DNA of 64,000 nt from Akkermansia muciniphila (GTDB taxonomy: Bacteria > Verrucomicrobiota > Verrucomicrobiia > Limisphaerales > BJHT01): contig CAMAUZ010000023.1 of assembly GCA_945861535.1 (NCBI GenBank), positions 26,427 through 90,426 of the forward strand, read 5' to 3'. This document shows positions 1 through 64,000 of the stretch, piece by piece; position 1 is the first letter of the stretch, and each line of letters begins with the position of its first letter. Made by a program: the position numbers and the translations under genes. Below the pieces are notes generated by a model that was not told where the DNA came from, did not search any database, and saw only the letters and a program-made list of their open reading frames with translations.

Positions 1-750
1 GTACATGTGCAGCTCCGCCGGCACACCCGCCTTCTTGAAACGGATGTACGCCTCCGCCAACCCCTCCGAAATATCCTGCCGGTCGCCAAAGCCCGCGCAC
101 AGAAACACCGGCGGCACGTCCTTCGTCGGCAGGATCGTCGCCGAGCGCCCCGGATAAATGAGCGCCTGAAACGCGGGCTTGCACCCCTGTTTGTCCACTG
201 CGTCCTTCGGGTCTGCGAGGCCGCCGTCATGGCGCGCGCTCACCAGCCACGCCAGCTCGCCCCCGGCGCTGAAACCCATCACACCGAGCCGCGCCGGGTC
301 CACGTTCCATTCCGCCGCGCGACTGCGGATCAGGCGCATCGCCCGCTGCGTGTCGGCCAGCGACTCGCCTTCGATCTGGTAGGTCGAGTTGGTTTCGCGC
401 GCGAGCCGGTGCTTGAGCACAAACGCCGCGATGCCGTGATCGCGCAGCCATTCGCCGACATTGTAACCCTCGTGCGCGATCGCGAGCACCCGATGCCCGC
501 CGCCCGGAATCACCAGCACGGCGCAGCCATTGGCCTTGTCCTTGGCCGGCAGATACGGCGTGAGGCTGGGATTATGAATGCGCGAGACGCTCGTGACATC
601 GCCCGCGGCATTTTTGACCTGAAGCTCCTTCTCCGTCTTCCCCGCCGAACCCGGCGCGCCATTCGGCCAGAGCGGAATCTCCGCCGGCAGTTCGGCGGCG
701 ACGAGCGGGGAGGCGAGGAAGAGGGTGGTGAGAACCAGCGTGAGTTTCAT
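1..750 (-). CDS. alpha/beta hydrolase (secreted acetylxylan-esterase-like), 3' end cut by window edge
   Basis: Reverse-strand reading from ATG at 750 stays open to the edge: MKLTLVLTTLFLASPLVAAELPAEIPLWPNGAPGSAGKTEKE...VLVIPGGGHRVLAIAHEGYNVGEWL...LGVMGFSAGGELAW; signal peptide, GFSAGG nucleophile elbow. Absent from the ORF track because no stop lies in the window. Confidence 0.85.
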   Translation of the reverse strand, partial: MKLTLVLTTLFLASPLVAAELPAEIPLWPNGAPGSAGKTEKELQVKNAAGDVTSVSRIHNPSLTPYLPAKDKANGCAVLVIPGGGHRVLAIAHEGYNVGEWLRDHGIAAFVLKHRLARETNSTYQIEGESLADTQRAMRLIRSRAAEWNVDPARLGVMGFSAGGELAWLVSARHDGGLADPKDAVDKQGCKPAFQALIYPGRSATILPTKDVPPVFLCAGFGDRQDISEGLAEAYIRFKKAGVPAELHMY

Positions 751-1113
751 GTGAAAATTTAGTTCGGCGGAGAAAACCACGACGGCGTCCCGAGCGCGAG
801 CATGTCTTGGCTGCAACTGTTCAGGCGGAGCGACTGGAGCGTGGCAGGTACAGACGGAGTGAAAACTCCTGCTGCATGGACCCATCCCTTGTAAGAGTCG
901 AGGTAACGAGACTCTCACCTCCTTCGGCAAGCGGGCCGTCCAAAACACCGTTCGTCGCGTCGGGAAACCCAGTTCGGATTCCACGCGCCTCGCCCGAATC
1001 AGCCCACGAGACGCAATCGCTGATCGCGCAGAAAAGGTCAGAGACTCCTCACGTCGTCTCCTACAAGAGTTGGCGATCCGCGTCCCGCCAACCTCCCCGC
1101 CCGCCGCCGCGGG

Positions 1114-2121
1114 TCAGCGTTTCACGTAGCCGTGGTCGCGGAACCAGGCGACGGCGTCGGCGAGGGCCTGGCGGGGCGGGGTCTGCGGGAGGCCGAGTTC
1201 GCGGATGGCTTTGGCGGGATTGAAAAACATTTTGTAGCGGGCCATGCGGACGCCGGCCAGCGGTGCTTTCGGCGGCTTGCCGGTCACGCGCGAAATCGTC
1301 TCGTCGGCGTGGGCGGCGAGGAGGGCGACGGTGTAGGGGACCTGGAATTTCGGCGCGGGCAGGCCGGAGATTTCGGCGAGCACGGCGAAGGCTTGTTTCA
1401 TGGTCCAGTTGCCGTCGGCGTGGCCGAGGATGTAGCGCTCGCCGACGCGCCCTTTTTCCGCCGCGAGGATGTGGCCGAGGGCGACGTCGCGGACGTGGAC
1501 CCAGTTGAGGCCGGTGTCAAGGTAGGCGGGCATTTGGCGGTTGAGAAAATCCACGATCACCTGGCCGGTGGGCGTCGGCTTCACGTCGCGCGGGCCGACG
1601 GGCGCGCTGGGATTCACGATGACGATGGGGAGGCCGGCGGCGGCGAGTTCGCGCGCGACGACTTCGCCGCGCCATTTCGAGAGCTTGTAGGGATTGCTCA
1701 TCTGCGCCTCGGTGACGGGTGTCGTCTCGTCGGTGGGCGTGACCACGCCGTTGACCGCGCGCGGCAGCCCGATGCAGCCGACGGTGCTGGTGTAAACGAT
1801 GCGCGAACACCCGGCGGCGGCGGCGGTCTCGAGGACGTTGCGCGTGCCGTCCACGTTGGCGGCAAACATCGGCGCGTAGTCGCGCAGCCAGAGGTGGTAG
1901 CTCGCCGCGACATGGAAGCACCAGTCGCACCCGCGCAGGCCGGTCGCGAGCGCCGCGCGGTCCGCGACGTCGCCGGGCACGCGCTCGAAATCCACGCCCG
2001 CCAACCCGCGCAGATCAGCGCCGGGACGCACGAGGGCCTTCACGCGATGGCCGCGCGCGACCAGTTCGTGGACGAGATTGGCGCCGATGAAACCCGAGGC
2101 GCCGGTGACGAAGCAGTTCAT
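1114..2121 (-). CDS. hpnA: NAD-dependent epimerase/dehydratase, hopanoid-associated sugar epimerase (HpnA)-like
   Basis: MNCFVTGASGFIGANLVHELVARGHRVKALVRPGADLRGL: Rossmann GxxGxxG; HpnA-like sequence; start trimmed to MNCFVTG. Confidence 0.75.
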   Translation of the reverse strand: MNCFVTGASGFIGANLVHELVARGHRVKALVRPGADLRGLAGVDFERVPGDVADRAALATGLRGCDWCFHVAASYHLWLRDYAPMFAANVDGTRNVLETAAAAGCSRIVYTSTVGCIGLPRAVNGVVTPTDETTPVTEAQMSNPYKLSKWRGEVVARELAAAGLPIVIVNPSAPVGPRDVKPTPTGQVIVDFLNRQMPAYLDTGLNWVHVRDVALGHILAAEKGRVGERYILGHADGNWTMKQAFAVLAEISGLPAPKFQVPYTVALLAAHADETISRVTGKPPKAPLAGVRMARYKMFFNPAKAIRELGLPQTPPRQALADAVAWFRDHGYVKR

Positions 2122-2370
2122 GGGAGGTTCGGGGAAGGGGAAAAGCTCAAGGGAAGGGCCAAGCGCCAAGGCGCAATGATGCGGTCGGGGCGCGGCCTTC
2201 AGAGGCTGGGTGAAATGTAGCCGCCGAGGTGACGAGGCGGACGCGGCTCACGCGAATGCCGCGAGCTTCCACCTGCCAAGGGGCCTCCCTGCGCCCACCG
2301 AGCACATCGGCCACAGGTTGCGCCGGCTTGGCCAAGTTGAAGCTGAACCCCGATCGCCGAAACGGATTCA

Positions 2371-2443
2371 GCAAAGGAATGGAGGCAAAGGAATGAAGAC
2401 AATTTGTTTCCCCGTCCCCATTCCTTTGCCTCCATTCCTTTGC
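2371..2443. repeat. paired-unit hairpin repeat (core GGCAAAGGAATG)
   Basis: gcaaaggaatggaggcaaaggaatg ... cattcctttgcctccattcctttgc; 25/25 inverted match. Confidence 0.95.
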
Positions 2444-2837
2444 CCAAAACTCCGCCGCCCCATTCCCGTGCGACAATCGGCCGTGCGACGCTCGGGTTCT
2501 CCTCAGGGCGGAGGCTACGGCTCGTTGACGGTTTTCACCCAGGTCCTTCAGGCCGCGGAAATGCGGGTCCGGTTTGGGGTGGGCGAATTTCCGGACCACC
2601 TTTTTTTGACTCCGCAAATGCCGCTCGGTGGTCCGCGTCCGGGCTGTTTGGAGCCGTGGCTGCGAGCGGACGTTTCTGCGGCCTGAAGGCCGCGCGCCGG
2701 TCGTCACGACTGCGCCGTTGCGGCTAAGTTTCACGCATCGCGCTGCCCACATTGGTCTTTGCTCCTTGATCCTTACCTTGAGCTTTGAGCTTTGAACTTT
2801 GAGCTTCCCACTTGAGCGACCCAGCCTCCGGGCACGT

Positions 2838-4055
2838 TCAATAATCACTCACCGATCCATCCGGCTGTTTCGGCAGCGGCCAGCGGAATTTCCGTTTCGG
2901 ATCGGCGTTGACCTTGTCGAACATCGTTTCGTCGATGTCCACGCCGAGACCGGGGCCGGGCGGGAGCGTCGCGTAGCCCTCCTTGTCCACGGTCCAGTGG
3001 CGGATGGCGACGCCGGGCGGCATGAGATGGCCGTCGAGGTAGCCTTCATGAATGAGGAAGTTCGGAATCGCTGCGGTGGCGTGCAGGCTGGCGGTCAGGC
3101 CGAGTTCGGAGCAGGTGCAATGGGGAGCGATGGGAACGGTATAGGCCTCGGCCAGCGTGGCGATTTTCTTCATCTGACTGATGCCGCCCGTGTGCCCGCA
3201 ATCGGGCTGGAGGATGTCGATGCAGCGTTCCTGCAAATACGGGATCATGCCCCAGATGGTGCGGTCGCGTTCGCCGGTCGCGAGCGGGATGCGGATGGCC
3301 TGCTTGAGGCGCTTGAAGACTTCGATGTTACCCGGCACGGCGGGTTCCTCGATCCAGAGAATGTCGTAAGGTTGAATCGCCGCGGCGAGCTGGATGAGCA
3401 TCGGCGGCGGCACGGCGCAGTGCGCGTCGAACATCACCGTCCCGTCGGGACCGACCATCTGGCGGCTGTGGCGGATGTTGTTCACGAGGCGCTCGATGTC
3501 GGGGGGATTGCCGGAGAAAGGATGCGGGCCGCCGGTGCCGGTCTTGTGCGCCTTGAGCGAGGGATACATCCGAATCTTGTCCCGGCACGGACCGCCGAGC
3601 AGACGATAAACCGGGACGCCCCACAAACGACCGGTGATGTCCCACAGCGCCACGTCGATGGCGGAGATGACGTGCGTCATGAACGAGCCGCCGCGGATGT
3701 CGCGATGCGAACGATAGAGCTTTTGCCAGAGATGCTCGATGCGCGTGGGGTTCTCGCCATCGAGCAATTCAAACAGCGACCGCGCAAGCACACAGGCGAT
3801 GTCGGGTTCGAGGCCGGTGACTTCACCCCAGCCGGTGACCTGGTGATTGGTCTCGACCTTGATGTAAGCCTTCGTGCCGACGCGGAAACCTTTAAGCGCG
3901 GAGATTTTGATCGTGCTGGTGCGGTCGGCGACGTTGGCGGCGGGATTGTCCGCGGCGAGCACGCGCTCGTTCAGCGCGAGCGCGCCGGCGGCAATCGCGG
4001 CGGTGGATGCGAACAGTTCGCGGCGGCTCAGGTGGGAGACTGATTGGGTGGGCAT
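2838..4055 (-). CDS. mandelate racemase/muconate lactonizing enzyme family (enolase superfamily) protein, Tat-type signal
   Basis: SRRELFASTAAIAAGALAL signal; MFDAHCAVPPPMLIQLA, LWIEEPAVPGN, LATGERD, DILQPDCGHTGGISQMKKIA metal-ligand motifs of the galactonate dehydratase-like subgroup. Confidence 0.85.
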   Translation of the reverse strand: MPTQSVSHLSRRELFASTAAIAAGALALNERVLAADNPAANVADRTSTIKISALKGFRVGTKAYIKVETNHQVTGWGEVTGLEPDIACVLARSLFELLDGENPTRIEHLWQKLYRSHRDIRGGSFMTHVISAIDVALWDITGRLWGVPVYRLLGGPCRDKIRMYPSLKAHKTGTGGPHPFSGNPPDIERLVNNIRHSRQMVGPDGTVMFDAHCAVPPPMLIQLAAAIQPYDILWIEEPAVPGNIEVFKRLKQAIRIPLATGERDRTIWGMIPYLQERCIDILQPDCGHTGGISQMKKIATLAEAYTVPIAPHCTCSELGLTASLHATAAIPNFLIHEGYLDGHLMPPGVAIRHWTVDKEGYATLPPGPGLGVDIDETMFDKVNADPKRKFRWPLPKQPDGSVSDY

Positions 4056-4172
4056 AACGGGTGACGGGAGGATGGGGGGCCGGACGAAACGGGGGAAGAG
4101 GATTTTGGGCGGCCTGGACTGGGAGGGCTAATCTCAGTTTCTGGCAGACGGTCTGGCTCCCGCTCCGCGCGG

Positions 4173-4310
4173 GTGGGGCAGGCATCCTTGCCTGCCAGTT
4201 CACGGGGCATCCCTGCCTCGTGTTCCCACCCGGTGACCTGCTCCGTCGTCGGGCGTTGGGAACGGGCGGCAGGATGCCGCCCGAACTGGCAGGCTGGAAG
4301 CCTGCCCCAC
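4173..4310. repeat. large GC palindromic repeat
   Basis: gtggggcaggcatccttgcctgccagtt ... aactggcaggctggaagcctgccccac inverted arms. Confidence 0.85.
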
Positions 4311-4488
4311 CGCACCGGGGCCTCCGCACGCTCTGGCCTCCTTGCGGGACGGCGCCGACGCGCACTGATCGTTGCACGAAACTGAGATGCCCCGGACGCT
4401 CCCCCACCCGTCGTCCGCCGGGAATCCCCGTTTGACATCCGCCCGCCCGAACTCCACGTTGCCGCCCAATCTGCCCAGCCAAATTATT

Positions 4489-5112
4489 ATGAAAACCATC
4501 CCCTGTTTCATCGTACTCGCCGCCCTCACCCTGACCGCCGACGCCCAGGTCAACGGCTCCCTCCTCAAGAACAAGGCCAAGAACACGCGCGACGCCAACA
4601 ACGGGTTGCCACCAGCCGCCGCCCGACCCGGAGCGCCCGCTCCGGCCGCTCCCTCCGGTCCCACCTACATCGTCCCCACCGCGCCGCTGGCCACCGTCCA
4701 GTCGCAAAGCATCAAGCGGCTCGAAGCCGACATCGCCACGATGAAGAGCAAGACCGAGGTCACCGCCGAGCAGAAGTTGAAACTCAGCACCGACCTGCTG
4801 GCCGCCGCCGCCGGCGCCAAGCCGTCCGAAGAAGCCATTCGCAAGCTGGCCGACAGCCTCGGCCTCGCCATCGCCAACCAGAAAATCACCTCGCAAGACC
4901 AGGCCAAGCTCGCCCGCGATCTCCACGCCGTGGTGAACAGCGCCACCACGCCGGCGGATCAGACCGGGGCCATCATCAAGGACGCGAAGGAAATCCTGAT
5001 CGTCTCCGGCACCGCGCGACCCGCCGCCCAGGCCGTCGGCGCGAACCTGCAGGCCATCGTCGCCGAGTTGCAAAAGAACGCCCCGACCGCCACGGCCGCG
5101 CCGGCTAAATAA
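4489..5112 (+). CDS. secreted hypothetical protein
   Basis: MKTIPCFIVLAALTLTADAQ signal peptide; Ala/Lys-rich helical body. Confidence 0.6.
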   Translation: MKTIPCFIVLAALTLTADAQVNGSLLKNKAKNTRDANNGLPPAAARPGAPAPAAPSGPTYIVPTAPLATVQSQSIKRLEADIATMKSKTEVTAEQKLKLSTDLLAAAAGAKPSEEAIRKLADSLGLAIANQKITSQDQAKLARDLHAVVNSATTPADQTGAIIKDAKEILIVSGTARPAAQAVGANLQAIVAELQKNAPTATAAPAK

Positions 5113-5169
5113 CGCCCGCGGTCTGCCCCTCGCTCGATTCCTTCCGCAATCGCCGCCCACCTGCCGCCC

Positions 5170-5505
5170 ATGAAATCGCGCCGCGCCATGCCCGTTCTTT
5201 TCCTGTTCCTCTCTTTCCTTGTCGCTGTCAGCCACCCGGCCACCGCACAGGAGGCGGCGGGCGCGACCACCGGCGGGAGTTTCATGGCCTGGCCGCCCAA
5301 GACTTTTCTTCAGGCCATTCTCGGCAGCGTCGCCTTCGGCCTCGTCGGCATCGTCCTCGCCATCACTGGCTTCAAACTCTTTGATGCGGCGGTTCCGTTC
5401 AGCCTCGAAAAGGAAATCTGCGAAAAGGGGAACATCGCCGTCGCCATCGTGTCCGCCGCCATGATCTTGGGCATCTGCCTCATCATTTCCAAAGCGATGT
5501 CGTGA
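5170..5505 (+). CDS. DUF350 family small membrane protein
   Basis: AILGSVAFGLVGIVLAITGFKLFDAAVPFSLEKEICEKGNIAVAIVSAAMILGICLIISKA; DUF350/YjfL-like pattern. Confidence 0.75.
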   Translation: MKSRRAMPVLFLFLSFLVAVSHPATAQEAAGATTGGSFMAWPPKTFLQAILGSVAFGLVGIVLAITGFKLFDAAVPFSLEKEICEKGNIAVAIVSAAMILGICLIISKAMS

Positions 5506-5561
5506 GCGTCCGCGCCTGCGGCCGTCCGAGCAGTCGCCACTTCGTCAGCAGTCCGCCAACC

Positions 5562-6116
5562 ATGCGTGTCGGGAGGAAAAAATCCCGACGGGTCGTCCTG
5601 CTCATCACCGGCTCGGTGATGCTCGCGGCCTGTCAGAAGGAATCTCCGCCACCGCCCGCCGCCTGGGAAAACTTGGGCGATCCCAACGCGACGAACTACG
5701 CCGGCACCAATCAATTCGGTACCAATGCGCCCTCGGGGTCGGGCCAGCGCCCGCACTATTCTCACTCGATCTTCTACCCGTGGAAAGGATCTAACGGTCG
5801 CATCGGGACCGGCAGCGGCAGCAGCAGCGGCTCCGGGAGCAAGAGCAGCAATTCCTCCTCCACGTCGCGCCATGGTTTCGGCTCCACCGGGCATAGTTCG
5901 TCGGGGAACGGAGGCAGGTTGTTGACTGATGAATGGGGACAGGAAGGTGAAATTCGTCAGTCAAAACTCCGCGTCAGTTTCGCTCTCCGCGACCGCAGCT
6001 TTCCGTCCGCACTACAACCCGGCAAAATCCTCGCGCGCCGCGAGGCGTTTTCCCGGAGCGCGGCTGTGTGCGCGGAGCACCAGCCGCAGCAGGTTGGCCG
6101 CACGGGAAGCGCCTGA
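5562..6116 (+). CDS. putative lipoprotein with Gly/Ser-rich tail
   Basis: MRVGRKKSRRVVLLITGSVMLAACQKE lipobox; follows DUF350 gene; C-terminal about 40 aa runs into a dispersed repeat. Confidence 0.5.
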   Translation: MRVGRKKSRRVVLLITGSVMLAACQKESPPPPAAWENLGDPNATNYAGTNQFGTNAPSGSGQRPHYSHSIFYPWKGSNGRIGTGSGSSSGSGSKSSNSSSTSRHGFGSTGHSSSGNGGRLLTDEWGQEGEIRQSKLRVSFALRDRSFPSALQPGKILARREAFSRSAAVCAEHQPQQVGRTGSA

Positions 6117-6300
6117 TTTCAACGGGTGCCCACGCCGTTTCGCGGCCGCTGCGGCTTCGCCGCCCTGCGTCCTTCCAATCTCGGCGGTGTTTTGAAGCGC
6201 GTTCGTTGGACTGCGGGCACGGGACGGAGCACCGCAGAGATAGGAAAAACGCAGAGAGGGGAGGCACTTGCGAAACCCCGGCTTCACAGTTCCGGCTTTC

Positions 6301-6386
6301 CATCTTTTACCCCGCATCTTTTACCAGATGCTTGGGCCTGGGACACCGGGACACGATGCAGATGGTAAAAGATGGTGGGTAAAAGA
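6301..6386. repeat. paired-unit hairpin repeat (core GGTAAAAGAT)
   Basis: catcttttaccccgcatcttttaccagatgc ... gcagatggtaaaagatggtgggtaaaagat. Confidence 0.9.
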
Positions 6387-6459
6387 TAAACAAGCAGAGC
6401 TTCTGCAATTGGCTCAGGGGACTGGCGATTTCACCGTTCTGCCCGTCACGGCGCGCCGA

Positions 6460-6921
6460 CTATTCCCGCCGTCGCGACGACAGAAACGCCAGACAGCCCA
6501 GCCACGCCCCGACCCCGACAGCCACCAGCCCGAGGCCCAATTCCAACATCCCCGGCCGCCCATCACCGCGCAGCAACAGCACGCCCACCAACCCGAGAAG
6601 CAGCAAGTCCGCAACAATCAAGGGCAGCTTCAACGACCGCCCATTCGGCGGCGTGTTCCGTCCGGCCGCTTCCACCGCAGCCGGCGCCGGCACCGGCGCG
6701 GTCACGTTGTGCTCGCGCGACGCCTCATCCCTCCCCATCGCCTCGCGCCCCTTCCCGCCGCGCAACAACGCGCCCACCCCGGGCGTGAGTGGCGGCGCAG
6801 CTTTCGGCACCTCGGCGGCAGGTGACACCGGCGTCGCAGGCGCTGCGTCCGCACCGAGCAGATTACCGAGCCCGCGCCCGAGCACCGTTTTCGCCGGCCG
6901 CGCTGGAGGGGATTCCATCAT
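6460..6921 (-). CDS. hypothetical membrane protein
   Basis: ATG overlaps the stop of the SNF2 gene (ATGA); two hydrophobic segments LPLIVADLLLLGLVGVLLL / LGLGLVAVGVGAWLGCLAFL. Confidence 0.6.
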   Translation of the reverse strand: MMESPPARPAKTVLGRGLGNLLGADAAPATPVSPAAEVPKAAPPLTPGVGALLRGGKGREAMGRDEASREHNVTAPVPAPAAVEAAGRNTPPNGRSLKLPLIVADLLLLGLVGVLLLRGDGRPGMLELGLGLVAVGVGAWLGCLAFLSSRRRE

Positions 6922-9900
6922 GGCTCCTCAAACAAATACTCGAGGTCCGTCTGCGACAAGCTGCGCGCGAACCCCTCCTCGCCGAGCACGTCCGCGATGG
7001 TCTGCGCCTTGCGTTGCTGGAGGTCGTAGATTTTTTCCTCGACCGTGCCCGGCGCGATCAGGCGGTACGCATTGACCGTCTGCGTCTGGCCAATGCGATG
7101 CGAACGGTCGATGGCCTGCGCCTCGACCGCCGGATTCCACCACGGATCGTAGAGCACCACGTAGCTGGCGTTGGTCAGGTTCAGCCCCGTGCCCGCCGCG
7201 CGCAGGCTCAGCAGGAACACACACGGATTCGGATCGTCCTGGAACGCCTGCACCACTTCTTGCCGCTCCTTCGTCATGCCGGTGAGCAGGTGAATCGGAA
7301 TCTGCCGCGCCACGCACTCGGCCTCGAGCAGCTTGAGCATTTGTACAAATTGACTGAACACGAGCACCTTGTGGCCCTGCGCCAGCAACGGCTCGAGCAG
7401 CTCGAAGAGCGTGTCGGTTTTGCCCGACGCCGTGTCGCTGCCGACGAGCTGCGGATGACAGCAGATCTGCCGCAGCCGCGTGAGCGCCGCGAGCACGTGC
7501 ATGCGGCTTTTGGCCACGCCCTGTTGCGCGACGGCCTGCTGGATCTGATCCCGGCTGCGGCGCAGCTCGGCGAGATAAAGCTTCCGTTGATCCTCGCCGA
7601 GATCGCAGTCGCGCCGCACCTCGATGCGCTCCGGCAAATCCTTCGCGACCTGGTGCTTCAAGCGCCGGATCATCAGCGGCCGCAATTTCGCCGCGAGCCG
7701 CCGCCGGCCGATGCGCTGCTGCCCCACCGCCGCCTCGTCCGTGCCGCGCGGCTCATAGACCTCGACGAACTTCTCCTGCGTGCCCAGATAACCCGGCTGG
7801 ATGAAATCCGTGATGCTCCACAAATCCAGCAGTCGGTTTTCCAGCGGCGTGCCCGTGAGGCACAGGCGCTGGTCGGACTTAAGCTGCTTGACGGACACCG
7901 TCACCTGCGCGCTCGGGTTTTTGATGAACTGCGCCTCGTCGAGAATGACCACGCTGAACTGGAATTTCTGCAGCGCCTCGAGGTCGCGCCGGAGCAGCGC
8001 GTAGTTCGTCACGATCAAGTCGTGCTGCGGGATTTGTTTGCGCAAATTGTGCCGCGCCGCGCCGCTTTCCAGCACCAGCACCTTGAGATGCGGCGTGAAG
8101 CGCTCGGCCTCGCGCCGCCAGTTGTGCAGCACCGACGCCGGGCAGATGACCAGCGCGGGCTTGCGCTCGTGCCCCTTGCGTTCGCGCAGCCACGTGAGCC
8201 ACGTCAGCGTCTGCAAGGTTTTCCCAAGGCCCATGTCGTCCGCCAAAATGCCGCCCAGTTTCGAGTCGGTGAGATGACAGAGAAACTCGAAGCCCTCGCG
8301 CTGATACGGTCGTAGCTCGGCCTGCACCAGCGCAGGCAGCGCCACCGCCGGCACGGCCTTGAAATTCGCCAACCGCTCGCGCAGCGCGACGATCTCGGAG
8401 TTGGAGGCGAACTTCTGGAAGCCGTTTTCATCCAGATGCGCCACCTGGTTCAGGTTTACCCGCTGCGGCACCGCGGAGAGATTGTCCACGCTCAGGTCCG
8501 CCATCGCCTCGTGCGCCGTCGAGACCGCGCGGCTGTCCAGCTCGACCCAGCCGGCGTCGGGCAGGTTCACGAACCGCCCCGTCGCGCTCTGCAACCGCTG
8601 CAAATCCGCCGGGCTGAGCTTCAGCCCTTCCTGCTCCCACTCGGCCGAGACCGTGAACCAGTCGATGCCGCTGCTGCGCACCACGATTTGCGGCCGCAAC
8701 TGCCGCGGCGTGAGAAACAGCCGGTGAAACGCGGGATTGCCCAGATACTGCGCGCCCGCCGGCCGCTTCGACCACTGCTCGGCCAGCGAACTCAGAAACG
8801 TCTCGTTCGCGTCGCCCACCCACACGCCCGGCTCGGACGCAAACCAGTCCAGCCGCCGCAACCACGCCGCCGCCTCGTCCAGGCGCGGGTCCTCAAGCAC
8901 CTGCGGCTGCGCATCGGCGCGCCCGTTCAGTCCCGGGCCGGCCTGACCGCCGCCGGCACCGCTGCCATGCACCGGCTCCGGCAGCCATTCGCGGCCGTTC
9001 CACTGCCACAGGCTCTGGTCGCGTTCGCTGCGCGCCAGCAGCCGGAGCCGCACCGTCGCATCGCTCATCTCGAACAAAAATTCCGGCACCGCCGGATGCA
9101 CCGAGCACAGCTCCTCCCACTGTTTCCCGCTCGCCGCCTGCGTCCGCCGCAGGTTCATCCGCAGCCGCGCGCTCAGGCGCGTGACCGGCACCGCGGGCGA
9201 CTGCGACCAATGACTGAGCAGCTCCTCCGGCGGCGCATTGCGGAGCAGATAAAACGCGCTGCCCACCAGCACCAACGGCGGCCGCCCGCCAAAGAACCGC
9301 GCCTCCTCCAGCGCGTGGTCAGTACCGTCCGGCAAGGTCAGCCGGTGCGTGAACTGCAAGCCGATGTCGCGCGGGTCCAGATGCGGTTTCAGAAACACCA
9401 CCTCGCCGTGGAAGCTCGCGGGCGTGTGCTGCGCGACCAGTTCGATCCGCGGGTAATGCCCCCAACGCACCAGCCATTGCAACAACTCCGCGCCCGTCAG
9501 CGTGAGTTCCTCCACCTCGCCGTCGCGCCCTTCAAAAATCTGCGCCAGCCATTCGAGAAACTCCCAGTCCGCCGGCGCGAACAGCTCCTGCTCGTGCGTC
9601 GAGCGCGTCGTCAGCTCGACCAGCTCCGCGACCGTGCGCCCCTTCTCGCCTGAACGCGGCCGGAACAGATTGAACCGCACCGCCAGCGTGTGCAGCGCCG
9701 AATCCGCCGCCGGCCGCACTTCCCCCAGCACCCGCAACGACGCCCGCGGCCCGTCCAGATGCGCCGGCGCGGGCGGAAACATCCAGTGCTCCATCACCTC
9801 CATGACCTTCTGCTCCTGCTCGGCCTGCTCCATCTCGGCGAACCGCTCCAGATTCGCATGGCCGTTCAGCTCCGTCGGCACCGGCCGTTTGGCCCGCAGA

Positions 9901-10226
9901 AAAACCGCCGCCAACGCCTCGAGCCGCTCCGGCCCGCGCGCCGCCAGCACCCGCGGCCACCAGTCCTGCGCCGTGAAATCCTTCCGCGACAGCGACAGCT
10001 TCTCGAAATAATCCTCCAGCAGCAGCCACGCCCGCTGGCCGTCCGCACAGGTCGAAAAAATCCGCAGCAACTCCGCCCGCGCCGCGACCTTCTCCTTCGA
10101 GTCGGACAGCTCGCGCCGCAAATCCGCCAGCGCGCCATACGTCTGCGACAGCACCGAGTGGTGCGCGTCGTACTTCGTCGTGGCCAGCCGCGGGGCCTTG
10201 CCGTTCTTGGTCGAAATTTTTGCCAT
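6918..10226 (-). CDS. SNF2/RapA-family DEAD/DEAH helicase
   Basis: GGILADDMGLGKTLQTLTWL (Walker A), VVILDEAQFIKNPSAQ, LTGTPLENRLLDLWSI, LRAAGTGLNLTNASYVVLYDPWWNPAVEAQAIDRSHRIGQ. Confidence 0.95.
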   Translation of the reverse strand: MAKISTKNGKAPRLATTKYDAHHSVLSQTYGALADLRRELSDSKEKVAARAELLRIFSTCADGQRAWLLLEDYFEKLSLSRKDFTAQDWWPRVLAARGPERLEALAAVFLRAKRPVPTELNGHANLERFAEMEQAEQEQKVMEVMEHWMFPPAPAHLDGPRASLRVLGEVRPAADSALHTLAVRFNLFRPRSGEKGRTVAELVELTTRSTHEQELFAPADWEFLEWLAQIFEGRDGEVEELTLTGAELLQWLVRWGHYPRIELVAQHTPASFHGEVVFLKPHLDPRDIGLQFTHRLTLPDGTDHALEEARFFGGRPPLVLVGSAFYLLRNAPPEELLSHWSQSPAVPVTRLSARLRMNLRRTQAASGKQWEELCSVHPAVPEFLFEMSDATVRLRLLARSERDQSLWQWNGREWLPEPVHGSGAGGGQAGPGLNGRADAQPQVLEDPRLDEAAAWLRRLDWFASEPGVWVGDANETFLSSLAEQWSKRPAGAQYLGNPAFHRLFLTPRQLRPQIVVRSSGIDWFTVSAEWEQEGLKLSPADLQRLQSATGRFVNLPDAGWVELDSRAVSTAHEAMADLSVDNLSAVPQRVNLNQVAHLDENGFQKFASNSEIVALRERLANFKAVPAVALPALVQAELRPYQREGFEFLCHLTDSKLGGILADDMGLGKTLQTLTWLTWLRERKGHERKPALVICPASVLHNWRREAERFTPHLKVLVLESGAARHNLRKQIPQHDLIVTNYALLRRDLEALQKFQFSVVILDEAQFIKNPSAQVTVSVKQLKSDQRLCLTGTPLENRLLDLWSITDFIQPGYLGTQEKFVEVYEPRGTDEAAVGQQRIGRRRLAAKLRPLMIRRLKHQVAKDLPERIEVRRDCDLGEDQRKLYLAELRRSRDQIQQAVAQQGVAKSRMHVLAALTRLRQICCHPQLVGSDTASGKTDTLFELLEPLLAQGHKVLVFSQFVQMLKLLEAECVARQIPIHLLTGMTKERQEVVQAFQDDPNPCVFLLSLRAAGTGLNLTNASYVVLYDPWWNPAVEAQAIDRSHRIGQTQTVNAYRLIAPGTVEEKIYDLQQRKAQTIADVLGEEGFARSLSQTDLEYLFEEP

Positions 10227-10346
10227 GTTACAAAACTAATTCACCGCCCCGGTCCGCCGGGGCTGGTCGTCACCCGGCCACAGTCTGTTTCCCATTGGCA
10301 AAACGCGCCGCCGCACATCCCTGCCGGCTTCCGCTGCCTCCCTGCC

Positions 10347-11528
10347 TCAGACCTTCCCGATCCATTTCCGGTCGTCCCACACCGCCTTCAGCGACGTGAG
10401 ATTCCGTCCATCAAAAATATTCCCCGCCGCCGCGCCCAGCCGCCCGCGCTTCAGATTGTTCCACGCGTCGCTGGCGCTGATCGCCACGAACTGCAGCACG
10501 CTCGGGTCGCGGTAACAATCAATCATGCACCGTGTGCAGCCGTCGCGGATCAGCTTGCCCTGGTCGAACTCGTAAATGTTGCACATCGGCGTCTCCCAAA
10601 AGTGGCAGCGATACAGGTTCAAATGCCAGTCGAGATAGAAATATTTGTGGCCCCCGAGACAGCCGAACTTCTCCTTCTCCCCGCGCAGATGCCGCTGCAT
10701 CTCGTCCAGCGACTCGGTCGGATTCACCACCGGGAACCCGCTGTTCCGCTTCATCCGCTTGATGTTCTCAAACAGCGCGATCAACTCCTCCCGGTTGAAA
10801 TTCACCAGCCCGCTGTCGCTGAAACTCAGATAGCTGCTCTGCAACGCCGTCAGCGGATAGCTGAACGTGCAGCTCGTGAAACCCACCGACTCCAGAAACT
10901 CCGGCAGCTTCTCGTAATCCTCGATCAGCCGGCTCGCCGTGATGCTCGCCGTCGTCTGGATGCCCACCGATTGGAAAAACTCGTTCGCCCGTTTGATCTT
11001 CCGGCACACGTCCGGCAGCCCGCGGTTCTTCTCATGCTTCGCCACGTCATGCGCATCGATCGACATGATCACGCTCGTCAGCCCGTCGCCGGCCAGTTCG
11101 CGCATGTTCCGCTCGTTCCACAGCCCGCCGTTGGTGCAGATCATCGGGTGAATCCCCCGCTCCGCCGCGTATCGCACCATCGCCCGCAAATCCCGATGCA
11201 CCATCGGCTCGCCCCCGACGAACAGCAGATAGCCGATGTGATTGCGCACACTGATGTCGATCACGTCCTGCGCCTCCTCGAGCGTCACGCTCCGCCGCGC
11301 CTTGGGATCAAACTTCGAGCGCGCGAATCCGCAGAACCCGCAGTCCGCATTGCAGATATTGGTGATCGCAAACTGGAGATACCCCGGCCCGCCATGCTCC
11401 AGCACCTCGCCCAGCAGCCGGAAAACCCCCTTCTTCGGCCGCACCACCGGCTGTGAAAAATCCGTCGTCCGACGCGCCGCCGCCACGGCGGACGGGGCGG
11501 CGGGGGTGTGAGAAGTAATCGCGCTCAT
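10347..11528 (-). CDS. radical SAM protein
   Basis: TNICNADCGFCGFARSKFDPKARR (CxxxCxxC); C-terminal Cys-rich GCTRCMIDCYRDPS. Confidence 0.85.
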   Translation of the reverse strand: MSAITSHTPAAPSAVAAARRTTDFSQPVVRPKKGVFRLLGEVLEHGGPGYLQFAITNICNADCGFCGFARSKFDPKARRSVTLEEAQDVIDISVRNHIGYLLFVGGEPMVHRDLRAMVRYAAERGIHPMICTNGGLWNERNMRELAGDGLTSVIMSIDAHDVAKHEKNRGLPDVCRKIKRANEFFQSVGIQTTASITASRLIEDYEKLPEFLESVGFTSCTFSYPLTALQSSYLSFSDSGLVNFNREELIALFENIKRMKRNSGFPVVNPTESLDEMQRHLRGEKEKFGCLGGHKYFYLDWHLNLYRCHFWETPMCNIYEFDQGKLIRDGCTRCMIDCYRDPSVLQFVAISASDAWNNLKRGRLGAAAGNIFDGRNLTSLKAVWDDRKWIGKV

Positions 11529-11666
11529 TCCAAATTTTGCCCATCATCCGACACGCCCACCCTGCGTTTGTCAGCAACGAAAATGGTCCGCGTTGGAATT
11601 CCGGGCGCTGGGAAAAACTATCCGCCAAAACCTGCCCGCGCTTAACTGCGGCCGGCAAAACCAACC

Positions 11667-12098
11667 ATGAGCCTTCGCACCGAACATCTCGCCCGTTGCG
11701 TCCAGACCTTGGAAATATCGCTGGCCCGGCTGGAGTCCGCGGAGGCCGGCACCATTGATTACGAGATTTATCGCAACGCCGTGGTGAAAGGAATTGAACT
11801 CACCCTCGAAACCGCCGGCAACCTGCTGCGCAAAGCGATCAAGGATTACGTGGGCAACCCCCGGGCGGTGAATGAACTCACCTACAAGGACATTTTCCGC
11901 CACGCCGCGAAACACGGCTTGCTCGAACCGGCGCTGATCCAGCGCTGGTTCACCTACCGGGACAATCGCAACGACACCGCGCACGATTACGGCGTGGCCT
12001 TGGCCGAAGAAACCCTCCGGCTGCTCCCCGCCTTCATCGCCGACGCCCGTTCGCTGGAAACCATCCTCCGGGAGAAACTGGGCCATGCCGAAACTTGA
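11667..12098 (+). CDS. HEPN-domain toxin (HI0074/HepT-type)
   Basis: TYRDNRNDTAHDYG carries the RX4HXY HEPN RNase motif; overlaps the next gene by 14 bp. Confidence 0.85.
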   Translation: MSLRTEHLARCVQTLEISLARLESAEAGTIDYEIYRNAVVKGIELTLETAGNLLRKAIKDYVGNPRAVNELTYKDIFRHAAKHGLLEPALIQRWFTYRDNRNDTAHDYGVALAEETLRLLPAFIADARSLETILREKLGHAET

Positions 12099-12426
12099 TC
12101 TGCCGCCGGGTTGGTTGCGGATCGTCCGGGAACTGCTCGCCACGCACGTCCCGGATGCCGTCGAGTGGGCCTACGGCAGCCGGGTCAGCGGCGGCTCGCA
12201 TCCCGGCAGCAACCTTGATCTCGTGCTGCGCCACCCCGGCGATCTCCGCGCCGAGCATTCCGGGCGGCACCGGCTGCTCGCTGCGCTCCACGAGAGCGAC
12301 CTTCCCATCCTCGTGGAAGTCCACGATTGGGCGCGCCTCCCGGAGAGTTTTCACCGCGAAATCGAGCGCGCGCACCTGGTCGTGCAGGAACCGGCGCTCG
12401 CGGGCGCAGGTCCCACCAGATCGTAA
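12085..12426 (+). CDS. minimal nucleotidyltransferase (MNT) antitoxin
   Basis: WAYGSRVSGGSHPGSNLDLVL aligns to GSX10DXD but has Asn at the first Asp. Confidence 0.8.
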   Translation: MPKLDLPPGWLRIVRELLATHVPDAVEWAYGSRVSGGSHPGSNLDLVLRHPGDLRAEHSGRHRLLAALHESDLPILVEVHDWARLPESFHREIERAHLVVQEPALAGAGPTRS

Positions 12427-12537
12427 CGCTGCATCCGACCAGACCAGTCAATCGCCGCTGCGCGGAGGCCGGCTAGGGGATGGGCACGAAGCGGAAGTTC
12501 GGGTTGTCGCGCGATGGCGGGCGGCGACGCTTCAACC

Positions 12538-12641
12538 TGGAAACGGCAGTCGGGTTGAACCACGAAAGACACGAAAGACACGAAAAGCCGGAAAAAAGGG
12601 AGGAAACGTGGTCGCTCAACATCCCAGTAACTCACCCGCCA
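12538..12641. repeat. dispersed about 105-bp repeat, copy 1
   Basis: tggaaacggcagtcgggttgaaccacgaaagacacgaaagacacgaaaagccg...gtggtcgctcaacatcccagtaactcacccgcca. Confidence 0.92.
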
Positions 12642-12762
12642 TCCCGATCAACCCGCCGACGACCGCGCCGAGCACTGTCAGCAGGAACGTGATCCCGCAG
12701 CCGGCGAGGCCCAGCAATGAAGCGGGAGCGGGCGTTGGCGTGGGTGGTGGCGAGTGGCTCAT
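12616..12762 (-). CDS. 48-aa single-TM protein
   Basis: MSHSPPPTPTPAPASLLGLAGCGITFLLTVLGAVVGGLIGMAGELLGC; ATGA overlap with upstream lipoprotein stop; below the ORF-track size cut-off. Confidence 0.6.
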   Translation of the reverse strand: MSHSPPPTPTPAPASLLGLAGCGITFLLTVLGAVVGGLIGMAGELLGC

Positions 12763-13112
12763 TTTCCCAGCGGCGCTTTCAAAATCTCCACGCCGTCCGC
12801 GATCACGGTGAGCGCGCCGCCGGAGACGGTGACATCGAACTTTTTCGCCCCTGTGGGAACTTTGGCGGCCTCCTTTTCGTTCACGAGCACCTGCTCTCGG
12901 TCGATCACGATACGATGATCGGTGAGGTGCAGAACAAATTTATCCTCCTCCGTTTTTGCGAAGGTGGCCGGCCTGTCCGCGATGAGATGAATCTCGCGGC
13001 CTCGGTTGCTCAAGGTGATCACGGAGTTTTCCCGGACGCTAGGTTTGCAGCCGGCCGCGGCGAGCAGCGTGCAGCAGGCGAACGTGATGAGGCTGGTGTG
13101 GTTTGTTTTCAT
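12759..13112 (-). CDS. small lipoprotein (paralogue A)
   Basis: MKTNHTSLITFACCTLLAAAGCKP lipobox; paralogous to 13727-14077. Confidence 0.75.
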   Translation of the reverse strand: MKTNHTSLITFACCTLLAAAGCKPSVRENSVITLSNRGREIHLIADRPATFAKTEEDKFVLHLTDHRIVIDREQVLVNEKEAAKVPTGAKKFDVTVSGGALTVIADGVEILKAPLGK

Positions 13113-13116
13113 AAAA

Positions 13117-13491
13117 TCACCCTCGCGATGGCTGACGCGATTCCCTTCGCGCCTTCCGTTTCTGATACAAGTCCCCGGCGATGAAGCTGCACGCGAAGAG
13201 AACTGCGATGTCGGCGAGGAGGGAGCGCCAGTAAAAGCCGGGATAAAGCAAATCCCGGTTCGAGGATTTGGAACCCTGGGCGTAAGGCAGGCCGACGACC
13301 CAGAACGTTTTCGGAAACCCAACTTCGTATGCGTCCGGAGTGCCTGATTTGGGATCGGGAGAGTTATGGGTAAAGAAATACGAACTGACGTTGACCGCGA
13401 TGAAAAGGCCGAACGCCACGAAGAATCCGGTGAAGAAGTGTCTGTTGAACGTGAACGTCAGCAGGCCGGGTGGTTTGGTGTCAGGATTCAT
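13117..13491 (-). CDS. small membrane protein
   Basis: Two hydrophobic helices; ATGA overlap with 13488-13730. Confidence 0.65.
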   Translation of the reverse strand: MNPDTKPPGLLTFTFNRHFFTGFFVAFGLFIAVNVSSYFFTHNSPDPKSGTPDAYEVGFPKTFWVVGLPYAQGSKSSNRDLLYPGFYWRSLLADIAVLFACSFIAGDLYQKRKARRESRQPSRG

Positions 13492-13730
13492 CGGTCAGGC
13501 GGGAGAGAATGCGAATTTGGAGCAGTGGTTTCAGTTTTTGGCGAATGAGCGCTCGCTGGCCGGGCTGTGAGCGAAGTCAATCCGCCCCAGTCGCCTCCCG
13601 CATCCCGGGAATTTGGGAGGGCGAAGATTGCGAACCCGCCGATGACCATGGCGACTAGCATCGCCACGATGCCCAGGGCGAGCATCACATTGGCGGCCCG
13701 ACGCGTGTTCGTTGGCGAGGCGTTGGTCAT
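13488..13730 (-). CDS. 80-aa single-TM protein
   Basis: VMLALGIVAMLVAMVIGGFAIFAL; ATGA overlaps on both sides. Confidence 0.6.
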   Translation of the reverse strand: MTNASPTNTRRAANVMLALGIVAMLVAMVIGGFAIFALPNSRDAGGDWGGLTSLTARPASAHSPKTETTAPNSHSLPPDR

Positions 13731-14077
13731 TTGTTGAAAGGGGTTTCCATAATCATCGCGCCATCCCCCTTCACGGTGAGCCCGACGCCGTCAAAGATAA
13801 CCTCGAACTTTTTCGTGCCCGCCGGGACCGGCGCATGAATGGTTTTGTCCACGAGCACGCGCTCTCGGTCGATCACGACTTCGTGGCCGGTCAGCTTCAC
13901 GGTGAACTTGTCTTCTCCCGGTCCCACCCAAGCTCCGCCTTCTGCGCGAACATGTATGTGCCGGTCGCCGCTGATGGATTGGATGTCGGACATGCCGATG
14001 GGTTTTGGTTTGCAGCCCACGGCGGCGAGCAGCGTGCAGCAGGCGATGATGATGAGGTGTGTGTGTTTTGTTTTCAT
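13727..14077 (-). CDS. small lipoprotein (paralogue B)
   Basis: MKTKHTHLIIIACCTLLAAVGCKPKP; shares MKTxHT..CCTLLAA.GCKP and H.(V/I)VIDRE.VLV...P.G.KKF.V...G..L.V..DG with paralogue A. Confidence 0.75.
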   Translation of the reverse strand: MKTKHTHLIIIACCTLLAAVGCKPKPIGMSDIQSISGDRHIHVRAEGGAWVGPGEDKFTVKLTGHEVVIDRERVLVDKTIHAPVPAGTKKFEVIFDGVGLTVKGDGAMIMETPFNK

Positions 14078-14092
14078 AAAAGCGAGCGCGGC

Positions 14093-17000
14093 TCATTCCT
14101 CCGTCCAATAGAGCCGGTAATCGCCGTAAAAGGTGCCCTCCATCTTCGGGCCGGAGCTCGACCAACTCTGGTCACCGCGCCACATGCCCGGAGCGGGAAC
14201 CCAGTCGGTCTGGCGGTGATTGAGGAAGTATTTTCCTTCCTCCTTCCACAGCTCGATCATGTGGCGGCACTCGCCGGCGGTGCGAAAAATCTCCTCCGGG
14301 AGCGCGCCGGGCCGGATGGTGGGCAGGATGTCCTGGGGGACGATGCCGCCCAGCTCGGCCACCATTTTGCGGGCGAGTTCGAGGCACTCATCGGAGAAAG
14401 GCTCGATGGTCACGAGCACGTGGCCTTTCTCGTTTTTTGCGATCTTCGTGTGCCGCCGCTCCAGCGCGTGCGCTTCGCCCGCATATTTCTGCATCACCTT
14501 GTTTGCCTCCTCGGCCTGCCGCTGAGGCAGCTTCAACTTGCGAATGGTATCCGCGGTCAGTTGCGGGCCATTCGGCCCCTTTTCAAACGGGCGCGGCTGA
14601 TGCCAGGTGACGGCCGTGCCCCGCGGAAGGTGGGTGAGATCGGTGATGAATTTCTCCAGCGTGCTGACGATTTCTTCCGCGGACGCCTTGTCGATTTTGT
14701 ATTTCAGCTCGCGAACCGGATCGATCACTGGGGCCAGTAAAGTCGAATAGGTCATGCCCCCCGTGTTGAATTCCTTCACCATCTGCGCGGCGCGCTCGCG
14801 GCCCTCGGGCGTGGACGCAGCGGCGACGAGCGCGGCGTGGGCTTCGGTCACCGAGCGATGGCCTCTCAAGTCAACGGCGAGCTGCTTGCCGAGCGCAAAC
14901 TGCGCAAGCTTCGCCGTGACGTATTCCCGGTCGGTCACGTTGCCGCCCAGTCCCGGACCATCGCCGAGTTCACCCGCGCGGGCCGGATTGAACCGCGCGC
15001 GGATGAGCACCGCCGAGTTTGGCCAGCCTTTGAGCAGTTCCGCCTCGCTCCAGCCGGGCACAAACTCGCTGAGGCTCGTGAGTCGGTAGCCGACCATGGC
15101 GAGGATCGTGACGGTTTCGCCCGGACGCGGATGCCAGCCGCCTTTCGGCGGATAATCCCACGTCGAGTTGATCGAACCGAGCTCCTTGAAGATGTTCGGC
15201 CGCCACGCGCCGCTGGTTTCGCCGGTGCCATTCGGACCGCCGCAGCGCATGTTCCAGTCGTAGCGCACCTTGCCCTTGCTCTCCACGCTGGCGACATCGC
15301 CGTTCATCGTCGTCAGCCGCAGCGCCGCCTCCAGCGGTGCGCCGACTTTCGGCCGCGCGAGGAAGTCGAAGCGATCGACGATCTCCAGCTTCCCGTCGCG
15401 CCAGACTTCGAGCCAGACGTTCAGCGTGTGATCGGCGGGGCCGGAAAACTGGAACGCGTAATCCTGCCGGCCCGGTGTCAGCGTTGTGGGAAGCTGCGAA
15501 CGGTCCTGCTGGATGGCGAAGCGCAGATCCTGCGCGGGTGCCAACGGCGCCGCCGCCGGTTTTTTCGACGCCTCGCCCGTTTTCGGCGCAGCCGGGGTTT
15601 TCGCCGGGATGGACTCCAGCTTTTTCAGGAGGTCATCCGGCTTCCCGTCCGCGGCGAAGGTGATGCCGGCGTCCTTCAGCATCTGCTCCGCTTTTGCGCG
15701 CTCGGCGGCGCTATTTTTGATCCGAGACGCGATCTGCTCGCGGAGGTTCCGGGCGTCGGTGAAGGGGCCGAGGACCGCGCCGAAGGATTCGCCGAGCCGG
15801 AGCAGCGTAGGCGAGGGTTCCTCGTTGTCGTTCCAAGCGTTGAAACTGGTAATCGTTCCCTCCCACTTGCGTGATTCCGGCACCGCCTCGACGCGGGCTC
15901 GCAGGATCATGGCGGCCTCCCAGCGCCCGGCCCGCAGACGGTCCTCGGTGACCGGGTTTCCGTCGATGGACTCCTTCCCCCCGACGATTTCCAACAGGTT
16001 CACAGTCTCGCCGACTTTCGGCGTCCATCTTTTGACTCGGTCCAGGTCAACGGACGTGGCCAGACCCTCGAAGAAATTCGGCCGCCACCGGCCGCTGGTC
16101 GAATTCCCCGTGCCATTGTCGAAGAGCCAGTCGATCCGCACCTGTCCCTTGGTCGCGGGTCCGGCGATGTTCCCATCGTTGAAGATGACCTGCAGGGATC
16201 GCTCCAAACGATCTCCGCGCCTGGCGACATAGGCGGTGTTGCAATCCCGGTCGATGGTGCGTTCGCCACCCTTCCACCACTCGATCCACACGTAGAGGCG
16301 GTGATTCGCCGGCGCGGAAAACGTATAGGCGTAGTCCGTGCGGCCCGCCGTGCGCGTCGCGGGGATGCGCGAACGATCCTCGCGAAATTCCGGGCCGGAG
16401 CTGAAGAGCTTCGTGAATTTCGAAGCCACGCTCCGATCGCCGGTCGGCTGCAAGACTTTCTCCGGGTGCATCACGGTGCGGATGGTGCAGACGATGAGCA
16501 ACAGACCACCCCACACGCCGACTTGCTTCCACCAATTGCGCCACCACGCCGGATCGCGCGGCACCTTGCCCTGATCCTCGCGACTGATGCGCCACAGCGC
16601 GCCGAGGGCGATGCCCGACACGACCACGGCGAAGAACGACCACGAGAAGAAGTTCAAGTTCGTGCTGAAACCCGACGGCCCGCTCTCGCTGACGTAGAGC
16701 GGATCGAGCGCGCCGACGGTGATGAGCTTCGTCGGCCCCGCGCCGGCCGCCGCCGTCTTCGCCTGGAAGCTAAGGCCGAAAGCGAACCCGAAGAGGGACA
16801 GCAGCACGAGGCAGGCGGCGAGCAGAGTTCGCGGCCCTGGGGCGGTGGCGGCCGCTGCGGATTTGCCCGCAGGCTCCACGGCTTTCCCGCGCCGCACCGC
16901 CCAGCGCAGCGACAGGAGCAGCAGCCCCAGCGGAATGCCGAGCAGTCCTGCGCTCATGGTGATGAGATGCACCGGCTGGTTTTCCTCCGGGACCAGGAAG

Positions 17001-18904
17001 GTTACCGCCAGCATCACGACCAGCCAGACGCCGGTGAAAATCAGCATCGGAATGCCGACCTGCCGCGCGTAGCCGGGCTGCGGCGTCATGAAGAAGCCGA
17101 GGAAATTGTTCAGGTGGTTGAGCGGGGCCGGCGGCGCGGATGGCGGCGGCACGGTCGGCGACGCGGGCGCGGGTGAGTCAGACGGTTTTTTGGGAAACAA
17201 CGCCTGCACCTCCGGCCGGCTCAGGCGGACCAGTGCCCAGATGCCGACGGGAATGCTGACGAAGTTCAGTGACAGCAGGGAACCAATCGCCGCGGCCCGG
17301 CTGCCGGCGAGGCTCTCGTGATGCAGCATCTGCAACGCACCGCGGAAAATCAGAAACGTGAGCGCCGCGAAAAACAGAAATCCCGCCTGCACGAGCGAGC
17401 AGATGACTGGATGCTGCTTCCACGAGGATTCGGGGAACCACATGAGCCAGAAGCCAATCACCATCACGGCATTGATCGCGCCGACGACAAACAGTCCGAT
17501 GGCACAGCGCCGCACCTCGCTTCGCACATCCGGCACGCCGCGCCGCCGTGTGCTGAAGAGCGCCGCGCCAGCCACCAAGGCGCAGAGACCGGCCAGCGCG
17601 GACCCGGTTGCAAAGTCGGGTTTGATGCCTCGGAGGGCGAGGCCCGAGCTGTCGTAACCTCTGTCCGTGACGACCAGCCAGGGCTGGACGGCACCCATCC
17701 GCAGCTCGCTCTGAATGGGATGGGGTTTGTCGTGATAAGTGACCTTTTCGAACCAACAGAAAACCACCGCCCCGGCGATCACGACCATCCACAGCAGCAG
17801 GCGGAGAAAGGTGCGCAGCGGTGTCTCGACATTGGCCGCCCCGGGCTGGCTTTCGATGGTTGGTACGGCGCAGTCGCCCTCTTTCTTGGTGCTTGGGAAG
17901 GGCGGAACCGGTGAGGCAGCAGGTGGTGTCGCGGGCGCTTTCGCACCGGGCGTGCTCGTCACATTTTCCACCGCCGTCTTCACCTCGCTCACCTGTTGGT
18001 AGCGACGGGCGACGTCACGCTCCAGCGAGCGCAGGACGATCTCGTCCAGCCGCACGTCGATCTGGACTTTTTCCGACGGCGTGGCGAAGCGGCCCAGCGG
18101 CAGTTCGCCGGTGAGCATTTCGTAGAAGACCACGCCGAGGGAATAGATGTCCGCGCGGTGATCGACGGACTTGGCGTTCTCGAGCTGCTCGGGGGCCATG
18201 TAGCGCGGCGTGCCCATGCCCACGCCGGTCACGGTGATCGAGGGGTCGTCCGGCTCCGCGCCGAGGAGCTTGGCCAGGCCGAAGTCGGCGATTTTCACGC
18301 GGCCTTTTTTGTCGAGCAGGATGTTCTCCGGCTTGATGTCGCGGTGCATGATGCCCTCGTCGTGCGCGAACTGCAGCGCGTCGCAGAGCTTGGGAACGAT
18401 GGCCAGCGCCTGCGCCGCCGTGAGCCGGCCCGCGCGCATCGCCTGCCGCAGGTTCGCGCCATCGACAAACTCCATCACGAAATAGAACCAGTCGCCGGCC
18501 TGCCCGAAATCGTACACCGCCACGATGTTCGGATGATTGAGCTTCGCCAGCGCGCGGGCCTCGCGGCTGAAGCGCTCGGCGAATTTGGGATCATCGGCCA
18601 CCTCCGGCAGCATCACCTTGAGCGCGACGATGCGGTCGAGCTGCGGCTGGCGGACCTCATACACCGCGCCCATGCCGCCGACCCCGATGAGCTTGCGGAC
18701 CTCGAACTGCGGAAACCGCGCGGCCACCGCGGCGAGCGCGGGCGCGGTGGGCGGGGCCGTCTTGGCGCGGCGCGGCGGCTCAGTGGGCGCGGAGGCGGAG
18801 TCACGCAGCGCGCCCTGCTGGAGCAGGCAGCGCGGGCACAGGCCGACGGGGGCATCAGCCGGCAGCGGGGCCTGGCATTCGGGACAGAGACGAGTCGTTT
18901 CCAT
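14093..18904 (-). CDS. giant membrane-anchored serine/threonine protein kinase (1603 aa) with N-terminal zinc ribbon and duplicated C-terminal sensor-like domain
   Basis: CPECQAPLP..GLCPRC; IGVGGMGAVYEVRQ, VALKVM, MHRDIKPENILLD, IADFGLAKLL, GTPRYMAPEQ; multiple TM stretches; tandem repeat in the C-terminal half. Confidence 0.95.
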   Translation of the reverse strand: METTRLCPECQAPLPADAPVGLCPRCLLQQGALRDSASAPTEPPRRAKTAPPTAPALAAVAARFPQFEVRKLIGVGGMGAVYEVRQPQLDRIVALKVMLPEVADDPKFAERFSREARALAKLNHPNIVAVYDFGQAGDWFYFVMEFVDGANLRQAMRAGRLTAAQALAIVPKLCDALQFAHDEGIMHRDIKPENILLDKKGRVKIADFGLAKLLGAEPDDPSITVTGVGMGTPRYMAPEQLENAKSVDHRADIYSLGVVFYEMLTGELPLGRFATPSEKVQIDVRLDEIVLRSLERDVARRYQQVSEVKTAVENVTSTPGAKAPATPPAASPVPPFPSTKKEGDCAVPTIESQPGAANVETPLRTFLRLLLWMVVIAGAVVFCWFEKVTYHDKPHPIQSELRMGAVQPWLVVTDRGYDSSGLALRGIKPDFATGSALAGLCALVAGAALFSTRRRGVPDVRSEVRRCAIGLFVVGAINAVMVIGFWLMWFPESSWKQHPVICSLVQAGFLFFAALTFLIFRGALQMLHHESLAGSRAAAIGSLLSLNFVSIPVGIWALVRLSRPEVQALFPKKPSDSPAPASPTVPPPSAPPAPLNHLNNFLGFFMTPQPGYARQVGIPMLIFTGVWLVVMLAVTFLVPEENQPVHLITMSAGLLGIPLGLLLLSLRWAVRRGKAVEPAGKSAAAATAPGPRTLLAACLVLLSLFGFAFGLSFQAKTAAAGAGPTKLITVGALDPLYVSESGPSGFSTNLNFFSWSFFAVVVSGIALGALWRISREDQGKVPRDPAWWRNWWKQVGVWGGLLLIVCTIRTVMHPEKVLQPTGDRSVASKFTKLFSSGPEFREDRSRIPATRTAGRTDYAYTFSAPANHRLYVWIEWWKGGERTIDRDCNTAYVARRGDRLERSLQVIFNDGNIAGPATKGQVRIDWLFDNGTGNSTSGRWRPNFFEGLATSVDLDRVKRWTPKVGETVNLLEIVGGKESIDGNPVTEDRLRAGRWEAAMILRARVEAVPESRKWEGTITSFNAWNDNEEPSPTLLRLGESFGAVLGPFTDARNLREQIASRIKNSAAERAKAEQMLKDAGITFAADGKPDDLLKKLESIPAKTPAAPKTGEASKKPAAAPLAPAQDLRFAIQQDRSQLPTTLTPGRQDYAFQFSGPADHTLNVWLEVWRDGKLEIVDRFDFLARPKVGAPLEAALRLTTMNGDVASVESKGKVRYDWNMRCGGPNGTGETSGAWRPNIFKELGSINSTWDYPPKGGWHPRPGETVTILAMVGYRLTSLSEFVPGWSEAELLKGWPNSAVLIRARFNPARAGELGDGPGLGGNVTDREYVTAKLAQFALGKQLAVDLRGHRSVTEAHAALVAAASTPEGRERAAQMVKEFNTGGMTYSTLLAPVIDPVRELKYKIDKASAEEIVSTLEKFITDLTHLPRGTAVTWHQPRPFEKGPNGPQLTADTIRKLKLPQRQAEEANKVMQKYAGEAHALERRHTKIAKNEKGHVLVTIEPFSDECLELARKMVAELGGIVPQDILPTIRPGALPEEIFRTAGECRHMIELWKEEGKYFLNHRQTDWVPAPGMWRGDQSWSSSGPKMEGTFYGDYRLYWTEE

Positions 18905-19455
18905 AACAGTGTTTTTCGTTTCACCCGCTACAGAAGAATTTTTCGGGAAAGGTTACGGAAAATCTTTCGACTCACGTTCGGATCAATGGGATGGCGGAGG
19001 ATGGGCCTGGGGCGTCCGGTCGGCAATCAAATCGACAGGGCAGGGAGCACCGCGTTGGGAATCCCGATTGATGGCCGGGATTCTGGTCTCATACGCGTTC
19101 TCCGCCGTGTCTGGGCCGGTCGGTGGCGGGCCGCACGCATCGGCCGACCCGCCGAAGATTTCCCGCAGCCGCCGGATGGACCACGCTCGTCGGTCGTTCG
19201 CCAACGGCTTCCAGCGGTCGCAGTTTGCCCCAAGCACACCATGGCGGAAACCTCGCTCTTCATTTTGCGCGCGCCTCGGCGCAGAGATTGTTGAGCCGGC
19301 GGGCGAAGGCGGGCGCGCAGGTTTTTTGGTCCTGCCAATGCGAGCAATCGGGTTGTCGCCGACGCGGTTCGCCACCTCGATCTGCGCGTGCTGCTGGTCG
19401 CCCCGGTGGCGCAACGAAGGGTGGATTTCGCGCGCCTGGCTGGTATAAAGCCGCC

Positions 19456-19641
19456 ATGCAAAAAGCACCGGCTCCCAAATTGCGGCAGCGTTCTGAAAAC
19501 GCCATCTTGGACCAGGCGATCCAGCAGCTCCTCAGCGCCACGAAAGCGGCGGCCAAAAAGCAGGGCGAGCCGGTGGATCACGCGCAGTTGCGCAAAGAGG
19601 GCTACAGCGAGCGCTTCATCGACAAGGTGGAGAACGCCTGA
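19456..19641 (+). CDS. 61-aa hypothetical protein
   Basis: MQKAPAPKLRQRSENAILDQAIQQLLSATKAAAKKQGEPVDHAQLRKEGYSERFIDKVENA; coherent helical composition. Confidence 0.5.
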   Translation: MQKAPAPKLRQRSENAILDQAIQQLLSATKAAAKKQGEPVDHAQLRKEGYSERFIDKVENA

Positions 19642-19645
19642 CGGG

Positions 19646-19846
19646 TCAGTCGTTGCGGCGCAATCGCATGAACTCGCTCACCTTGATCTCCAGCAGCGGG
19701 GCGGCTCGCCGGGCGAGCGTGAGGGCTTCGGCGTAGGTCAGATTTGCCGCCAACACGCGGACGATTTGGGTCGTGGTCAGACCCTTGGATTTCGCCAGTT
19801 GAATCGCGGCGGCGAGGTCGGTGTAGCGGAGGAAGCTCTCACTCAT
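19646..19846 (-). CDS. 66-aa hypothetical protein
   Basis: MSESFLRYTDLAAAIQLAKSKGLTTTQIVRVLAANLTYAEALTLARRAAPLLEIKVSEFMRLRRND; convergent with 19456-19641. Confidence 0.45.
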   Translation of the reverse strand: MSESFLRYTDLAAAIQLAKSKGLTTTQIVRVLAANLTYAEALTLARRAAPLLEIKVSEFMRLRRND

Positions 19847-20026
19847 GGCGTGAAGAATATCCGCAGTTGTTGGCGGCGGGCTGGTGGAGAGCCGGGGTTG
19901 GCAGGCAGTCCGGGGTGCCAAAGCCCGTGGTCTCCGCCTCGACTTCGGCGGTCTTCGCCTTCCCCTCAGTGCTTCGTTCAAAGGACCAAGGGCGGACCAG
20001 TTGGGGCGGCGTCCAGAGCATAAAAA

Positions 20027-20197
20027 TCAGGCGGTAAAGTTTTCTCCGTTCCGGTGGGCGTGGTCGGAGCGCGGCACGCCGAAAAGCTCGGTCAACCCGG
20101 TGAGAAAGAGCCGGGCATTGGCGCGCTCGCTGGCCGCGGCATTGGACCAACGGGCGATGAAACGGTCGGCGGGAGTTTGAGCTTCAGGCGTGGCCAC
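20027..20197 (-). pseudogene. N-terminal remnant of a large restriction-modification-type DNA methyltransferase
   Basis: VATPEAQTPADRFIARWSNAAASERANARLFLTGLTELFGVPRSDHAHR resembles N-termini of large class I DNA methyltransferases, then stops after about 56 codons. Confidence 0.5.
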
Positions 20198-20354
20198 GGG
20201 CGGAGAGTGGCAAAGGGCGCGTCCGGCGGCAAGGCGCGCGGCATTCGGGACTGGGGCGACTGGGGAACGGCGGATGGGCGGGCCGCCCAATCCGGCACGC
20301 GGGCCGCGGGCGCTCCCCAGGTCACCAAGCTTTGCCCGGCTCCGGCGCTCGAGT

Positions 20355-20897
20355 TTATGCCTTGATCCGCCTGGGCATCGCCGGACAGAGAGCGGAGGCC
20401 TTCACTTCGGTGTCCCCGCCGCCTTTGAGGAAAAAATGCAGCGCCCCTTTCTGGTCGCAGAACCAGACTTCGTCCGCCCCGGCCTCAAAATAGAGGTCGC
20501 GCTTGTTCTCCAGTTCCTGCCGCGTGTTTTTCGGGGAAATGACCTCCACACAAATCTCGGGCGCGATGGTGAGGACGTCGCCTTTGAGACCGCGCTTGGT
20601 TCTGCCTTCGGAGATCCAGGCCAGGTCCACGCCCTTGACGCCATCGCTGGTGAGAATGGCGCACTCGGGCAGGGTGCGTCCCTGCGGCAGCAATTCGAGC
20701 AGGTGCGCAAAGATTTCCGCCTGGCGCGTGGAGTGGGAAAACCCGGGAGGTGGCATCATAATGATGTGTCCGTAGCGGTTGGTCTCGATGCGGTCCGGCA
20801 GCCGCTGCAGGGTCGCATCGGCGCACACTTCCGCCCAGCGCTCGAGATGAAACGCCTGGGCGTCCTCGATGTTCGGAAGCTCCAGCAGGGTGCTCAT
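20355..20897 (-). CDS. Uma2 family endonuclease (DUF820, PD-(D/E)XK fold)
   Basis: ERWAEVCAD...TNRYGHIIMMPPPGFSHSTRQAEI...GVKGVDLAWIS..APEICVEVISPKNTRQELENKRDLYFEAGADEVW. Confidence 0.9.
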   Translation of the reverse strand: MSTLLELPNIEDAQAFHLERWAEVCADATLQRLPDRIETNRYGHIIMMPPPGFSHSTRQAEIFAHLLELLPQGRTLPECAILTSDGVKGVDLAWISEGRTKRGLKGDVLTIAPEICVEVISPKNTRQELENKRDLYFEAGADEVWFCDQKGALHFFLKGGGDTEVKASALCPAMPRRIKA

Positions 20898-21187
20898 GAT
20901 GCGGGAGGATACGAGTTCGCGGTGCTCGGGCAAGCGGCGGTTTGCCAACCGGAACCGCGACCCCGCCAGTCTTTTGCAAAGCCGACTTCGCCCTCGTAGC
21001 CAAGGAGCGGATGCCGTCCGGCCGCGCTGAGTTCAAGCTGCCCGGCGAGCACCCTGGCGGCGACTTCGCTCGCCCGCCGCGGTTACCGCAACTGGTCGGC
21101 GAGTTACTCCCTGGGGAAAACGAAGTTCACCCCGCGCCCCGAAAACCTACCCGCGCCCGGCGCAGAGCTCGCGCCACCGCGATAAAC

Positions 21188-21294
21188 TTGGAAACGGCAG
21201 TCGGGTTGAACCACGAAAGACACGAAAGACACGAAAAGCCGAAAAACATAGGGTGGAAGCGTGGTCGCTCGACATCCCAATAACTCACCCGCCA
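21188..21294. repeat. dispersed about 105-bp repeat, copy 2
   Basis: ttggaaacggcagtcgggttgaaccacgaaagacacgaaagacacgaaaagccg...gtggtcgctcgacatcccaataactcacccgcca. Confidence 0.92.
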
Positions 21295-21845
21295 GATGAC
21301 TAACCCCGATTCCGCCAGCCCTTCTCCTTTCGTGCCTTTCGTGTCTTTCGTGGTTCCGACGGCATTTTCCAGGATAACCGCTGCCGCAGTCGAATCCGAT
21401 GCTGCCTTTACGCCCCCACCGAACCGGAAACCGCTCCGGCGGAATCCGTCCCGACCCGTCGCGGGATAAATCACATGAGGCAGGTCGCCGAGGGTTCAAG
21501 CGTCCGGCACCAACACCGGCCGCCAGATCGGCGGCGTGCTGTCGCGGCGGGCGAGCATTGGTTGGCGCAGATTCCGGAGCGGACGACCACTCGGGGCTGG
21601 GGAAACTTTGGCTTTTTGCGTGGCAGTTAAGCTCCGGGCACGCACCGGCAGGACGGGGTCTGGTTCACACGGATACTCACCCCGGGGCAACCGAGTGGTG
21701 CCCGTGCGCCACGCAGGCGCGGGGAGCTGTCGGCCGGCTGGAACAGCCCAAGCCGACGGCTCCCGTGTCCACCTGCGTTCCCGCGGCGAGTCACGATGGC
21801 GAGCGATCAGTAATCGCCCGCCCAAGGTCCGCCTCCGTCACGCCG

Positions 21846-21941
21846 TTACGACGTCTTGCGGGACGCGGCGGGCGCCGCCTTGGGCTTCTCTTTCTTCGGC
21901 TTCTTAACTTCTTTTTTGTGACTGTTGTTTCCTTTGGCCAT
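21846..21941 (-). CDS. 31-aa Lys-rich micro-protein
   Basis: Read directly: MAKGNNSHKKEVKKPKKEKPKAAPAASRKTS*, with GGAG 6 nt upstream of ATG. Below ORF-track threshold. Confidence 0.65.
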   Translation of the reverse strand: MAKGNNSHKKEVKKPKKEKPKAAPAASRKTS

Positions 21942-22085
21942 AATGATCTCCGGTTGAATGTTGGCCGCCAGACAACCCGGTCCGCCGCAGGTTTACAATA
22001 GCAGACGCGCAGGGATTCTCGTTCGCTGCCCGGCACAGTGCGCTGGGACTCGCAGTCACGGAGACCAAACGACGGCCGGATAGAT

Positions 22086-22173
22086 GGCAAAGGAATGGAG
22101 GCAAAGGAATGGAGGCAAAGGAATGAGGAACGGAATCTCCGTCCCCCCATTCCTTTGCCTCCATTCCTTTGCC
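22086..22173. repeat. paired-unit hairpin repeat (core GGCAAAGGAATG, 3 units left / 2 right)
   Basis: ggcaaaggaatggaggcaaaggaatggaggcaaaggaatg ... cattcctttgcctccattcctttgcc. Confidence 0.95.
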
Positions 22174-22213
22174 GACCTCAGACGAATACCCCGGAAGGAG
22201 CCGGCTCCCAATT

Positions 22214-23665
22214 TCAGGCAAACACATCCCGCACCGCCTTGCCCTTACCGTCCTCCGTTGCGTAAAACGGCCGCCCCTCGATGTCGAACGCCGTCTTCGG
22301 GTTGACGCCCATCGCGGTGAAAATGGTCGCGTGCAAGTCCATGACGGGCACGGGATTTTTCACCGCCAGCAGCGGACGCTCATCAGCGGTCGCTCCGTAA
22401 ACGAAGCCGCGTTTCATGCCGCCGCCGAACATCACCACGCTCGTACCGCCGGTGAAATGCCGGTGCAGCCCGTAGTGTTTGCGTTCCTTCAACGTCTCGC
22501 TCGGCGCGGTCGCCTGGTCGCGCGCGTTCGAGCCGGGGACGCCCTCGACCATCGCGTCGCGGCTGAACTCGCTGGCGATGACGACGAGCGTGCGGTTCAG
22601 GAGTCCGCGCGTCTCAAGATCGCGGATGAGCTGGGCAATTGGCGCATCCATTTGTTTGTGCATGCCGGCGACCGTGTCGTGGCCGTTGGCGTGCGTGTCC
22701 CAGTGCAGAAACGGTACGTACTCAGTCGTGACTTCAACAAAACGCGCGCCGTTCTCGACGAGGCGCCGCGCGAGCAGACAGCCCTGGCCGAAGCGGCCGG
22801 TGTTGTACTTCGCGTAGCTCTCCTTCGCTTCGAGCGAGATGTCGAAGGCTGTGCGCTCCTTCGCGCTGAGCAGCCGGTGCGCGTTGTCCATCGAGCGCAG
22901 CAGCGATTCCTGCTGGTGATCGCTCAGGTATTCGCGGTGCGGATTCCGGTCCACGAGTTTGCGATAGAGGCTGTAGCGATTGTCGAAACGGCCCGGTTCC
23001 ATGCCCTTGGGCGGGCGCACGGACTGCGCGGCGTCGTCGGGATACGGCAGGTTCATCGGGCCGAATTCGCTGCCGAAAAAGCCCCCCGTGGTGAACGCCT
23101 TCAGCTCTTCCTGTTCGCCCACGCCCTCGAGCCGCTGACCGACATTGATAAATGCCGGCATCACCGGATTGCGCGGTCCGAGTACTTTACCCATCCACGC
23201 ACCGAGATGCGGACACGCCACGGTCTGCGGCGGCACGTAGCCCGTGTGCCAGTGATACTGATGCCGCGAATGGAGAATGTGTCCGAGGTCCGGCTGCGTG
23301 GCGCTGCGGATGAGCGTCGCGCGGTCCATGACCTGCGCGATGCTCTCGAGGCCCGCGCAAATTTTCACGCCGTCCACCGACGTGGGAATTGCCGGGAACG
23401 TGCTGAGAATGTTCTTCACCGGCGCGCCGACCTCGAAGGGCTGATAGCGCTTCGGATCGAATGTGTCCGGGGCGGCCATGCCGCCGCCCATCCAGATCAA
23501 AATGCACGCGTCGGCGGTGGCCTTGGGATGCGTGATCTTCTCGCCACCGGGCGTGGCGGCGAGCAGGCGCGGTGCGCCGAGGGACATGGTGGCGGTGGTG
23601 GCGGCGGCGAGCTTTTTGAGGAAGTCGCGGCGCGTGTCGTGGGGGTCGAGGGGCAGTGAGTTCAT
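22214..23665 (-). CDS. DUF1501 domain-containing protein (Tat signal)
   Basis: DTRRDFLKKLAAATTATMSLGAPRLLA; CILIWMGGGMAAPDTFDPK; VIASEFSRDAMVEG...HRHFTGGTSVVMFGGGMKRGFVYGATD-like C-terminus. Confidence 0.9.
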   Translation of the reverse strand: MNSLPLDPHDTRRDFLKKLAAATTATMSLGAPRLLAATPGGEKITHPKATADACILIWMGGGMAAPDTFDPKRYQPFEVGAPVKNILSTFPAIPTSVDGVKICAGLESIAQVMDRATLIRSATQPDLGHILHSRHQYHWHTGYVPPQTVACPHLGAWMGKVLGPRNPVMPAFINVGQRLEGVGEQEELKAFTTGGFFGSEFGPMNLPYPDDAAQSVRPPKGMEPGRFDNRYSLYRKLVDRNPHREYLSDHQQESLLRSMDNAHRLLSAKERTAFDISLEAKESYAKYNTGRFGQGCLLARRLVENGARFVEVTTEYVPFLHWDTHANGHDTVAGMHKQMDAPIAQLIRDLETRGLLNRTLVVIASEFSRDAMVEGVPGSNARDQATAPSETLKERKHYGLHRHFTGGTSVVMFGGGMKRGFVYGATADERPLLAVKNPVPVMDLHATIFTAMGVNPKTAFDIEGRPFYATEDGKGKAVRDVFA

Positions 23666-23770
23666 GGGTGGAGGGGGAAAGTAATTAGTAATTAGTTTGT
23701 GGGGTTCGGTGGCAACGGTTCATTCAATGGCGGTTTGACGGCGGAGGGGTGGCTGGGTGGTCAGGGAATT

Positions 23771-24175
23771 TCATTTCCAGGGATTCAACACTTTGCAGCC
23801 CATGCGCTCGAACGGGCTGACATCCCGGGTGACCATTGTGAAGCCCCGCGAGAGCGCGATGGCCGCGATGAAGGAATCGCGCAGGGGCAGTGGCTGGCGC
23901 ACCTCGGCGGTCACTTGGCCCCACTTCGCTGCGGCGCGGGAGTCGAAGTTCAGGAGGCGGTAGCGGCGTGGGAGGTCGTTGGCGAAGGCTTTGATCCGCG
24001 CGTAGTCGGGATGCCCCGTCGGTAAGAGATGAAAGCCCTGCCACACCTCCCCCAGCGAAATTGTGGTTGTGAAGAGCCGCGCCGAGTCATGGGCATCGTG
24101 CCAAGCCATCACGTTGGCATTCGCACGCGGCTTGCTGAATTCACTCACCACGTTGGTGTCGAGGACGAAGTTCAC
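23771..24175 (-). CDS. vapC: PIN-domain toxin (VapC/FitB-like)
   Basis: MNFVLDTNVVSEF...LGEVWQGF...LRDSFIAAIALSRGFTMVTRDVSPFERMG. Confidence 0.9.
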   Translation of the reverse strand: MNFVLDTNVVSEFSKPRANANVMAWHDAHDSARLFTTTISLGEVWQGFHLLPTGHPDYARIKAFANDLPRRYRLLNFDSRAAAKWGQVTAEVRQPLPLRDSFIAAIALSRGFTMVTRDVSPFERMGCKVLNPWK

Positions 24176-24423
24176 AGCTTCACACGCTGCACGAGATCAT
24201 CGGGCATTCGCGGCGGTTCCCAGTCCGTGGTTCTGCGAATCGAGTCATACCAGGCGTTCAATTCCGCGATCGTCTGCTGGCGTTTGGGCTTGCGACGCGG
24301 TTTGGCCGGCGGCTTGGCGGCGCGGGGCCGCGGCTTCATTTGTGCCAACCAGTCAAGCAGCGCCGAGGCCTCGGTTTCCGAGAGGCGCTGCACTTTTTTC
24401 ACGGCGAGTTCCACGGTGCTCAT
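24172..24423 (-). CDS. antitoxin of PIN-domain TA pair
   Basis: MSTVELAVKKVQRLSETEASALLDWLAQMKPR...; overlaps PIN gene by 4 bp. Confidence 0.75.
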   Translation of the reverse strand: MSTVELAVKKVQRLSETEASALLDWLAQMKPRPRAAKPPAKPRRKPKRQQTIAELNAWYDSIRRTTDWEPPRMPDDLVQRVKL

Positions 24424-24603
24424 GGGCTGATAAATCGCTGAACGAGGATGGTTTTACAAGCTCGCGGACCATCGCAATGGGCCGGGATTTCCAGCGCGCC
24501 ATCCCCTTTTGCCAACGCCTCGGCCTCTTAGGTATCGCCGGGCCGTGCGGCCGGACGGGCACGAGGCGGAGCGGGAGGCCGCCCGTTTTTCGGCGATCAA
24601 ACG

Positions 24604-25431
24604 TCAGGGTTCGGGCTTCGCCTTGGGTGGCGGAAGCACCACTTTCATCCGCATGTCCACGCTGTCTCCGCCCAGCTGAACCTCCGGGGTGAGCTTCACG
24701 GAAATCCCCTCCCCGTCGGCCTGGCCGCCGATTGAAATCGTGGCCTCGCTGCCGGAGCGCGTCACGAGGCGTGGGCTGGTGAGCACATCCACGCCGGTCG
24801 TCTGGGTCAGCGCGCGTACCAGTTCGGCACCGGCCTCCGGCGAAAAGGTGGAATAGCGCTCCGCGGCGCGGACCTCGGTGCGGAGTTCCTTCAGCCCCAG
24901 CGTTTCCACAGCGGCTTCCGGCACCTCGACGAACCGCGCGGCAATCACGACATTGCCGTCATCCAACCGCGTGGGCGTCAGCAAGGTGAATATCCGTTTC
25001 CCCGCGGACTGGGATTGCCAGCCACCGCTCACCATCGTCTCGCCGAAACTCAGGCGCACGGTCGCATCGAGGGTCAACGGGGCCGAACTGTCATCAACTG
25101 GCGGAGGTGGCGGGGGCACGTCGGCCAGCTTCCGAATCTGGGCGCGTGGCGGGGTGGACGACGATTGCGCCCGCAGCCGGCGCAATTCCGCCGCGTCCGC
25201 GCGCAGTTTGGCCAGGTCGTTGGGATTGGGCACATGGGAGGCGAGTGCGGCGATTTCCTTGCGCTGCGTGGTGTTCTCGGCTTCGAGCCGAATCAGTTGG
25301 TCGCCCGCCTGTTGCGCGCGTTCGCGAAGCGCCGCCAGTTCGTTCCGCGCAGTCCGTTGCTCGCGCACGGCGTTGATCGCCACGAAGACGGCGACCAGTC
25401 CGATGACCAATGAAATTGCAGTCACTCTCAT
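24604..25431 (-). CDS. membrane-anchored coiled-coil protein with secretin-like C-terminal domain
   Basis: N-terminal TM, Gln/Glu-rich coil, then TTGVDVLTSPRLVTRSGSEATISIG resembling secretin '(V/L)L(S/T)SPR..T' motifs. Confidence 0.55.
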   Translation of the reverse strand: MRVTAISLVIGLVAVFVAINAVREQRTARNELAALRERAQQAGDQLIRLEAENTTQRKEIAALASHVPNPNDLAKLRADAAELRRLRAQSSSTPPRAQIRKLADVPPPPPPVDDSSAPLTLDATVRLSFGETMVSGGWQSQSAGKRIFTLLTPTRLDDGNVVIAARFVEVPEAAVETLGLKELRTEVRAAERYSTFSPEAGAELVRALTQTTGVDVLTSPRLVTRSGSEATISIGGQADGEGISVKLTPEVQLGGDSVDMRMKVVLPPPKAKPEP

Positions 25432-25464
25432 AAGCGTCGGCAGCTAGCCGCTCCCGACCAGTGA

Positions 25465-26904
25465 TTATCTCAACGCCCTCACCGCAGCCGTCGCGAAATT
25501 CACGACCCAGCCCGGGAAGAGTCCGAGGAAAAGCATCCCCGCCGCGCACGCCCAGAGGCACAGCCGCATCGGCGTCGAGATGGCGATGGGCGAGAGATCG
25601 GTGACATCCTTCGACCAGTAGATCGCCTGGATGACGCCGAAATAATAGTAGAGCGAAATCACCACGCCGAGCACCGCCGCGCCGAGCAGCCAGTAGTAGC
25701 AAGCATTGCCCGAAGCCTGTTCCACGACGGATTTCAGCAGCAGGAATTTCCCGAAGAAACCCGCCAGCGGCGGCACGCCCGCGAGCGAAACCATCGCCAA
25801 CGTGAGCATCGCCGCGAGCATCGGCGATCGCTGGCTGAGGCCCGCCAGCGCCGTGATGTCTTCGCCTTCGACCTGCCGCAGCACGAGCGTCAGAACGAGG
25901 AACGCCGCCAGCACCGTGAACACGTAACCGGCCAGATAATAGAGCAGCGCCGACTGTCCCGCCGCGCTCAACGCCGCCACGCCCAGCAGCAGATAGCCCG
26001 CGTTCGAGATGCTCGAGTAGCCCAGCAGACGCTTGAGATTCCGCTGCGGCAGCGCGCACAAATTGCCATAGAGAATCGTGACGCCCGCGAGAACCATCAG
26101 CAGCGTCGGCCAGTGCGCGGTGATCTGCGGCGCCGCACCGAACAGCACGCGCAGCAGCAGCACGAAGCCCGCCGCCTTCGATCCCACCGCGAGGAAAGCC
26201 GTCACCGGCGTCGGCGAGCCTTGATACACATCCGGCGCCCACATCTGAAACGGGAACGCCGCAATCTTGAAACCCAGCCCCACGATCACGAGCAGCAGGC
26301 CGATGAGGAAAATCTTGTTCGTCACGAACTGCGGCGCGACCACCGCAATCTCGCCAAAGTTCAACTTCGCCGTCGTCCCGTAAATCAGCGCGATGCCGAA
26401 CACCATGAACGCCGACGAAAGCGCGCCGAGGATCAGATACTTGACGCCCGCCTCTAGCGACAACGCGCGGTTCCGCTGAAAACTCGTCAGCACGTAAAAC
26501 GTCACCGTGATCAATTCCACCGCCACGAACAGCAGCGCGAAGTCATTCGTGGACGCGGCGAACAGCATCCCCGCCAGCGCGAACTGCACCAACGCGAAGA
26601 ACTCCGACAGGCCCGCTTGCAGCTTGTCGAAAAACTCGACCGCCATCACCAGCACCACGACGCCGGAAAAGAGGAACAGCCGCTTGAAGAAAACCGCCAG
26701 CGTGTCCTGCACATACATCTTGCCGAACGCGTGCGTCGTCTCCGGCACCGCCGCGAGGCAACTGCCGAGCAGCAGGAGCAGCAGCACACCCGCCGCCGCG
26801 TAGCCCAGCGTGCGACGGCGCTCCACCGGCAGCCACAGGTCCAGCAGCAACAGCCCGAGGCCGAGCACCACCACCACAATTTCGAGCACCAACGGATTGT
26901 TCAT
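25465..26904 (-). CDS. nuoN: NADH-quinone oxidoreductase subunit N
   Basis: MNNPLVLEIVVVVLGLGLLLLDLWLP...; multi-TM antiporter-like; gene order. Confidence 0.92.
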   Translation of the reverse strand: MNNPLVLEIVVVVLGLGLLLLDLWLPVERRRTLGYAAAGVLLLLLLGSCLAAVPETTHAFGKMYVQDTLAVFFKRLFLFSGVVVLVMAVEFFDKLQAGLSEFFALVQFALAGMLFAASTNDFALLFVAVELITVTFYVLTSFQRNRALSLEAGVKYLILGALSSAFMVFGIALIYGTTAKLNFGEIAVVAPQFVTNKIFLIGLLLVIVGLGFKIAAFPFQMWAPDVYQGSPTPVTAFLAVGSKAAGFVLLLRVLFGAAPQITAHWPTLLMVLAGVTILYGNLCALPQRNLKRLLGYSSISNAGYLLLGVAALSAAGQSALLYYLAGYVFTVLAAFLVLTLVLRQVEGEDITALAGLSQRSPMLAAMLTLAMVSLAGVPPLAGFFGKFLLLKSVVEQASGNACYYWLLGAAVLGVVISLYYYFGVIQAIYWSKDVTDLSPIAISTPMRLCLWACAAGMLFLGLFPGWVVNFATAAVRALR

Positions 26905-26917
26905 GAAAATGTCAGTT

Positions 26918-28456
26918 TCAACGCGCCCGCACCGCCAGCGCCGCCGTCGGAGCTTCCGCCGTCTGCGCCGCAACGGCCTTGGTGGCGGGCTTGAGCAATG
27001 CCGCCACGCTCGGCGTGATCTTCCGCGTCAGCAGGCCCGGGAAACAACCGAAGATCAGCAGCGCCGCCAGCAGCAGGACAAACGGCACGCGCCGCCACCA
27101 GCCCGCGTCGGCCAGCGCCGCGTGCTTCTCCGCCAGCGGCCCGTGCAGGATGTTGCGGATGGCCCGCAGCATGTACACCGCGCCGATGATCAGCGCGCCC
27201 CAGCACGCCAACACGGTCACGGTCTGGTAAACCTTCCACGCGCCAAACAGCACCATCGCTTCGCCCGCGAAGTTCGCGAAGCCCGGCAGCCCGCAGCCCG
27301 CCATCATCGCCATCACCAGTGCCGAGCCGATGAAGGGCAGCGGCCGCAGCAGCCCGCCCAGCTCGTCGATTTCCAGCGTGCGCGTCTGCGAATACAGATA
27401 CCCGCTCAGCGCAAACGTCAGCGCCGCGAGAAACCCGTGCGCCACCATCACCAGCACAGCGCCGGTCACGCCGATGAGGTTCAAGCTCGCGATGCCGAGG
27501 AACACAAAACCCATGTGCGCCACGCTCGAATTGCCGATCAGCAGATTCAGATTCTTCTGCCGCATCGCTACGAGGCCGCAGTAGAGGATGTTTCCGAGAC
27601 AGAGCAGCGCCAGCAGGTTCAGCCATTCCACCGCGCCGTCCGGCAGGAGCGGCAACGCCACGCGGATCAAACCGTAGAGGCCGAATTTCTTCAGCACGCC
27701 CGCGTGCAACATCGCCGTGGCCGTCGGTGCCGCGCCGTAGCCGAGCGGCGCCCAAGTGTGAAACGGCCAGAGCGAAACCAAGATGCCGAACCCAAACATC
27801 AACAGCGGGAAAATCAGCGTCTGCGCACGCACCGCCATCGGATACGCCTTGAAGTGCTTCGTGATCGCCACGAGGTCGAACGTCCGCGCATCCACCGGCA
27901 GTTGCAGATAAAGCGCGATCAACCCGATTAACGCGATCAGCGCGCCGAGGCTCAAATAGAGCGTGATCTGATAGGTCGCGTAGTTGCGCTGCTCACCGCG
28001 GCCCCACACGCCGATCATGATGAACGTCGGCACCAGCGCGAACTCGTGGAAGAAGTAGAAGAAGAACAAGTCCAGCGACGCAAACGCCCCGAGGATGCCG
28101 CCGGTCATGAACAGCAGCAGCGTGTAAAATTCCTTCTGCCGCCGGTCGATGTCCCACGACACACACGCCGCGGCAAACGCCACGATGGCCCCCATCAAGA
28201 TCAGCCCCAGGTTCACCCCATCCACGCCGACGTGATAGCTGATCTTCAGCCCTGCGACCCAGCTTACCTTCTGCACAAACTGATACCCCGCCACGCCCGT
28301 CTCGAAGCGCAGGAACAGCACGACCGACAGCAGCATGGAAACCGCCGTGGCCGCCAGCGCCACTAGCCGCGAGGCCCAGCGGAAATTGGCCGGCACGAAC
28401 AGCAGGAAGATTCCCGCCAGCAGGGGACAACCGATGATGTAGGTCAGTAGTGACAT
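26918..28456 (-). CDS. nuoM: NADH-quinone oxidoreductase subunit M
   Basis: MSLLTYIIGCPLLAGIFLLFVPA...FFHEFALVPTFIMIGVWG...LWPFHTWAPLGYGAAPTATAMLHAGVLKKFG. Confidence 0.95.
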   Translation of the reverse strand: MSLLTYIIGCPLLAGIFLLFVPANFRWASRLVALAATAVSMLLSVVLFLRFETGVAGYQFVQKVSWVAGLKISYHVGVDGVNLGLILMGAIVAFAAACVSWDIDRRQKEFYTLLLFMTGGILGAFASLDLFFFYFFHEFALVPTFIMIGVWGRGEQRNYATYQITLYLSLGALIALIGLIALYLQLPVDARTFDLVAITKHFKAYPMAVRAQTLIFPLLMFGFGILVSLWPFHTWAPLGYGAAPTATAMLHAGVLKKFGLYGLIRVALPLLPDGAVEWLNLLALLCLGNILYCGLVAMRQKNLNLLIGNSSVAHMGFVFLGIASLNLIGVTGAVLVMVAHGFLAALTFALSGYLYSQTRTLEIDELGGLLRPLPFIGSALVMAMMAGCGLPGFANFAGEAMVLFGAWKVYQTVTVLACWGALIIGAVYMLRAIRNILHGPLAEKHAALADAGWWRRVPFVLLLAALLIFGCFPGLLTRKITPSVAALLKPATKAVAAQTAEAPTAALAVRAR

Positions 28457-28475
28457 GCCCGGTTCGCTCGAAAGT

Positions 28476-30365
28476 TCAGTGTCCGTTTCCGATCACAAAT
28501 ATCAGCAGCAGCGCCACGCCCAGCACGAACAGGAACGTGTAGGTCTGCAAATTGCCTGTCTGCACCAGCCGCAACGCGCGACCGAACAGCTCCGTGGTTC
28601 CATGCGCGCCGCGCACCAGCAGCCCCGCGATGATCCAGCGGTCCACAAACTGCGCGAACCGCGCCAGCGCCTCTTGCGTGAGCGCGATCAGAAAGTCGTA
28701 AATCTCGTCGAAGTAGAAGCGGTTCTTCATCCCGCGCGCGAGCGCTCCGAGCCGCTGCGGCAGCGGGTCCAATGCGGCGTTCTGGTAAAACTCGCGCGCG
28801 AAGGCAAAGCCGAAGACCACTGCAATCAAACCGCCCAGCGCGGCGAGCGGCGCGTGATTGATCGGGGCGAAGAGTTGTTCGAGGAACGGCAAATTCTGCA
28901 CCCCGTGACCGTCGCCCAGCGCCCCGCTGAACAACGCCTCGATGCCCCAGAAGCCCGCCAGCGCGCTCGGCACCGCCAGCACCCGCAGCGGCCAGACCAT
29001 CACCGGCGGCGACTCATGCGCGTGCGAGGCCGCATCCGTCCGCGCGCCGCCGAGGAAAGCCACGTAGTAAAGCCGGAACATGTAGAAGGTGGTGAGTCCC
29101 GACACCGCCACCGCCAGCACGAAGAGACCGACGCTGTGTTCCACCGCCGCCGCGAGGATGGCGTCCTTGCTGAAAAATCCGCTGAACGGAGGCACGCCGC
29201 ACAACGCCAGCGTGCCCACCAGGAAGGTCCAGTGCGTGACCGGCAGCTTCTTCTTCAACCCGCCCATCTGCCAGATGTCCTGCTCGTGATGCAGCGCATG
29301 AATCACCGAGCCGGCGCCGAGAAAGAGCATCGCCTTGAAGAACGCGTGCGTCGTGAGATGAAACATCGCCGCCGTCGGCGCGTGAACCCCGACCGCCAGC
29401 ACCATGTAGCCAAGCTGCGAGAGCGTGGAGTAGGCGAGGATGCGCTTGATGTCATTCTGTTGCACCGCCATCAGCGCGGCCAGCAGCGCGGTAAATCCGC
29501 CGATCCAGCCGATGACTTCCAACGCGTGGGAGCCAGGAACACTCAGGAGGAAGAACACCCGGCACAGCATGTAAACCCCCGCCGCCACCATCGTCGCCGC
29601 ATGGATCAACGCGCTGACCGGGGTCGGGCCTTCCATCGCGTCCGGCAGCCAGACATGCAGCGGGAACTGCGCGCTCTTGCCCATCGCGCCGCAGAAAATC
29701 AGCAGACCCGCCGCCGTCGCGCATGCACCCAGCGCGGCAGGATTCTTGAACAACTCATCCTGCAACACACTGAAGTTCAGCGAACCGAGCAGAGACCACA
29801 CCGTCAGGATGCCGAGCATGAAACCGAAGTCACCGAGGCGGTTGGTGAGAAACGCCTTCTTGCACGCATCCGCCGCCGAGGGTTTCTCATACCAGAAACC
29901 AATCAGGAGATAGCTCGAGACCCCGACCAGTTCCCAAAAAATGAACATCTGGAGCAGGTTGTTGGAGAGTACGATCCCCAGCATCGAGAAGGTAAACAGA
30001 CTCAGGCTCGCGAAGTAACGCGCCACACTGCGGTCCTCGTGCATGTAGCCATAGGAATAGACATGAATCGCCCCGCCCACGCCCGTGACAATGAGCAGCA
30101 TCATCAGGCTCAACGCATCAAGCCTAAGTCCGAAGTCCACCTGCAAATCACCGACCTCCAGCCAGGTGACTATCAGCTCCCTCCGCTGCGGCTCCCAGCC
30201 GGAGGCGGCGATGAAGATGACGGTCAGGATGAACCCAATGACCACCGCGCCGATGGACACCTTCGCGCTCAGTTCGCGATCCTTCAGCGTAAACAGCGCG
30301 ATGCCCGCCGCGGCAAAGAGCGGCAGGAACAAAACGATCCAAGGTATGGCGTGGAGAGCTTGCAT
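28476..30365 (-). CDS. nuoL: NADH-quinone oxidoreductase subunit L
   Basis: KSAQFPLHVWLPDAMEGPTPVSALIHAATMVAAGVYML. Confidence 0.97.
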   Translation of the reverse strand: MQALHAIPWIVLFLPLFAAAGIALFTLKDRELSAKVSIGAVVIGFILTVIFIAASGWEPQRRELIVTWLEVGDLQVDFGLRLDALSLMMLLIVTGVGGAIHVYSYGYMHEDRSVARYFASLSLFTFSMLGIVLSNNLLQMFIFWELVGVSSYLLIGFWYEKPSAADACKKAFLTNRLGDFGFMLGILTVWSLLGSLNFSVLQDELFKNPAALGACATAAGLLIFCGAMGKSAQFPLHVWLPDAMEGPTPVSALIHAATMVAAGVYMLCRVFFLLSVPGSHALEVIGWIGGFTALLAALMAVQQNDIKRILAYSTLSQLGYMVLAVGVHAPTAAMFHLTTHAFFKAMLFLGAGSVIHALHHEQDIWQMGGLKKKLPVTHWTFLVGTLALCGVPPFSGFFSKDAILAAAVEHSVGLFVLAVAVSGLTTFYMFRLYYVAFLGGARTDAASHAHESPPVMVWPLRVLAVPSALAGFWGIEALFSGALGDGHGVQNLPFLEQLFAPINHAPLAALGGLIAVVFGFAFAREFYQNAALDPLPQRLGALARGMKNRFYFDEIYDFLIALTQEALARFAQFVDRWIIAGLLVRGAHGTTELFGRALRLVQTGNLQTYTFLFVLGVALLLIFVIGNGH

Positions 30366-30833
30366 CCGTCAGTAGTCTCGTGCGGAGAACGTGGTAAGTG
30401 ACCGGGATTGGCGGCGGAGCACCCGGAGCGCGGCGTTCACGCCGCAGAAACGTCCGCCTGAAACAGTAGCTCGCGAATAACCCAAGCCCCGCAACGGCGC
30501 CGCCGGCGAAGCCGCCGGGTAGCACAGGCCACTGGCCTGTGCCGAGCGGCGACTCGCCGCTCGAAACGGAAGAGATGCACCAACTCTTTCCGACGTCGGT
30601 TGCCAAGAGAAGCCTTCCTTCCGCTCCGTCCGGCCAGTGGCCGGACGGCACAGGCGGGCCGCCTGTGCAACCCGGTTCCATTGCGGCGATCTGGATAACC
30701 CAGGCGCTCCCGTTGCTCGCGCGGCCGCTGCGGCCTGAAGGCCGCGCTCCGTCCGCGCCTCGGCGCGTTTGCACCTACAGAGAATTTCCAGATAGGTTGA
30801 AAGTTTCATGTCGATGACAGTGCGCGAGTTAGT

Positions 30834-31148
30834 TCAAAGTTTCATCGAAGTCAGATCCTCGACATGCGCCGACTTGCGCTTGCGGAACAGCGCGACGATC
30901 AGCGCCAGTCCGACCGCCACTTCCGCCGCCGCCACGGTGATGATGAAGAACACCATCACCTGGCCGTTGAGATTGTGGTTGTAGCGGGAGAAGGCCACCA
31001 GCGCGAGGTTCGCCGCGTTGAGCATCAGTTCGAGCGACATGTAGATCACCAGCAGGTTGCGGCGCATGATCACGCCCAGCAACCCGAGGCAGAACAACGC
31101 CGCGCTCACCACCAGGTAATGTTCCAAACCAACCGGAGGCAGGCTCAT
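30834..31148 (-). CDS. nuoK: NADH-quinone oxidoreductase subunit K
   Basis: [47 protein letters not shown]. Confidence 0.97.
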
Positions 31149-31645
31149 TTCAAATCCTTTTTGCTCAGGAGAATCGCCCCCACCATCGCCACCAGCAGCA
31201 GCACGGAGAGGATTTCAAACGGCAGCAGATATTGCGTGAAAAGTATCTTCCCCAGCACCGGCGTCGTGCCCTCGCCCTGCGGAATCAATCCCTTGCCCGG
31301 ATGAGTTCCGACAATGCTCGCCACCATCACCGCCGCAAACGCGCCGACCGAAACCAGCCCGGTCGCAATGCCAAACACCTTGATCTTCCGCCGCGCCTCC
31401 TCCTTGAGATCGAGCAGCATGACAACGAACAGGAACAACACCATCACCGCGCCCGCATAGACCAGTATCTGCACCGCCGCGAGAAAGAAGGCGTGGAGCA
31501 ACACAAACAGCCCCGCCATCGACACAATCGCCAGCACCAGAAACATCGCGCTGGTCACGGGATTCCTGCTGAGCGGATTGACCACGACCATGAGACCGCA
31601 GAGCAGTGTCAGCGCGGCGAAGAGATAAAAGAGTGCGTCCTGCAT
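31145..31645 (-). CDS. nuoJ: NADH-quinone oxidoreductase subunit J
   Basis: [36 protein letters not shown]. Confidence 0.97.
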
Positions 31646-31805
31646 GAATCAAAAATTCCCGCCGCCAATGTTGCCGCCCGCTTGCCCCGTCAACGCCGCC
31701 GCGCCAAAGCAAGCTAGGTCCAGCCAACGAACATTCTCCACTGGAGCTTGTCCCTTGGTGCTTCCCTTGAGCTTTGAGCTTTGTCCTTTGAGCTTCATTT
31801 ACACT

Positions 31806-32363
31806 TCAATCCTTGACCGGGAAAACCTCCTGCTCCTTAGCTTCTTCCAGCTTGTGCTTCCACTTCTGCGTCCCCGCATGAGTGCCACCGAGGGACAGCA
31901 GTTTCTCCTTGTTGTAAATCATCTCCCCGCGGCTCAACCCGGTGAGCGAATAGTCTCGTTCGAGGAAGATGGCCTCCTCAGGGCAGACTTCCTGACAAAA
32001 GCCGCAGAAGATGCACCGGAGCATGTTGATCTCGAATTCCTTCGGCATCTTCTCCGCGTTGCGCCGGTCGGCGGGCTGTCCCTCGGGACCGGGCGGCGTG
32101 ATCTTGATGGCCTTGGGCGGACAGACGAATTCGCAAAGCTGGCAGGAAACGCACTTGGTGTTGTCCTCCTGATCCTTAACCAGATACGGCGCGCCACGAT
32201 AACCCTCCGGCACGACCCACTTCTGCTCGGGATACTGCATCGTGACCGACTTCCGCCGGAAGACGGTGTTCACGAAATGCCGCGCCGTCACCTTGAACCC
32301 ACCCCAGATGGCCGGTAGGTAAAGGCGTTCCCAGAAGGAAAGCTCTGTGCGTTTAACAATCAT
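31806..32363 (-). CDS. nuoI: NADH-quinone oxidoreductase subunit I (2x[4Fe-4S])
   Basis: CVSCQLCEFVCPPKAI and CIFCGFCQEVCPEEAI. Confidence 0.97.
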   Translation of the reverse strand: MIVKRTELSFWERLYLPAIWGGFKVTARHFVNTVFRRKSVTMQYPEQKWVVPEGYRGAPYLVKDQEDNTKCVSCQLCEFVCPPKAIKITPPGPEGQPADRRNAEKMPKEFEINMLRCIFCGFCQEVCPEEAIFLERDYSLTGLSRGEMIYNKEKLLSLGGTHAGTQKWKHKLEEAKEQEVFPVKD

Positions 32364-32674
32364 GCTGTCGCCTTCAATTTCTCGGTTTTCTTCGCGACCG
32401 GCTTCGCTTTGGAAAGTTTGCGCCGAAACTCTGGCGAAGGCCGGCCCGCCAGCAGGCCCTCCGTACTCAGGTCTTCATCCAGATCCGGCCAGTGAATGCC
32501 ACCGCCAGCGGCACACAACTCCCATTGATTGCGCTGCTTGAGCGAGCCGCGCGCCAGCCGGGGATACCACTGGACCGGCACGCTCAGAACGCGGCCGTCC
32601 AGCAATTCCACCGTCAACATGGTCGCGGTGACCTTCACGTCTTTTACTCGCGGATCAGGGATCAAAGTAGTCAT
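32360..32674 (-). CDS. DUF2442 domain protein
   Basis: DPRVKDVKVTATMLTVELLDGRVLSVPVQWYPRLARGSLKQRNQWEL..GGGIHWPDLDEDLSTEGLL; ATGA overlap with nuoI. Confidence 0.88.
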   Translation of the reverse strand: MTTLIPDPRVKDVKVTATMLTVELLDGRVLSVPVQWYPRLARGSLKQRNQWELCAAGGGIHWPDLDEDLSTEGLLAGRPSPEFRRKLSKAKPVAKKTEKLKATA

Positions 32675-32891
32675 GCCACTGTCTCAATAACTCGATCTGG
32701 TGTTCGAAAATAATCTGTCCGATGCGTTTCAACTCGGCCGGCTTGTAGCCTTCGTTGGATGCCAGCCGGATCGGCTCCAACCAATACTTGGCGGACGCGC
32801 CGCCCTTGTCCACATGGACATGCGCTGGTTCGTTCCCTTCTTCGCTGAAGAAGTAGAATCGAAAACCGCTTTCTCGCAGGACGACTGGCAT
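32655..32891 (-). CDS. DUF4160 domain protein
   Basis: GFRFYFFSEEGNEPAHVHVDKGGASAKYWLEPIRLA; 1-bp gap after nuoH stop. Confidence 0.88.
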   Translation of the reverse strand: MPVVLRESGFRFYFFSEEGNEPAHVHVDKGGASAKYWLEPIRLASNEGYKPAELKRIGQIIFEHQIELLRQWHDYFDP

Positions 32892-32892
32892 T

Positions 32893-33942
32893 TCATTTCG
32901 CGCCTTGCAGCCACAGCACCACCGCCGTCGCCAAAATGTTCGCCAAGGCCACCGGGATGAACCGCCGCCAGCCCAAATCCATCAACTGATCATAGCGGAA
33001 GCGCGGCAGCATCCAGCGCACCCAGATGAACACCCCCATCAGCGCCACGATCTTCCCGAGGAAAATCCCGATGTGGAGCAACCCGCCCGTCAGCGTGCTC
33101 GCCGGCTGGTCCAGGCCGCCAAACGGCAGCGTCCAGCCGCCGAAAAAGAGCGTCACCATCATGGCCGACGACGTGATCATGTTGGCGTACTCAGCCATGA
33201 AAAACAGCGCGAACTTCATCGAGCTGTACTCCGTGTGATACCCGCCCACCAGCTCGGTCTCTGATTCCGGCAGATCGAACGGCAGACGATTGGTCTCGGC
33301 GAACGCCGCCACGAGAAAGATGAAGAACGACACCGGCTGCTTGAACACCAACCACGCGCCGCCCGACTGGTAGTTAATCACCTGACTTAGATTGAGATCG
33401 CCCACCAGCATGAACACCGGGATGACACTCATGCCCATCGCGATCTCATAGGAAATCATCTGCGCGCTCGAACGGATGCCGCCGAGGAAGGGATACTTCG
33501 AGTTGGCCGCATACCCCGCCAGCACGATGCCATACACGCCGAGCGACACGATGCCGAAGGTGTAAAGAATCCCCACGTTCAGGTCCGCAATGACCATCTT
33601 CTGTTTGCCCAGGAACGATCCGAACGGAATCACCGCCACGGTGAGAAACGCCGGTATGAGTGACAGAGCCGGGGCCAGCCAGAAATAGACCTTACGCACA
33701 TGGTCCGGCGTGAAGTCTTCCTTTACAAAACTCTTCAACCCATCCGCCAGCGGCTGCCAAATGCCGAACGGTCCCACCCGATTCGGCCCGACCCGGTCCT
33801 GGATGAACGCGGAAATCTTCCGCTCGGCCAGCACCGAGTAGGCGACCATCGGCAGCAAGACGAGAAAGATGGCGGCGACAATCTTCAGCGTGCTGAAGAG
33901 CAGGAACTGCTGCGTAGGACTAAGATGTTCGAGAAATGGCAT
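32893..33942 (-). CDS. nuoH: NADH-quinone oxidoreductase subunit H
   Basis: ERKISAFIQDRVGPNRVGPFGIWQPLADGLKSFVKEDFTP; FDLPESETELVGGYHTEYSSMKFA. Confidence 0.97.
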   Translation of the reverse strand: MPFLEHLSPTQQFLLFSTLKIVAAIFLVLLPMVAYSVLAERKISAFIQDRVGPNRVGPFGIWQPLADGLKSFVKEDFTPDHVRKVYFWLAPALSLIPAFLTVAVIPFGSFLGKQKMVIADLNVGILYTFGIVSLGVYGIVLAGYAANSKYPFLGGIRSSAQMISYEIAMGMSVIPVFMLVGDLNLSQVINYQSGGAWLVFKQPVSFFIFLVAAFAETNRLPFDLPESETELVGGYHTEYSSMKFALFFMAEYANMITSSAMMVTLFFGGWTLPFGGLDQPASTLTGGLLHIGIFLGKIVALMGVFIWVRWMLPRFRYDQLMDLGWRRFIPVALANILATAVVLWLQGAK

Positions 33943-33955
33943 CGAAGTTTGAAAG

Positions 33956-35698
33956 TCAGATTTGCACCGTCACCCCGAGGTCGCCCAAGCCACCCCACGT
34001 CAGGCCATTGAACCCCGGAACTTCCCGCGCCATCTGGTTGAACAAGCCCTCAATGCTCACGAAGCCATCCTGACCGGTGACATTAAAGACGAGGTCGTGC
34101 AGGAACTCCCACTCAGCCCGCGCGTCGCCCTTCGGCTCGATGGCTTTCATGAAACGCTGTACGCGCCCTTTGACATTGGTGAAGCTGCCGCGCTTCTCGA
34201 CGTGCGCGCAGCCGGGCAACAGATAGTGCGCGGCGGCGGTCGTCGCATTCGGCAGAATGTCGCTGACAATCAGTGTCTCCACTTTGGCTAGCAATTCGAC
34301 GCTGATGCCGTGTTTCGTCACGTCTTCGCCGAAGACGATCAGCGTCTTGATCGTTCCGGCGGCGATGCCTGCGGCGATGCGAGGCAGGTTGATGCCGGCC
34401 TCGGTGAAAGCGATGCCGGTGAGCCGGGCGCCGTTGGTGTTCGGGTTCTTGTCCGAATTCACCAGCAATTTGTCACCTTCACCCACGCGCGGCACTGAGT
34501 CGGTGATGGCCCCAAATTTCTTAGCCAGTTTGCTCAGCAGGAATAACTCCTCATTCGTCTGCCGCGCCGAAGCGACGATGGCGACCGAGCCTTGCGACGC
34601 GCGGCGGAGTTTCTCGGAAAGCTCCTTGATCACCGGTATCCACGAGGATACTTCCCGCTCACCAGAACTGGTCCGCCGAACGACCTGGGTAAGGCGATCT
34701 TCGCGGTTGATCCATTTGTAGTTCAGCCGTCCTGAGTCACACATCCAGGTGGAATTGACCGCGTCGTTCTGGCGCGGTTCGTAGCGATAGACCTTCTCTT
34801 CGCGCGAACCGATGATGGTGTTGCAGCCGGTGCCGCAACTGGTGCAGAGGCTCTTGGTCTCCTTGAGAAACCACACCCGCATCTGGAACCGGAAATCCTT
34901 CGAGGTCAGCGCGCCCACCGGGCAGATGTCCACGGTGTTGAGCGTGTAGTTATTATCAAACTGAGTACCCGGGAAAGCCGCGATGGTGTTGTAGCTGCCG
35001 CGGTTCACGATGCCCAGCTTGTCATCGCCCGCGATGTCCTTGGTGAAACGGATGCAGCGCGTGCAGAGAATGCAGCGCTCGTCGTCGAGCACGATGCGCG
35101 GCCCGAGATCGACCGACTTGGGCTTGTGAACCTTGGCCTCGACGAAGCGGCTCGTGGCCTGACCATGCTCGACCGAGTACTCCTGTAACTTGCACTCACC
35201 CGCCTGATCACAGATCGGACAGTCGAGCGGATGATTGATGAGCAACTCTTCCAGCACACCCTCGCGCATCTGCTTCGTCGCGGGCGAACTCGGATAAATC
35301 TCCATGCCCGGTGAAATGGGCGTCGCACATGCGATGGCTCCGCGTGGTGTCTGCGGTTCGTAGGGCAGGGTCTGTCGTGCGATTTTCGGCGTGCCATCGT
35401 CATTCAGGAGCGGCTTGCGATCCGGTCCCATCGCGGGCAGACCGAACTCCACCAGACACATGCGGCAGTTACCCGCGATCGGCAGCTTCGGATGATAGCA
35501 ATAGTGCGGTACCTCCTTGGCGGCGATCTGACAGGCCTGCAGCATCGTGGTCGGCACCAGCTTGCCCTGCCAGTCAGGCATGAGCTTGGGCACTTCGACC
35601 TCGCGGCCGTCCACCTTGATCTTGAGCTTCTCGACCGGCGGCGGCGCGGCGGGCGCAGCGGGCTTGGTTTCGGTTGTTACGGCGGTGGACATGGTCAT
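33956..35698 (-). CDS. nuoG: NADH-quinone oxidoreductase subunit G
   Basis: [2Fe-2S] CQIAAKEVPHYCYHPKLPIAGNCRMCLVE; HPLDCPICDQAGECKLQ; CILCTRCIRF; CTSCGTGC. Confidence 0.95.
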   Translation of the reverse strand: MTMSTAVTTETKPAAPAAPPPVEKLKIKVDGREVEVPKLMPDWQGKLVPTTMLQACQIAAKEVPHYCYHPKLPIAGNCRMCLVEFGLPAMGPDRKPLLNDDGTPKIARQTLPYEPQTPRGAIACATPISPGMEIYPSSPATKQMREGVLEELLINHPLDCPICDQAGECKLQEYSVEHGQATSRFVEAKVHKPKSVDLGPRIVLDDERCILCTRCIRFTKDIAGDDKLGIVNRGSYNTIAAFPGTQFDNNYTLNTVDICPVGALTSKDFRFQMRVWFLKETKSLCTSCGTGCNTIIGSREEKVYRYEPRQNDAVNSTWMCDSGRLNYKWINREDRLTQVVRRTSSGEREVSSWIPVIKELSEKLRRASQGSVAIVASARQTNEELFLLSKLAKKFGAITDSVPRVGEGDKLLVNSDKNPNTNGARLTGIAFTEAGINLPRIAAGIAAGTIKTLIVFGEDVTKHGISVELLAKVETLIVSDILPNATTAAAHYLLPGCAHVEKRGSFTNVKGRVQRFMKAIEPKGDARAEWEFLHDLVFNVTGQDGFVSIEGLFNQMAREVPGFNGLTWGGLGDLGVTVQI

Positions 35699-35958
35699 GA
35701 AATTTCACCGCGGTGAAGGTCAGTGATTGGAAAAATCATCTGGTAGTCGCCCCACATAAGGTCGCCATCGTGGATGCTAAAGCGCTTAAACTTCGACAGG
35801 TCGCGGTAGTCGGTCGTGTCCGGATTGCGCGCCTTGGCTAGGAATGGGCCAAAATCTACGATGCGTTCCATTCCGTCGTTGAACGATACATGAATCTTGT
35901 AGCCCGACACATAGCGGGCCTTGGTCACTTCGAGATAGTCAACAGCAGCGGCTTTCAT
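35695..35958 (-). CDS. DUF2442 domain protein
   Basis: YISH-like KIHVSFNDGMERIVDFGPFLAKARNPDTTDYRDLSKFKRFSIHDGDLMWGD; ATGA overlaps with both neighbours. Confidence 0.85.
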   Translation of the reverse strand: MKAAAVDYLEVTKARYVSGYKIHVSFNDGMERIVDFGPFLAKARNPDTTDYRDLSKFKRFSIHDGDLMWGDYQMIFPITDLHRGEIS

Positions 35959-36260
35959 TTGATCCTCCGGGTGATGATTTCTGGCTTGGTGCGAACATTA
36001 TGGACAAAGAAGTTGATCCAGCGTCCGACAATCTCGTCGGCCCTGGCTTCGACAAACGATTCGAAGTCTCGCAACTTCTGGCCTTCGAGCGGACGTTTGC
36101 CGGGTATCTCGCCGATTTCGACTCGGACAACCTCTCCATCTTCCACGATGATTTCCGCCCGGCTCTCGCGCCCGGCGTGCTTGCCGTGAACATGAATCGG
36201 CTCGTGCTCATTGGAGTAGAAGAAAATGAGGATACCAAGATATTCGTAGAGCTTGGGCAT
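35955..36260 (-). CDS. DUF4160 domain protein
   Basis: MPKLYEYLGILIFFYSNEHEPIHVHGKHAGRESRAEIIVEDGEV. Confidence 0.88.
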   Translation of the reverse strand: MPKLYEYLGILIFFYSNEHEPIHVHGKHAGRESRAEIIVEDGEVVRVEIGEIPGKRPLEGQKLRDFESFVEARADEIVGRWINFFVHNVRTKPEIITRRIK

Positions 36261-36267
36261 TGCTTTC

Positions 36268-36429
36268 TCACGCTTTAGTGCTGGTGGAGATTTTCGGTGC
36301 CTCAGGCCCGCCGCGCCCCGCCGCGCACTCATGGGTGAGCCGGTTGGCGAAGCCGAGGAACCGCCATGCGCTGACCTCGCCAGTGACGCGATCAGCCAGC
36401 TTCACTAAGAAATGTTTCGGTAACTTCAT
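36268..36429 (-). CDS. 53-aa hypothetical protein
   Basis: MKLPKHFLVKLADRVTGEVSAWRFLGFANRLTHECAAGRGGPEAPKISTSTKA*; ATGA overlap with DUF2283 stop. Confidence 0.5.
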   Translation of the reverse strand: MKLPKHFLVKLADRVTGEVSAWRFLGFANRLTHECAAGRGGPEAPKISTSTKA

Positions 36430-36653
36430 TTAAACGGGGCCGCCGCCAGCGCGATGTTTTCCACAATGAGTCTCGGCAACTGACCCGAACCGAGCACCCG
36501 CTTGGCATCCAGCACTTCAATGCCGACGAGTTGCTCGCCTTCACCCATGTTGAGCGCGACCTCATCGCTGAGGCGCACCGTCCGGCATTGCCGCGGGCCG
36601 TCCAGCAGGCGGATGTAGAGCGCGTCCACTTCGGAGTCGTAGCTGATTTTCAT
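36426..36653 (-). CDS. DUF2283 domain protein (antitoxin-like)
   Basis: MKISYDSEVDALYIRLLDG...VALNMGEGEQLVGIEVLDAKRVL. Confidence 0.9.
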   Translation of the reverse strand: MKISYDSEVDALYIRLLDGPRQCRTVRLSDEVALNMGEGEQLVGIEVLDAKRVLGSGQLPRLIVENIALAAAPFK

Positions 36654-36665
36654 AGTGTCAACCGG

Positions 36666-36920
36666 CTAAAAGTAGAACGTGTAAACGGTGATGACCACAA
36701 TCTCATTCGCTTCTTCTTTGATCACCGGCGCCACCTGCTTGATGGCATAGCGACGACCATTCCAGTCGGCGTTGAACTGGAAATTCTCGCGGCACAGTTC
36801 GCGTCCGTGTTTGGCTGTTTCGCGGCCGCCGCTTCGGATGCTTTCAATGACTTCATCGTGAGTGGCCCCACGTTCCACGCACTGCTCTTGCGCATGGCGG
36901 GTGAGGCGAATTGGTTTCAT
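36666..36920 (-). CDS. DUF4258 domain protein (toxin-like)
   Basis: IRLTRHAQEQCVERGATHDEVIESIRSG...RRYAIKQVAPVIKEEANEIVVITVYTFYF; ATGA overlap with nuoF stop. Confidence 0.88.
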   Translation of the reverse strand: MKPIRLTRHAQEQCVERGATHDEVIESIRSGGRETAKHGRELCRENFQFNADWNGRRYAIKQVAPVIKEEANEIVVITVYTFYF

Positions 36921-38344
36921 CTGTGAGTGCTCGCGGCCGCCTTTATCTCCGGCGACTGGCCGGCAACCTTCGTCCTTGCCTCATCCGCCGCGCCCTTCGC
37001 TTCAAACTCATCCCTGAATTTGCTGACAAAACTCAGAACCGGCCACGCGCAGGCCTCGCCAAACGCGCAGATCGTGCGGCCCTGAATGTTGCTGGCGATT
37101 TTGACCAGGTAGTCGGCGTCCGCCTTGCGGCCCTCGCCGTGGGTCATGCGATGCAGCGCCTTGCTCATCCAGAGGGAGCCTTCGCGGCAGGGGGTGCATT
37201 GGCCGCAGCTTTCGTGGGCGTAGAACTCACTAACATTGGCGAGACAATCGACGATGTCGCGGCTGTCATCCATGACAATCACCGCGCTCGATCCGGACAT
37301 CGTGCCGGCCTGCTGGAGTGAGTCGAAATCGTAGGGGAGGTCGAGCAATGGGACATCGACTTTCGCCATCTGGCCATCCGCGCCCTTGCGATTGAGTTTG
37401 AAGACTTCACCAGCCTTCAAGACTTTCGCTGAGGAGCCACCGGGAATCACGGCCTTGAGTTTCCGTCCATCGCGCAAGCCCTGGCCGAAGTTGTCGTGGT
37501 TGATAAGTTCGCCGAGCGTGACTTTGCCCACTTCGATCTCGAAATACCCTGGGCGCTTCACGTCGCCACTGAGACTTACGATGCGCGTGCCAGTGTTGTT
37601 GGGCGTGCCCAGCTTCGCGTATTCGGCGCTGCCCATGTTCACGATGTGCTTCACATGGCAGAGGGTCTCGACGTTGTTCACAATCGTCGGACACTGATAG
37701 AGACCGAGCACCGCCGGGAAATAGGGTGGCTTGATGCGCGGATAGGGACGCTTGCCTTCGAGCGATTCGATCAGGCCGGTCTCTTCGCCGCAGATGTAAG
37801 CGCCCGCGCCGCGGTGGACGTGGATTTCGAGGTCGTAGCCACTGCCGAGAATGTTCTTGCCGAGAAAACCCTTCGCCCGCGCTTCCTTCAGCGCCCGGTT
37901 CAGGATGCGCGCGCCCTCGGGCATTTCGCCGCGGATGTAGAGGTAGGCCAGCTTCACATCATTCGCCCAGCAAGAGAGAATCATCCCCTCAATGAGCTGA
38001 TGCGGGTCCTTGTGCATGATCTGGCGGTCTTTGAAAGTGCCCGGCTCGGACTCGTCCGCGTTGCAAATCAGGTAAATGGGCTTGCCGCTGCGGCGGTCCA
38101 CCAGCGACCACTTGAGGCCGCATGAGAAGCCCGCCCCGCCGCGGCCACGCAAGCCCGACGCCTTCACGTCTTCGCGCACCTGCTCCTGCGGCGACATCTT
38201 CTTGCCGTCCGGCAGGTCCTTGGGCGCGAGCGCAAGCACCTTCTTGAGCGCCTCATAGCCGCCGTGCCGCAGGTAACACTCCATGTCGGAGGTGTAACCC
38301 GCCTGATCGACGTTTTTTAGTATCAGTCTGAATTCCTGCGGCAT
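36917..38344 (-). CDS. nuoF: NADH-quinone oxidoreductase subunit F
   Basis: GLRGRGGAGFSCGLKWS; FYAHESCGQCTPCREG; GAGAYICGEETGLIESLEG. Confidence 0.97.
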   Translation of the reverse strand: MPQEFRLILKNVDQAGYTSDMECYLRHGGYEALKKVLALAPKDLPDGKKMSPQEQVREDVKASGLRGRGGAGFSCGLKWSLVDRRSGKPIYLICNADESEPGTFKDRQIMHKDPHQLIEGMILSCWANDVKLAYLYIRGEMPEGARILNRALKEARAKGFLGKNILGSGYDLEIHVHRGAGAYICGEETGLIESLEGKRPYPRIKPPYFPAVLGLYQCPTIVNNVETLCHVKHIVNMGSAEYAKLGTPNNTGTRIVSLSGDVKRPGYFEIEVGKVTLGELINHDNFGQGLRDGRKLKAVIPGGSSAKVLKAGEVFKLNRKGADGQMAKVDVPLLDLPYDFDSLQQAGTMSGSSAVIVMDDSRDIVDCLANVSEFYAHESCGQCTPCREGSLWMSKALHRMTHGEGRKADADYLVKIASNIQGRTICAFGEACAWPVLSFVSKFRDEFEAKGAADEARTKVAGQSPEIKAAASTHR

Positions 38345-38393
38345 AGGGCCTTGACTCTCAGTTTGAAATCTCTAGGTTAACCGCGCTCCGGGT

Positions 38394-38467
38394 TGCCCGA
38401 TGGTGTAACGGTAGCACAGCAGATTCTGAATCTGCTTGTCGTGGTTCAAATCCATGTCGGGCAGCCA
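38394..38467 (+). tRNA. tRNA-Gln (anticodon CTG), encoded CCA
   Basis: TGCCCGA ... anticodon stem GCAGA-TTCTGAA-TCTGC ... T-arm CGTGG-TTCAAAT-CCATG ... TCGGGCA-G-CCA; full cloverleaf by hand. Confidence 0.93.
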
Positions 38468-38679
38468 AATTTCTTCACGTGGTTGTCGAAGTCTCGTTTT
38501 CCTTCGAGGCCGCGCCCCCAAAAGCCGAGTTCCATCATCTTGGCGACATTCAAAGCCCATCGCTCGTCCGGAGTCGCGGCCATGGCTTTGGAGTAGCGAA
38601 TCAAGTCGGCTTCGCTCATTCCGGACATGCCCTTGAGCTTGCGATACACCTTTCGCCAGTCTTTGAGGCTTGTTTTCAT
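38446..38679 (-). CDS. 77-aa hypothetical protein, 3' end antisense to tRNA-Gln
   Basis: MKTSLKDWRKVYRKLKGMSGMSEADLIRYSKAMAATPDERWALNVAKMMELGFWGRGLEGKRDFDNHVKKFGCPTWI. Confidence 0.5.
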   Translation of the reverse strand: MKTSLKDWRKVYRKLKGMSGMSEADLIRYSKAMAATPDERWALNVAKMMELGFWGRGLEGKRDFDNHVKKFGCPTWI

Positions 38680-38716
38680 CTTTGCCTTTCGTCGGCATGG
38701 TTCGGGCATGGTTTGC

Positions 38717-39202
38717 TCAACGACCCTGCGCAATAATCTCCGCCGCCTGCGCCGTGCCAACCTTCTCGTGCAAGGTCTCGTTCACCAGCACCACCGGGGC
38801 CGTGCCGCAGCTCGCGAGACACTCGACAAATTCGACGGTGAACTTCCCGTCCGGCGTGGTCTGCGGGACGTGGGCGTGGGCATCGAGGCCGAGTTTGTCA
38901 CAAAAGTGTTTGCGCACATCCGCGCTCCCCGCCAGCGCGCAGCTCAACGTGCGGCACACTTTGATGTGTGTCTTGCCCAGCGGTTCCTGCCGGAACATCG
39001 GGTAGAAAGTAACCAGCTCGTAAACGTTGATCGGCTGCAGTCCGAGCTTCGCCGCCGTCCACTCCATCGCCTCTTTGGAAATCCAGCCAAAGTGCTCCTG
39101 CAACGCGTGCAGCAGCATCAGCGACGCGCTCCGCTTCTGCGGATAGTGCGTGATCAACTCATCGATCTCGGCTTCGAGCGGCGTGGGAACAGTGAAGGTC
39201 AT
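38717..39202 (-). CDS. nuoE: NADH-quinone oxidoreductase subunit E
   Basis: FYPMFRQEPLGKTHIKVCRTLSCALAGS; VECLASCGTAPVVLVN. Confidence 0.96.
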   Translation of the reverse strand: MTFTVPTPLEAEIDELITHYPQKRSASLMLLHALQEHFGWISKEAMEWTAAKLGLQPINVYELVTFYPMFRQEPLGKTHIKVCRTLSCALAGSADVRKHFCDKLGLDAHAHVPQTTPDGKFTVEFVECLASCGTAPVVLVNETLHEKVGTAQAAEIIAQGR

Positions 39203-39229
39203 GGCGAAATCAATTGGCGGCGCCGGCGT

Positions 39230-39550
39230 TCAAGGTGTTCGAGAATTTCCCGCGCAGACGGGTCGCGCTCGATATTCGGAAGAGCGCTGATTTTCCGCCG
39301 CCGTGGCGAGTTCGGAGCAATGGATTCGGCGCCGCGCACGGGAAAAAATGGCTTGCTGTTCGATCAGACCGGACGACTCGCGCACCGGCTGCGACAGCGC
39401 GGCGTGGGTGAAAAGTTCATCCAGCATCTCCATCGCCTTGACCGTGTCCGTCGCGCGGATTTCCTCGGCGCGAACCTGCTCCAGCAGCGGCCCGGCCGTT
39501 CTCCACGCCTGCATCCTGGGGCGCGCGTTTTCTTGGTCGGTCGCGGTCAT
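39230..39550 (-). CDS. 106-aa hypothetical protein between nuoD and nuoE
   Basis: MTATDQENARPRMQAWRTAGPLLEQVRAEEIRATDTVKAMEMLDELFTHAALSQPVRESSGLIEQQAIFSRARRRI; ATG overlaps nuoD stop. Confidence 0.6.
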   Translation of the reverse strand: MTATDQENARPRMQAWRTAGPLLEQVRAEEIRATDTVKAMEMLDELFTHAALSQPVRESSGLIEQQAIFSRARRRIHCSELATAAENQRSSEYRARPVCAGNSRTP

Positions 39551-40860
39551 CGGTCGCATTCCCCCATCACAAAATCCAGCGACCCCAAGATCGCCACCGT
39601 GTCGCTCATCATGTGTCCCGGCAGCACCTTCGGCAGGATGCTGAGATTCACAAATGACGGCGCGCGAATCTTCATCCGATACGGCGTCCCGCCGCCGCGG
39701 CTGTTGATGTAGAAACCCAGCTCGCCCTTGGGATTTTCGCCGCCGAAATAAATCTCGCCCGGCGGCGCGTTCACGCCCTGCGTCACGAGGATGAACTGGT
39801 GGATCAACTCCTCCATGCTCGTGAGCACCTTTTCCTTCGGCGGCAAAACGGTCTTGCCGTCCGGCACGTTGATCGGCTCGTGCGTTTTGTTGTCCGGGCC
39901 GCCCGGCAGTTTCTCCAGGCACTGCCGGATGATCCGCACGCTCTGCCGCATCTCCTCCATGCGCACGAGATAGCGGTCGTAACAGTCGCCGACCGACCCG
40001 AGTGCCACATCAAAATCAAGGTCCGCGTAACACAGATACGGATGCGCCTTGCGCAAGTCATAATCCACACCGCTGCCGCGCAGATTCGGCCCCGTCAGCC
40101 CATAGTCGATGGCATCCGCGCGCGAGATGATGCCCACATCCCGCGTGCGATCGACGAAGATGCGGTTGCGCGTGAGCAGCTTCTCGGACTCATCGAAATT
40201 GATGACCACCTCGTTGCAAAACTTGCGCACCGCGTCCACCCAGCCCGGCGGCAGATCGCGCGCCAACCCGCCGATGCGCGTGTAGCTCGTCGTGAACCGC
40301 GCGCCCGTCAGCGACTCCGCCAGATTGTAGATCTTCTCCCGCTCCGTGAACGTGTGCAGGAACACCGTCAGCGCCCCGACATCCATCGCAAACGCGCCCA
40401 ACCCCAGCAAATGCGCCGAAACCCGCGCCAACTCGCAGCAGATCACGCGGATGTACTGACAGCGCGGCGGCAGTTGTTTGTCGATGCCGAGCAACTTCTC
40501 CACGGCCAGCGCGTACACGACGTTGTTATGCAGCGGCGCGAGATAATCCAGCCGGTCCGTGTAAGGGATGAACTGGGTGTAAGTCATGTTCTCGGCGATC
40601 TTCTCGTCGCCGCGATGCAGATAACCCACGTCCGGCGTCGCCTTCGTGATGATCTCGCCGTCCAGTTCGAGCAGCAGCCGCAACACCCCGTGCGTCGCCG
40701 GATGCGACGGCCCCATGTTGAGCACCATCTTCTCGCCCTCGAGATCGCGCATTTCGTCCACGCCCGCCACGGGGACAGATGGCGGCAACGTCGGAACCCC
40801 GGGCGCAAGCGCGACCCGCGCGGCGGGATCGCGAAATTCAATGGTTTGAGCAGTGGCCAT
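39547..40860 (-). CDS. nuoD: NADH-quinone oxidoreductase subunit D
   Basis: NMGPSHPATHGVLRLLLELDGEII; GYLHRGDEKIAENMTYTQFIPYTDRLDY. Confidence 0.97.
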   Translation of the reverse strand: MATAQTIEFRDPAARVALAPGVPTLPPSVPVAGVDEMRDLEGEKMVLNMGPSHPATHGVLRLLLELDGEIITKATPDVGYLHRGDEKIAENMTYTQFIPYTDRLDYLAPLHNNVVYALAVEKLLGIDKQLPPRCQYIRVICCELARVSAHLLGLGAFAMDVGALTVFLHTFTEREKIYNLAESLTGARFTTSYTRIGGLARDLPPGWVDAVRKFCNEVVINFDESEKLLTRNRIFVDRTRDVGIISRADAIDYGLTGPNLRGSGVDYDLRKAHPYLCYADLDFDVALGSVGDCYDRYLVRMEEMRQSVRIIRQCLEKLPGGPDNKTHEPINVPDGKTVLPPKEKVLTSMEELIHQFILVTQGVNAPPGEIYFGGENPKGELGFYINSRGGGTPYRMKIRAPSFVNLSILPKVLPGHMMSDTVAILGSLDFVMGECDR

Positions 40861-40864
40861 GAAA

Positions 40865-41365
40865 TCAGTTCCGTTTTCGTCTCGCGGGCTTCGGCACGCT
40901 TTCCCCAGCGACTGGCGGCGGACCGCCCTCGCCCTGAATCACCATTCCAGTCACGAGCGGCTGATCCTTGTCCGGCGAAACTTTTCCCGGCACGACAACC
41001 TTGGCCACCGGCTGGGCTTCGATCTCGATGAGCTTCTTGTTCTGGGGATCGACCCAGAGCATCAAACCTTCGAGCGCCCGCGCACCGAGGAGCACGTAGT
41101 CCCCCTTCTCGGCAAAGACGATTTCATCCGTTGTCTCCCGCTGGCCGACGCGCACGAGGGCATAACCTATGTCGCGATACACCAGTTGCCCATTGGCCAT
41201 CTGAAACGGCTGCCGTTTCTCTGGCTTCACATCGATTTGCTCCAACTGCCGCCGCGGAATCCACGTCGCCTCGCTCCCCGTGTCCACCATGAGACGGGGA
41301 ATCGTGACCGCCTTCTCGCGGTCCCCGTGGTTTTTAATGAGGCAGCCGACCGTGAAAGTGCCCAT
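40865..41365 (-). CDS. retropepsin-like (clan AA) aspartic protease family protein
   Basis: LMVDTGSEATWIPRRQLEQIDV...YVLLGARALEGLMLWVDPQNKKL; DTGS plus LLGxxxLE pattern. Confidence 0.8.
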   Translation of the reverse strand: MGTFTVGCLIKNHGDREKAVTIPRLMVDTGSEATWIPRRQLEQIDVKPEKRQPFQMANGQLVYRDIGYALVRVGQRETTDEIVFAEKGDYVLLGARALEGLMLWVDPQNKKLIEIEAQPVAKVVVPGKVSPDKDQPLVTGMVIQGEGGPPPVAGESVPKPARRKRN

Positions 41366-41366
41366 G

Positions 41367-41945
41367 TCAGTTCTCCGGATTCCGCACCCTCGGCTCCCTC
41401 ACAATCGTGTCCTTGCCGCCCGCCACCGTCACGAACGGCCCGCCTTCCAGCGGCGCCGGCTTGGTAAAAGCGACCTCCGGCAAATCCGTCGGCCTTCCCG
41501 CCAGCGGGAAATCCTTCCGCAGCGGAAAATACGGATACCCCTCCCACATCAAGATGCGCCGCAAATCCGGATGCCCGCGGAACCGCAGCCCCATCATGTC
41601 GTACGCCTCCCGCTCGTGCCAGTCCGCCGTGCGCCACACGCCGCACACCGTGGGCAGTTCCGACTTCTCCTCGCTCACGTCCGTCTTCAGTCGCAGATGA
41701 CACCGATGCGCGAGGCCATACAGTTCGTAAACCACCGTCCAGCGCGGGTCTTCGCCGTAGTTATCCACGCTGCTGAGGTCCACCAGATAATCAAAAGCCA
41801 GCTCTTGTTTCGCGAACGCGCACACCTCGGCGATCTTTTCCGCATCCGCCACCTTCACCGTGATTTCCCCGCGAAACTCCCCCGCCGCCGACACCAAGCC
41901 GGGAAACTTCTCCGCAAGCTTCATGGCGAGATCGGTGGCAGTCAT
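41367..41945 (-). CDS. nuoC: NADH-quinone oxidoreductase subunit C
   Basis: WHEREAYDMMGLRFRGHPDLRRILMWEGYPYFPLRKDFPLAG. Confidence 0.97.
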   Translation of the reverse strand: MTATDLAMKLAEKFPGLVSAAGEFRGEITVKVADAEKIAEVCAFAKQELAFDYLVDLSSVDNYGEDPRWTVVYELYGLAHRCHLRLKTDVSEEKSELPTVCGVWRTADWHEREAYDMMGLRFRGHPDLRRILMWEGYPYFPLRKDFPLAGRPTDLPEVAFTKPAPLEGGPFVTVAGGKDTIVREPRVRNPEN

Positions 41946-42004
41946 CGTGTAAAAAAGGCTGAGGGAAAATTATATGGAAAAACCGGAAAACGCGCCGCCG
42001 CCCG

Positions 42005-42538
42005 TCAGGCCGCCCGCCGCTGTGTCGCCAGAAACGGTTCCTTCGCCACCTTGGCCTGCAACTTCATGAACCCATCCAGCAGTGCCTCCGGCCGCGGCGG
42101 ACACCCCGCCACATACACGTCCACCGGCACGATGGTGTCCACGCCCTGCAACACCGCATAGCTGCGATACATGCCGCCCGTCGAAGCGCACGCGCCCATC
42201 GCGATGACATACTTCGGCTCCGCCATCTGGTCGTAAATGCGCCGCACCGCCAGCGCCATCTTGTACGTCACCGTCCCCGCCACAATCATCACGTCCGACT
42301 GCCGCGGCGAGAAGCGCATCACCTCCGCACCAAACCGCGAGATGTCGAACCGGCTCGCGCCCGCCGCCATCAGTTCGATCGCGCAGCACGCCAGCCCCAT
42401 CGGCATCGGCCACAGGGAATTCTTGCGAAACCAGTTCACCGCCGCGTCCAGCCGCGTCACGATGACCTCGCCCTCGATCTTCGAATTGTAACCAATTTCA
42501 GCGCTCGTCTGCATAAGCTCGGCGGGTCGCCCGCCCAA
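42005..42538 (-). CDS. nuoB: NADH-quinone oxidoreductase subunit B
   Basis: [66 protein letters not shown]. Confidence 0.97.
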
Positions 42539-42730
42539 AGTTGGGCGAAACTAAGCACCCCAAAAAACAGCAGCAAGCCAATTTGTGATTTTTTTCACAA
42601 GCGTCCCACCCCAACCTTCGCACACGCAAAAACCCCCGTGGTTGCGCGACCTTGGCGCTCCCATCCGCGCCTCTATCCCGCACCGCGATAAGACTTGTCC
42701 CACCATCCCGCACCCCCTTAAATGCCGCGC

Positions 42731-43759
42731 ATGAAAGCCGTTCAAATTCGCGCCCACGGCAGCCCCGGCACCCTGACCCTCTGCGACCTGCCCGATCCCG
42801 TTCCGGCCGCCGACGAAGTCCGCGTCCGCGTCCGCGCCTGCGGCCTCAACCGCCTCGATCTCTGGTGTGAAGCTGGCGCGCTGCCCATCCCCATCACGCT
42901 CCCGCGCATTCCCGGCTGCGAAGTCGCCGGCGAGATCGAAGCCCTCGGCACCGACATCGATCAATGGCGCATCGGCGACCGCGTCGCCGTCCAGTCCAAC
43001 GTTTTTTGCGGCACCTGCGAATTTTGCCGCCAAGGCCAGGAATCAATCTGCCTCAACAGCCAGCTCCTCGGCGTCCAGCGCGACGGCGGCTTCGCGGAAA
43101 AAGTCGTCGTCCCCGCCCGCGCGCTGCTCGCCCTGCCCGCCGGCGTGGACGAAATGACCTCCGCCGCCCTCACCCTCGCCAGCAGCACCGCCATGCACAT
43201 GCTCACCGACCGCGTCGAGGTGAAACCCGGCGACTGGGTCCTCGTCGTCGGCGCGTCGAGCGGCGTCGGCAGCGCCGCCATCCAGATCGCCCGGCAACTC
43301 GGCGCGCACGTCATCGCCACCGCCTCCAGCAACACCAAACGCGCCCTCGCCCTCAAACTCGGCGCGGAATTCGTCGTGGACTCCACGGAAACCGACTGGC
43401 CCGCCCAAGTCCGCCAGCTCACGCAAAAACGCGGCGTGGACATCGTCATCGAACACATCGGCGGCGACATCCTCCGCCTGGCCTTCCAATGCCTCGCCCG
43501 CGGCGGCGCCGTCGTCACCTGCGGCGCCACCGCCGGCCGCAAAACCGAACTCGACCTCTGGCCCTTCTTCGTCAAACAACAACGCCTCATCGGCAGCTAC
43601 GGTCGCAACCACGCCGACGCCTCCGCCACCCTCCAATGGGCCGCCGAAGGCAAACTCAAGCCCGTCATCGACCGCGTCTTCCCCCTCGCCCAATTTGCCG
43701 AAGCCTACACCGCCCTCCGCGACCGTCGCGTCCTCGGCAAAGTCCTCCTCTGCCCGTAA
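42731..43759 (+). CDS. zinc-binding alcohol dehydrogenase/quinone oxidoreductase (MDR) family
   Basis: PGCEVAGEIEALG; CGTCEFCRQGQESIC; VLVVGASSGVGSAAIQIARQLGAHVIATAS. Confidence 0.9.
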   Translation: MKAVQIRAHGSPGTLTLCDLPDPVPAADEVRVRVRACGLNRLDLWCEAGALPIPITLPRIPGCEVAGEIEALGTDIDQWRIGDRVAVQSNVFCGTCEFCRQGQESICLNSQLLGVQRDGGFAEKVVVPARALLALPAGVDEMTSAALTLASSTAMHMLTDRVEVKPGDWVLVVGASSGVGSAAIQIARQLGAHVIATASSNTKRALALKLGAEFVVDSTETDWPAQVRQLTQKRGVDIVIEHIGGDILRLAFQCLARGGAVVTCGATAGRKTELDLWPFFVKQQRLIGSYGRNHADASATLQWAAEGKLKPVIDRVFPLAQFAEAYTALRDRRVLGKVLLCP

Positions 43760-43782
43760 AAACGGAAACGGCTTCCCCGTCC

Positions 43783-43832
43783 CCATTCCCCTGCCCCAAA
43801 TTCCCCTGCCAAAATCCCCTAAAATTCCCCTG
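43783..43832. repeat. single-arm repeat (core GGCAGGGGAAT on minus strand)
   Basis: cattcccctgccccaaattcccctgccaaaatcccctaaaattcccctg. Confidence 0.85.
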
Positions 43833-43883
43833 TAACATTTTCCCCGTGATTTCCTCCTCAAAACCCTAGCAAATTCCCCCTGC

Positions 43884-44513
43884 ATGTTTTCACTCCAGCA
43901 ACTCTTCGGCAAAGGCGACCGCTTCTTCGAACTCCTCGAGGCCAGCGCGGAAGAAGCCCTCACCAGCGTCCAGCTCCTCATCCGCCTCCTCAACACCTCC
44001 CCCAAACCCGCCAACCTCGACGACTTCGTCTTCTCCCGCCGCAAAGACAAACGCATCACCGAGCAAATCTCCGAGGAGCTGGTGAAGACCTTCGTCACCG
44101 GCCTGGAACGCGAAGACATCGAGACCCTCTCCAACGCCCTCTACAAAATCCCCAAGACCGTCGAGAAATTCGCCGAACGCTACGAACTCTCCCTCGCCAT
44201 CGTCAGCACCACCGACTTCTCCAAACAGGCCGACCTCATGGGCAAGGCCGCCGAAGCCGTCGTCGCCATGGTCCGCCAGCTCCGCGACCTTCAGCACCTC
44301 GAACGATGCAAGGAACTCAACGACCGCCTCCAATACGTCGAAGGCGAGGCCGACAAACTTATGCTCGTCCTCCTCAAAGACCTCTACAGCGGCAAACACG
44401 ACCCCCTCAAAGTCATCATCGTTCGCGACCTCTACGAACTCATCGAGAAAGTCGTGGACCGCTGCCGCGACGCCGGCAACGTCGTGTCCCACATCGTCCT
44501 GAAAAACTCCTGA
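43884..44513 (+). CDS. DUF47 family Pit accessory protein (PhoU-like)
   Basis: FGKGDRFFELLEASAEEALTSVQLL...; C-terminal DRCRDAGNVVSHIVLKNS; immediately upstream of pit. Confidence 0.9.
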   Translation: MFSLQQLFGKGDRFFELLEASAEEALTSVQLLIRLLNTSPKPANLDDFVFSRRKDKRITEQISEELVKTFVTGLEREDIETLSNALYKIPKTVEKFAERYELSLAIVSTTDFSKQADLMGKAAEAVVAMVRQLRDLQHLERCKELNDRLQYVEGEADKLMLVLLKDLYSGKHDPLKVIIVRDLYELIEKVVDRCRDAGNVVSHIVLKNS

Positions 44514-44526
44514 CCCGCGCCCGCGC

Positions 44527-45624
44527 ATGACGCTCATCCTCACCGTCATCCTCGTGGCGCTCGTCTTCGAGTACATCAACGGCTTCCACGACACCGCCAA
44601 CTCCATCGCCACCGTCGTCTCCACCAAAGTCCTCACCCCGCGCCAGGCCGTCTTCATGGCCGCCGTCACCAACCTCATCGGCGCGCTCTGGGGCACCGCC
44701 GTCGCCAAGACCATCTCCTCCGGCCTCGTCGATGGCAAAGTCGTCACCTCCCAAGTCCTCATCTGCGCGCTCATGGGCGCCATTATCTGGAACCTTGTCA
44801 CTTGGTGGTTCGGCCTCCCCTCGAGCTCCTCCCACGCCCTCGTCGGCGGCCTCTGCGGCGGCGCGCTCGCCGCCGCGCACAACAACTGGAACGTCATCGT
44901 CTGGTCCCTCCCGGCCGCCTCCGGCCACTGGTGGGAAGGCAAAGGCATCCTGTGGAAAGTCATCGTCCCCATGCTGCTCTCCCCCGTCATTGGCCTTCTC
45001 GTCGGCTTCCTCATCATGGGCGTCTTCTACTTCCTCCTCCGCCACTGGCGACCCCGCACCGTCAACAACGTCTTCGGCAAACTACAGCTCGTCAGCTCCG
45101 CCGGCATGGGCTTCATGCACGGCACCAACGACGCCCAGAAAACCATGGGCATCCTCGCCCTCGCCCTCGTCACCGGCACCAAGGCCGGCGCGTTCGACAA
45201 CCTCCCCTCCTGGCTCATCTTCCTCCACACCCCCGAACCGCTGAAAGGCCAGAGCCTCGAAATCGCCACCTGGATCAAACTCACCTGCGCCATCACCATG
45301 GCCGCCGGCACCGCCGCCGGCGGCTGGCGCATTATCAAAACCCTCGGCCACAAAATGGTGAAACTCCAACCCGTCCACGGCTTCGCCGCCGAGACCACCG
45401 GCGCCGCCGTCATCGCCGTCGCCTCCCACTGGGGCATCCCCGTCTCCACCACCCACATCATCTCCTCCGCCATCATGGGAGTCGGTGCCGCCAAACGCCT
45501 CAACGCCCTCCGCTGGAATGTGGTCGAACGCATCCTCTGGGCCTGGGTCTTCACCATCCCCGTCAGCGCCCTCCTCGCCTACCTCCTCTTCCGCCTCGTC
45601 GCCGCCACCGGCCACGCCGGCTAG
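44527..45624 (+). CDS. pit: inorganic phosphate transporter, PiT family
   Basis: EYINGFHDTANSIATVVSTKVLTPRQA; GMGFMHGTNDAQKTMGI; VSTTHIISSAIMGVG. Confidence 0.95.
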   Translation: MTLILTVILVALVFEYINGFHDTANSIATVVSTKVLTPRQAVFMAAVTNLIGALWGTAVAKTISSGLVDGKVVTSQVLICALMGAIIWNLVTWWFGLPSSSSHALVGGLCGGALAAAHNNWNVIVWSLPAASGHWWEGKGILWKVIVPMLLSPVIGLLVGFLIMGVFYFLLRHWRPRTVNNVFGKLQLVSSAGMGFMHGTNDAQKTMGILALALVTGTKAGAFDNLPSWLIFLHTPEPLKGQSLEIATWIKLTCAITMAAGTAAGGWRIIKTLGHKMVKLQPVHGFAAETTGAAVIAVASHWGIPVSTTHIISSAIMGVGAAKRLNALRWNVVERILWAWVFTIPVSALLAYLLFRLVAATGHAG

Positions 45625-45859
45625 AAATCCTGCGGGAGACGACGTCAGGAGACTCTAACTTTTCCTCGCAACGAAAAGCCACCGAGCCGCTGAAACACCA
45701 AAGCGGAACCATGCCCTCGCAGCGCGGTCTTCAGGCCGCCTCAATCTGGACCGTCTGGGCAGGTGCGAATACGCCGGAACGTTCGAACGGTGAAGCGGCG
45801 TGAACCCACGCGCCAGCGGCGGCGCGGCGGCGCGGCGGGTCAATTAAATCCTCACGCGC

Positions 45860-46450
45860 AGCGAAGTTTTCGGCGCGCGGGCGGTCCCCGCCCGCAGCGG
45901 CTCCGCACCTGCGACAACGCCAGAAATTCTCAACGCCCGGTCTCCGATGTTGCCGCTGCGGCCGCGAAAGCCGCGCGCCGTTGGTTGCGGCCCCGCCGCT
46001 CTGTACTACAACCCTACAGAATCTTTGCGTGCCGCAAGGAGTTTTCATGCCACGCCCGCCCCCTTCCCACTTCCCATTCCCCTGCCCCAAATTCCCCTGC
46101 CAAACTCGGTCGTATCCCCCCGAAGACGGCGGCGCGCGCCGGCAGTCAAAGCATCCACTTCCTGCTCCGCCCGCCGCACGAAAGCGGTCCGAAAATTTCG
46201 CCCCCTTCTCCCGCTTCCCGCGCTGCGACCGGGGACCGGTCGCGCTCCGCTTGGGTTCGCGTCCGCCGCCCTGTACTACAACTCTGCAATGTCATCGCGC
46301 GCCGCGAGGATTCCGGAGCGCGGGCGTCCCGCCCGCAGCAGCTACAGACCTGCGAGAGCGCAAAAAATCTGCAACGCCCCGGCTCCGATGCCGCGGCTGC
46401 GGCCGGGACGTCCGCGCTCCTTGGGTTGCGGCTTCGCCGCCCTGTGTCCA
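45860..46450. repeat. diverged direct repeats between pit and pseudopilin genes
   Basis: cgccgctctgtactacaaccctacagaatc / cgccgccctgtactacaactctgcaatgtc; cctgcgacaacgcc..ctcaacgcccggtctccgatg / cctgcgagagcgc..ctgcaacgccccggctccgatg. Confidence 0.75.
46073..46103. repeat. single-arm repeat (core GGCAGGGGAAT on minus strand)
   Basis: ccattcccctgccccaaattcccctgccaaa. Confidence 0.85.
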
Positions 46451-46686
46451 TCGCGTCTCTGTGGTCAAAAATTCGGCTCGACTGAATAGTTACGCCTAAG
46501 AGCCCCGGCGAATCAGTCGCTTCGTGAACCCGCGTCCGAGTAAGACACCCACCGGGAGTTAATCGCTCGCAAGGGTGACCCCGCCTGGTTCCCATTAGTG
46601 TCGGTTAGTGCCAGTTAGTGATTTCTAGTCACCCCTACTCCACCGCCGGATTAGGTCTTGCTCTTGCCTCCCGTCCTCAGCCGCGC

Positions 46687-47478
46687 TCACAACCCCGCAG
46701 GCGTACCCCACGCAGTCCCAAAAATATTCCCCTTGTTATTGGTCAGATCCGAGTAATTCCACGTCTCCACATGCCCGTCCACAAAGCTGATGTTCGCTTT
46801 GAGCAGATGCCGGCACGCCGGCTGTTTCGGCCCGGCAGCGGGATAATTCCCCAACGCGTCCACGGCAAAGGTCACAATCTCCGTCCGGTAGCCACCCGCG
46901 GGTACGCTGGCCAAGTTCTTCGGCACCCCGACATCGCCAATCAGCCAGATTTGCGTCGGGCGGTTGATGTCCGCCAGCCGTCGGCTGTGAATCGCCTGCA
47001 CCGACGGAGCCGGACCATTGGTGGCATACCGGATGATGTTTCCCTCCTGCGGCCCATAGCCTTCCCAAGGAACACCCGCAAACACACTGATGTCCCCCTG
47101 CTTTACGTCCGGGCAACGCCAGATGTTATTCGACACTGCCAGGGACGGCAGATAGTTGGCGTTGGTCAGAATCTGAAACCACCACAAGCCCCCCGGAATC
47201 ACGCTGAACGCTGGCGACGGAGTGTTCCAACCATAGCTGTAGAGATCGGGCAGATATTGGTCGAAATCTTCCGCGTAGAGCAACATCGCCAGCGCCAGTT
47301 GCTTCTCATTCGCCATGCACTTGGCGCTCTTGCTCTTGTCCTTGGCCTTGCCCAACGCCGGCAGCAGCATCGACGCGAGGATGCCGATGATCGCGATGAC
47401 CACTAACAGTTCGATCAGGGTGAATGCTGCCCGCCGGAGAAAGTGAGGAGAAGTCGCGTTAACAATTCTTGCGCGCAT
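46687..47478 (-). CDS. type II secretion/pseudopilin-like protein with prepilin N-terminal methylation motif
   Basis: [58 protein letters not shown]. Confidence 0.9.
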
Positions 47479-47521
47479 GGATTTCAGTGGTCCGCCCTGT
47501 TTTTGAACCTAGTCCGCCCCG

Positions 47522-48277
47522 TCACCACGTCCCCGCCGGTCCGACCTTCTTGGTCTGCACATGACCGTCGAAATAGAAGAAATTCCGCACCGAACCATGC
47601 ACCGGACTATCGGGCAGTTGCGCCTGCCAACTATTGGCCACGTTGGTGACCGACAGTTTGTCCGGCTCGCCGCTCACGGTGATGTCGGAGAGGCCTTTAT
47701 ACCCCTCAACCCAAGCCATTGTCTGCGGTAAGTAGTCCGTCCCTGGCGGATTCCTGCTACCCGGATAACCGAAAGGCGGCTGGGGCATTCCAAACTGTGA
47801 CCCGGTTAGTTGGTACGAAACGCGATTAGTCGTGTTATAGGTCGTCGGATTGAAGCGCTTGAAACCCGGACAAAAAAGGGGTTCGCATATCACGACAGAA
47901 GCACTGGGGGGCGGCGAACCCAGATAGGTAGCAAGATAGTACACTAATTCGGCGGTAGCGTTAACACTGTTATTGTAGCTCGCCTGTTGCCCGCTCCACA
48001 GCCCAAAGTACCCGCCCCCTCCTCTCGCTCCGGGCAGCATCCCGCCGAAGTCCTCGGTGTACAATAGCAGCGCCAACGCCGTCTGCTTCATGTTCGACGT
48101 GCATTTGGCCTGCTGCGCCTTCCGCTTGGCCTCGCCCAGCGCCGGCAGCAGCATCGACGCCAAGATGCCGATGATCGCAATGACCACCAGCAGTTCAATC
48201 AGGGTGAAGCCACGGCACCCCGCATAAGGGCGCCGTTGCAATGAGCCGGAGGGAAGCTGTTCACGAATGTTTTTCAT
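47522..48277 (-). CDS. pseudopilin-like protein, tandem paralogue
   Basis: [57 protein letters not shown]. Confidence 0.9.
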
Positions 48278-48329
48278 AAAATTCTGGCCGGTAAAATCGT
48301 CACGGTACCTAGTATGCCCAGTCTCAAAG

Positions 48330-48773
48330 TCAAGCGAGCACCCCCTCCCCCGCGACCTCGATTTGGCCCGCAATCGCCTCGGGAATCGCCGCCGCGCTCA
48401 TCTTGCCGTGAGCGTCCCGCGTCACGCACACCACCGTCAGCTTCCCCCGCGCGACCTCCACCGGAGCCGCCCCGTTCAACTTGCGGAACTTGAACAGATA
48501 GCTCAACGACTTGGATTTCTTCTCGCACACCAGCATGTGAATCTCCACCTCATCCTCGAACCGCAGCGGCTGCCGGTAATCGCACGACGCATGCACCCGC
48601 GGCCAGCCCACCGGCGGATCCGTCGCCGTTGTCACAATCGAAAACCCCAGCGCCCGGAAAAACGCGTGCTCCGCCGATTCCATGTACCGGAAAAAATTCG
48701 AGTAATGAACGATCCCCGCCATGTCGGTCTCCGAAAACTCGACCCGGCGCACCACTTTGAATTCACTTGGCAT
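48330..48773 (-). CDS. hotdog-fold acyl-CoA thioesterase (4HBT/YbgC-like)
   Basis: [43 protein letters not shown]; start trimmed from track. Confidence 0.88.
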
Positions 48774-48786
48774 AATCGCAATTCCC

Positions 48787-50118
48787 TCAATCTCGCCGTC
48801 CCGCCTCCACGCGCGCGCCTGCTCCGGGCGTCCGCGCCACCAAATCCGCAAACACCCGCCCCATCCCCTCCGCCATCGCCCGCACACTAAACCCCTGCTC
48901 CACCGCCCGCCGTCCCGCCTCGCCCAACGCCCGGGCCCGCACCCGATCCAGCACCAGCGCCTCAATCGCCTCCGCCAACGCCACCGCGCTCCGCGGCTCG
49001 CACAACACCCCGCCACCCGTCGCTCCGATCAACTCCGGAAACGCCGCCACCCGCGGCTGCACCACCGGCACGCCCGACGCCAGCGCCTCGATCACATACA
49101 ACCCAAACGCCTCGCCATACAGCGCCGGCACCGAAAACACCGTCAGCGACCGCAGAAACGCCAGCTTCTCCGCCCGGCTCAGATTCGGATGAAACTCCAC
49201 GTCCGCCGCCGCCCCCGCCGCGGCCAATCTCCGCTTCAAACCACCCACAAACGCCTCATCCCCCGGCCCGCACGACCCGCCAATGCGCAGCTTTAACCCC
49301 GTCACCCGCCCCCGCTTCCGCACTTCCAGATACGCCTCGACCAGCGTATCCAGCCCCTTCTCCGGACACATCCGCGCAAAAAAACCCAGCACCGGCGGCT
49401 CCGGCGCCACCGCCGCCGCATGATACCCCTCCAGGCTGATCCCATTCGGCACCACCCGCAGCCGATCCTCCGCCAGCCCCAGTCGTTTCGCCATCAACTC
49501 CCCGAAATACCGGCTCGGCGCGATGAACAAATCCACGTCCCGCCCGCGCTCAGCCAACGTGCGCCACACCTCGCCCCGCACCGGCTCCGGCATCGCATCC
49601 AGAAACGCGTCCTCCCCCTGCAACGTGCAGACCACGCTCGCCCCCAACTCCCGCTTCAACCTCCGCGCCAGGCCAACCAACATCGCGTTCGACAAGCACA
49701 CCACGTCCGGCTTCGCCTGCGTTCGCAACCACGCGATCAGCCCCTCCAGCTCGCGCGCCTGATTCCCCTCCTCGCCCCGCAACATCGACAACGTCAGATC
49801 CCCGACCTCCGCCGCCCGCGTCTTCGCCGCCCGCCCCGCCACCAGCTTCAACCATACCGGCGACGCCACCAGCCGATGCAGCCACTGCGGCGCCCGCCGG
49901 AACGGCGGAAAAACCTGCTCCAGATACACATTGATCCCATTAAAAAAAATCGGCGTCCCCGCGCTCTGATTCTCCTCGTCCAGCGTCATCGGCAAATACA
50001 ACGGCACCATCAGCGGCGCATGCCCCTGCCGCCGCAACTCCGCCACCAGCGCATTGTCGCGGAAACAATTGCCGCAATACATGCCACCCGCGCCCGGCGT
50101 GATTTGTACGATGTTCAC
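48787..50118 (-). CDS. glycosyltransferase family 4
   Basis: PEPPVLGFFARMCPEKGLDTLVEAYLEV; SVPALYGEAFGLYVIEALASGVPVVQPRVAAFPELI. Confidence 0.88.
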   Translation of the reverse strand: MNIVQITPGAGGMYCGNCFRDNALVAELRRQGHAPLMVPLYLPMTLDEENQSAGTPIFFNGINVYLEQVFPPFRRAPQWLHRLVASPVWLKLVAGRAAKTRAAEVGDLTLSMLRGEEGNQARELEGLIAWLRTQAKPDVVCLSNAMLVGLARRLKRELGASVVCTLQGEDAFLDAMPEPVRGEVWRTLAERGRDVDLFIAPSRYFGELMAKRLGLAEDRLRVVPNGISLEGYHAAAVAPEPPVLGFFARMCPEKGLDTLVEAYLEVRKRGRVTGLKLRIGGSCGPGDEAFVGGLKRRLAAAGAAADVEFHPNLSRAEKLAFLRSLTVFSVPALYGEAFGLYVIEALASGVPVVQPRVAAFPELIGATGGGVLCEPRSAVALAEAIEALVLDRVRARALGEAGRRAVEQGFSVRAMAEGMGRVFADLVARTPGAGARVEAGRRD

Positions 50119-50182
50119 AAAGAGTTGTCAGTGATGTGCCAGGCGACCGAATTGTCGGTAACAAAATGACTTCGTCTCTTCC

Positions 50183-50226
50183 AATTCCCCTGCCCTAAAT
50201 TCCCCTGCCAATACCAGTTCCCCTGT
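50183..50226. repeat. single-arm repeat (core GGCAGGGGAAT on minus strand)
   Basis: attcccctgccctaaattcccctgccaataccagttcccctg. Confidence 0.85.
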
Positions 50227-50227
50227 C

Positions 50228-51505
50228 TCACCCCGCGCCCAACGGCTGCCCCACCGGCAATTCCTCCGGCACCGGCGCAAATTCCCGTATCCGCTCCCAC
50301 AAGCGCGAAAAATCCTTGTCCACATCCCCGCTCAGACAATCCGTGATGTCCCCCGCCAACTCCGGATACTTCATGACCACATCCTTGAAGCTGAAGTTCG
50401 GATGATAAAATGCGTACACCAGCTTCCGCATGTTCTCGATCCCCCGCCGCAGCCCCGTCGCGTAACCCGCAAACCGTTCCGGTGTAAAATCCCCCGCCCC
50501 AAGCGCCTCATGCACCGCCTCCCCTGCCATCACCCCGCTCTTCAACGCCAGCATCAGCCCGCTGCTGAACACCGGATCGAGAAAACAAAACGCATCCCCC
50601 ACCAGCAGCAACCCCTCACTCCCGCAATGCCGCGCATGAAACGAATACTCACTCGTAAGATAGTAAGGCCCCACCTGCCGCCCCACCGCCAAATGCTCCT
50701 TGATCCACAAATTCTCATTCACCTCCCGCAGGAACATCTTCTCCGGATCACGCACCCCGTCCCGCGACAGATACTTCCCCTCCGCCACCACCCCCACACT
50801 CACCATGTCGTTGTGCTGCGGTATGTGCCAGAACCACCCCTTCTCCGGCACAAACGCCACCGTCGTCTGCCCCTCATCCACACCCGCCTCGCGCTTCGAC
50901 CCCTGATAATAAGTCCACACCGCCACCTTGTTCAGATACGGATCCTTCACCCGCCACCCATTCCGCACCGCCGCAAACGCCTCCTTCCCCGTGCAATCCA
51001 ATGTCATCGGCGCGCGATACTCGACCACCTCTCCCGACTTCGTCTGCGCCCGCACCCCCGTCACCTTTGCTCCCTCCCGCAACAACTCCTTCACCGTCAT
51101 TTTCTCGAGCACCTCCGCGCCCCGTGCCCGGGCATGCTCCATCAACATCTGATCAAACTCACTCCGCAACACCTGCCACGTTTGCGCCACCGTCTCCCGG
51201 TCATAACGATTAAAAAAATAAAACGGCTGACTCGCCCGGCCGTTCGGCGAAACAAACAGAACGCTATACTTCTTCTGAAACGCCGACGCCTTCATCCGCG
51301 CCACCAATCCCAGCCGCTCCAGCGGCTGATAGGTGAACGGAATCAGCGACTCCCCCACGTGATACCGCGGAAATTTCTCCCGCTCGAGCACCAGCACCCG
51401 CCGCCCGTACTCCGCCAGAATCGCCGCCGCCGAGCATCCCGCCGGACCGCCACCGATGACCACCACATCGAAATCGTTTTTCGCTTTCATAGGCTTCATT
51501 TCCAT
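50228..51505 (-). CDS. FAD-dependent oxidoreductase of the tryptophan-halogenase-like superfamily
   Basis: VVVIGGGPAGCSAAAILAEYGRRVLVLER; KGWFWHIPQHNDMVSVGVV (GWxWxIP); GDAFCFLDPVFSSGLMLAL. Confidence 0.88.
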   Translation of the reverse strand: MEMKPMKAKNDFDVVVIGGGPAGCSAAAILAEYGRRVLVLEREKFPRYHVGESLIPFTYQPLERLGLVARMKASAFQKKYSVLFVSPNGRASQPFYFFNRYDRETVAQTWQVLRSEFDQMLMEHARARGAEVLEKMTVKELLREGAKVTGVRAQTKSGEVVEYRAPMTLDCTGKEAFAAVRNGWRVKDPYLNKVAVWTYYQGSKREAGVDEGQTTVAFVPEKGWFWHIPQHNDMVSVGVVAEGKYLSRDGVRDPEKMFLREVNENLWIKEHLAVGRQVGPYYLTSEYSFHARHCGSEGLLLVGDAFCFLDPVFSSGLMLALKSGVMAGEAVHEALGAGDFTPERFAGYATGLRRGIENMRKLVYAFYHPNFSFKDVVMKYPELAGDITDCLSGDVDKDFSRLWERIREFAPVPEELPVGQPLGAG

Positions 51506-51540
51506 TCCGACGGCCGAACATGGCCGCAAAACCCGTCCGT

Positions 51541-52107
51541 TCAACCCGCCGGCGGCAGAATCTCCACAATCTCCGCCAGCGGCCGCTGCTGGGGATCCCA
51601 CAACGTGTTCCGCCGCCCATACAAATCATGCTCACCCGTCAACCCCAGCGCCGCGTTGATAAACGCATCCGACCGCAGCCGCAGAAACGCCTTCGGCCGG
51701 CTTGTGTGCGTCACCCCGCACTCGTGCAAAATGTGACCCAGCGGCAGCCGCTCCTCCAAAATCTCCTGCCGCGCCTTCGGCTTGAACAACAGCAGGTTGA
51801 TCTTGATCGCCCCAAACTCCACCGGCCGCTCCCCCTTGTCCGTCACCAGCACCACTTCCCGGAAATAAAAGTCATCCCGCCGCTGCCGCCGCAGCACCCG
51901 CAAATGCACCGAGTCCCGGTGAAACTTCTCCAGCGTCGGCGTCATGTCATCCTGATGCACCAACAGCGTCTTGTAAGGCTCCGGCACCGCCCCCCCCGGC
52001 ACCGCCTCGATCACCGGCAACGTCATCCCCGCCAACGCATAGAACTCATCCAATGGATACGCAATTGGAAGAACCATGGGAGAAGTAGCGGCTTTGGACA
52101 TAGGCAA
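51541..52107 (-). CDS. chorismate pyruvate-lyase/UTRA-fold-like protein
   Basis: YFREVVLVTDKGERPVEFGAIKINLLLFKPKARQEILEERLPLGHILHECGVTHTSRPKAFLRL resembles the UbiC core 'REV.L..D..P..FA...I....L......L..RPLGEIL'. Confidence 0.5.
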   Translation of the reverse strand: MPMSKAATSPMVLPIAYPLDEFYALAGMTLPVIEAVPGGAVPEPYKTLLVHQDDMTPTLEKFHRDSVHLRVLRRQRRDDFYFREVVLVTDKGERPVEFGAIKINLLLFKPKARQEILEERLPLGHILHECGVTHTSRPKAFLRLRSDAFINAALGLTGEHDLYGRRNTLWDPQQRPLAEIVEILPPAG

Positions 52108-52113
52108 AAACGT

Positions 52114-52614
52114 TCAACGCTCAACGCTCAACTTTGAACTTCCAACGCCCGACTTCGCCGTTCGGATGCTCTTGGCGAATATGCGAATTAACTCTTCCGT
52201 TTCGCCTACCAATGATTCAACTGGTCTCGTCTCTCGGGTGAGAGGAACTCGAAGCATCAGCCGCAACCAACGGCGCGACTCTCGTAGTTCCTTCAGGCAG
52301 ATGCTCAACTTGTGAACAAAATCATCCCGCGACTCCGCCGCCTGCGCCTCGCCATGATTAGGGAGCGGTGACGTCCCCGAGCGCAGCAACTGCCCCGCCA
52401 CATGATTGCCAGCGCGCGTATGCGGCACCCGCTCAGTCAATCGAATGATTTCCGCCGCATAGTCAAGCAACCGCTCCTCCAGGTCAAAAGCAGCCGCCCG
52501 TCCATCCGCCCCCGTTGGACGTTGAACGTTGGACGTTGAACGTTGAACGTTCCCCATCTCATTCCCCCCTTCCTTCCCCATTTTCTCGTTCATGCCCATT
52601 CGCTCCTCACGCAT
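52114..52614 (-). CDS. four-helix bundle protein (23S rRNA intervening-sequence protein family)
   Basis: AAFDLEERLLDYAAEIIRLTERVPHTRAGNHVAGQLLRSGTSPLPNHGEAQAAESRDDFVHKLSICLKELRESRRWLRLM; true start probably downstream because the N-terminus is repeat-derived. Confidence 0.85.
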   Translation of the reverse strand: MREERMGMNEKMGKEGGNEMGNVQRSTSNVQRPTGADGRAAAFDLEERLLDYAAEIIRLTERVPHTRAGNHVAGQLLRSGTSPLPNHGEAQAAESRDDFVHKLSICLKELRESRRWLRLMLRVPLTRETRPVESLVGETEELIRIFAKSIRTAKSGVGSSKLSVER

Positions 52615-53962
52615 ACCTCGTCGAGCGATGCTCCGCCTTGAAAAATTCCATCAACAGCCTATCCACCTGCAACAACGCCTCCCTTGTCAGCACAATCCTA
52701 TCCCCCTCCACACTAAGGAATCCCCACTCCTGCAATCGCGCCAGCGGCCCCGCAAACTGCTCCACCGGATCCGTCCCGAACTTGGCCTTGAACTGACTCC
52801 GACTGTTCGCCCCCAGCTTCAGCATCAGCATGAACTCCCGGATATACCGATCATCCGGTTTCGTCGGATACGCCCGGAAGATCGGCAACTCCCCCGCCTC
52901 CACCTTCGCCAGATACGGATCAAAATCCGCCTGGTTCTGATAGTGAACCCCGTTGATATGCCCAAAGCTCGCCACCCCCACCGACAACAAATCCGCGCCA
53001 GAAAACAACCCCTCGCGATACAGAAATTGCACCTGCGCCGGATCACGCACCACCGTGCTCGTGCTGTTCACCGCATAACCCACCTTCTCAAACTCGCGGA
53101 ACGCATAATCCACCCACCGCCGCTTCGTCTCCCAGTCCGCCACCGGTGCCACCAGCTTCCCCTGCGCCTTCATCTGCTGATAGATGCCCGTGTTATATGG
53201 CACCTCCATCTGATACACCGTCAGCGAATCCGGCCGCAGCGCCACCGCCTTCGCCACCGTCTCCACCCACTTCTCCTCCGTCTCCTCCACCATGCCGGCA
53301 ATCAGATCGATGTTGATCTGCGGAAACCCAATCTCCCGCGCATACGCATACGCCCGCGCAATCTCCTTCGACCGATGCGCCCGCCCGTTGATTTCCAAGA
53401 TATGATCGTCGAAATGCTCAATCCCCAGCGACAACCGCGTCACACCCAGTTCCCGAATCGCCCGCAGCTTGTGATCCGTCAGCGTCCCCGGCTCCGCCTC
53501 GAACGTGACTTCCTCCGCCTCCTCCCACGACAGCAACCGCTTCATCCCATCCGTCAGATGCTTCAACTGATCCGGACTAAGATAACTCGGCGTCCCCCCT
53601 CCGAAATAGATGAACTTCGGCTTCCGCCCGCCAATGAAAGGCTTGCCCGCATACAACTCCAGTTCCCGCAACACCGCATCCACATAACTCTTAATCGCTG
53701 CCGAATCCTTGTCCGTATAAACCTTAAAGTAACAGAAATGACACCGCTTCCGGCAAAACGGAATATGCGTGTACAACCCCAGCGGCACCCCCGCCCGCGG
53801 ACCCAACTCCAACGCCGCCCGCAACTCCGGCACAAACTCCGGCTTCCAAAACGAAAACGGCGGATAGTTGGTGACAAAGTAATTACCCGCCGTGGTCTCC
53901 TGATGGAGCGGTGGCGCGGTAGGCACCGCCGGAATGGTAACTGCAGGTGCGATATTGCTCAT
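52607..53962 (-). CDS. HemW/coproporphyrinogen III oxidase-like radical SAM protein
   Basis: PLGLYTHIPFCRKRCHFCYFKVYTDKD (CxxxCxxC); YFGGGTPSYLSPDQL; INIDLIAGMVEETEEKW; start trimmed to MSNIAP. Confidence 0.88.
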   Translation of the reverse strand: MSNIAPAVTIPAVPTAPPLHQETTAGNYFVTNYPPFSFWKPEFVPELRAALELGPRAGVPLGLYTHIPFCRKRCHFCYFKVYTDKDSAAIKSYVDAVLRELELYAGKPFIGGRKPKFIYFGGGTPSYLSPDQLKHLTDGMKRLLSWEEAEEVTFEAEPGTLTDHKLRAIRELGVTRLSLGIEHFDDHILEINGRAHRSKEIARAYAYAREIGFPQINIDLIAGMVEETEEKWVETVAKAVALRPDSLTVYQMEVPYNTGIYQQMKAQGKLVAPVADWETKRRWVDYAFREFEKVGYAVNSTSTVVRDPAQVQFLYREGLFSGADLLSVGVASFGHINGVHYQNQADFDPYLAKVEAGELPIFRAYPTKPDDRYIREFMLMLKLGANSRSQFKAKFGTDPVEQFAGPLARLQEWGFLSVEGDRIVLTREALLQVDRLLMEFFKAEHRSTRYA

Positions 53963-53978
53963 ATTAAAAGTCTTTGGG

Positions 53979-55214
53979 TCATCTGGTCGGTTTCGCTGCA
54001 AAACAATACACCCCCCCATCCTGCGAACCCACCACGACCTTCCCTTCGGCCACCGCGGGCGAGCTGCTCACGGCCTCACCTATCTCGTAGTTCCAGAGTT
54101 CCTTCCCATCCGCCAGCGCCACCACATACAGCCGCCCATCATCGGATCCCACGACAATCCGGTCGCCGCAGACCACGGGCGAGCTGTCCACTTTGCCCTG
54201 CGTCGAGAAGGTCCACACCACCTCGCCGGTCGCGCGTTTCAGGCAGTGCAGGCGCTTGTCACGGCCACCGAAGATCACGAACTCCTTCGTCAGTGCCGGC
54301 GACGAAAAATAGGCAAACGCCCGGTCCTTGTAGCTCCACGCGATCTTCCCCGCGATGGTGTCGATACACAGGAACTCGTTTTCGTATTGCCCTACGAACA
54401 CCTTTCCATCCGCTATCGCCGCCGAGCCGCCGATGTAAGCCCCCGCCTCGACCTCCTTGATTTTCGTGCCGTCCGTCAGCGAAATCACATGCAGCAGCGC
54501 ATCGCACCCGCCGAACACCGTCACGCCATCCGACACCGCGGGCGAGCCGTTGATGTAATTACCCGTCTCATAGACCCAGTTGCTCTTGCCCGTCACCGCA
54601 TCCAGACAGTGCAGCTTGAAATCATAGCTTCCCGCCAGAATCCACGTCGCGTCCCCCTTCGGCGACTGAACCCAGTTCGGTGCGCCGAGAATCTTGTCCC
54701 CCGTCTCATGCTTCCACACGAGCTTCCCGGTAGCCGAGTCGAGCGCGTAGAGAAAACCATCCGATGACCCGATGTAAACCCGCCCCGCCAGCACTAGCGG
54801 CGACGACTCGATCGGCCCCTCCGTCTTGAACGCCCAAACCTTTTTCCCATCGCCCAGCCCGATGGCGTAAACGTGCTGGTCATCCGACCCCACAAACACC
54901 CGCCCATCCACAATCGCCGGCGACGACTTCACCGGCCCGCCCGTCTTGAAACTCCACGCCAGCGCCAGCGCGTCCGGCAACCTTTCGTTGGAAATCCCGA
55001 GCAACCCCGGACTCCCACGAAACATCGGCCAGCTCGACCGCTGCGGTTTCGCCACCTCGGCACCTTTCGCGGCGTCCTTCCCCGACTCCTTTGCCACCGC
55101 TTTGGCTGCCGCGTCCTGCGACTCCGCCGTGCAGCCCGCCGCCGCCAGCAAAACCGCCAACCCGAGCGCCCAAGCTCCCCGGGGAATTGCCGAAACTGAT
55201 CGCATTACGTTCAT
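53979..55214 (-). CDS. PQQ-binding-like beta-propeller repeat lipoprotein (BamB-like)
   Basis: LAVLLAAAGCTAES lipobox; repeats 'SSPAIVDGRVFVGSDDQHVYAI', 'SSPLVLAGRVYIGSSDGFLYAL', 'SSPVVCGDRIVVGSDDGRLYVV'. Confidence 0.92.
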   Translation of the reverse strand: MNVMRSVSAIPRGAWALGLAVLLAAAGCTAESQDAAAKAVAKESGKDAAKGAEVAKPQRSSWPMFRGSPGLLGISNERLPDALALAWSFKTGGPVKSSPAIVDGRVFVGSDDQHVYAIGLGDGKKVWAFKTEGPIESSPLVLAGRVYIGSSDGFLYALDSATGKLVWKHETGDKILGAPNWVQSPKGDATWILAGSYDFKLHCLDAVTGKSNWVYETGNYINGSPAVSDGVTVFGGCDALLHVISLTDGTKIKEVEAGAYIGGSAAIADGKVFVGQYENEFLCIDTIAGKIAWSYKDRAFAYFSSPALTKEFVIFGGRDKRLHCLKRATGEVVWTFSTQGKVDSSPVVCGDRIVVGSDDGRLYVVALADGKELWNYEIGEAVSSSPAVAEGKVVVGSQDGGVYCFAAKPTR

Positions 55215-55520
55215 ATCCGCTGCCCAGAAACCCACTCCGCGCCCGACCGCGCCAGGCGCCGAAATGTTGCCGCGAACTATCAAACCCGCCCGCCGGCATT
55301 GCAAACAGAATAATACCTACACGTATTATCTGCGCGCGACCGCGCCCGGTGCCTCCCGAAATTGTGGGTGAAGGGCAAGGCCGGGCGCGGGGCAGCGGCA
55401 CGCAAGGAGCGCGGCATTTATGCCGCTTCAGCGTGCGGCACGCCGGGCGGGTGCGAACGCACTGCGACGTTCGGGCGGTGAAGCGGCGTGAACGCCGCGC
55501 GCCCGCCGCGACACCCGCCG

Positions 55521-56822
55521 CTACTTCACCCCCGTCACCACCGGCTGCGTCCACGCCATCTCCAGTTCCCCGGCGACGCTTCCATTCACCTTCAACTTGG
55601 ATGAAACCACCCGCGCCCGGACGTAAATCTCATCCCCCTTCAGCTCATACGCCGCCTCCGTCCCCGCGACCTCCGCCAGCACCGCACCCACGTCCGCGCT
55701 GTAGCGATGCGTGATGCGCAAGGCGTCGCCGCTCGGCCCGCGCACCGGCTGGCTTTTCGGATCGAACCCCTTGCGCGTGCCGATGAACTGCGTCTTGTAA
55801 GTCACCCCCGGCTCGCCGCGAATCGTCAATGCCAGCCGCGTTTTCTCTCGCTTCACGTCCATCAACTCGACGCCGTTCGACGAGTAAAAATCCCCCGCCT
55901 CCAGCGCCGCGATGAGTGCTTCCGGCGTCAACGTCTCCGCGCGCACCACCACCCAGCCGCGGCCCACATTCGATTTGCCGACCGCGTTCGTGTGATAGTG
56001 ATGCGAATCATCCGTCGCCAATCCGAACACCGGCTCGAGGCTCAACTCGGTCAGCCGCCGCGTCAGCACGATGTCCCAGATGCGCTCGGTCCCCGCGTGG
56101 TTCGTGTCGCCCTCGTTGTGAACCGTTGGATGCCCGTTGTACACCTCGAAGAACCGCTCCCCGCGCACCTGCATCAACTCCTCCGCTGTCACGCCCCAGC
56201 CGAAGTTCGGATGATTCAAATGCGGGAACATCGGCTGCCCCGTGCGCCGCCGCTGCTCGAACACCGCGTTGATGTTGTTCTGCATCACCTCCACCACGTT
56301 GCTGCCGCCGCGCGGCTTCAGCAGCTCGCGCACGTTCGTCACGTTGATATGGATCGGCCCCGTCTTGTATTTGTCCGTGACCTCCTCGCTCGACAGCAGC
56401 AGAAACTTCCCCGGCTCGTCGAACAACGGCCGATAAGCCGCCAGTGTCTTCAACTGCACCTGCGCTTTGCCCTTCTCCTCGCGCCGCACGACCCATCTCT
56501 CGCCGTGCCGCGCGAGATACTTTTGCAGCGCCTGCACACCGAATTTGTTCGACGACACCGTCACCCACTTTTCGCCCTCCGGCAGGATGTTGTGATCCGA
56601 AATGCCGAGAAAATGATAGCCGCGCTGCTTATACCACTCGGTGATCATCTCGGGATAATCATCGCCATCGCTCCACAGCGAATGCGTGTGCAAATTCCCC
56701 TTCCACCACCGCGCCCCGGCCTCCGCCGCCCCCGCCCGCGAACCACCGCCGCCGCTGGCAAAAGCAATTCCGCCCACCACCACCACAACCCGAACCCAAT
56801 CCACCAACGCGCGCATTTTCAT
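55521..56822 (-). CDS. CehA/McbA-type PHP-domain metallohydrolase
   Basis: RWWKGNLHTHSLWSDGDDYPEMITEWYKQRGYHFLGISDHNIL; signal peptide. Confidence 0.88.
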   Translation of the reverse strand: MKMRALVDWVRVVVVVGGIAFASGGGGSRAGAAEAGARWWKGNLHTHSLWSDGDDYPEMITEWYKQRGYHFLGISDHNILPEGEKWVTVSSNKFGVQALQKYLARHGERWVVRREEKGKAQVQLKTLAAYRPLFDEPGKFLLLSSEEVTDKYKTGPIHINVTNVRELLKPRGGSNVVEVMQNNINAVFEQRRRTGQPMFPHLNHPNFGWGVTAEELMQVRGERFFEVYNGHPTVHNEGDTNHAGTERIWDIVLTRRLTELSLEPVFGLATDDSHHYHTNAVGKSNVGRGWVVVRAETLTPEALIAALEAGDFYSSNGVELMDVKREKTRLALTIRGEPGVTYKTQFIGTRKGFDPKSQPVRGPSGDALRITHRYSADVGAVLAEVAGTEAAYELKGDEIYVRARVVSSKLKVNGSVAGELEMAWTQPVVTGVK

Positions 56823-57078
56823 AATCAAAATAATCCCGTGAACGCGCTGACCATCCGGCACTCCCCATGCCTTATCGAGAAATTATTCCGTGCCCGCGCG
56901 GACACCCTGGATGCCCGGCCCTCGCCAGCAACTGGTAGGGCGTCGCTGTCCTCAGCGCGCCACTTGCGCGTCCACACGGTCCGCGGCGCGCTGACGACAA
57001 AACGCGCCCTACCCAGCTGGCGGGAAGTTGCCGGCATCCTCAACGCGCGTCCCTCGCCTTCCCAAACCACCGTCTTCT

Positions 57079-57119
57079 GGCAGACGAATGGAGGCAGGCG
57101 AATGCCAATCCGGCATTCG
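57079..57119. repeat. paired-unit repeat (core GGCAGRCGAATG)
   Basis: ggcagacgaatggaggcaggcgaatgccaatccggcattcg. Confidence 0.8.
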
Positions 57120-57242
57120 TCAGTCCAAATCCGGCCGCCCCACCGTACACGAATGCGCCCAACCGTGCGCGAACACCGGACAGACTTCCGTCGTGGCTCG
57201 CGATCTCGGACGTCCGCAGATTTGACTGCGGCGTCCGGTTCC

Positions 57243-57580
57243 CCGTCCCGGAGGGACCCCGCAGGAAATTAGCCGGGGGCAAGTCCGCCCCGCGGACGCA
57301 GCCCCCGGTTGAAGCGCTGAACGTCCCATGTCCCAGCGGGGCATCGAAGAAACTCCCCGCGCCGATCGCACGCGGCGTCCCGCCCACCGCCCGTCGCTCG
57401 CAAACGAGCAGCCGACAAATCCGCGGATGGCGTGCCGTGGCCGTTGCATTGCACGGTTCCGAGTCATTTTCTTCGATGCCCCGCTGGGGCACGGGCCAAC
57501 TCTGCGCACGTACCGGGGGCTGCGTCCGCTGGCGCGTTCTTGCCCCCGGCTAATTTCCGCTGGCGTCCCTCCGGGACGGG
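57243..57580. repeat. large inverted repeat, about 110-bp imperfect arms
   Basis: ccgtcccggagggacc..aaattagccgggggcaag..cgcagcccccggt..cccagcggggcatcgaagaaa versus reverse complement at 57464-57580. Confidence 0.85.
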
Positions 57581-57780
57581 AATTGGCCACTACCCCGAAC
57601 GTTTGCGCCGCGCCGCGCCCACCCCGCCCCCTCTGCGCCCCTCCCATCTCTGCGGTGTTTTGTTGAACGCAACGGAAACCCTCCGGCTGCTCAAAACACC
57701 GCAGAGATCGGAAATGCGCATAGAAAAACGCAGGGCAAAAACACCGCGACAAAACCACCACCCTTCATCCCATCCCCGTC

Positions 57781-57821
57781 CATTCCCCTGCCCCAAATTC
57801 TCCTGCCAAACTCCCCTGTCC
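57781..57821. repeat. single-arm repeat (core GGCAGGGGAAT on minus strand)
   Basis: cattcccctgccccaaattctcctgccaaactcccctgtcc. Confidence 0.85.
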
Positions 57822-57995
57822 CCACCAGTCCACGCTTCCGCGCCGCAACCACGCTCACGCGTGTCCCTCTCGCCCGCTCCCTGCGACTACCCTGGGTAAT
57901 TCCCCACTCTCCGCTCCACTTGCAGCTCCCCCGAACCCTGTGAACAACTCCCCCTTGACGCCCCCCCCGCAGCCTCCAGCCTGCGCCCGCAAAAT

Positions 57996-60900
57996 ATGAG
58001 CTTTCCTTCCTCCTGCTCCCCGCGCCTCAGCCGTCTGCACGCGCTCGCCGCGCTCGCCTGCCTCGCCACCCTTTGGCTGTTCGGCTGCGCCCCGCAGCGC
58101 GACCTCTCCGTCGGCGTGAAACTCCTCCCCGAATCCCTCATCTCCAGCCCCAACACCACCTTCGAACTGCGCTTCGACGAGCCGATGGCCGCCGCCACCA
58201 ACCTGGGGTCGCCCCTGGATGTCTCACCCCTCGCCATCCGCCCCGCGCTCGCCGGGCAATTCACCTGGCTCAGCCCCCGCACCGGTGTCTTCACGCCGAC
58301 GGAACCGCCCGTCCTCGGCGAGACCTACCACTTCAGCCTGCTCCCCGGCCTGCGCAACGCCGCCGGTCAACCCGCCGCCGCGCGCCTCCACCGTCGCCTT
58401 TCCACGCCGCCGCTGGAAATCTCCCGCCCGCACACCGCGTTCGTGGGCGCCAACATCTCCGCCACGCCTCATCTGCGCCTCTATTTCAACGCCGCCGTGG
58501 ATCCGGCCACCGCCGCCACCTTCATCGAATTCCGCAACACCAACGGCCTCGTCCACGCCGCCCGCGTCACCGCGCCCACGCCTGAACCTGATCCCAACTT
58601 CGAGTTCTACGAGAGCCACCGCCCCACCTGGCGCGAACAATTTGAAACCCGCGCCCGACCTCCGCTCCAATCCCTCCGCCCCGGCCAGCCCAGTCCTACT
58701 GATTCCTCCGCCGAAAAACCGCGCCAAAATCTCCTCTACATTACCCCCGCTACCCCGCTCCCCGTCGGCCGAGGCTGGCGTCTCGTCGTCAAACGCGGCC
58801 TCCCCGCCAGCGATTCCCCCGCGCAACTCACCTCCGATTTCTCCGCGCCGCTCGGCGATGTCGCACCCTTCGTCGTCACCGACAGCACCCCGCACAACCG
58901 TCTCAGCCGCGGCAAATCCCTCGAACTCACCTTCCGCAAATCCCTCGCCCCGTCGCTCCACGCCACCAACGCCCTCGACTGGATCACCCTCACGCCGCGG
59001 CCCACCAACCTCACCGCCGAAGTCCGCCGCGACAAAATCATCCTCCACGCGCCGTTCGACCTCGGCACCATCTACGCCCTCCGCGTCGCCCCCGGCCTCG
59101 CCTCCGCCGACGGCCACCGCCTCACCGACGCCTACACGAACACACTCCGCTTCGACCCGATGCCGCCGCGCCTCTACTTCAAAATCTTCCGCGAGGAACA
59201 ACTCAGCGCCGGCCGTCGCCAGCTCGATCTCCTCACCGTCAACGTCCCCGCCTATCGCCTCCGCGCCCGCCAGCTCGATCACAACACCCTCATCCACGCC
59301 CTGCGTGGCTACGGCAGTTATTACGCCGGAAACAACCGCAGCGGCGGCAGCGGCCACGACCACTTCCGCGGCGACCTCTGGTTCGATGGCGACGAGCCGT
59401 ATCGCGAAGTCGATTTCAACGTCATCCCCGGCAAAATAGTTTATCAGCGCTGGACCCCCATCCGCGCCGACCTCGACGAACCCCGCACCCACACGCTCGC
59501 GTGGGACGACATCGCCGGAAAAAACGCCCGCGGCGCCTTCTTCCTCGCCGCCGAACTCAACCCGCAAAACAACGGCGAACGCGCCCGCGTCGGCACCCAG
59601 GCCCTCGTCCAGCTCACCGACCTCGGCCTCGTCTGGAAACGCGGCCAGACCGAAACCCTCGTGTACGTTTTCTCCTACGCCACCGGACGACCCGTCGCCG
59701 ACGCCACCGTCCGCGTCCTCACCGACGACAACGAAATCGTTCAGGAAGAAACCACCGATGAACAGGGCCTCGCCACCCTCAACGCCCACGACCGCGGCCA
59801 GTGGCTGATGGCGGAAAAAGACGGCGACCTCCACGCCCTCTCCCTCGACCATCACGAACACGAATTCAGCCTGTGGGGCTTCAATCTCCCGCTCGCAATG
59901 AACGAGGCCCAGAAGAACAACCGCCGCGCCTTCCTCTTCACCGACCGCCCCGTCTATCGCCCCGCCGAGACCGTTCATCTAAAAGCCATCGTCCGGCAGG
60001 TCGGACCGAACAACATCCGTTTCCCCAAGCCCGGCCGCGTCACGCTCACCGCGTTCGATTCGCAGAACAACCCGTTCCTCACCACCAACGCCACGCTCTC
60101 CGATCTCGGCTCGCTCGCCGCGTCCTTCGCTCTCCCCGCCGGCGTGCTCGGCGGCTGCCGCGTCGAACTCACCCTCGGCCAGCAGACCTTTCCGCTCGCG
60201 TTTCAGGTGCAGGAATTCGAGCCGCCCGCCTTCGAGGTCGCCTTACATGCGCGCCCCGAATATCGCGCCACCGATCCACTCGACCTCCCGCTGCGCGCCC
60301 AATATTTCCTCGGCAAACCCCTCGCCCGCGCGCGCACCCGCTGGACCCTCACCGCCACCGACGAACGTTTCGCCCCAGCAGGCTTTGACAATTTCCTCTT
60401 TGGCAACCACGCCGAAAATTTCCGCGGCGACCTCGGCCAGCGCGATTCCACCTTCACACTTCAAGGCGACGAATCCCTCTCCGCCACCGGCGAACTCAAG
60501 CTCCAGCCCGCCATCCCCATCAACCCCCGCGCCCCGCAAGCCCGCACCGTCCACCTCCACGCCGAGGTCACCGACGCCAACCAGCAGACCATCGCCACCG
60601 CCACGACGTTCGTCCGCCACAGCTCCGATTTTTATCTCGGCATCCGCGAGTTCAAAGGCGTCCTCCGCGCCGGCCAGCCGCTCCCCGTGGAAGTGATCGC
60701 CGTCCGCACCGACGGCCAGCCCACCACCGAGCCCGTCCCCGCCCGCGCCACGCTCACGCGCATCGAATGGCAGACCGTCCGGATCGAAGGCGCCGGCGGC
60801 ACCCGCTCCTACCGCAGCGAACCCGTCCGCAAAGAAATCCAATCATTCGATCTCACCACGACCCCGCTCGTCCGCCGCGGCGACCACTGGGAACCCGCCA

Positions 60901-63845
60901 CGGAAACCCGCCCCGCCCCCTCCGACCCCGCTGCTCCCGCGCCCCCGCGTCCCCTTCATAATTCATCCCTCATAATTCATCCTTCCCTCTCTCCTTCCCT
61001 CCCCGGCCTCTACTTCCTCGAAGTCTCCGCGAAAGACTCCGCCGGCCAACGCGTGCAAACCACCGTCAGTTTCAACGTCGGCGGCGCGAAAGAACTCGCG
61101 TGGGATTATCGCAACGAACTCCAGATCGACCTCGTGCCCGACCGCAAAACGTACCGCGTCGGCGAGACCGCCGAGATCCTCGTGAAAACCCCGATCAGCG
61201 GCCCCGCGCTCATCACCATCGAGCGCGACAACGTCCGCCGCTCCTACGTCACCAACCTCGTTGGCAACGCCCCGATCCTCTCCGTCCCCATCCTCAGCGG
61301 CGACGCGCCCAACGTCTTCGTCTCCGTTCTCCTCACCCGCGGCCTCACCGACAGCCGCCGCGAAATCAAGCAACCCGAGCAGCGCCTCGGCTACTGCCAG
61401 ATCTTCGTCGAGACCGTGCGCTCGCGCCTCGCCGTCGCCGTCACCACGCCCGCCGCCGATTACGAACCCGGCCAGCCCATCGCCATTACCGCCACCGTCA
61501 CCGACCACGCGAAAAAGCCCGTCCCCGGCGCCGAGGTCACGCTCTACGCCGTCGATGACGCCATCCTCAGCCTCATGGGCGGACGCGCGCCTGAGCCGTA
61601 TCCGTTCTTCCACACGCCGCACCCGCTCGGCACGCGCACCTCCGCCTCGATCACCACGCTCTTCACTGAAAACCCCGATGAACTCGGCTTCTTCAACAAA
61701 GGCTATCTCGTCGGCGGCGGTGGCGACGCCGCGAATCGGTTGCGCAAAGATTTCCCCGCCTGCCCGCTCTGGCTCGCCGCCGTCCTCACCGATGCCGACG
61801 GAAAAATTTCAGCGAGCTTCCCCGCGCCCGACGCCCTCACGCGCTACCGCATCATCGCCGTCGCGCACGCCGACACCGACCGCTTCGGCCACGGCCAGAG
61901 CACCGTGCAGATCAACAAGCCCCTCATGCTCCAGCCCTCGCCTCCGCGCTTCGCCAACGTCGGCGACCGCCTCCTCGCCCGCGCCGTCGTGCTCAATAAC
62001 ACCACCAACGCCGGCGAAGTCGAAGTCACGCTCCAGCTCGACGCCACCGCGTCCGTGTCCGCTCCCGCCACTGCGCCCGCCAGCACGAATCTCACTCGCA
62101 AAATCACCATCGCCGCCCGCGGTTCCACCACGCTCGATTTCCCCGTCGAGTTCCGCCAGACCGGCGAGGCCCGCTGGATTTGGAGCGCCCGATTCGCCGA
62201 CGCCGCGCCGGGCAAATTTTCCGACCGCGTGCAATCCACCTTCCCCGTCCGCCACCCCGCGCCACTCCTGCACGAAGTCCTCGGCGGCGTCTTCAGCAAC
62301 TCCGTCGCGAACCTCCTCGCCGACGCCAACCCGCAACTCCTCGCCGGTCACGGCACCATCAATGTCCGCGTCTCCAACACCCGCCTCAGCGAACTCGAAT
62401 GGGCCGCCGAGCATCTCCTCCACTATCCCTACGGCTGCATCGAACAAACCACCTCGAGCCTCCTCCCGTGGCTCCTGCTGCACGACGTGACCGATGTCCT
62501 CCCGCAGCTCCGCCAGTCTCCCGCGCAATTCAACGCCGCGATCCAAGCCGGCATCGCCCGCCTCTTCTCGATGCAAACCCCGTCCGGCGGCCTCTCCTAT
62601 TGGCCTGGCCAGCTTGGCGATCCGCAGCTCTGGGGCAGCGCTTACGGCGGCCTCGCCCTCGCCCTCGCAAAACGCCAGGGCCAACCCGTGCCCGCCGCGC
62701 CGTATGAAAAACTCCTCGCCTACCTCAGCCAAAACCTGCGCCCCGCCGACGCGCATAAAACCGCCGCCGCCGCCGCACCCAACTCCAGCACCCACCTCGC
62801 CGAAACGCCGCTCGTCCTCCTCACCCTCGCCCTCGCTGGCTTTCCTGAACCCGCCTACCACGAACTCCTCTTCCAAACCCGCGCCACGCTCTCCGCCGAA
62901 AATCGCGCCCTCCTCGCCCTCGCCATCCTCGAAGCCAAAGGCAGCCGCGACATGGCGACCGAACTCCTCACCTTCAAAACCGAGGACCAACCCCGCCCCG
63001 GCGAATGGTTCGGCAGCGCCTCGCGCGACGCCGCCGTGCGCCTCCTCGCCTGGTGCCGCCTCGCGCCCGCCAGCCCCGCAGTCGCGCGCCACCTCGCGCA
63101 GTTGCTGCACGGACGCAAGGCCGGCCACTGGACCACCACGCAAGGCAACGCTTGGGCGCTCTACGCCCTCACCGAATACGCCCGCCGCGTCGAAGGCACG
63201 CTCCAGCCCGCATCCGGCAGCGTGACCTTCGGCGATCGCTCGCTTCCCTTCGGCCTCGCCGCCAAGCCCGCCGCATTCCAGCAGACCCTCACCTTCACCG
63301 CGACCAACGCCGCGACGCCGCTCAAGCTCACCAACGCCGGCCGCACTCCGCTCTACACCCACGTCCAGCTCGCCGCGCGTTCCCCCGCGATCCAGCAACC
63401 GCGCCAAGACCGCGGCTTCTCCATCCGCCGCAGCTACCAGCGCCTCAACGACCAGAACGAACTCACCACCCTCGACGGCCTCCGCGTCGGCGACCGCGTC
63501 GTCGTCACCCTCGACCTCGAAGCCCGCGACGCCGCCCACTACGTCGCCATCGACGACCCGCTCCCCGCGCTCCTCGAAGCCCTGCACCCCGAATTCATCA
63601 CGCAAAAAACCACCGTCAACATTGGCTCCGACGGCTGGTGGAGCGATCACCACGAACTCCGCACCGACCGCGCCCTCTTCTTCCGCAACACCCTCGAGGC
63701 CGGCCGCCACACCATCCGCTACCTCGCCCGCGTCCGCACCGCCGGCACCGCCACCGCCCCCTCCACCAAGATCGAAGAAATGTACGCCCCCGACCGCCAC
63801 GGCCTCACCGAAACCCAAACCGTCACCAGCCTCCCCTTGGAATGA
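57996..63845 (+). CDS. bacterial alpha-2-macroglobulin family lipoprotein with thioester motif
   Basis: LATLWLFGCAPQ lipobox; TDRPVYRPAETVHLKAIVR; YPYGCIEQTTSSLLPWLLL (CxEQ thioester); DPLPALLEALHPEF. Confidence 0.95.
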   Translation: MSFPSSCSPRLSRLHALAALACLATLWLFGCAPQRDLSVGVKLLPESLISSPNTTFELRFDEPMAAATNLGSPLDVSPLAIRPALAGQFTWLSPRTGVFTPTEPPVLGETYHFSLLPGLRNAAGQPAAARLHRRLSTPPLEISRPHTAFVGANISATPHLRLYFNAAVDPATAATFIEFRNTNGLVHAARVTAPTPEPDPNFEFYESHRPTWREQFETRARPPLQSLRPGQPSPTDSSAEKPRQNLLYITPATPLPVGRGWRLVVKRGLPASDSPAQLTSDFSAPLGDVAPFVVTDSTPHNRLSRGKSLELTFRKSLAPSLHATNALDWITLTPRPTNLTAEVRRDKIILHAPFDLGTIYALRVAPGLASADGHRLTDAYTNTLRFDPMPPRLYFKIFREEQLSAGRRQLDLLTVNVPAYRLRARQLDHNTLIHALRGYGSYYAGNNRSGGSGHDHFRGDLWFDGDEPYREVDFNVIPGKIVYQRWTPIRADLDEPRTHTLAWDDIAGKNARGAFFLAAELNPQNNGERARVGTQALVQLTDLGLVWKRGQTETLVYVFSYATGRPVADATVRVLTDDNEIVQEETTDEQGLATLNAHDRGQWLMAEKDGDLHALSLDHHEHEFSLWGFNLPLAMNEAQKNNRRAFLFTDRPVYRPAETVHLKAIVRQVGPNNIRFPKPGRVTLTAFDSQNNPFLTTNATLSDLGSLAASFALPAGVLGGCRVELTLGQQTFPLAFQVQEFEPPAFEVALHARPEYRATDPLDLPLRAQYFLGKPLARARTRWTLTATDERFAPAGFDNFLFGNHAENFRGDLGQRDSTFTLQGDESLSATGELKLQPAIPINPRAPQARTVHLHAEVTDANQQTIATATTFVRHSSDFYLGIREFKGVLRAGQPLPVEVIAVRTDGQPTTEPVPARATLTRIEWQTVRIEGAGGTRSYRSEPVRKEIQSFDLTTTPLVRRGDHWEPATETRPAPSDPAAPAPPRPLHNSSLIIHPSLSPSLPGLYFLEVSAKDSAGQRVQTTVSFNVGGAKELAWDYRNELQIDLVPDRKTYRVGETAEILVKTPISGPALITIERDNVRRSYVTNLVGNAPILSVPILSGDAPNVFVSVLLTRGLTDSRREIKQPEQRLGYCQIFVETVRSRLAVAVTTPAADYEPGQPIAITATVTDHAKKPVPGAEVTLYAVDDAILSLMGGRAPEPYPFFHTPHPLGTRTSASITTLFTENPDELGFFNKGYLVGGGGDAANRLRKDFPACPLWLAAVLTDADGKISASFPAPDALTRYRIIAVAHADTDRFGHGQSTVQINKPLMLQPSPPRFANVGDRLLARAVVLNNTTNAGEVEVTLQLDATASVSAPATAPASTNLTRKITIAARGSTTLDFPVEFRQTGEARWIWSARFADAAPGKFSDRVQSTFPVRHPAPLLHEVLGGVFSNSVANLLADANPQLLAGHGTINVRVSNTRLSELEWAAEHLLHYPYGCIEQTTSSLLPWLLLHDVTDVLPQLRQSPAQFNAAIQAGIARLFSMQTPSGGLSYWPGQLGDPQLWGSAYGGLALALAKRQGQPVPAAPYEKLLAYLSQNLRPADAHKTAAAAAPNSSTHLAETPLVLLTLALAGFPEPAYHELLFQTRATLSAENRALLALAILEAKGSRDMATELLTFKTEDQPRPGEWFGSASRDAAVRLLAWCRLAPASPAVARHLAQLLHGRKAGHWTTTQGNAWALYALTEYARRVEGTLQPASGSVTFGDRSLPFGLAAKPAAFQQTLTFTATNAATPLKLTNAGRTPLYTHVQLAARSPAIQQPRQDRGFSIRRSYQRLNDQNELTTLDGLRVGDRVVVTLDLEARDAAHYVAIDDPLPALLEALHPEFITQKTTVNIGSDGWWSDHHELRTDRALFFRNTLEAGRHTIRYLARVRTAGTATAPSTKIEEMYAPDRHGLTETQTVTSLPLE

Positions 63846-64000
63846 ACACCCCCCTCCGTAGCCGCCGACGTGAGGAGGCGGACGCGCCGCGACCCACGCC
63901 CGAACCGCCCGCCAACGCACGGTACCGCAGGCGTCTCGCCTGCGAGTTCGCGGGGCGTCTCGCTCCGAGTCGGAACGGGCGGCGAGACGCCGCCCGAACT

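Follow-up and report, generated by a model that had tools for sequence, protein, structure and literature searches.

A DUF4160/DUF2442 gene pair of the DhiT/DhiA superfamily at the nuoH-nuoI junction, a putative selfish addiction cassette

In the stretch of 64,000 nucleotides analysed here (hereafter the window), from a verrucomicrobial bacterium, two small genes occupy the junction between nuoH and nuoI in the operon of respiratory complex I (nuo), all four genes lying on the minus strand. The upstream host gene, nuoH (32893-33942), recognised by the NCBIfam NuoH models, ends with a stop codon at 32893-32895. After the single base 32892 (the junction reads TGA-A-ATG) comes a DUF4160 gene encoding a DhiT-like putative toxin of 78 amino acids (32655-32891; PF13711, 71.9 bits for a cut-off of 23). 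It overlaps by 20 bp (32655-32674) a DUF2442 gene encoding a DhiA-like putative antitoxin of 104 amino acids (32360-32674; PF10387, 80.8 bits for a cut-off of 23.9), whose stop shares the 4 bp ATGA (32360-32363) with the start of the downstream host gene, nuoI (31806-32363; TIGR01971 above cut-off). Within the pair, the putative toxin gene is thus first and the putative antitoxin gene last. The original prediction had placed a DUF4160/DUF2442 pair between nuoH and nuoI, stitched in with exactly this 1-bp gap and these 20-bp and 4-bp overlaps, and the open reading frames and Pfam matches confirm it to the base.

The 1-bp gap after nuoH leaves no room for an intergenic promoter ahead of DUF4160, and a search for sigma-70-like promoter sites returned one between 31800 and 38500, versus 1.8 expected by chance. 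When the window is compared with another carrier genome (G062), dN/dS is about 0.08 for DUF4160 and about 0.12 for DUF2442, with dS near saturation; these values being well below 1, both genes are maintained. Such purifying selection, together with the recurrence of the pair at the same junction in 12 other genomes, shows that the two open reading frames are real genes and not chance ones.

Since both Pfam domains exceed their curated cut-offs in adjoining genes, the pair falls within the DUF4160/DUF2442 (DhiT/DhiA) superfamily. It lies outside DhiTA sensu stricto as delimited by the NF048015 and NF048016 cut-offs: the NCBIfam toxin_DhiT model gives 29.5 bits on the DUF4160 protein for a cut-off of 100, which places it in the same superfamily but not in the same equivalog, and the DUF2442 protein has no match to the NCBIfam DhiA model. 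Judged by family, the two genes would be a remote member of the DhiT/DhiA type II toxin-antitoxin pairs, with the toxin gene in front. Neither protein matched a PADLOC defence family. A profile of the window's DUF2442 lineage matches the solved chain 3k8r_A at 3e-7. For DUF4160, the high-confidence predicted structure (pLDDT 92.5) has five strands and two helices and finds no PDB match with E<=0.001, while its sequence finds nothing better than 0.36 among solved structures; a known toxin fold, RelE/ParE-like or other, was dropped as a candidate because of this lack of a PDB match.

Two related systems have been studied at the bench. In Dickeya dadantii, DhiTA was shown experimentally to be an autoregulated toxin-antitoxin system (PMC8198452); it resembles the window pair in its two Pfam families, its toxin-first order and its overlapping genes, but is a separately promoted bicistron, whereas the window pair is embedded in nuo. 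The Persistence-Enhancing Module of Thermus thermophilus plasmids also has DUF4160 followed by DUF2442; it raised plasmid persistence, no transformants were recovered once the DUF2442 gene was deleted, and the results suggest that the second open reading frame neutralises the first (PMC12724237). Unlike the window pair, this module is plasmid-borne and without link to a housekeeping operon. Proteins related to the window's DUF4160 occur on 38 plasmid records; in the records listed, they are annotated as DUF4160 with DUF2442 next to it.

A second DUF4160/DUF2442 pair lies on the minus strand at the nuoF-nuoG junction of the window. Its DUF4160 gene (35955-36260, with a probable start at 36260; PF13711, 41.7 bits) is followed by a DUF2442 gene (35695-35958; PF10387, 30.8 bits) whose stop overlaps the start of nuoG by 4 bp. 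It is preceded, on the same strand, by a further pair that the original prediction did not mention, made of a DUF4258-like open reading frame overlapping the end of nuoF by 4 bp (36666-36920; PF14076, 20.6 bits, just below the cut-off of 25) and a DUF2283 open reading frame (36426-36653; PF10049, 48.6 bits). The DUF4160 proteins of the two junctions are 26% identical by BLASTP, their DUF2442 proteins give no meaningful BLASTP alignment, and, when 59 concatenated pairs are placed in one tree, a single clade uniting the nuoH-nuoI and nuoF-nuoG groups is rejected (AU p=2e-38). These three results rule out a local duplication of the nuoF-nuoG pair; the two pairs are clearly diverged, as had been proposed, and their phylogeny shows that they are not recent tandem copies.

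Each junction holds a lineage of its own. We built a profile from seven nuoH-nuoI toxins and ran it over 321 genomes: the top 13 matches (>=110 bits) are all at nuoH-nuoI, although six of them had been held out of the profile, and none of the next 17 loci examined is beside nuo. The stitching is the same in all 13 pairs. Ten of them make up a well supported clade and the remaining three, the window pair among them, another clade; one common clade for the 13 is not rejected (AU 0.22). The corresponding nuoF-nuoG profile has 18 matches, of which nine are flanked by nuoF and nuoG, two have only nuoF in view, one is between nuoC and nuoD (L298, G165) and six are elsewhere. Judging from these sequences, the founders would number one or two for nuoH-nuoI and one for the nuoF-nuoG pairs tested. 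Sampled genomes of the phylum outside the order yielded no nuoH-nuoI type pair at nuo and one further match, which is not beside nuo. In one locus (L166, 12872-13168), a nuoF-nuoG DUF4160 is apparently fused to a DUF2442 remnant, and may be a decaying copy.

Is the nuo operon a preferred host? A survey of 146 genomes of the order gave 140 DUF4160 matches, of which 13 lie inside nuo operons (seven at nuoH-nuoI, six at nuoF-nuoG), where about 0.4-0.6 would be expected by length, a strong over-representation whose p-value is indicative only, because the carriers are related. When the neighbours of 110 DUF4160 sites outside nuo were clustered, smaller recurrences appeared beside genes that we take, from our reading of their sequences, to be moxR (4 loci), a quinoprotein gene (6) and an efflux gene (7, five of them directly adjoining DUF4160 on the same strand), so that nuo is the strongest host found but not the only one. 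The original prediction saw in the two pairs a repeated targeting of this operon. The enrichment in nuo and the exclusion of a duplication support this, but independent entries are needed only to a modest extent: with so few lineages per junction, a small number of founding entries is enough, the cassettes later coming and going at one fixed address, and nuo is not unique. Other accessory genes are found at nuo junctions in relatives, namely Uma2, an addiction-module antitoxin with a ParE-like gene, PDDEXK_3 and a DNA methylase. The titles and abstracts surveyed in the literature contained no paper that deals with toxin-antitoxin genes located within nuo or within housekeeping operons.

Could the pair instead be kept because it regulates or assembles complex I? 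The strong purifying selection, the dedicated junction-specific lineages and the perfect coupling to the nuo genes would all agree with such an accessory role. However, the pair is missing from most near relatives, sister species included, the same families adjoin the moxR, quinoprotein and efflux genes, and relatives reside on plasmids; we regard this explanation as improbable.

The distribution of the pair is patchy. Carriers at nuoH-nuoI are scattered over about ten families of the order, with near relatives devoid of the pair, and for each junction the host tree requires a minimum of six changes. The pair tree, which like the other pair trees rests on about 180 columns, rejects the NuoH+NuoI topology both for all 13 pairs (AU 1e-46) and within the clade of ten (AU 2e-4). 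This conflict disfavours simple vertical descent from one founder and, combined with the patchiness, suggests that the cassette, beyond being inherited, comes and goes at a fixed site. Within one genus (g27), the pair is present in two species, and the nuoH-nuoI junction of five congeners is empty, with a homologous 13-bp spacer in common; this is most simply read as a gain in the carriers. Alternatively, the pair may be an ancient resident: a single entry into nuoH-nuoI close to the base of the order would have been followed by vertical inheritance and by loss in most lineages, and the scattering would reflect loss instead of transfer. That only one or two lineages exist at the junction, with a single clade tolerated by the AU test, speaks for it. 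So does the synonymous divergence of the pair, which roughly equals that of nuoI within several carrier pairs (for example, G062-G004 and G144-G183) and agrees with a long stay of the pair beside nuoI rather than with frequent transfer. Most genomes would, however, have lost it, as 308 of the 321 have no copy, and neither the topology conflict nor the spacer common to the five g27 congeners is expected from it. We hold this scenario to be unlikely, although not negligibly so.

As to how a cassette could move, transfer with long nuo flanks was discarded: no window-wise jump in identity is seen across nuoH/nuoI, and only the last two or three nuoH codons differ in a carrier. The pair shows no mobile-element ends and no target-site duplication beyond ATGA, so that its mobility is deduced from phylogeny only. 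In two non-carriers, nuoH and nuoI overlap by ATGA, the very bases with which the cassette ends, so that short homology might conceivably let it enter or leave precisely. Such overlaps are common in bacterial operons, and the motif by itself is therefore no proof.

Along the operon, identity between the window and the sister species (G001) is about 91-92%. This species has an empty nuoF-nuoG junction, from which the DUF4258-like/DUF2283 pair is also absent. Of the DUF4160/DUF2442 loci of the window's genome that were compared with it, only one (C32) is shared at an orthologous site, a sign of turnover. At nuoH-nuoI, the sister species has a Y1/RAYT transposase (L103, 5568-6193) bounded by a perfect 36-bp inverted repeat. 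Counting G001, nine genomes have relatives of this transposase at nuoH-nuoI; this lineage of REP-associated tyrosine transposases (RAYTs; see, for example, PMC2817692) thus shares its address with the pair, but its protein is unrelated to DUF4160 and DUF2442 and is absent from nuoH-nuoI in the window. One may wonder whether nuoH-nuoI is a specific landing site for several elements, served for instance by a RAYT-type transposase acting in trans, as the nine genomes and the inverted repeat would allow. Yet the DUF-pair junction sequences examined contain no REP palindromes, and RAYT and pair were never seen together at nuoH-nuoI in one genome, which makes such site-directed insertion very unlikely. 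In the same species, a nucleotidyltransferase-like open reading frame (L103, 11380-11949; weak DUF6036/AbiEii match) lies upstream of nuoE.

We favour, as the probable explanation, that the nuoH-nuoI pair is a DhiT/DhiA-type type II toxin-antitoxin module acting as a selfish addiction cassette restricted to its junction. Presumably without a promoter of its own, it would be transcribed by read-through and translationally coupled with nuo. Because the toxin precedes the antitoxin inside a needed operon, imprecise loss would either damage nuo or leave the toxin unopposed; addiction, with toxicity assumed by analogy with the relatives, may thus be the force that retains the cassette. The lineage would spread patchily between families and re-enter, or be lost from, the same gap, leaving one dedicated lineage per junction. 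Entry might proceed, at a guess, via short-homology recombination at the conserved nuo ends. A bolder proposal, which we consider doubtful, is that nuo junctions are fixed addresses, each with a dedicated toxin-antitoxin lineage (and a transposase lineage) that moves between families and returns to the same gap without disturbing it, by a targeting mechanism not yet described. If the favoured explanation is right, addiction cassettes settle within a core metabolic operon and are faithful to a single junction, offering a concrete, testable case of chromosomal persistence of selfish genes without plasmids or phages, and a caution against taking operon membership as functional partnership.

Other features of the region deserve mention. 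A 104-amino-acid open reading frame overlapping the end of nuoE (38446-38760) has no Pfam match and has a counterpart in the sister species, and a retropepsin-like aspartic protease open reading frame is found between nuoC and nuoD (40865-41365). Beyond nuoN, a PIN-domain gene and a small upstream open reading frame without family (23771-24423) form a VapBC-like arrangement. Finally, about 400 bp of palindromic repeats between nuoL and nuoK (30395-30800), nearly absent in the sister species, have 74 matches in the genome, themselves included.
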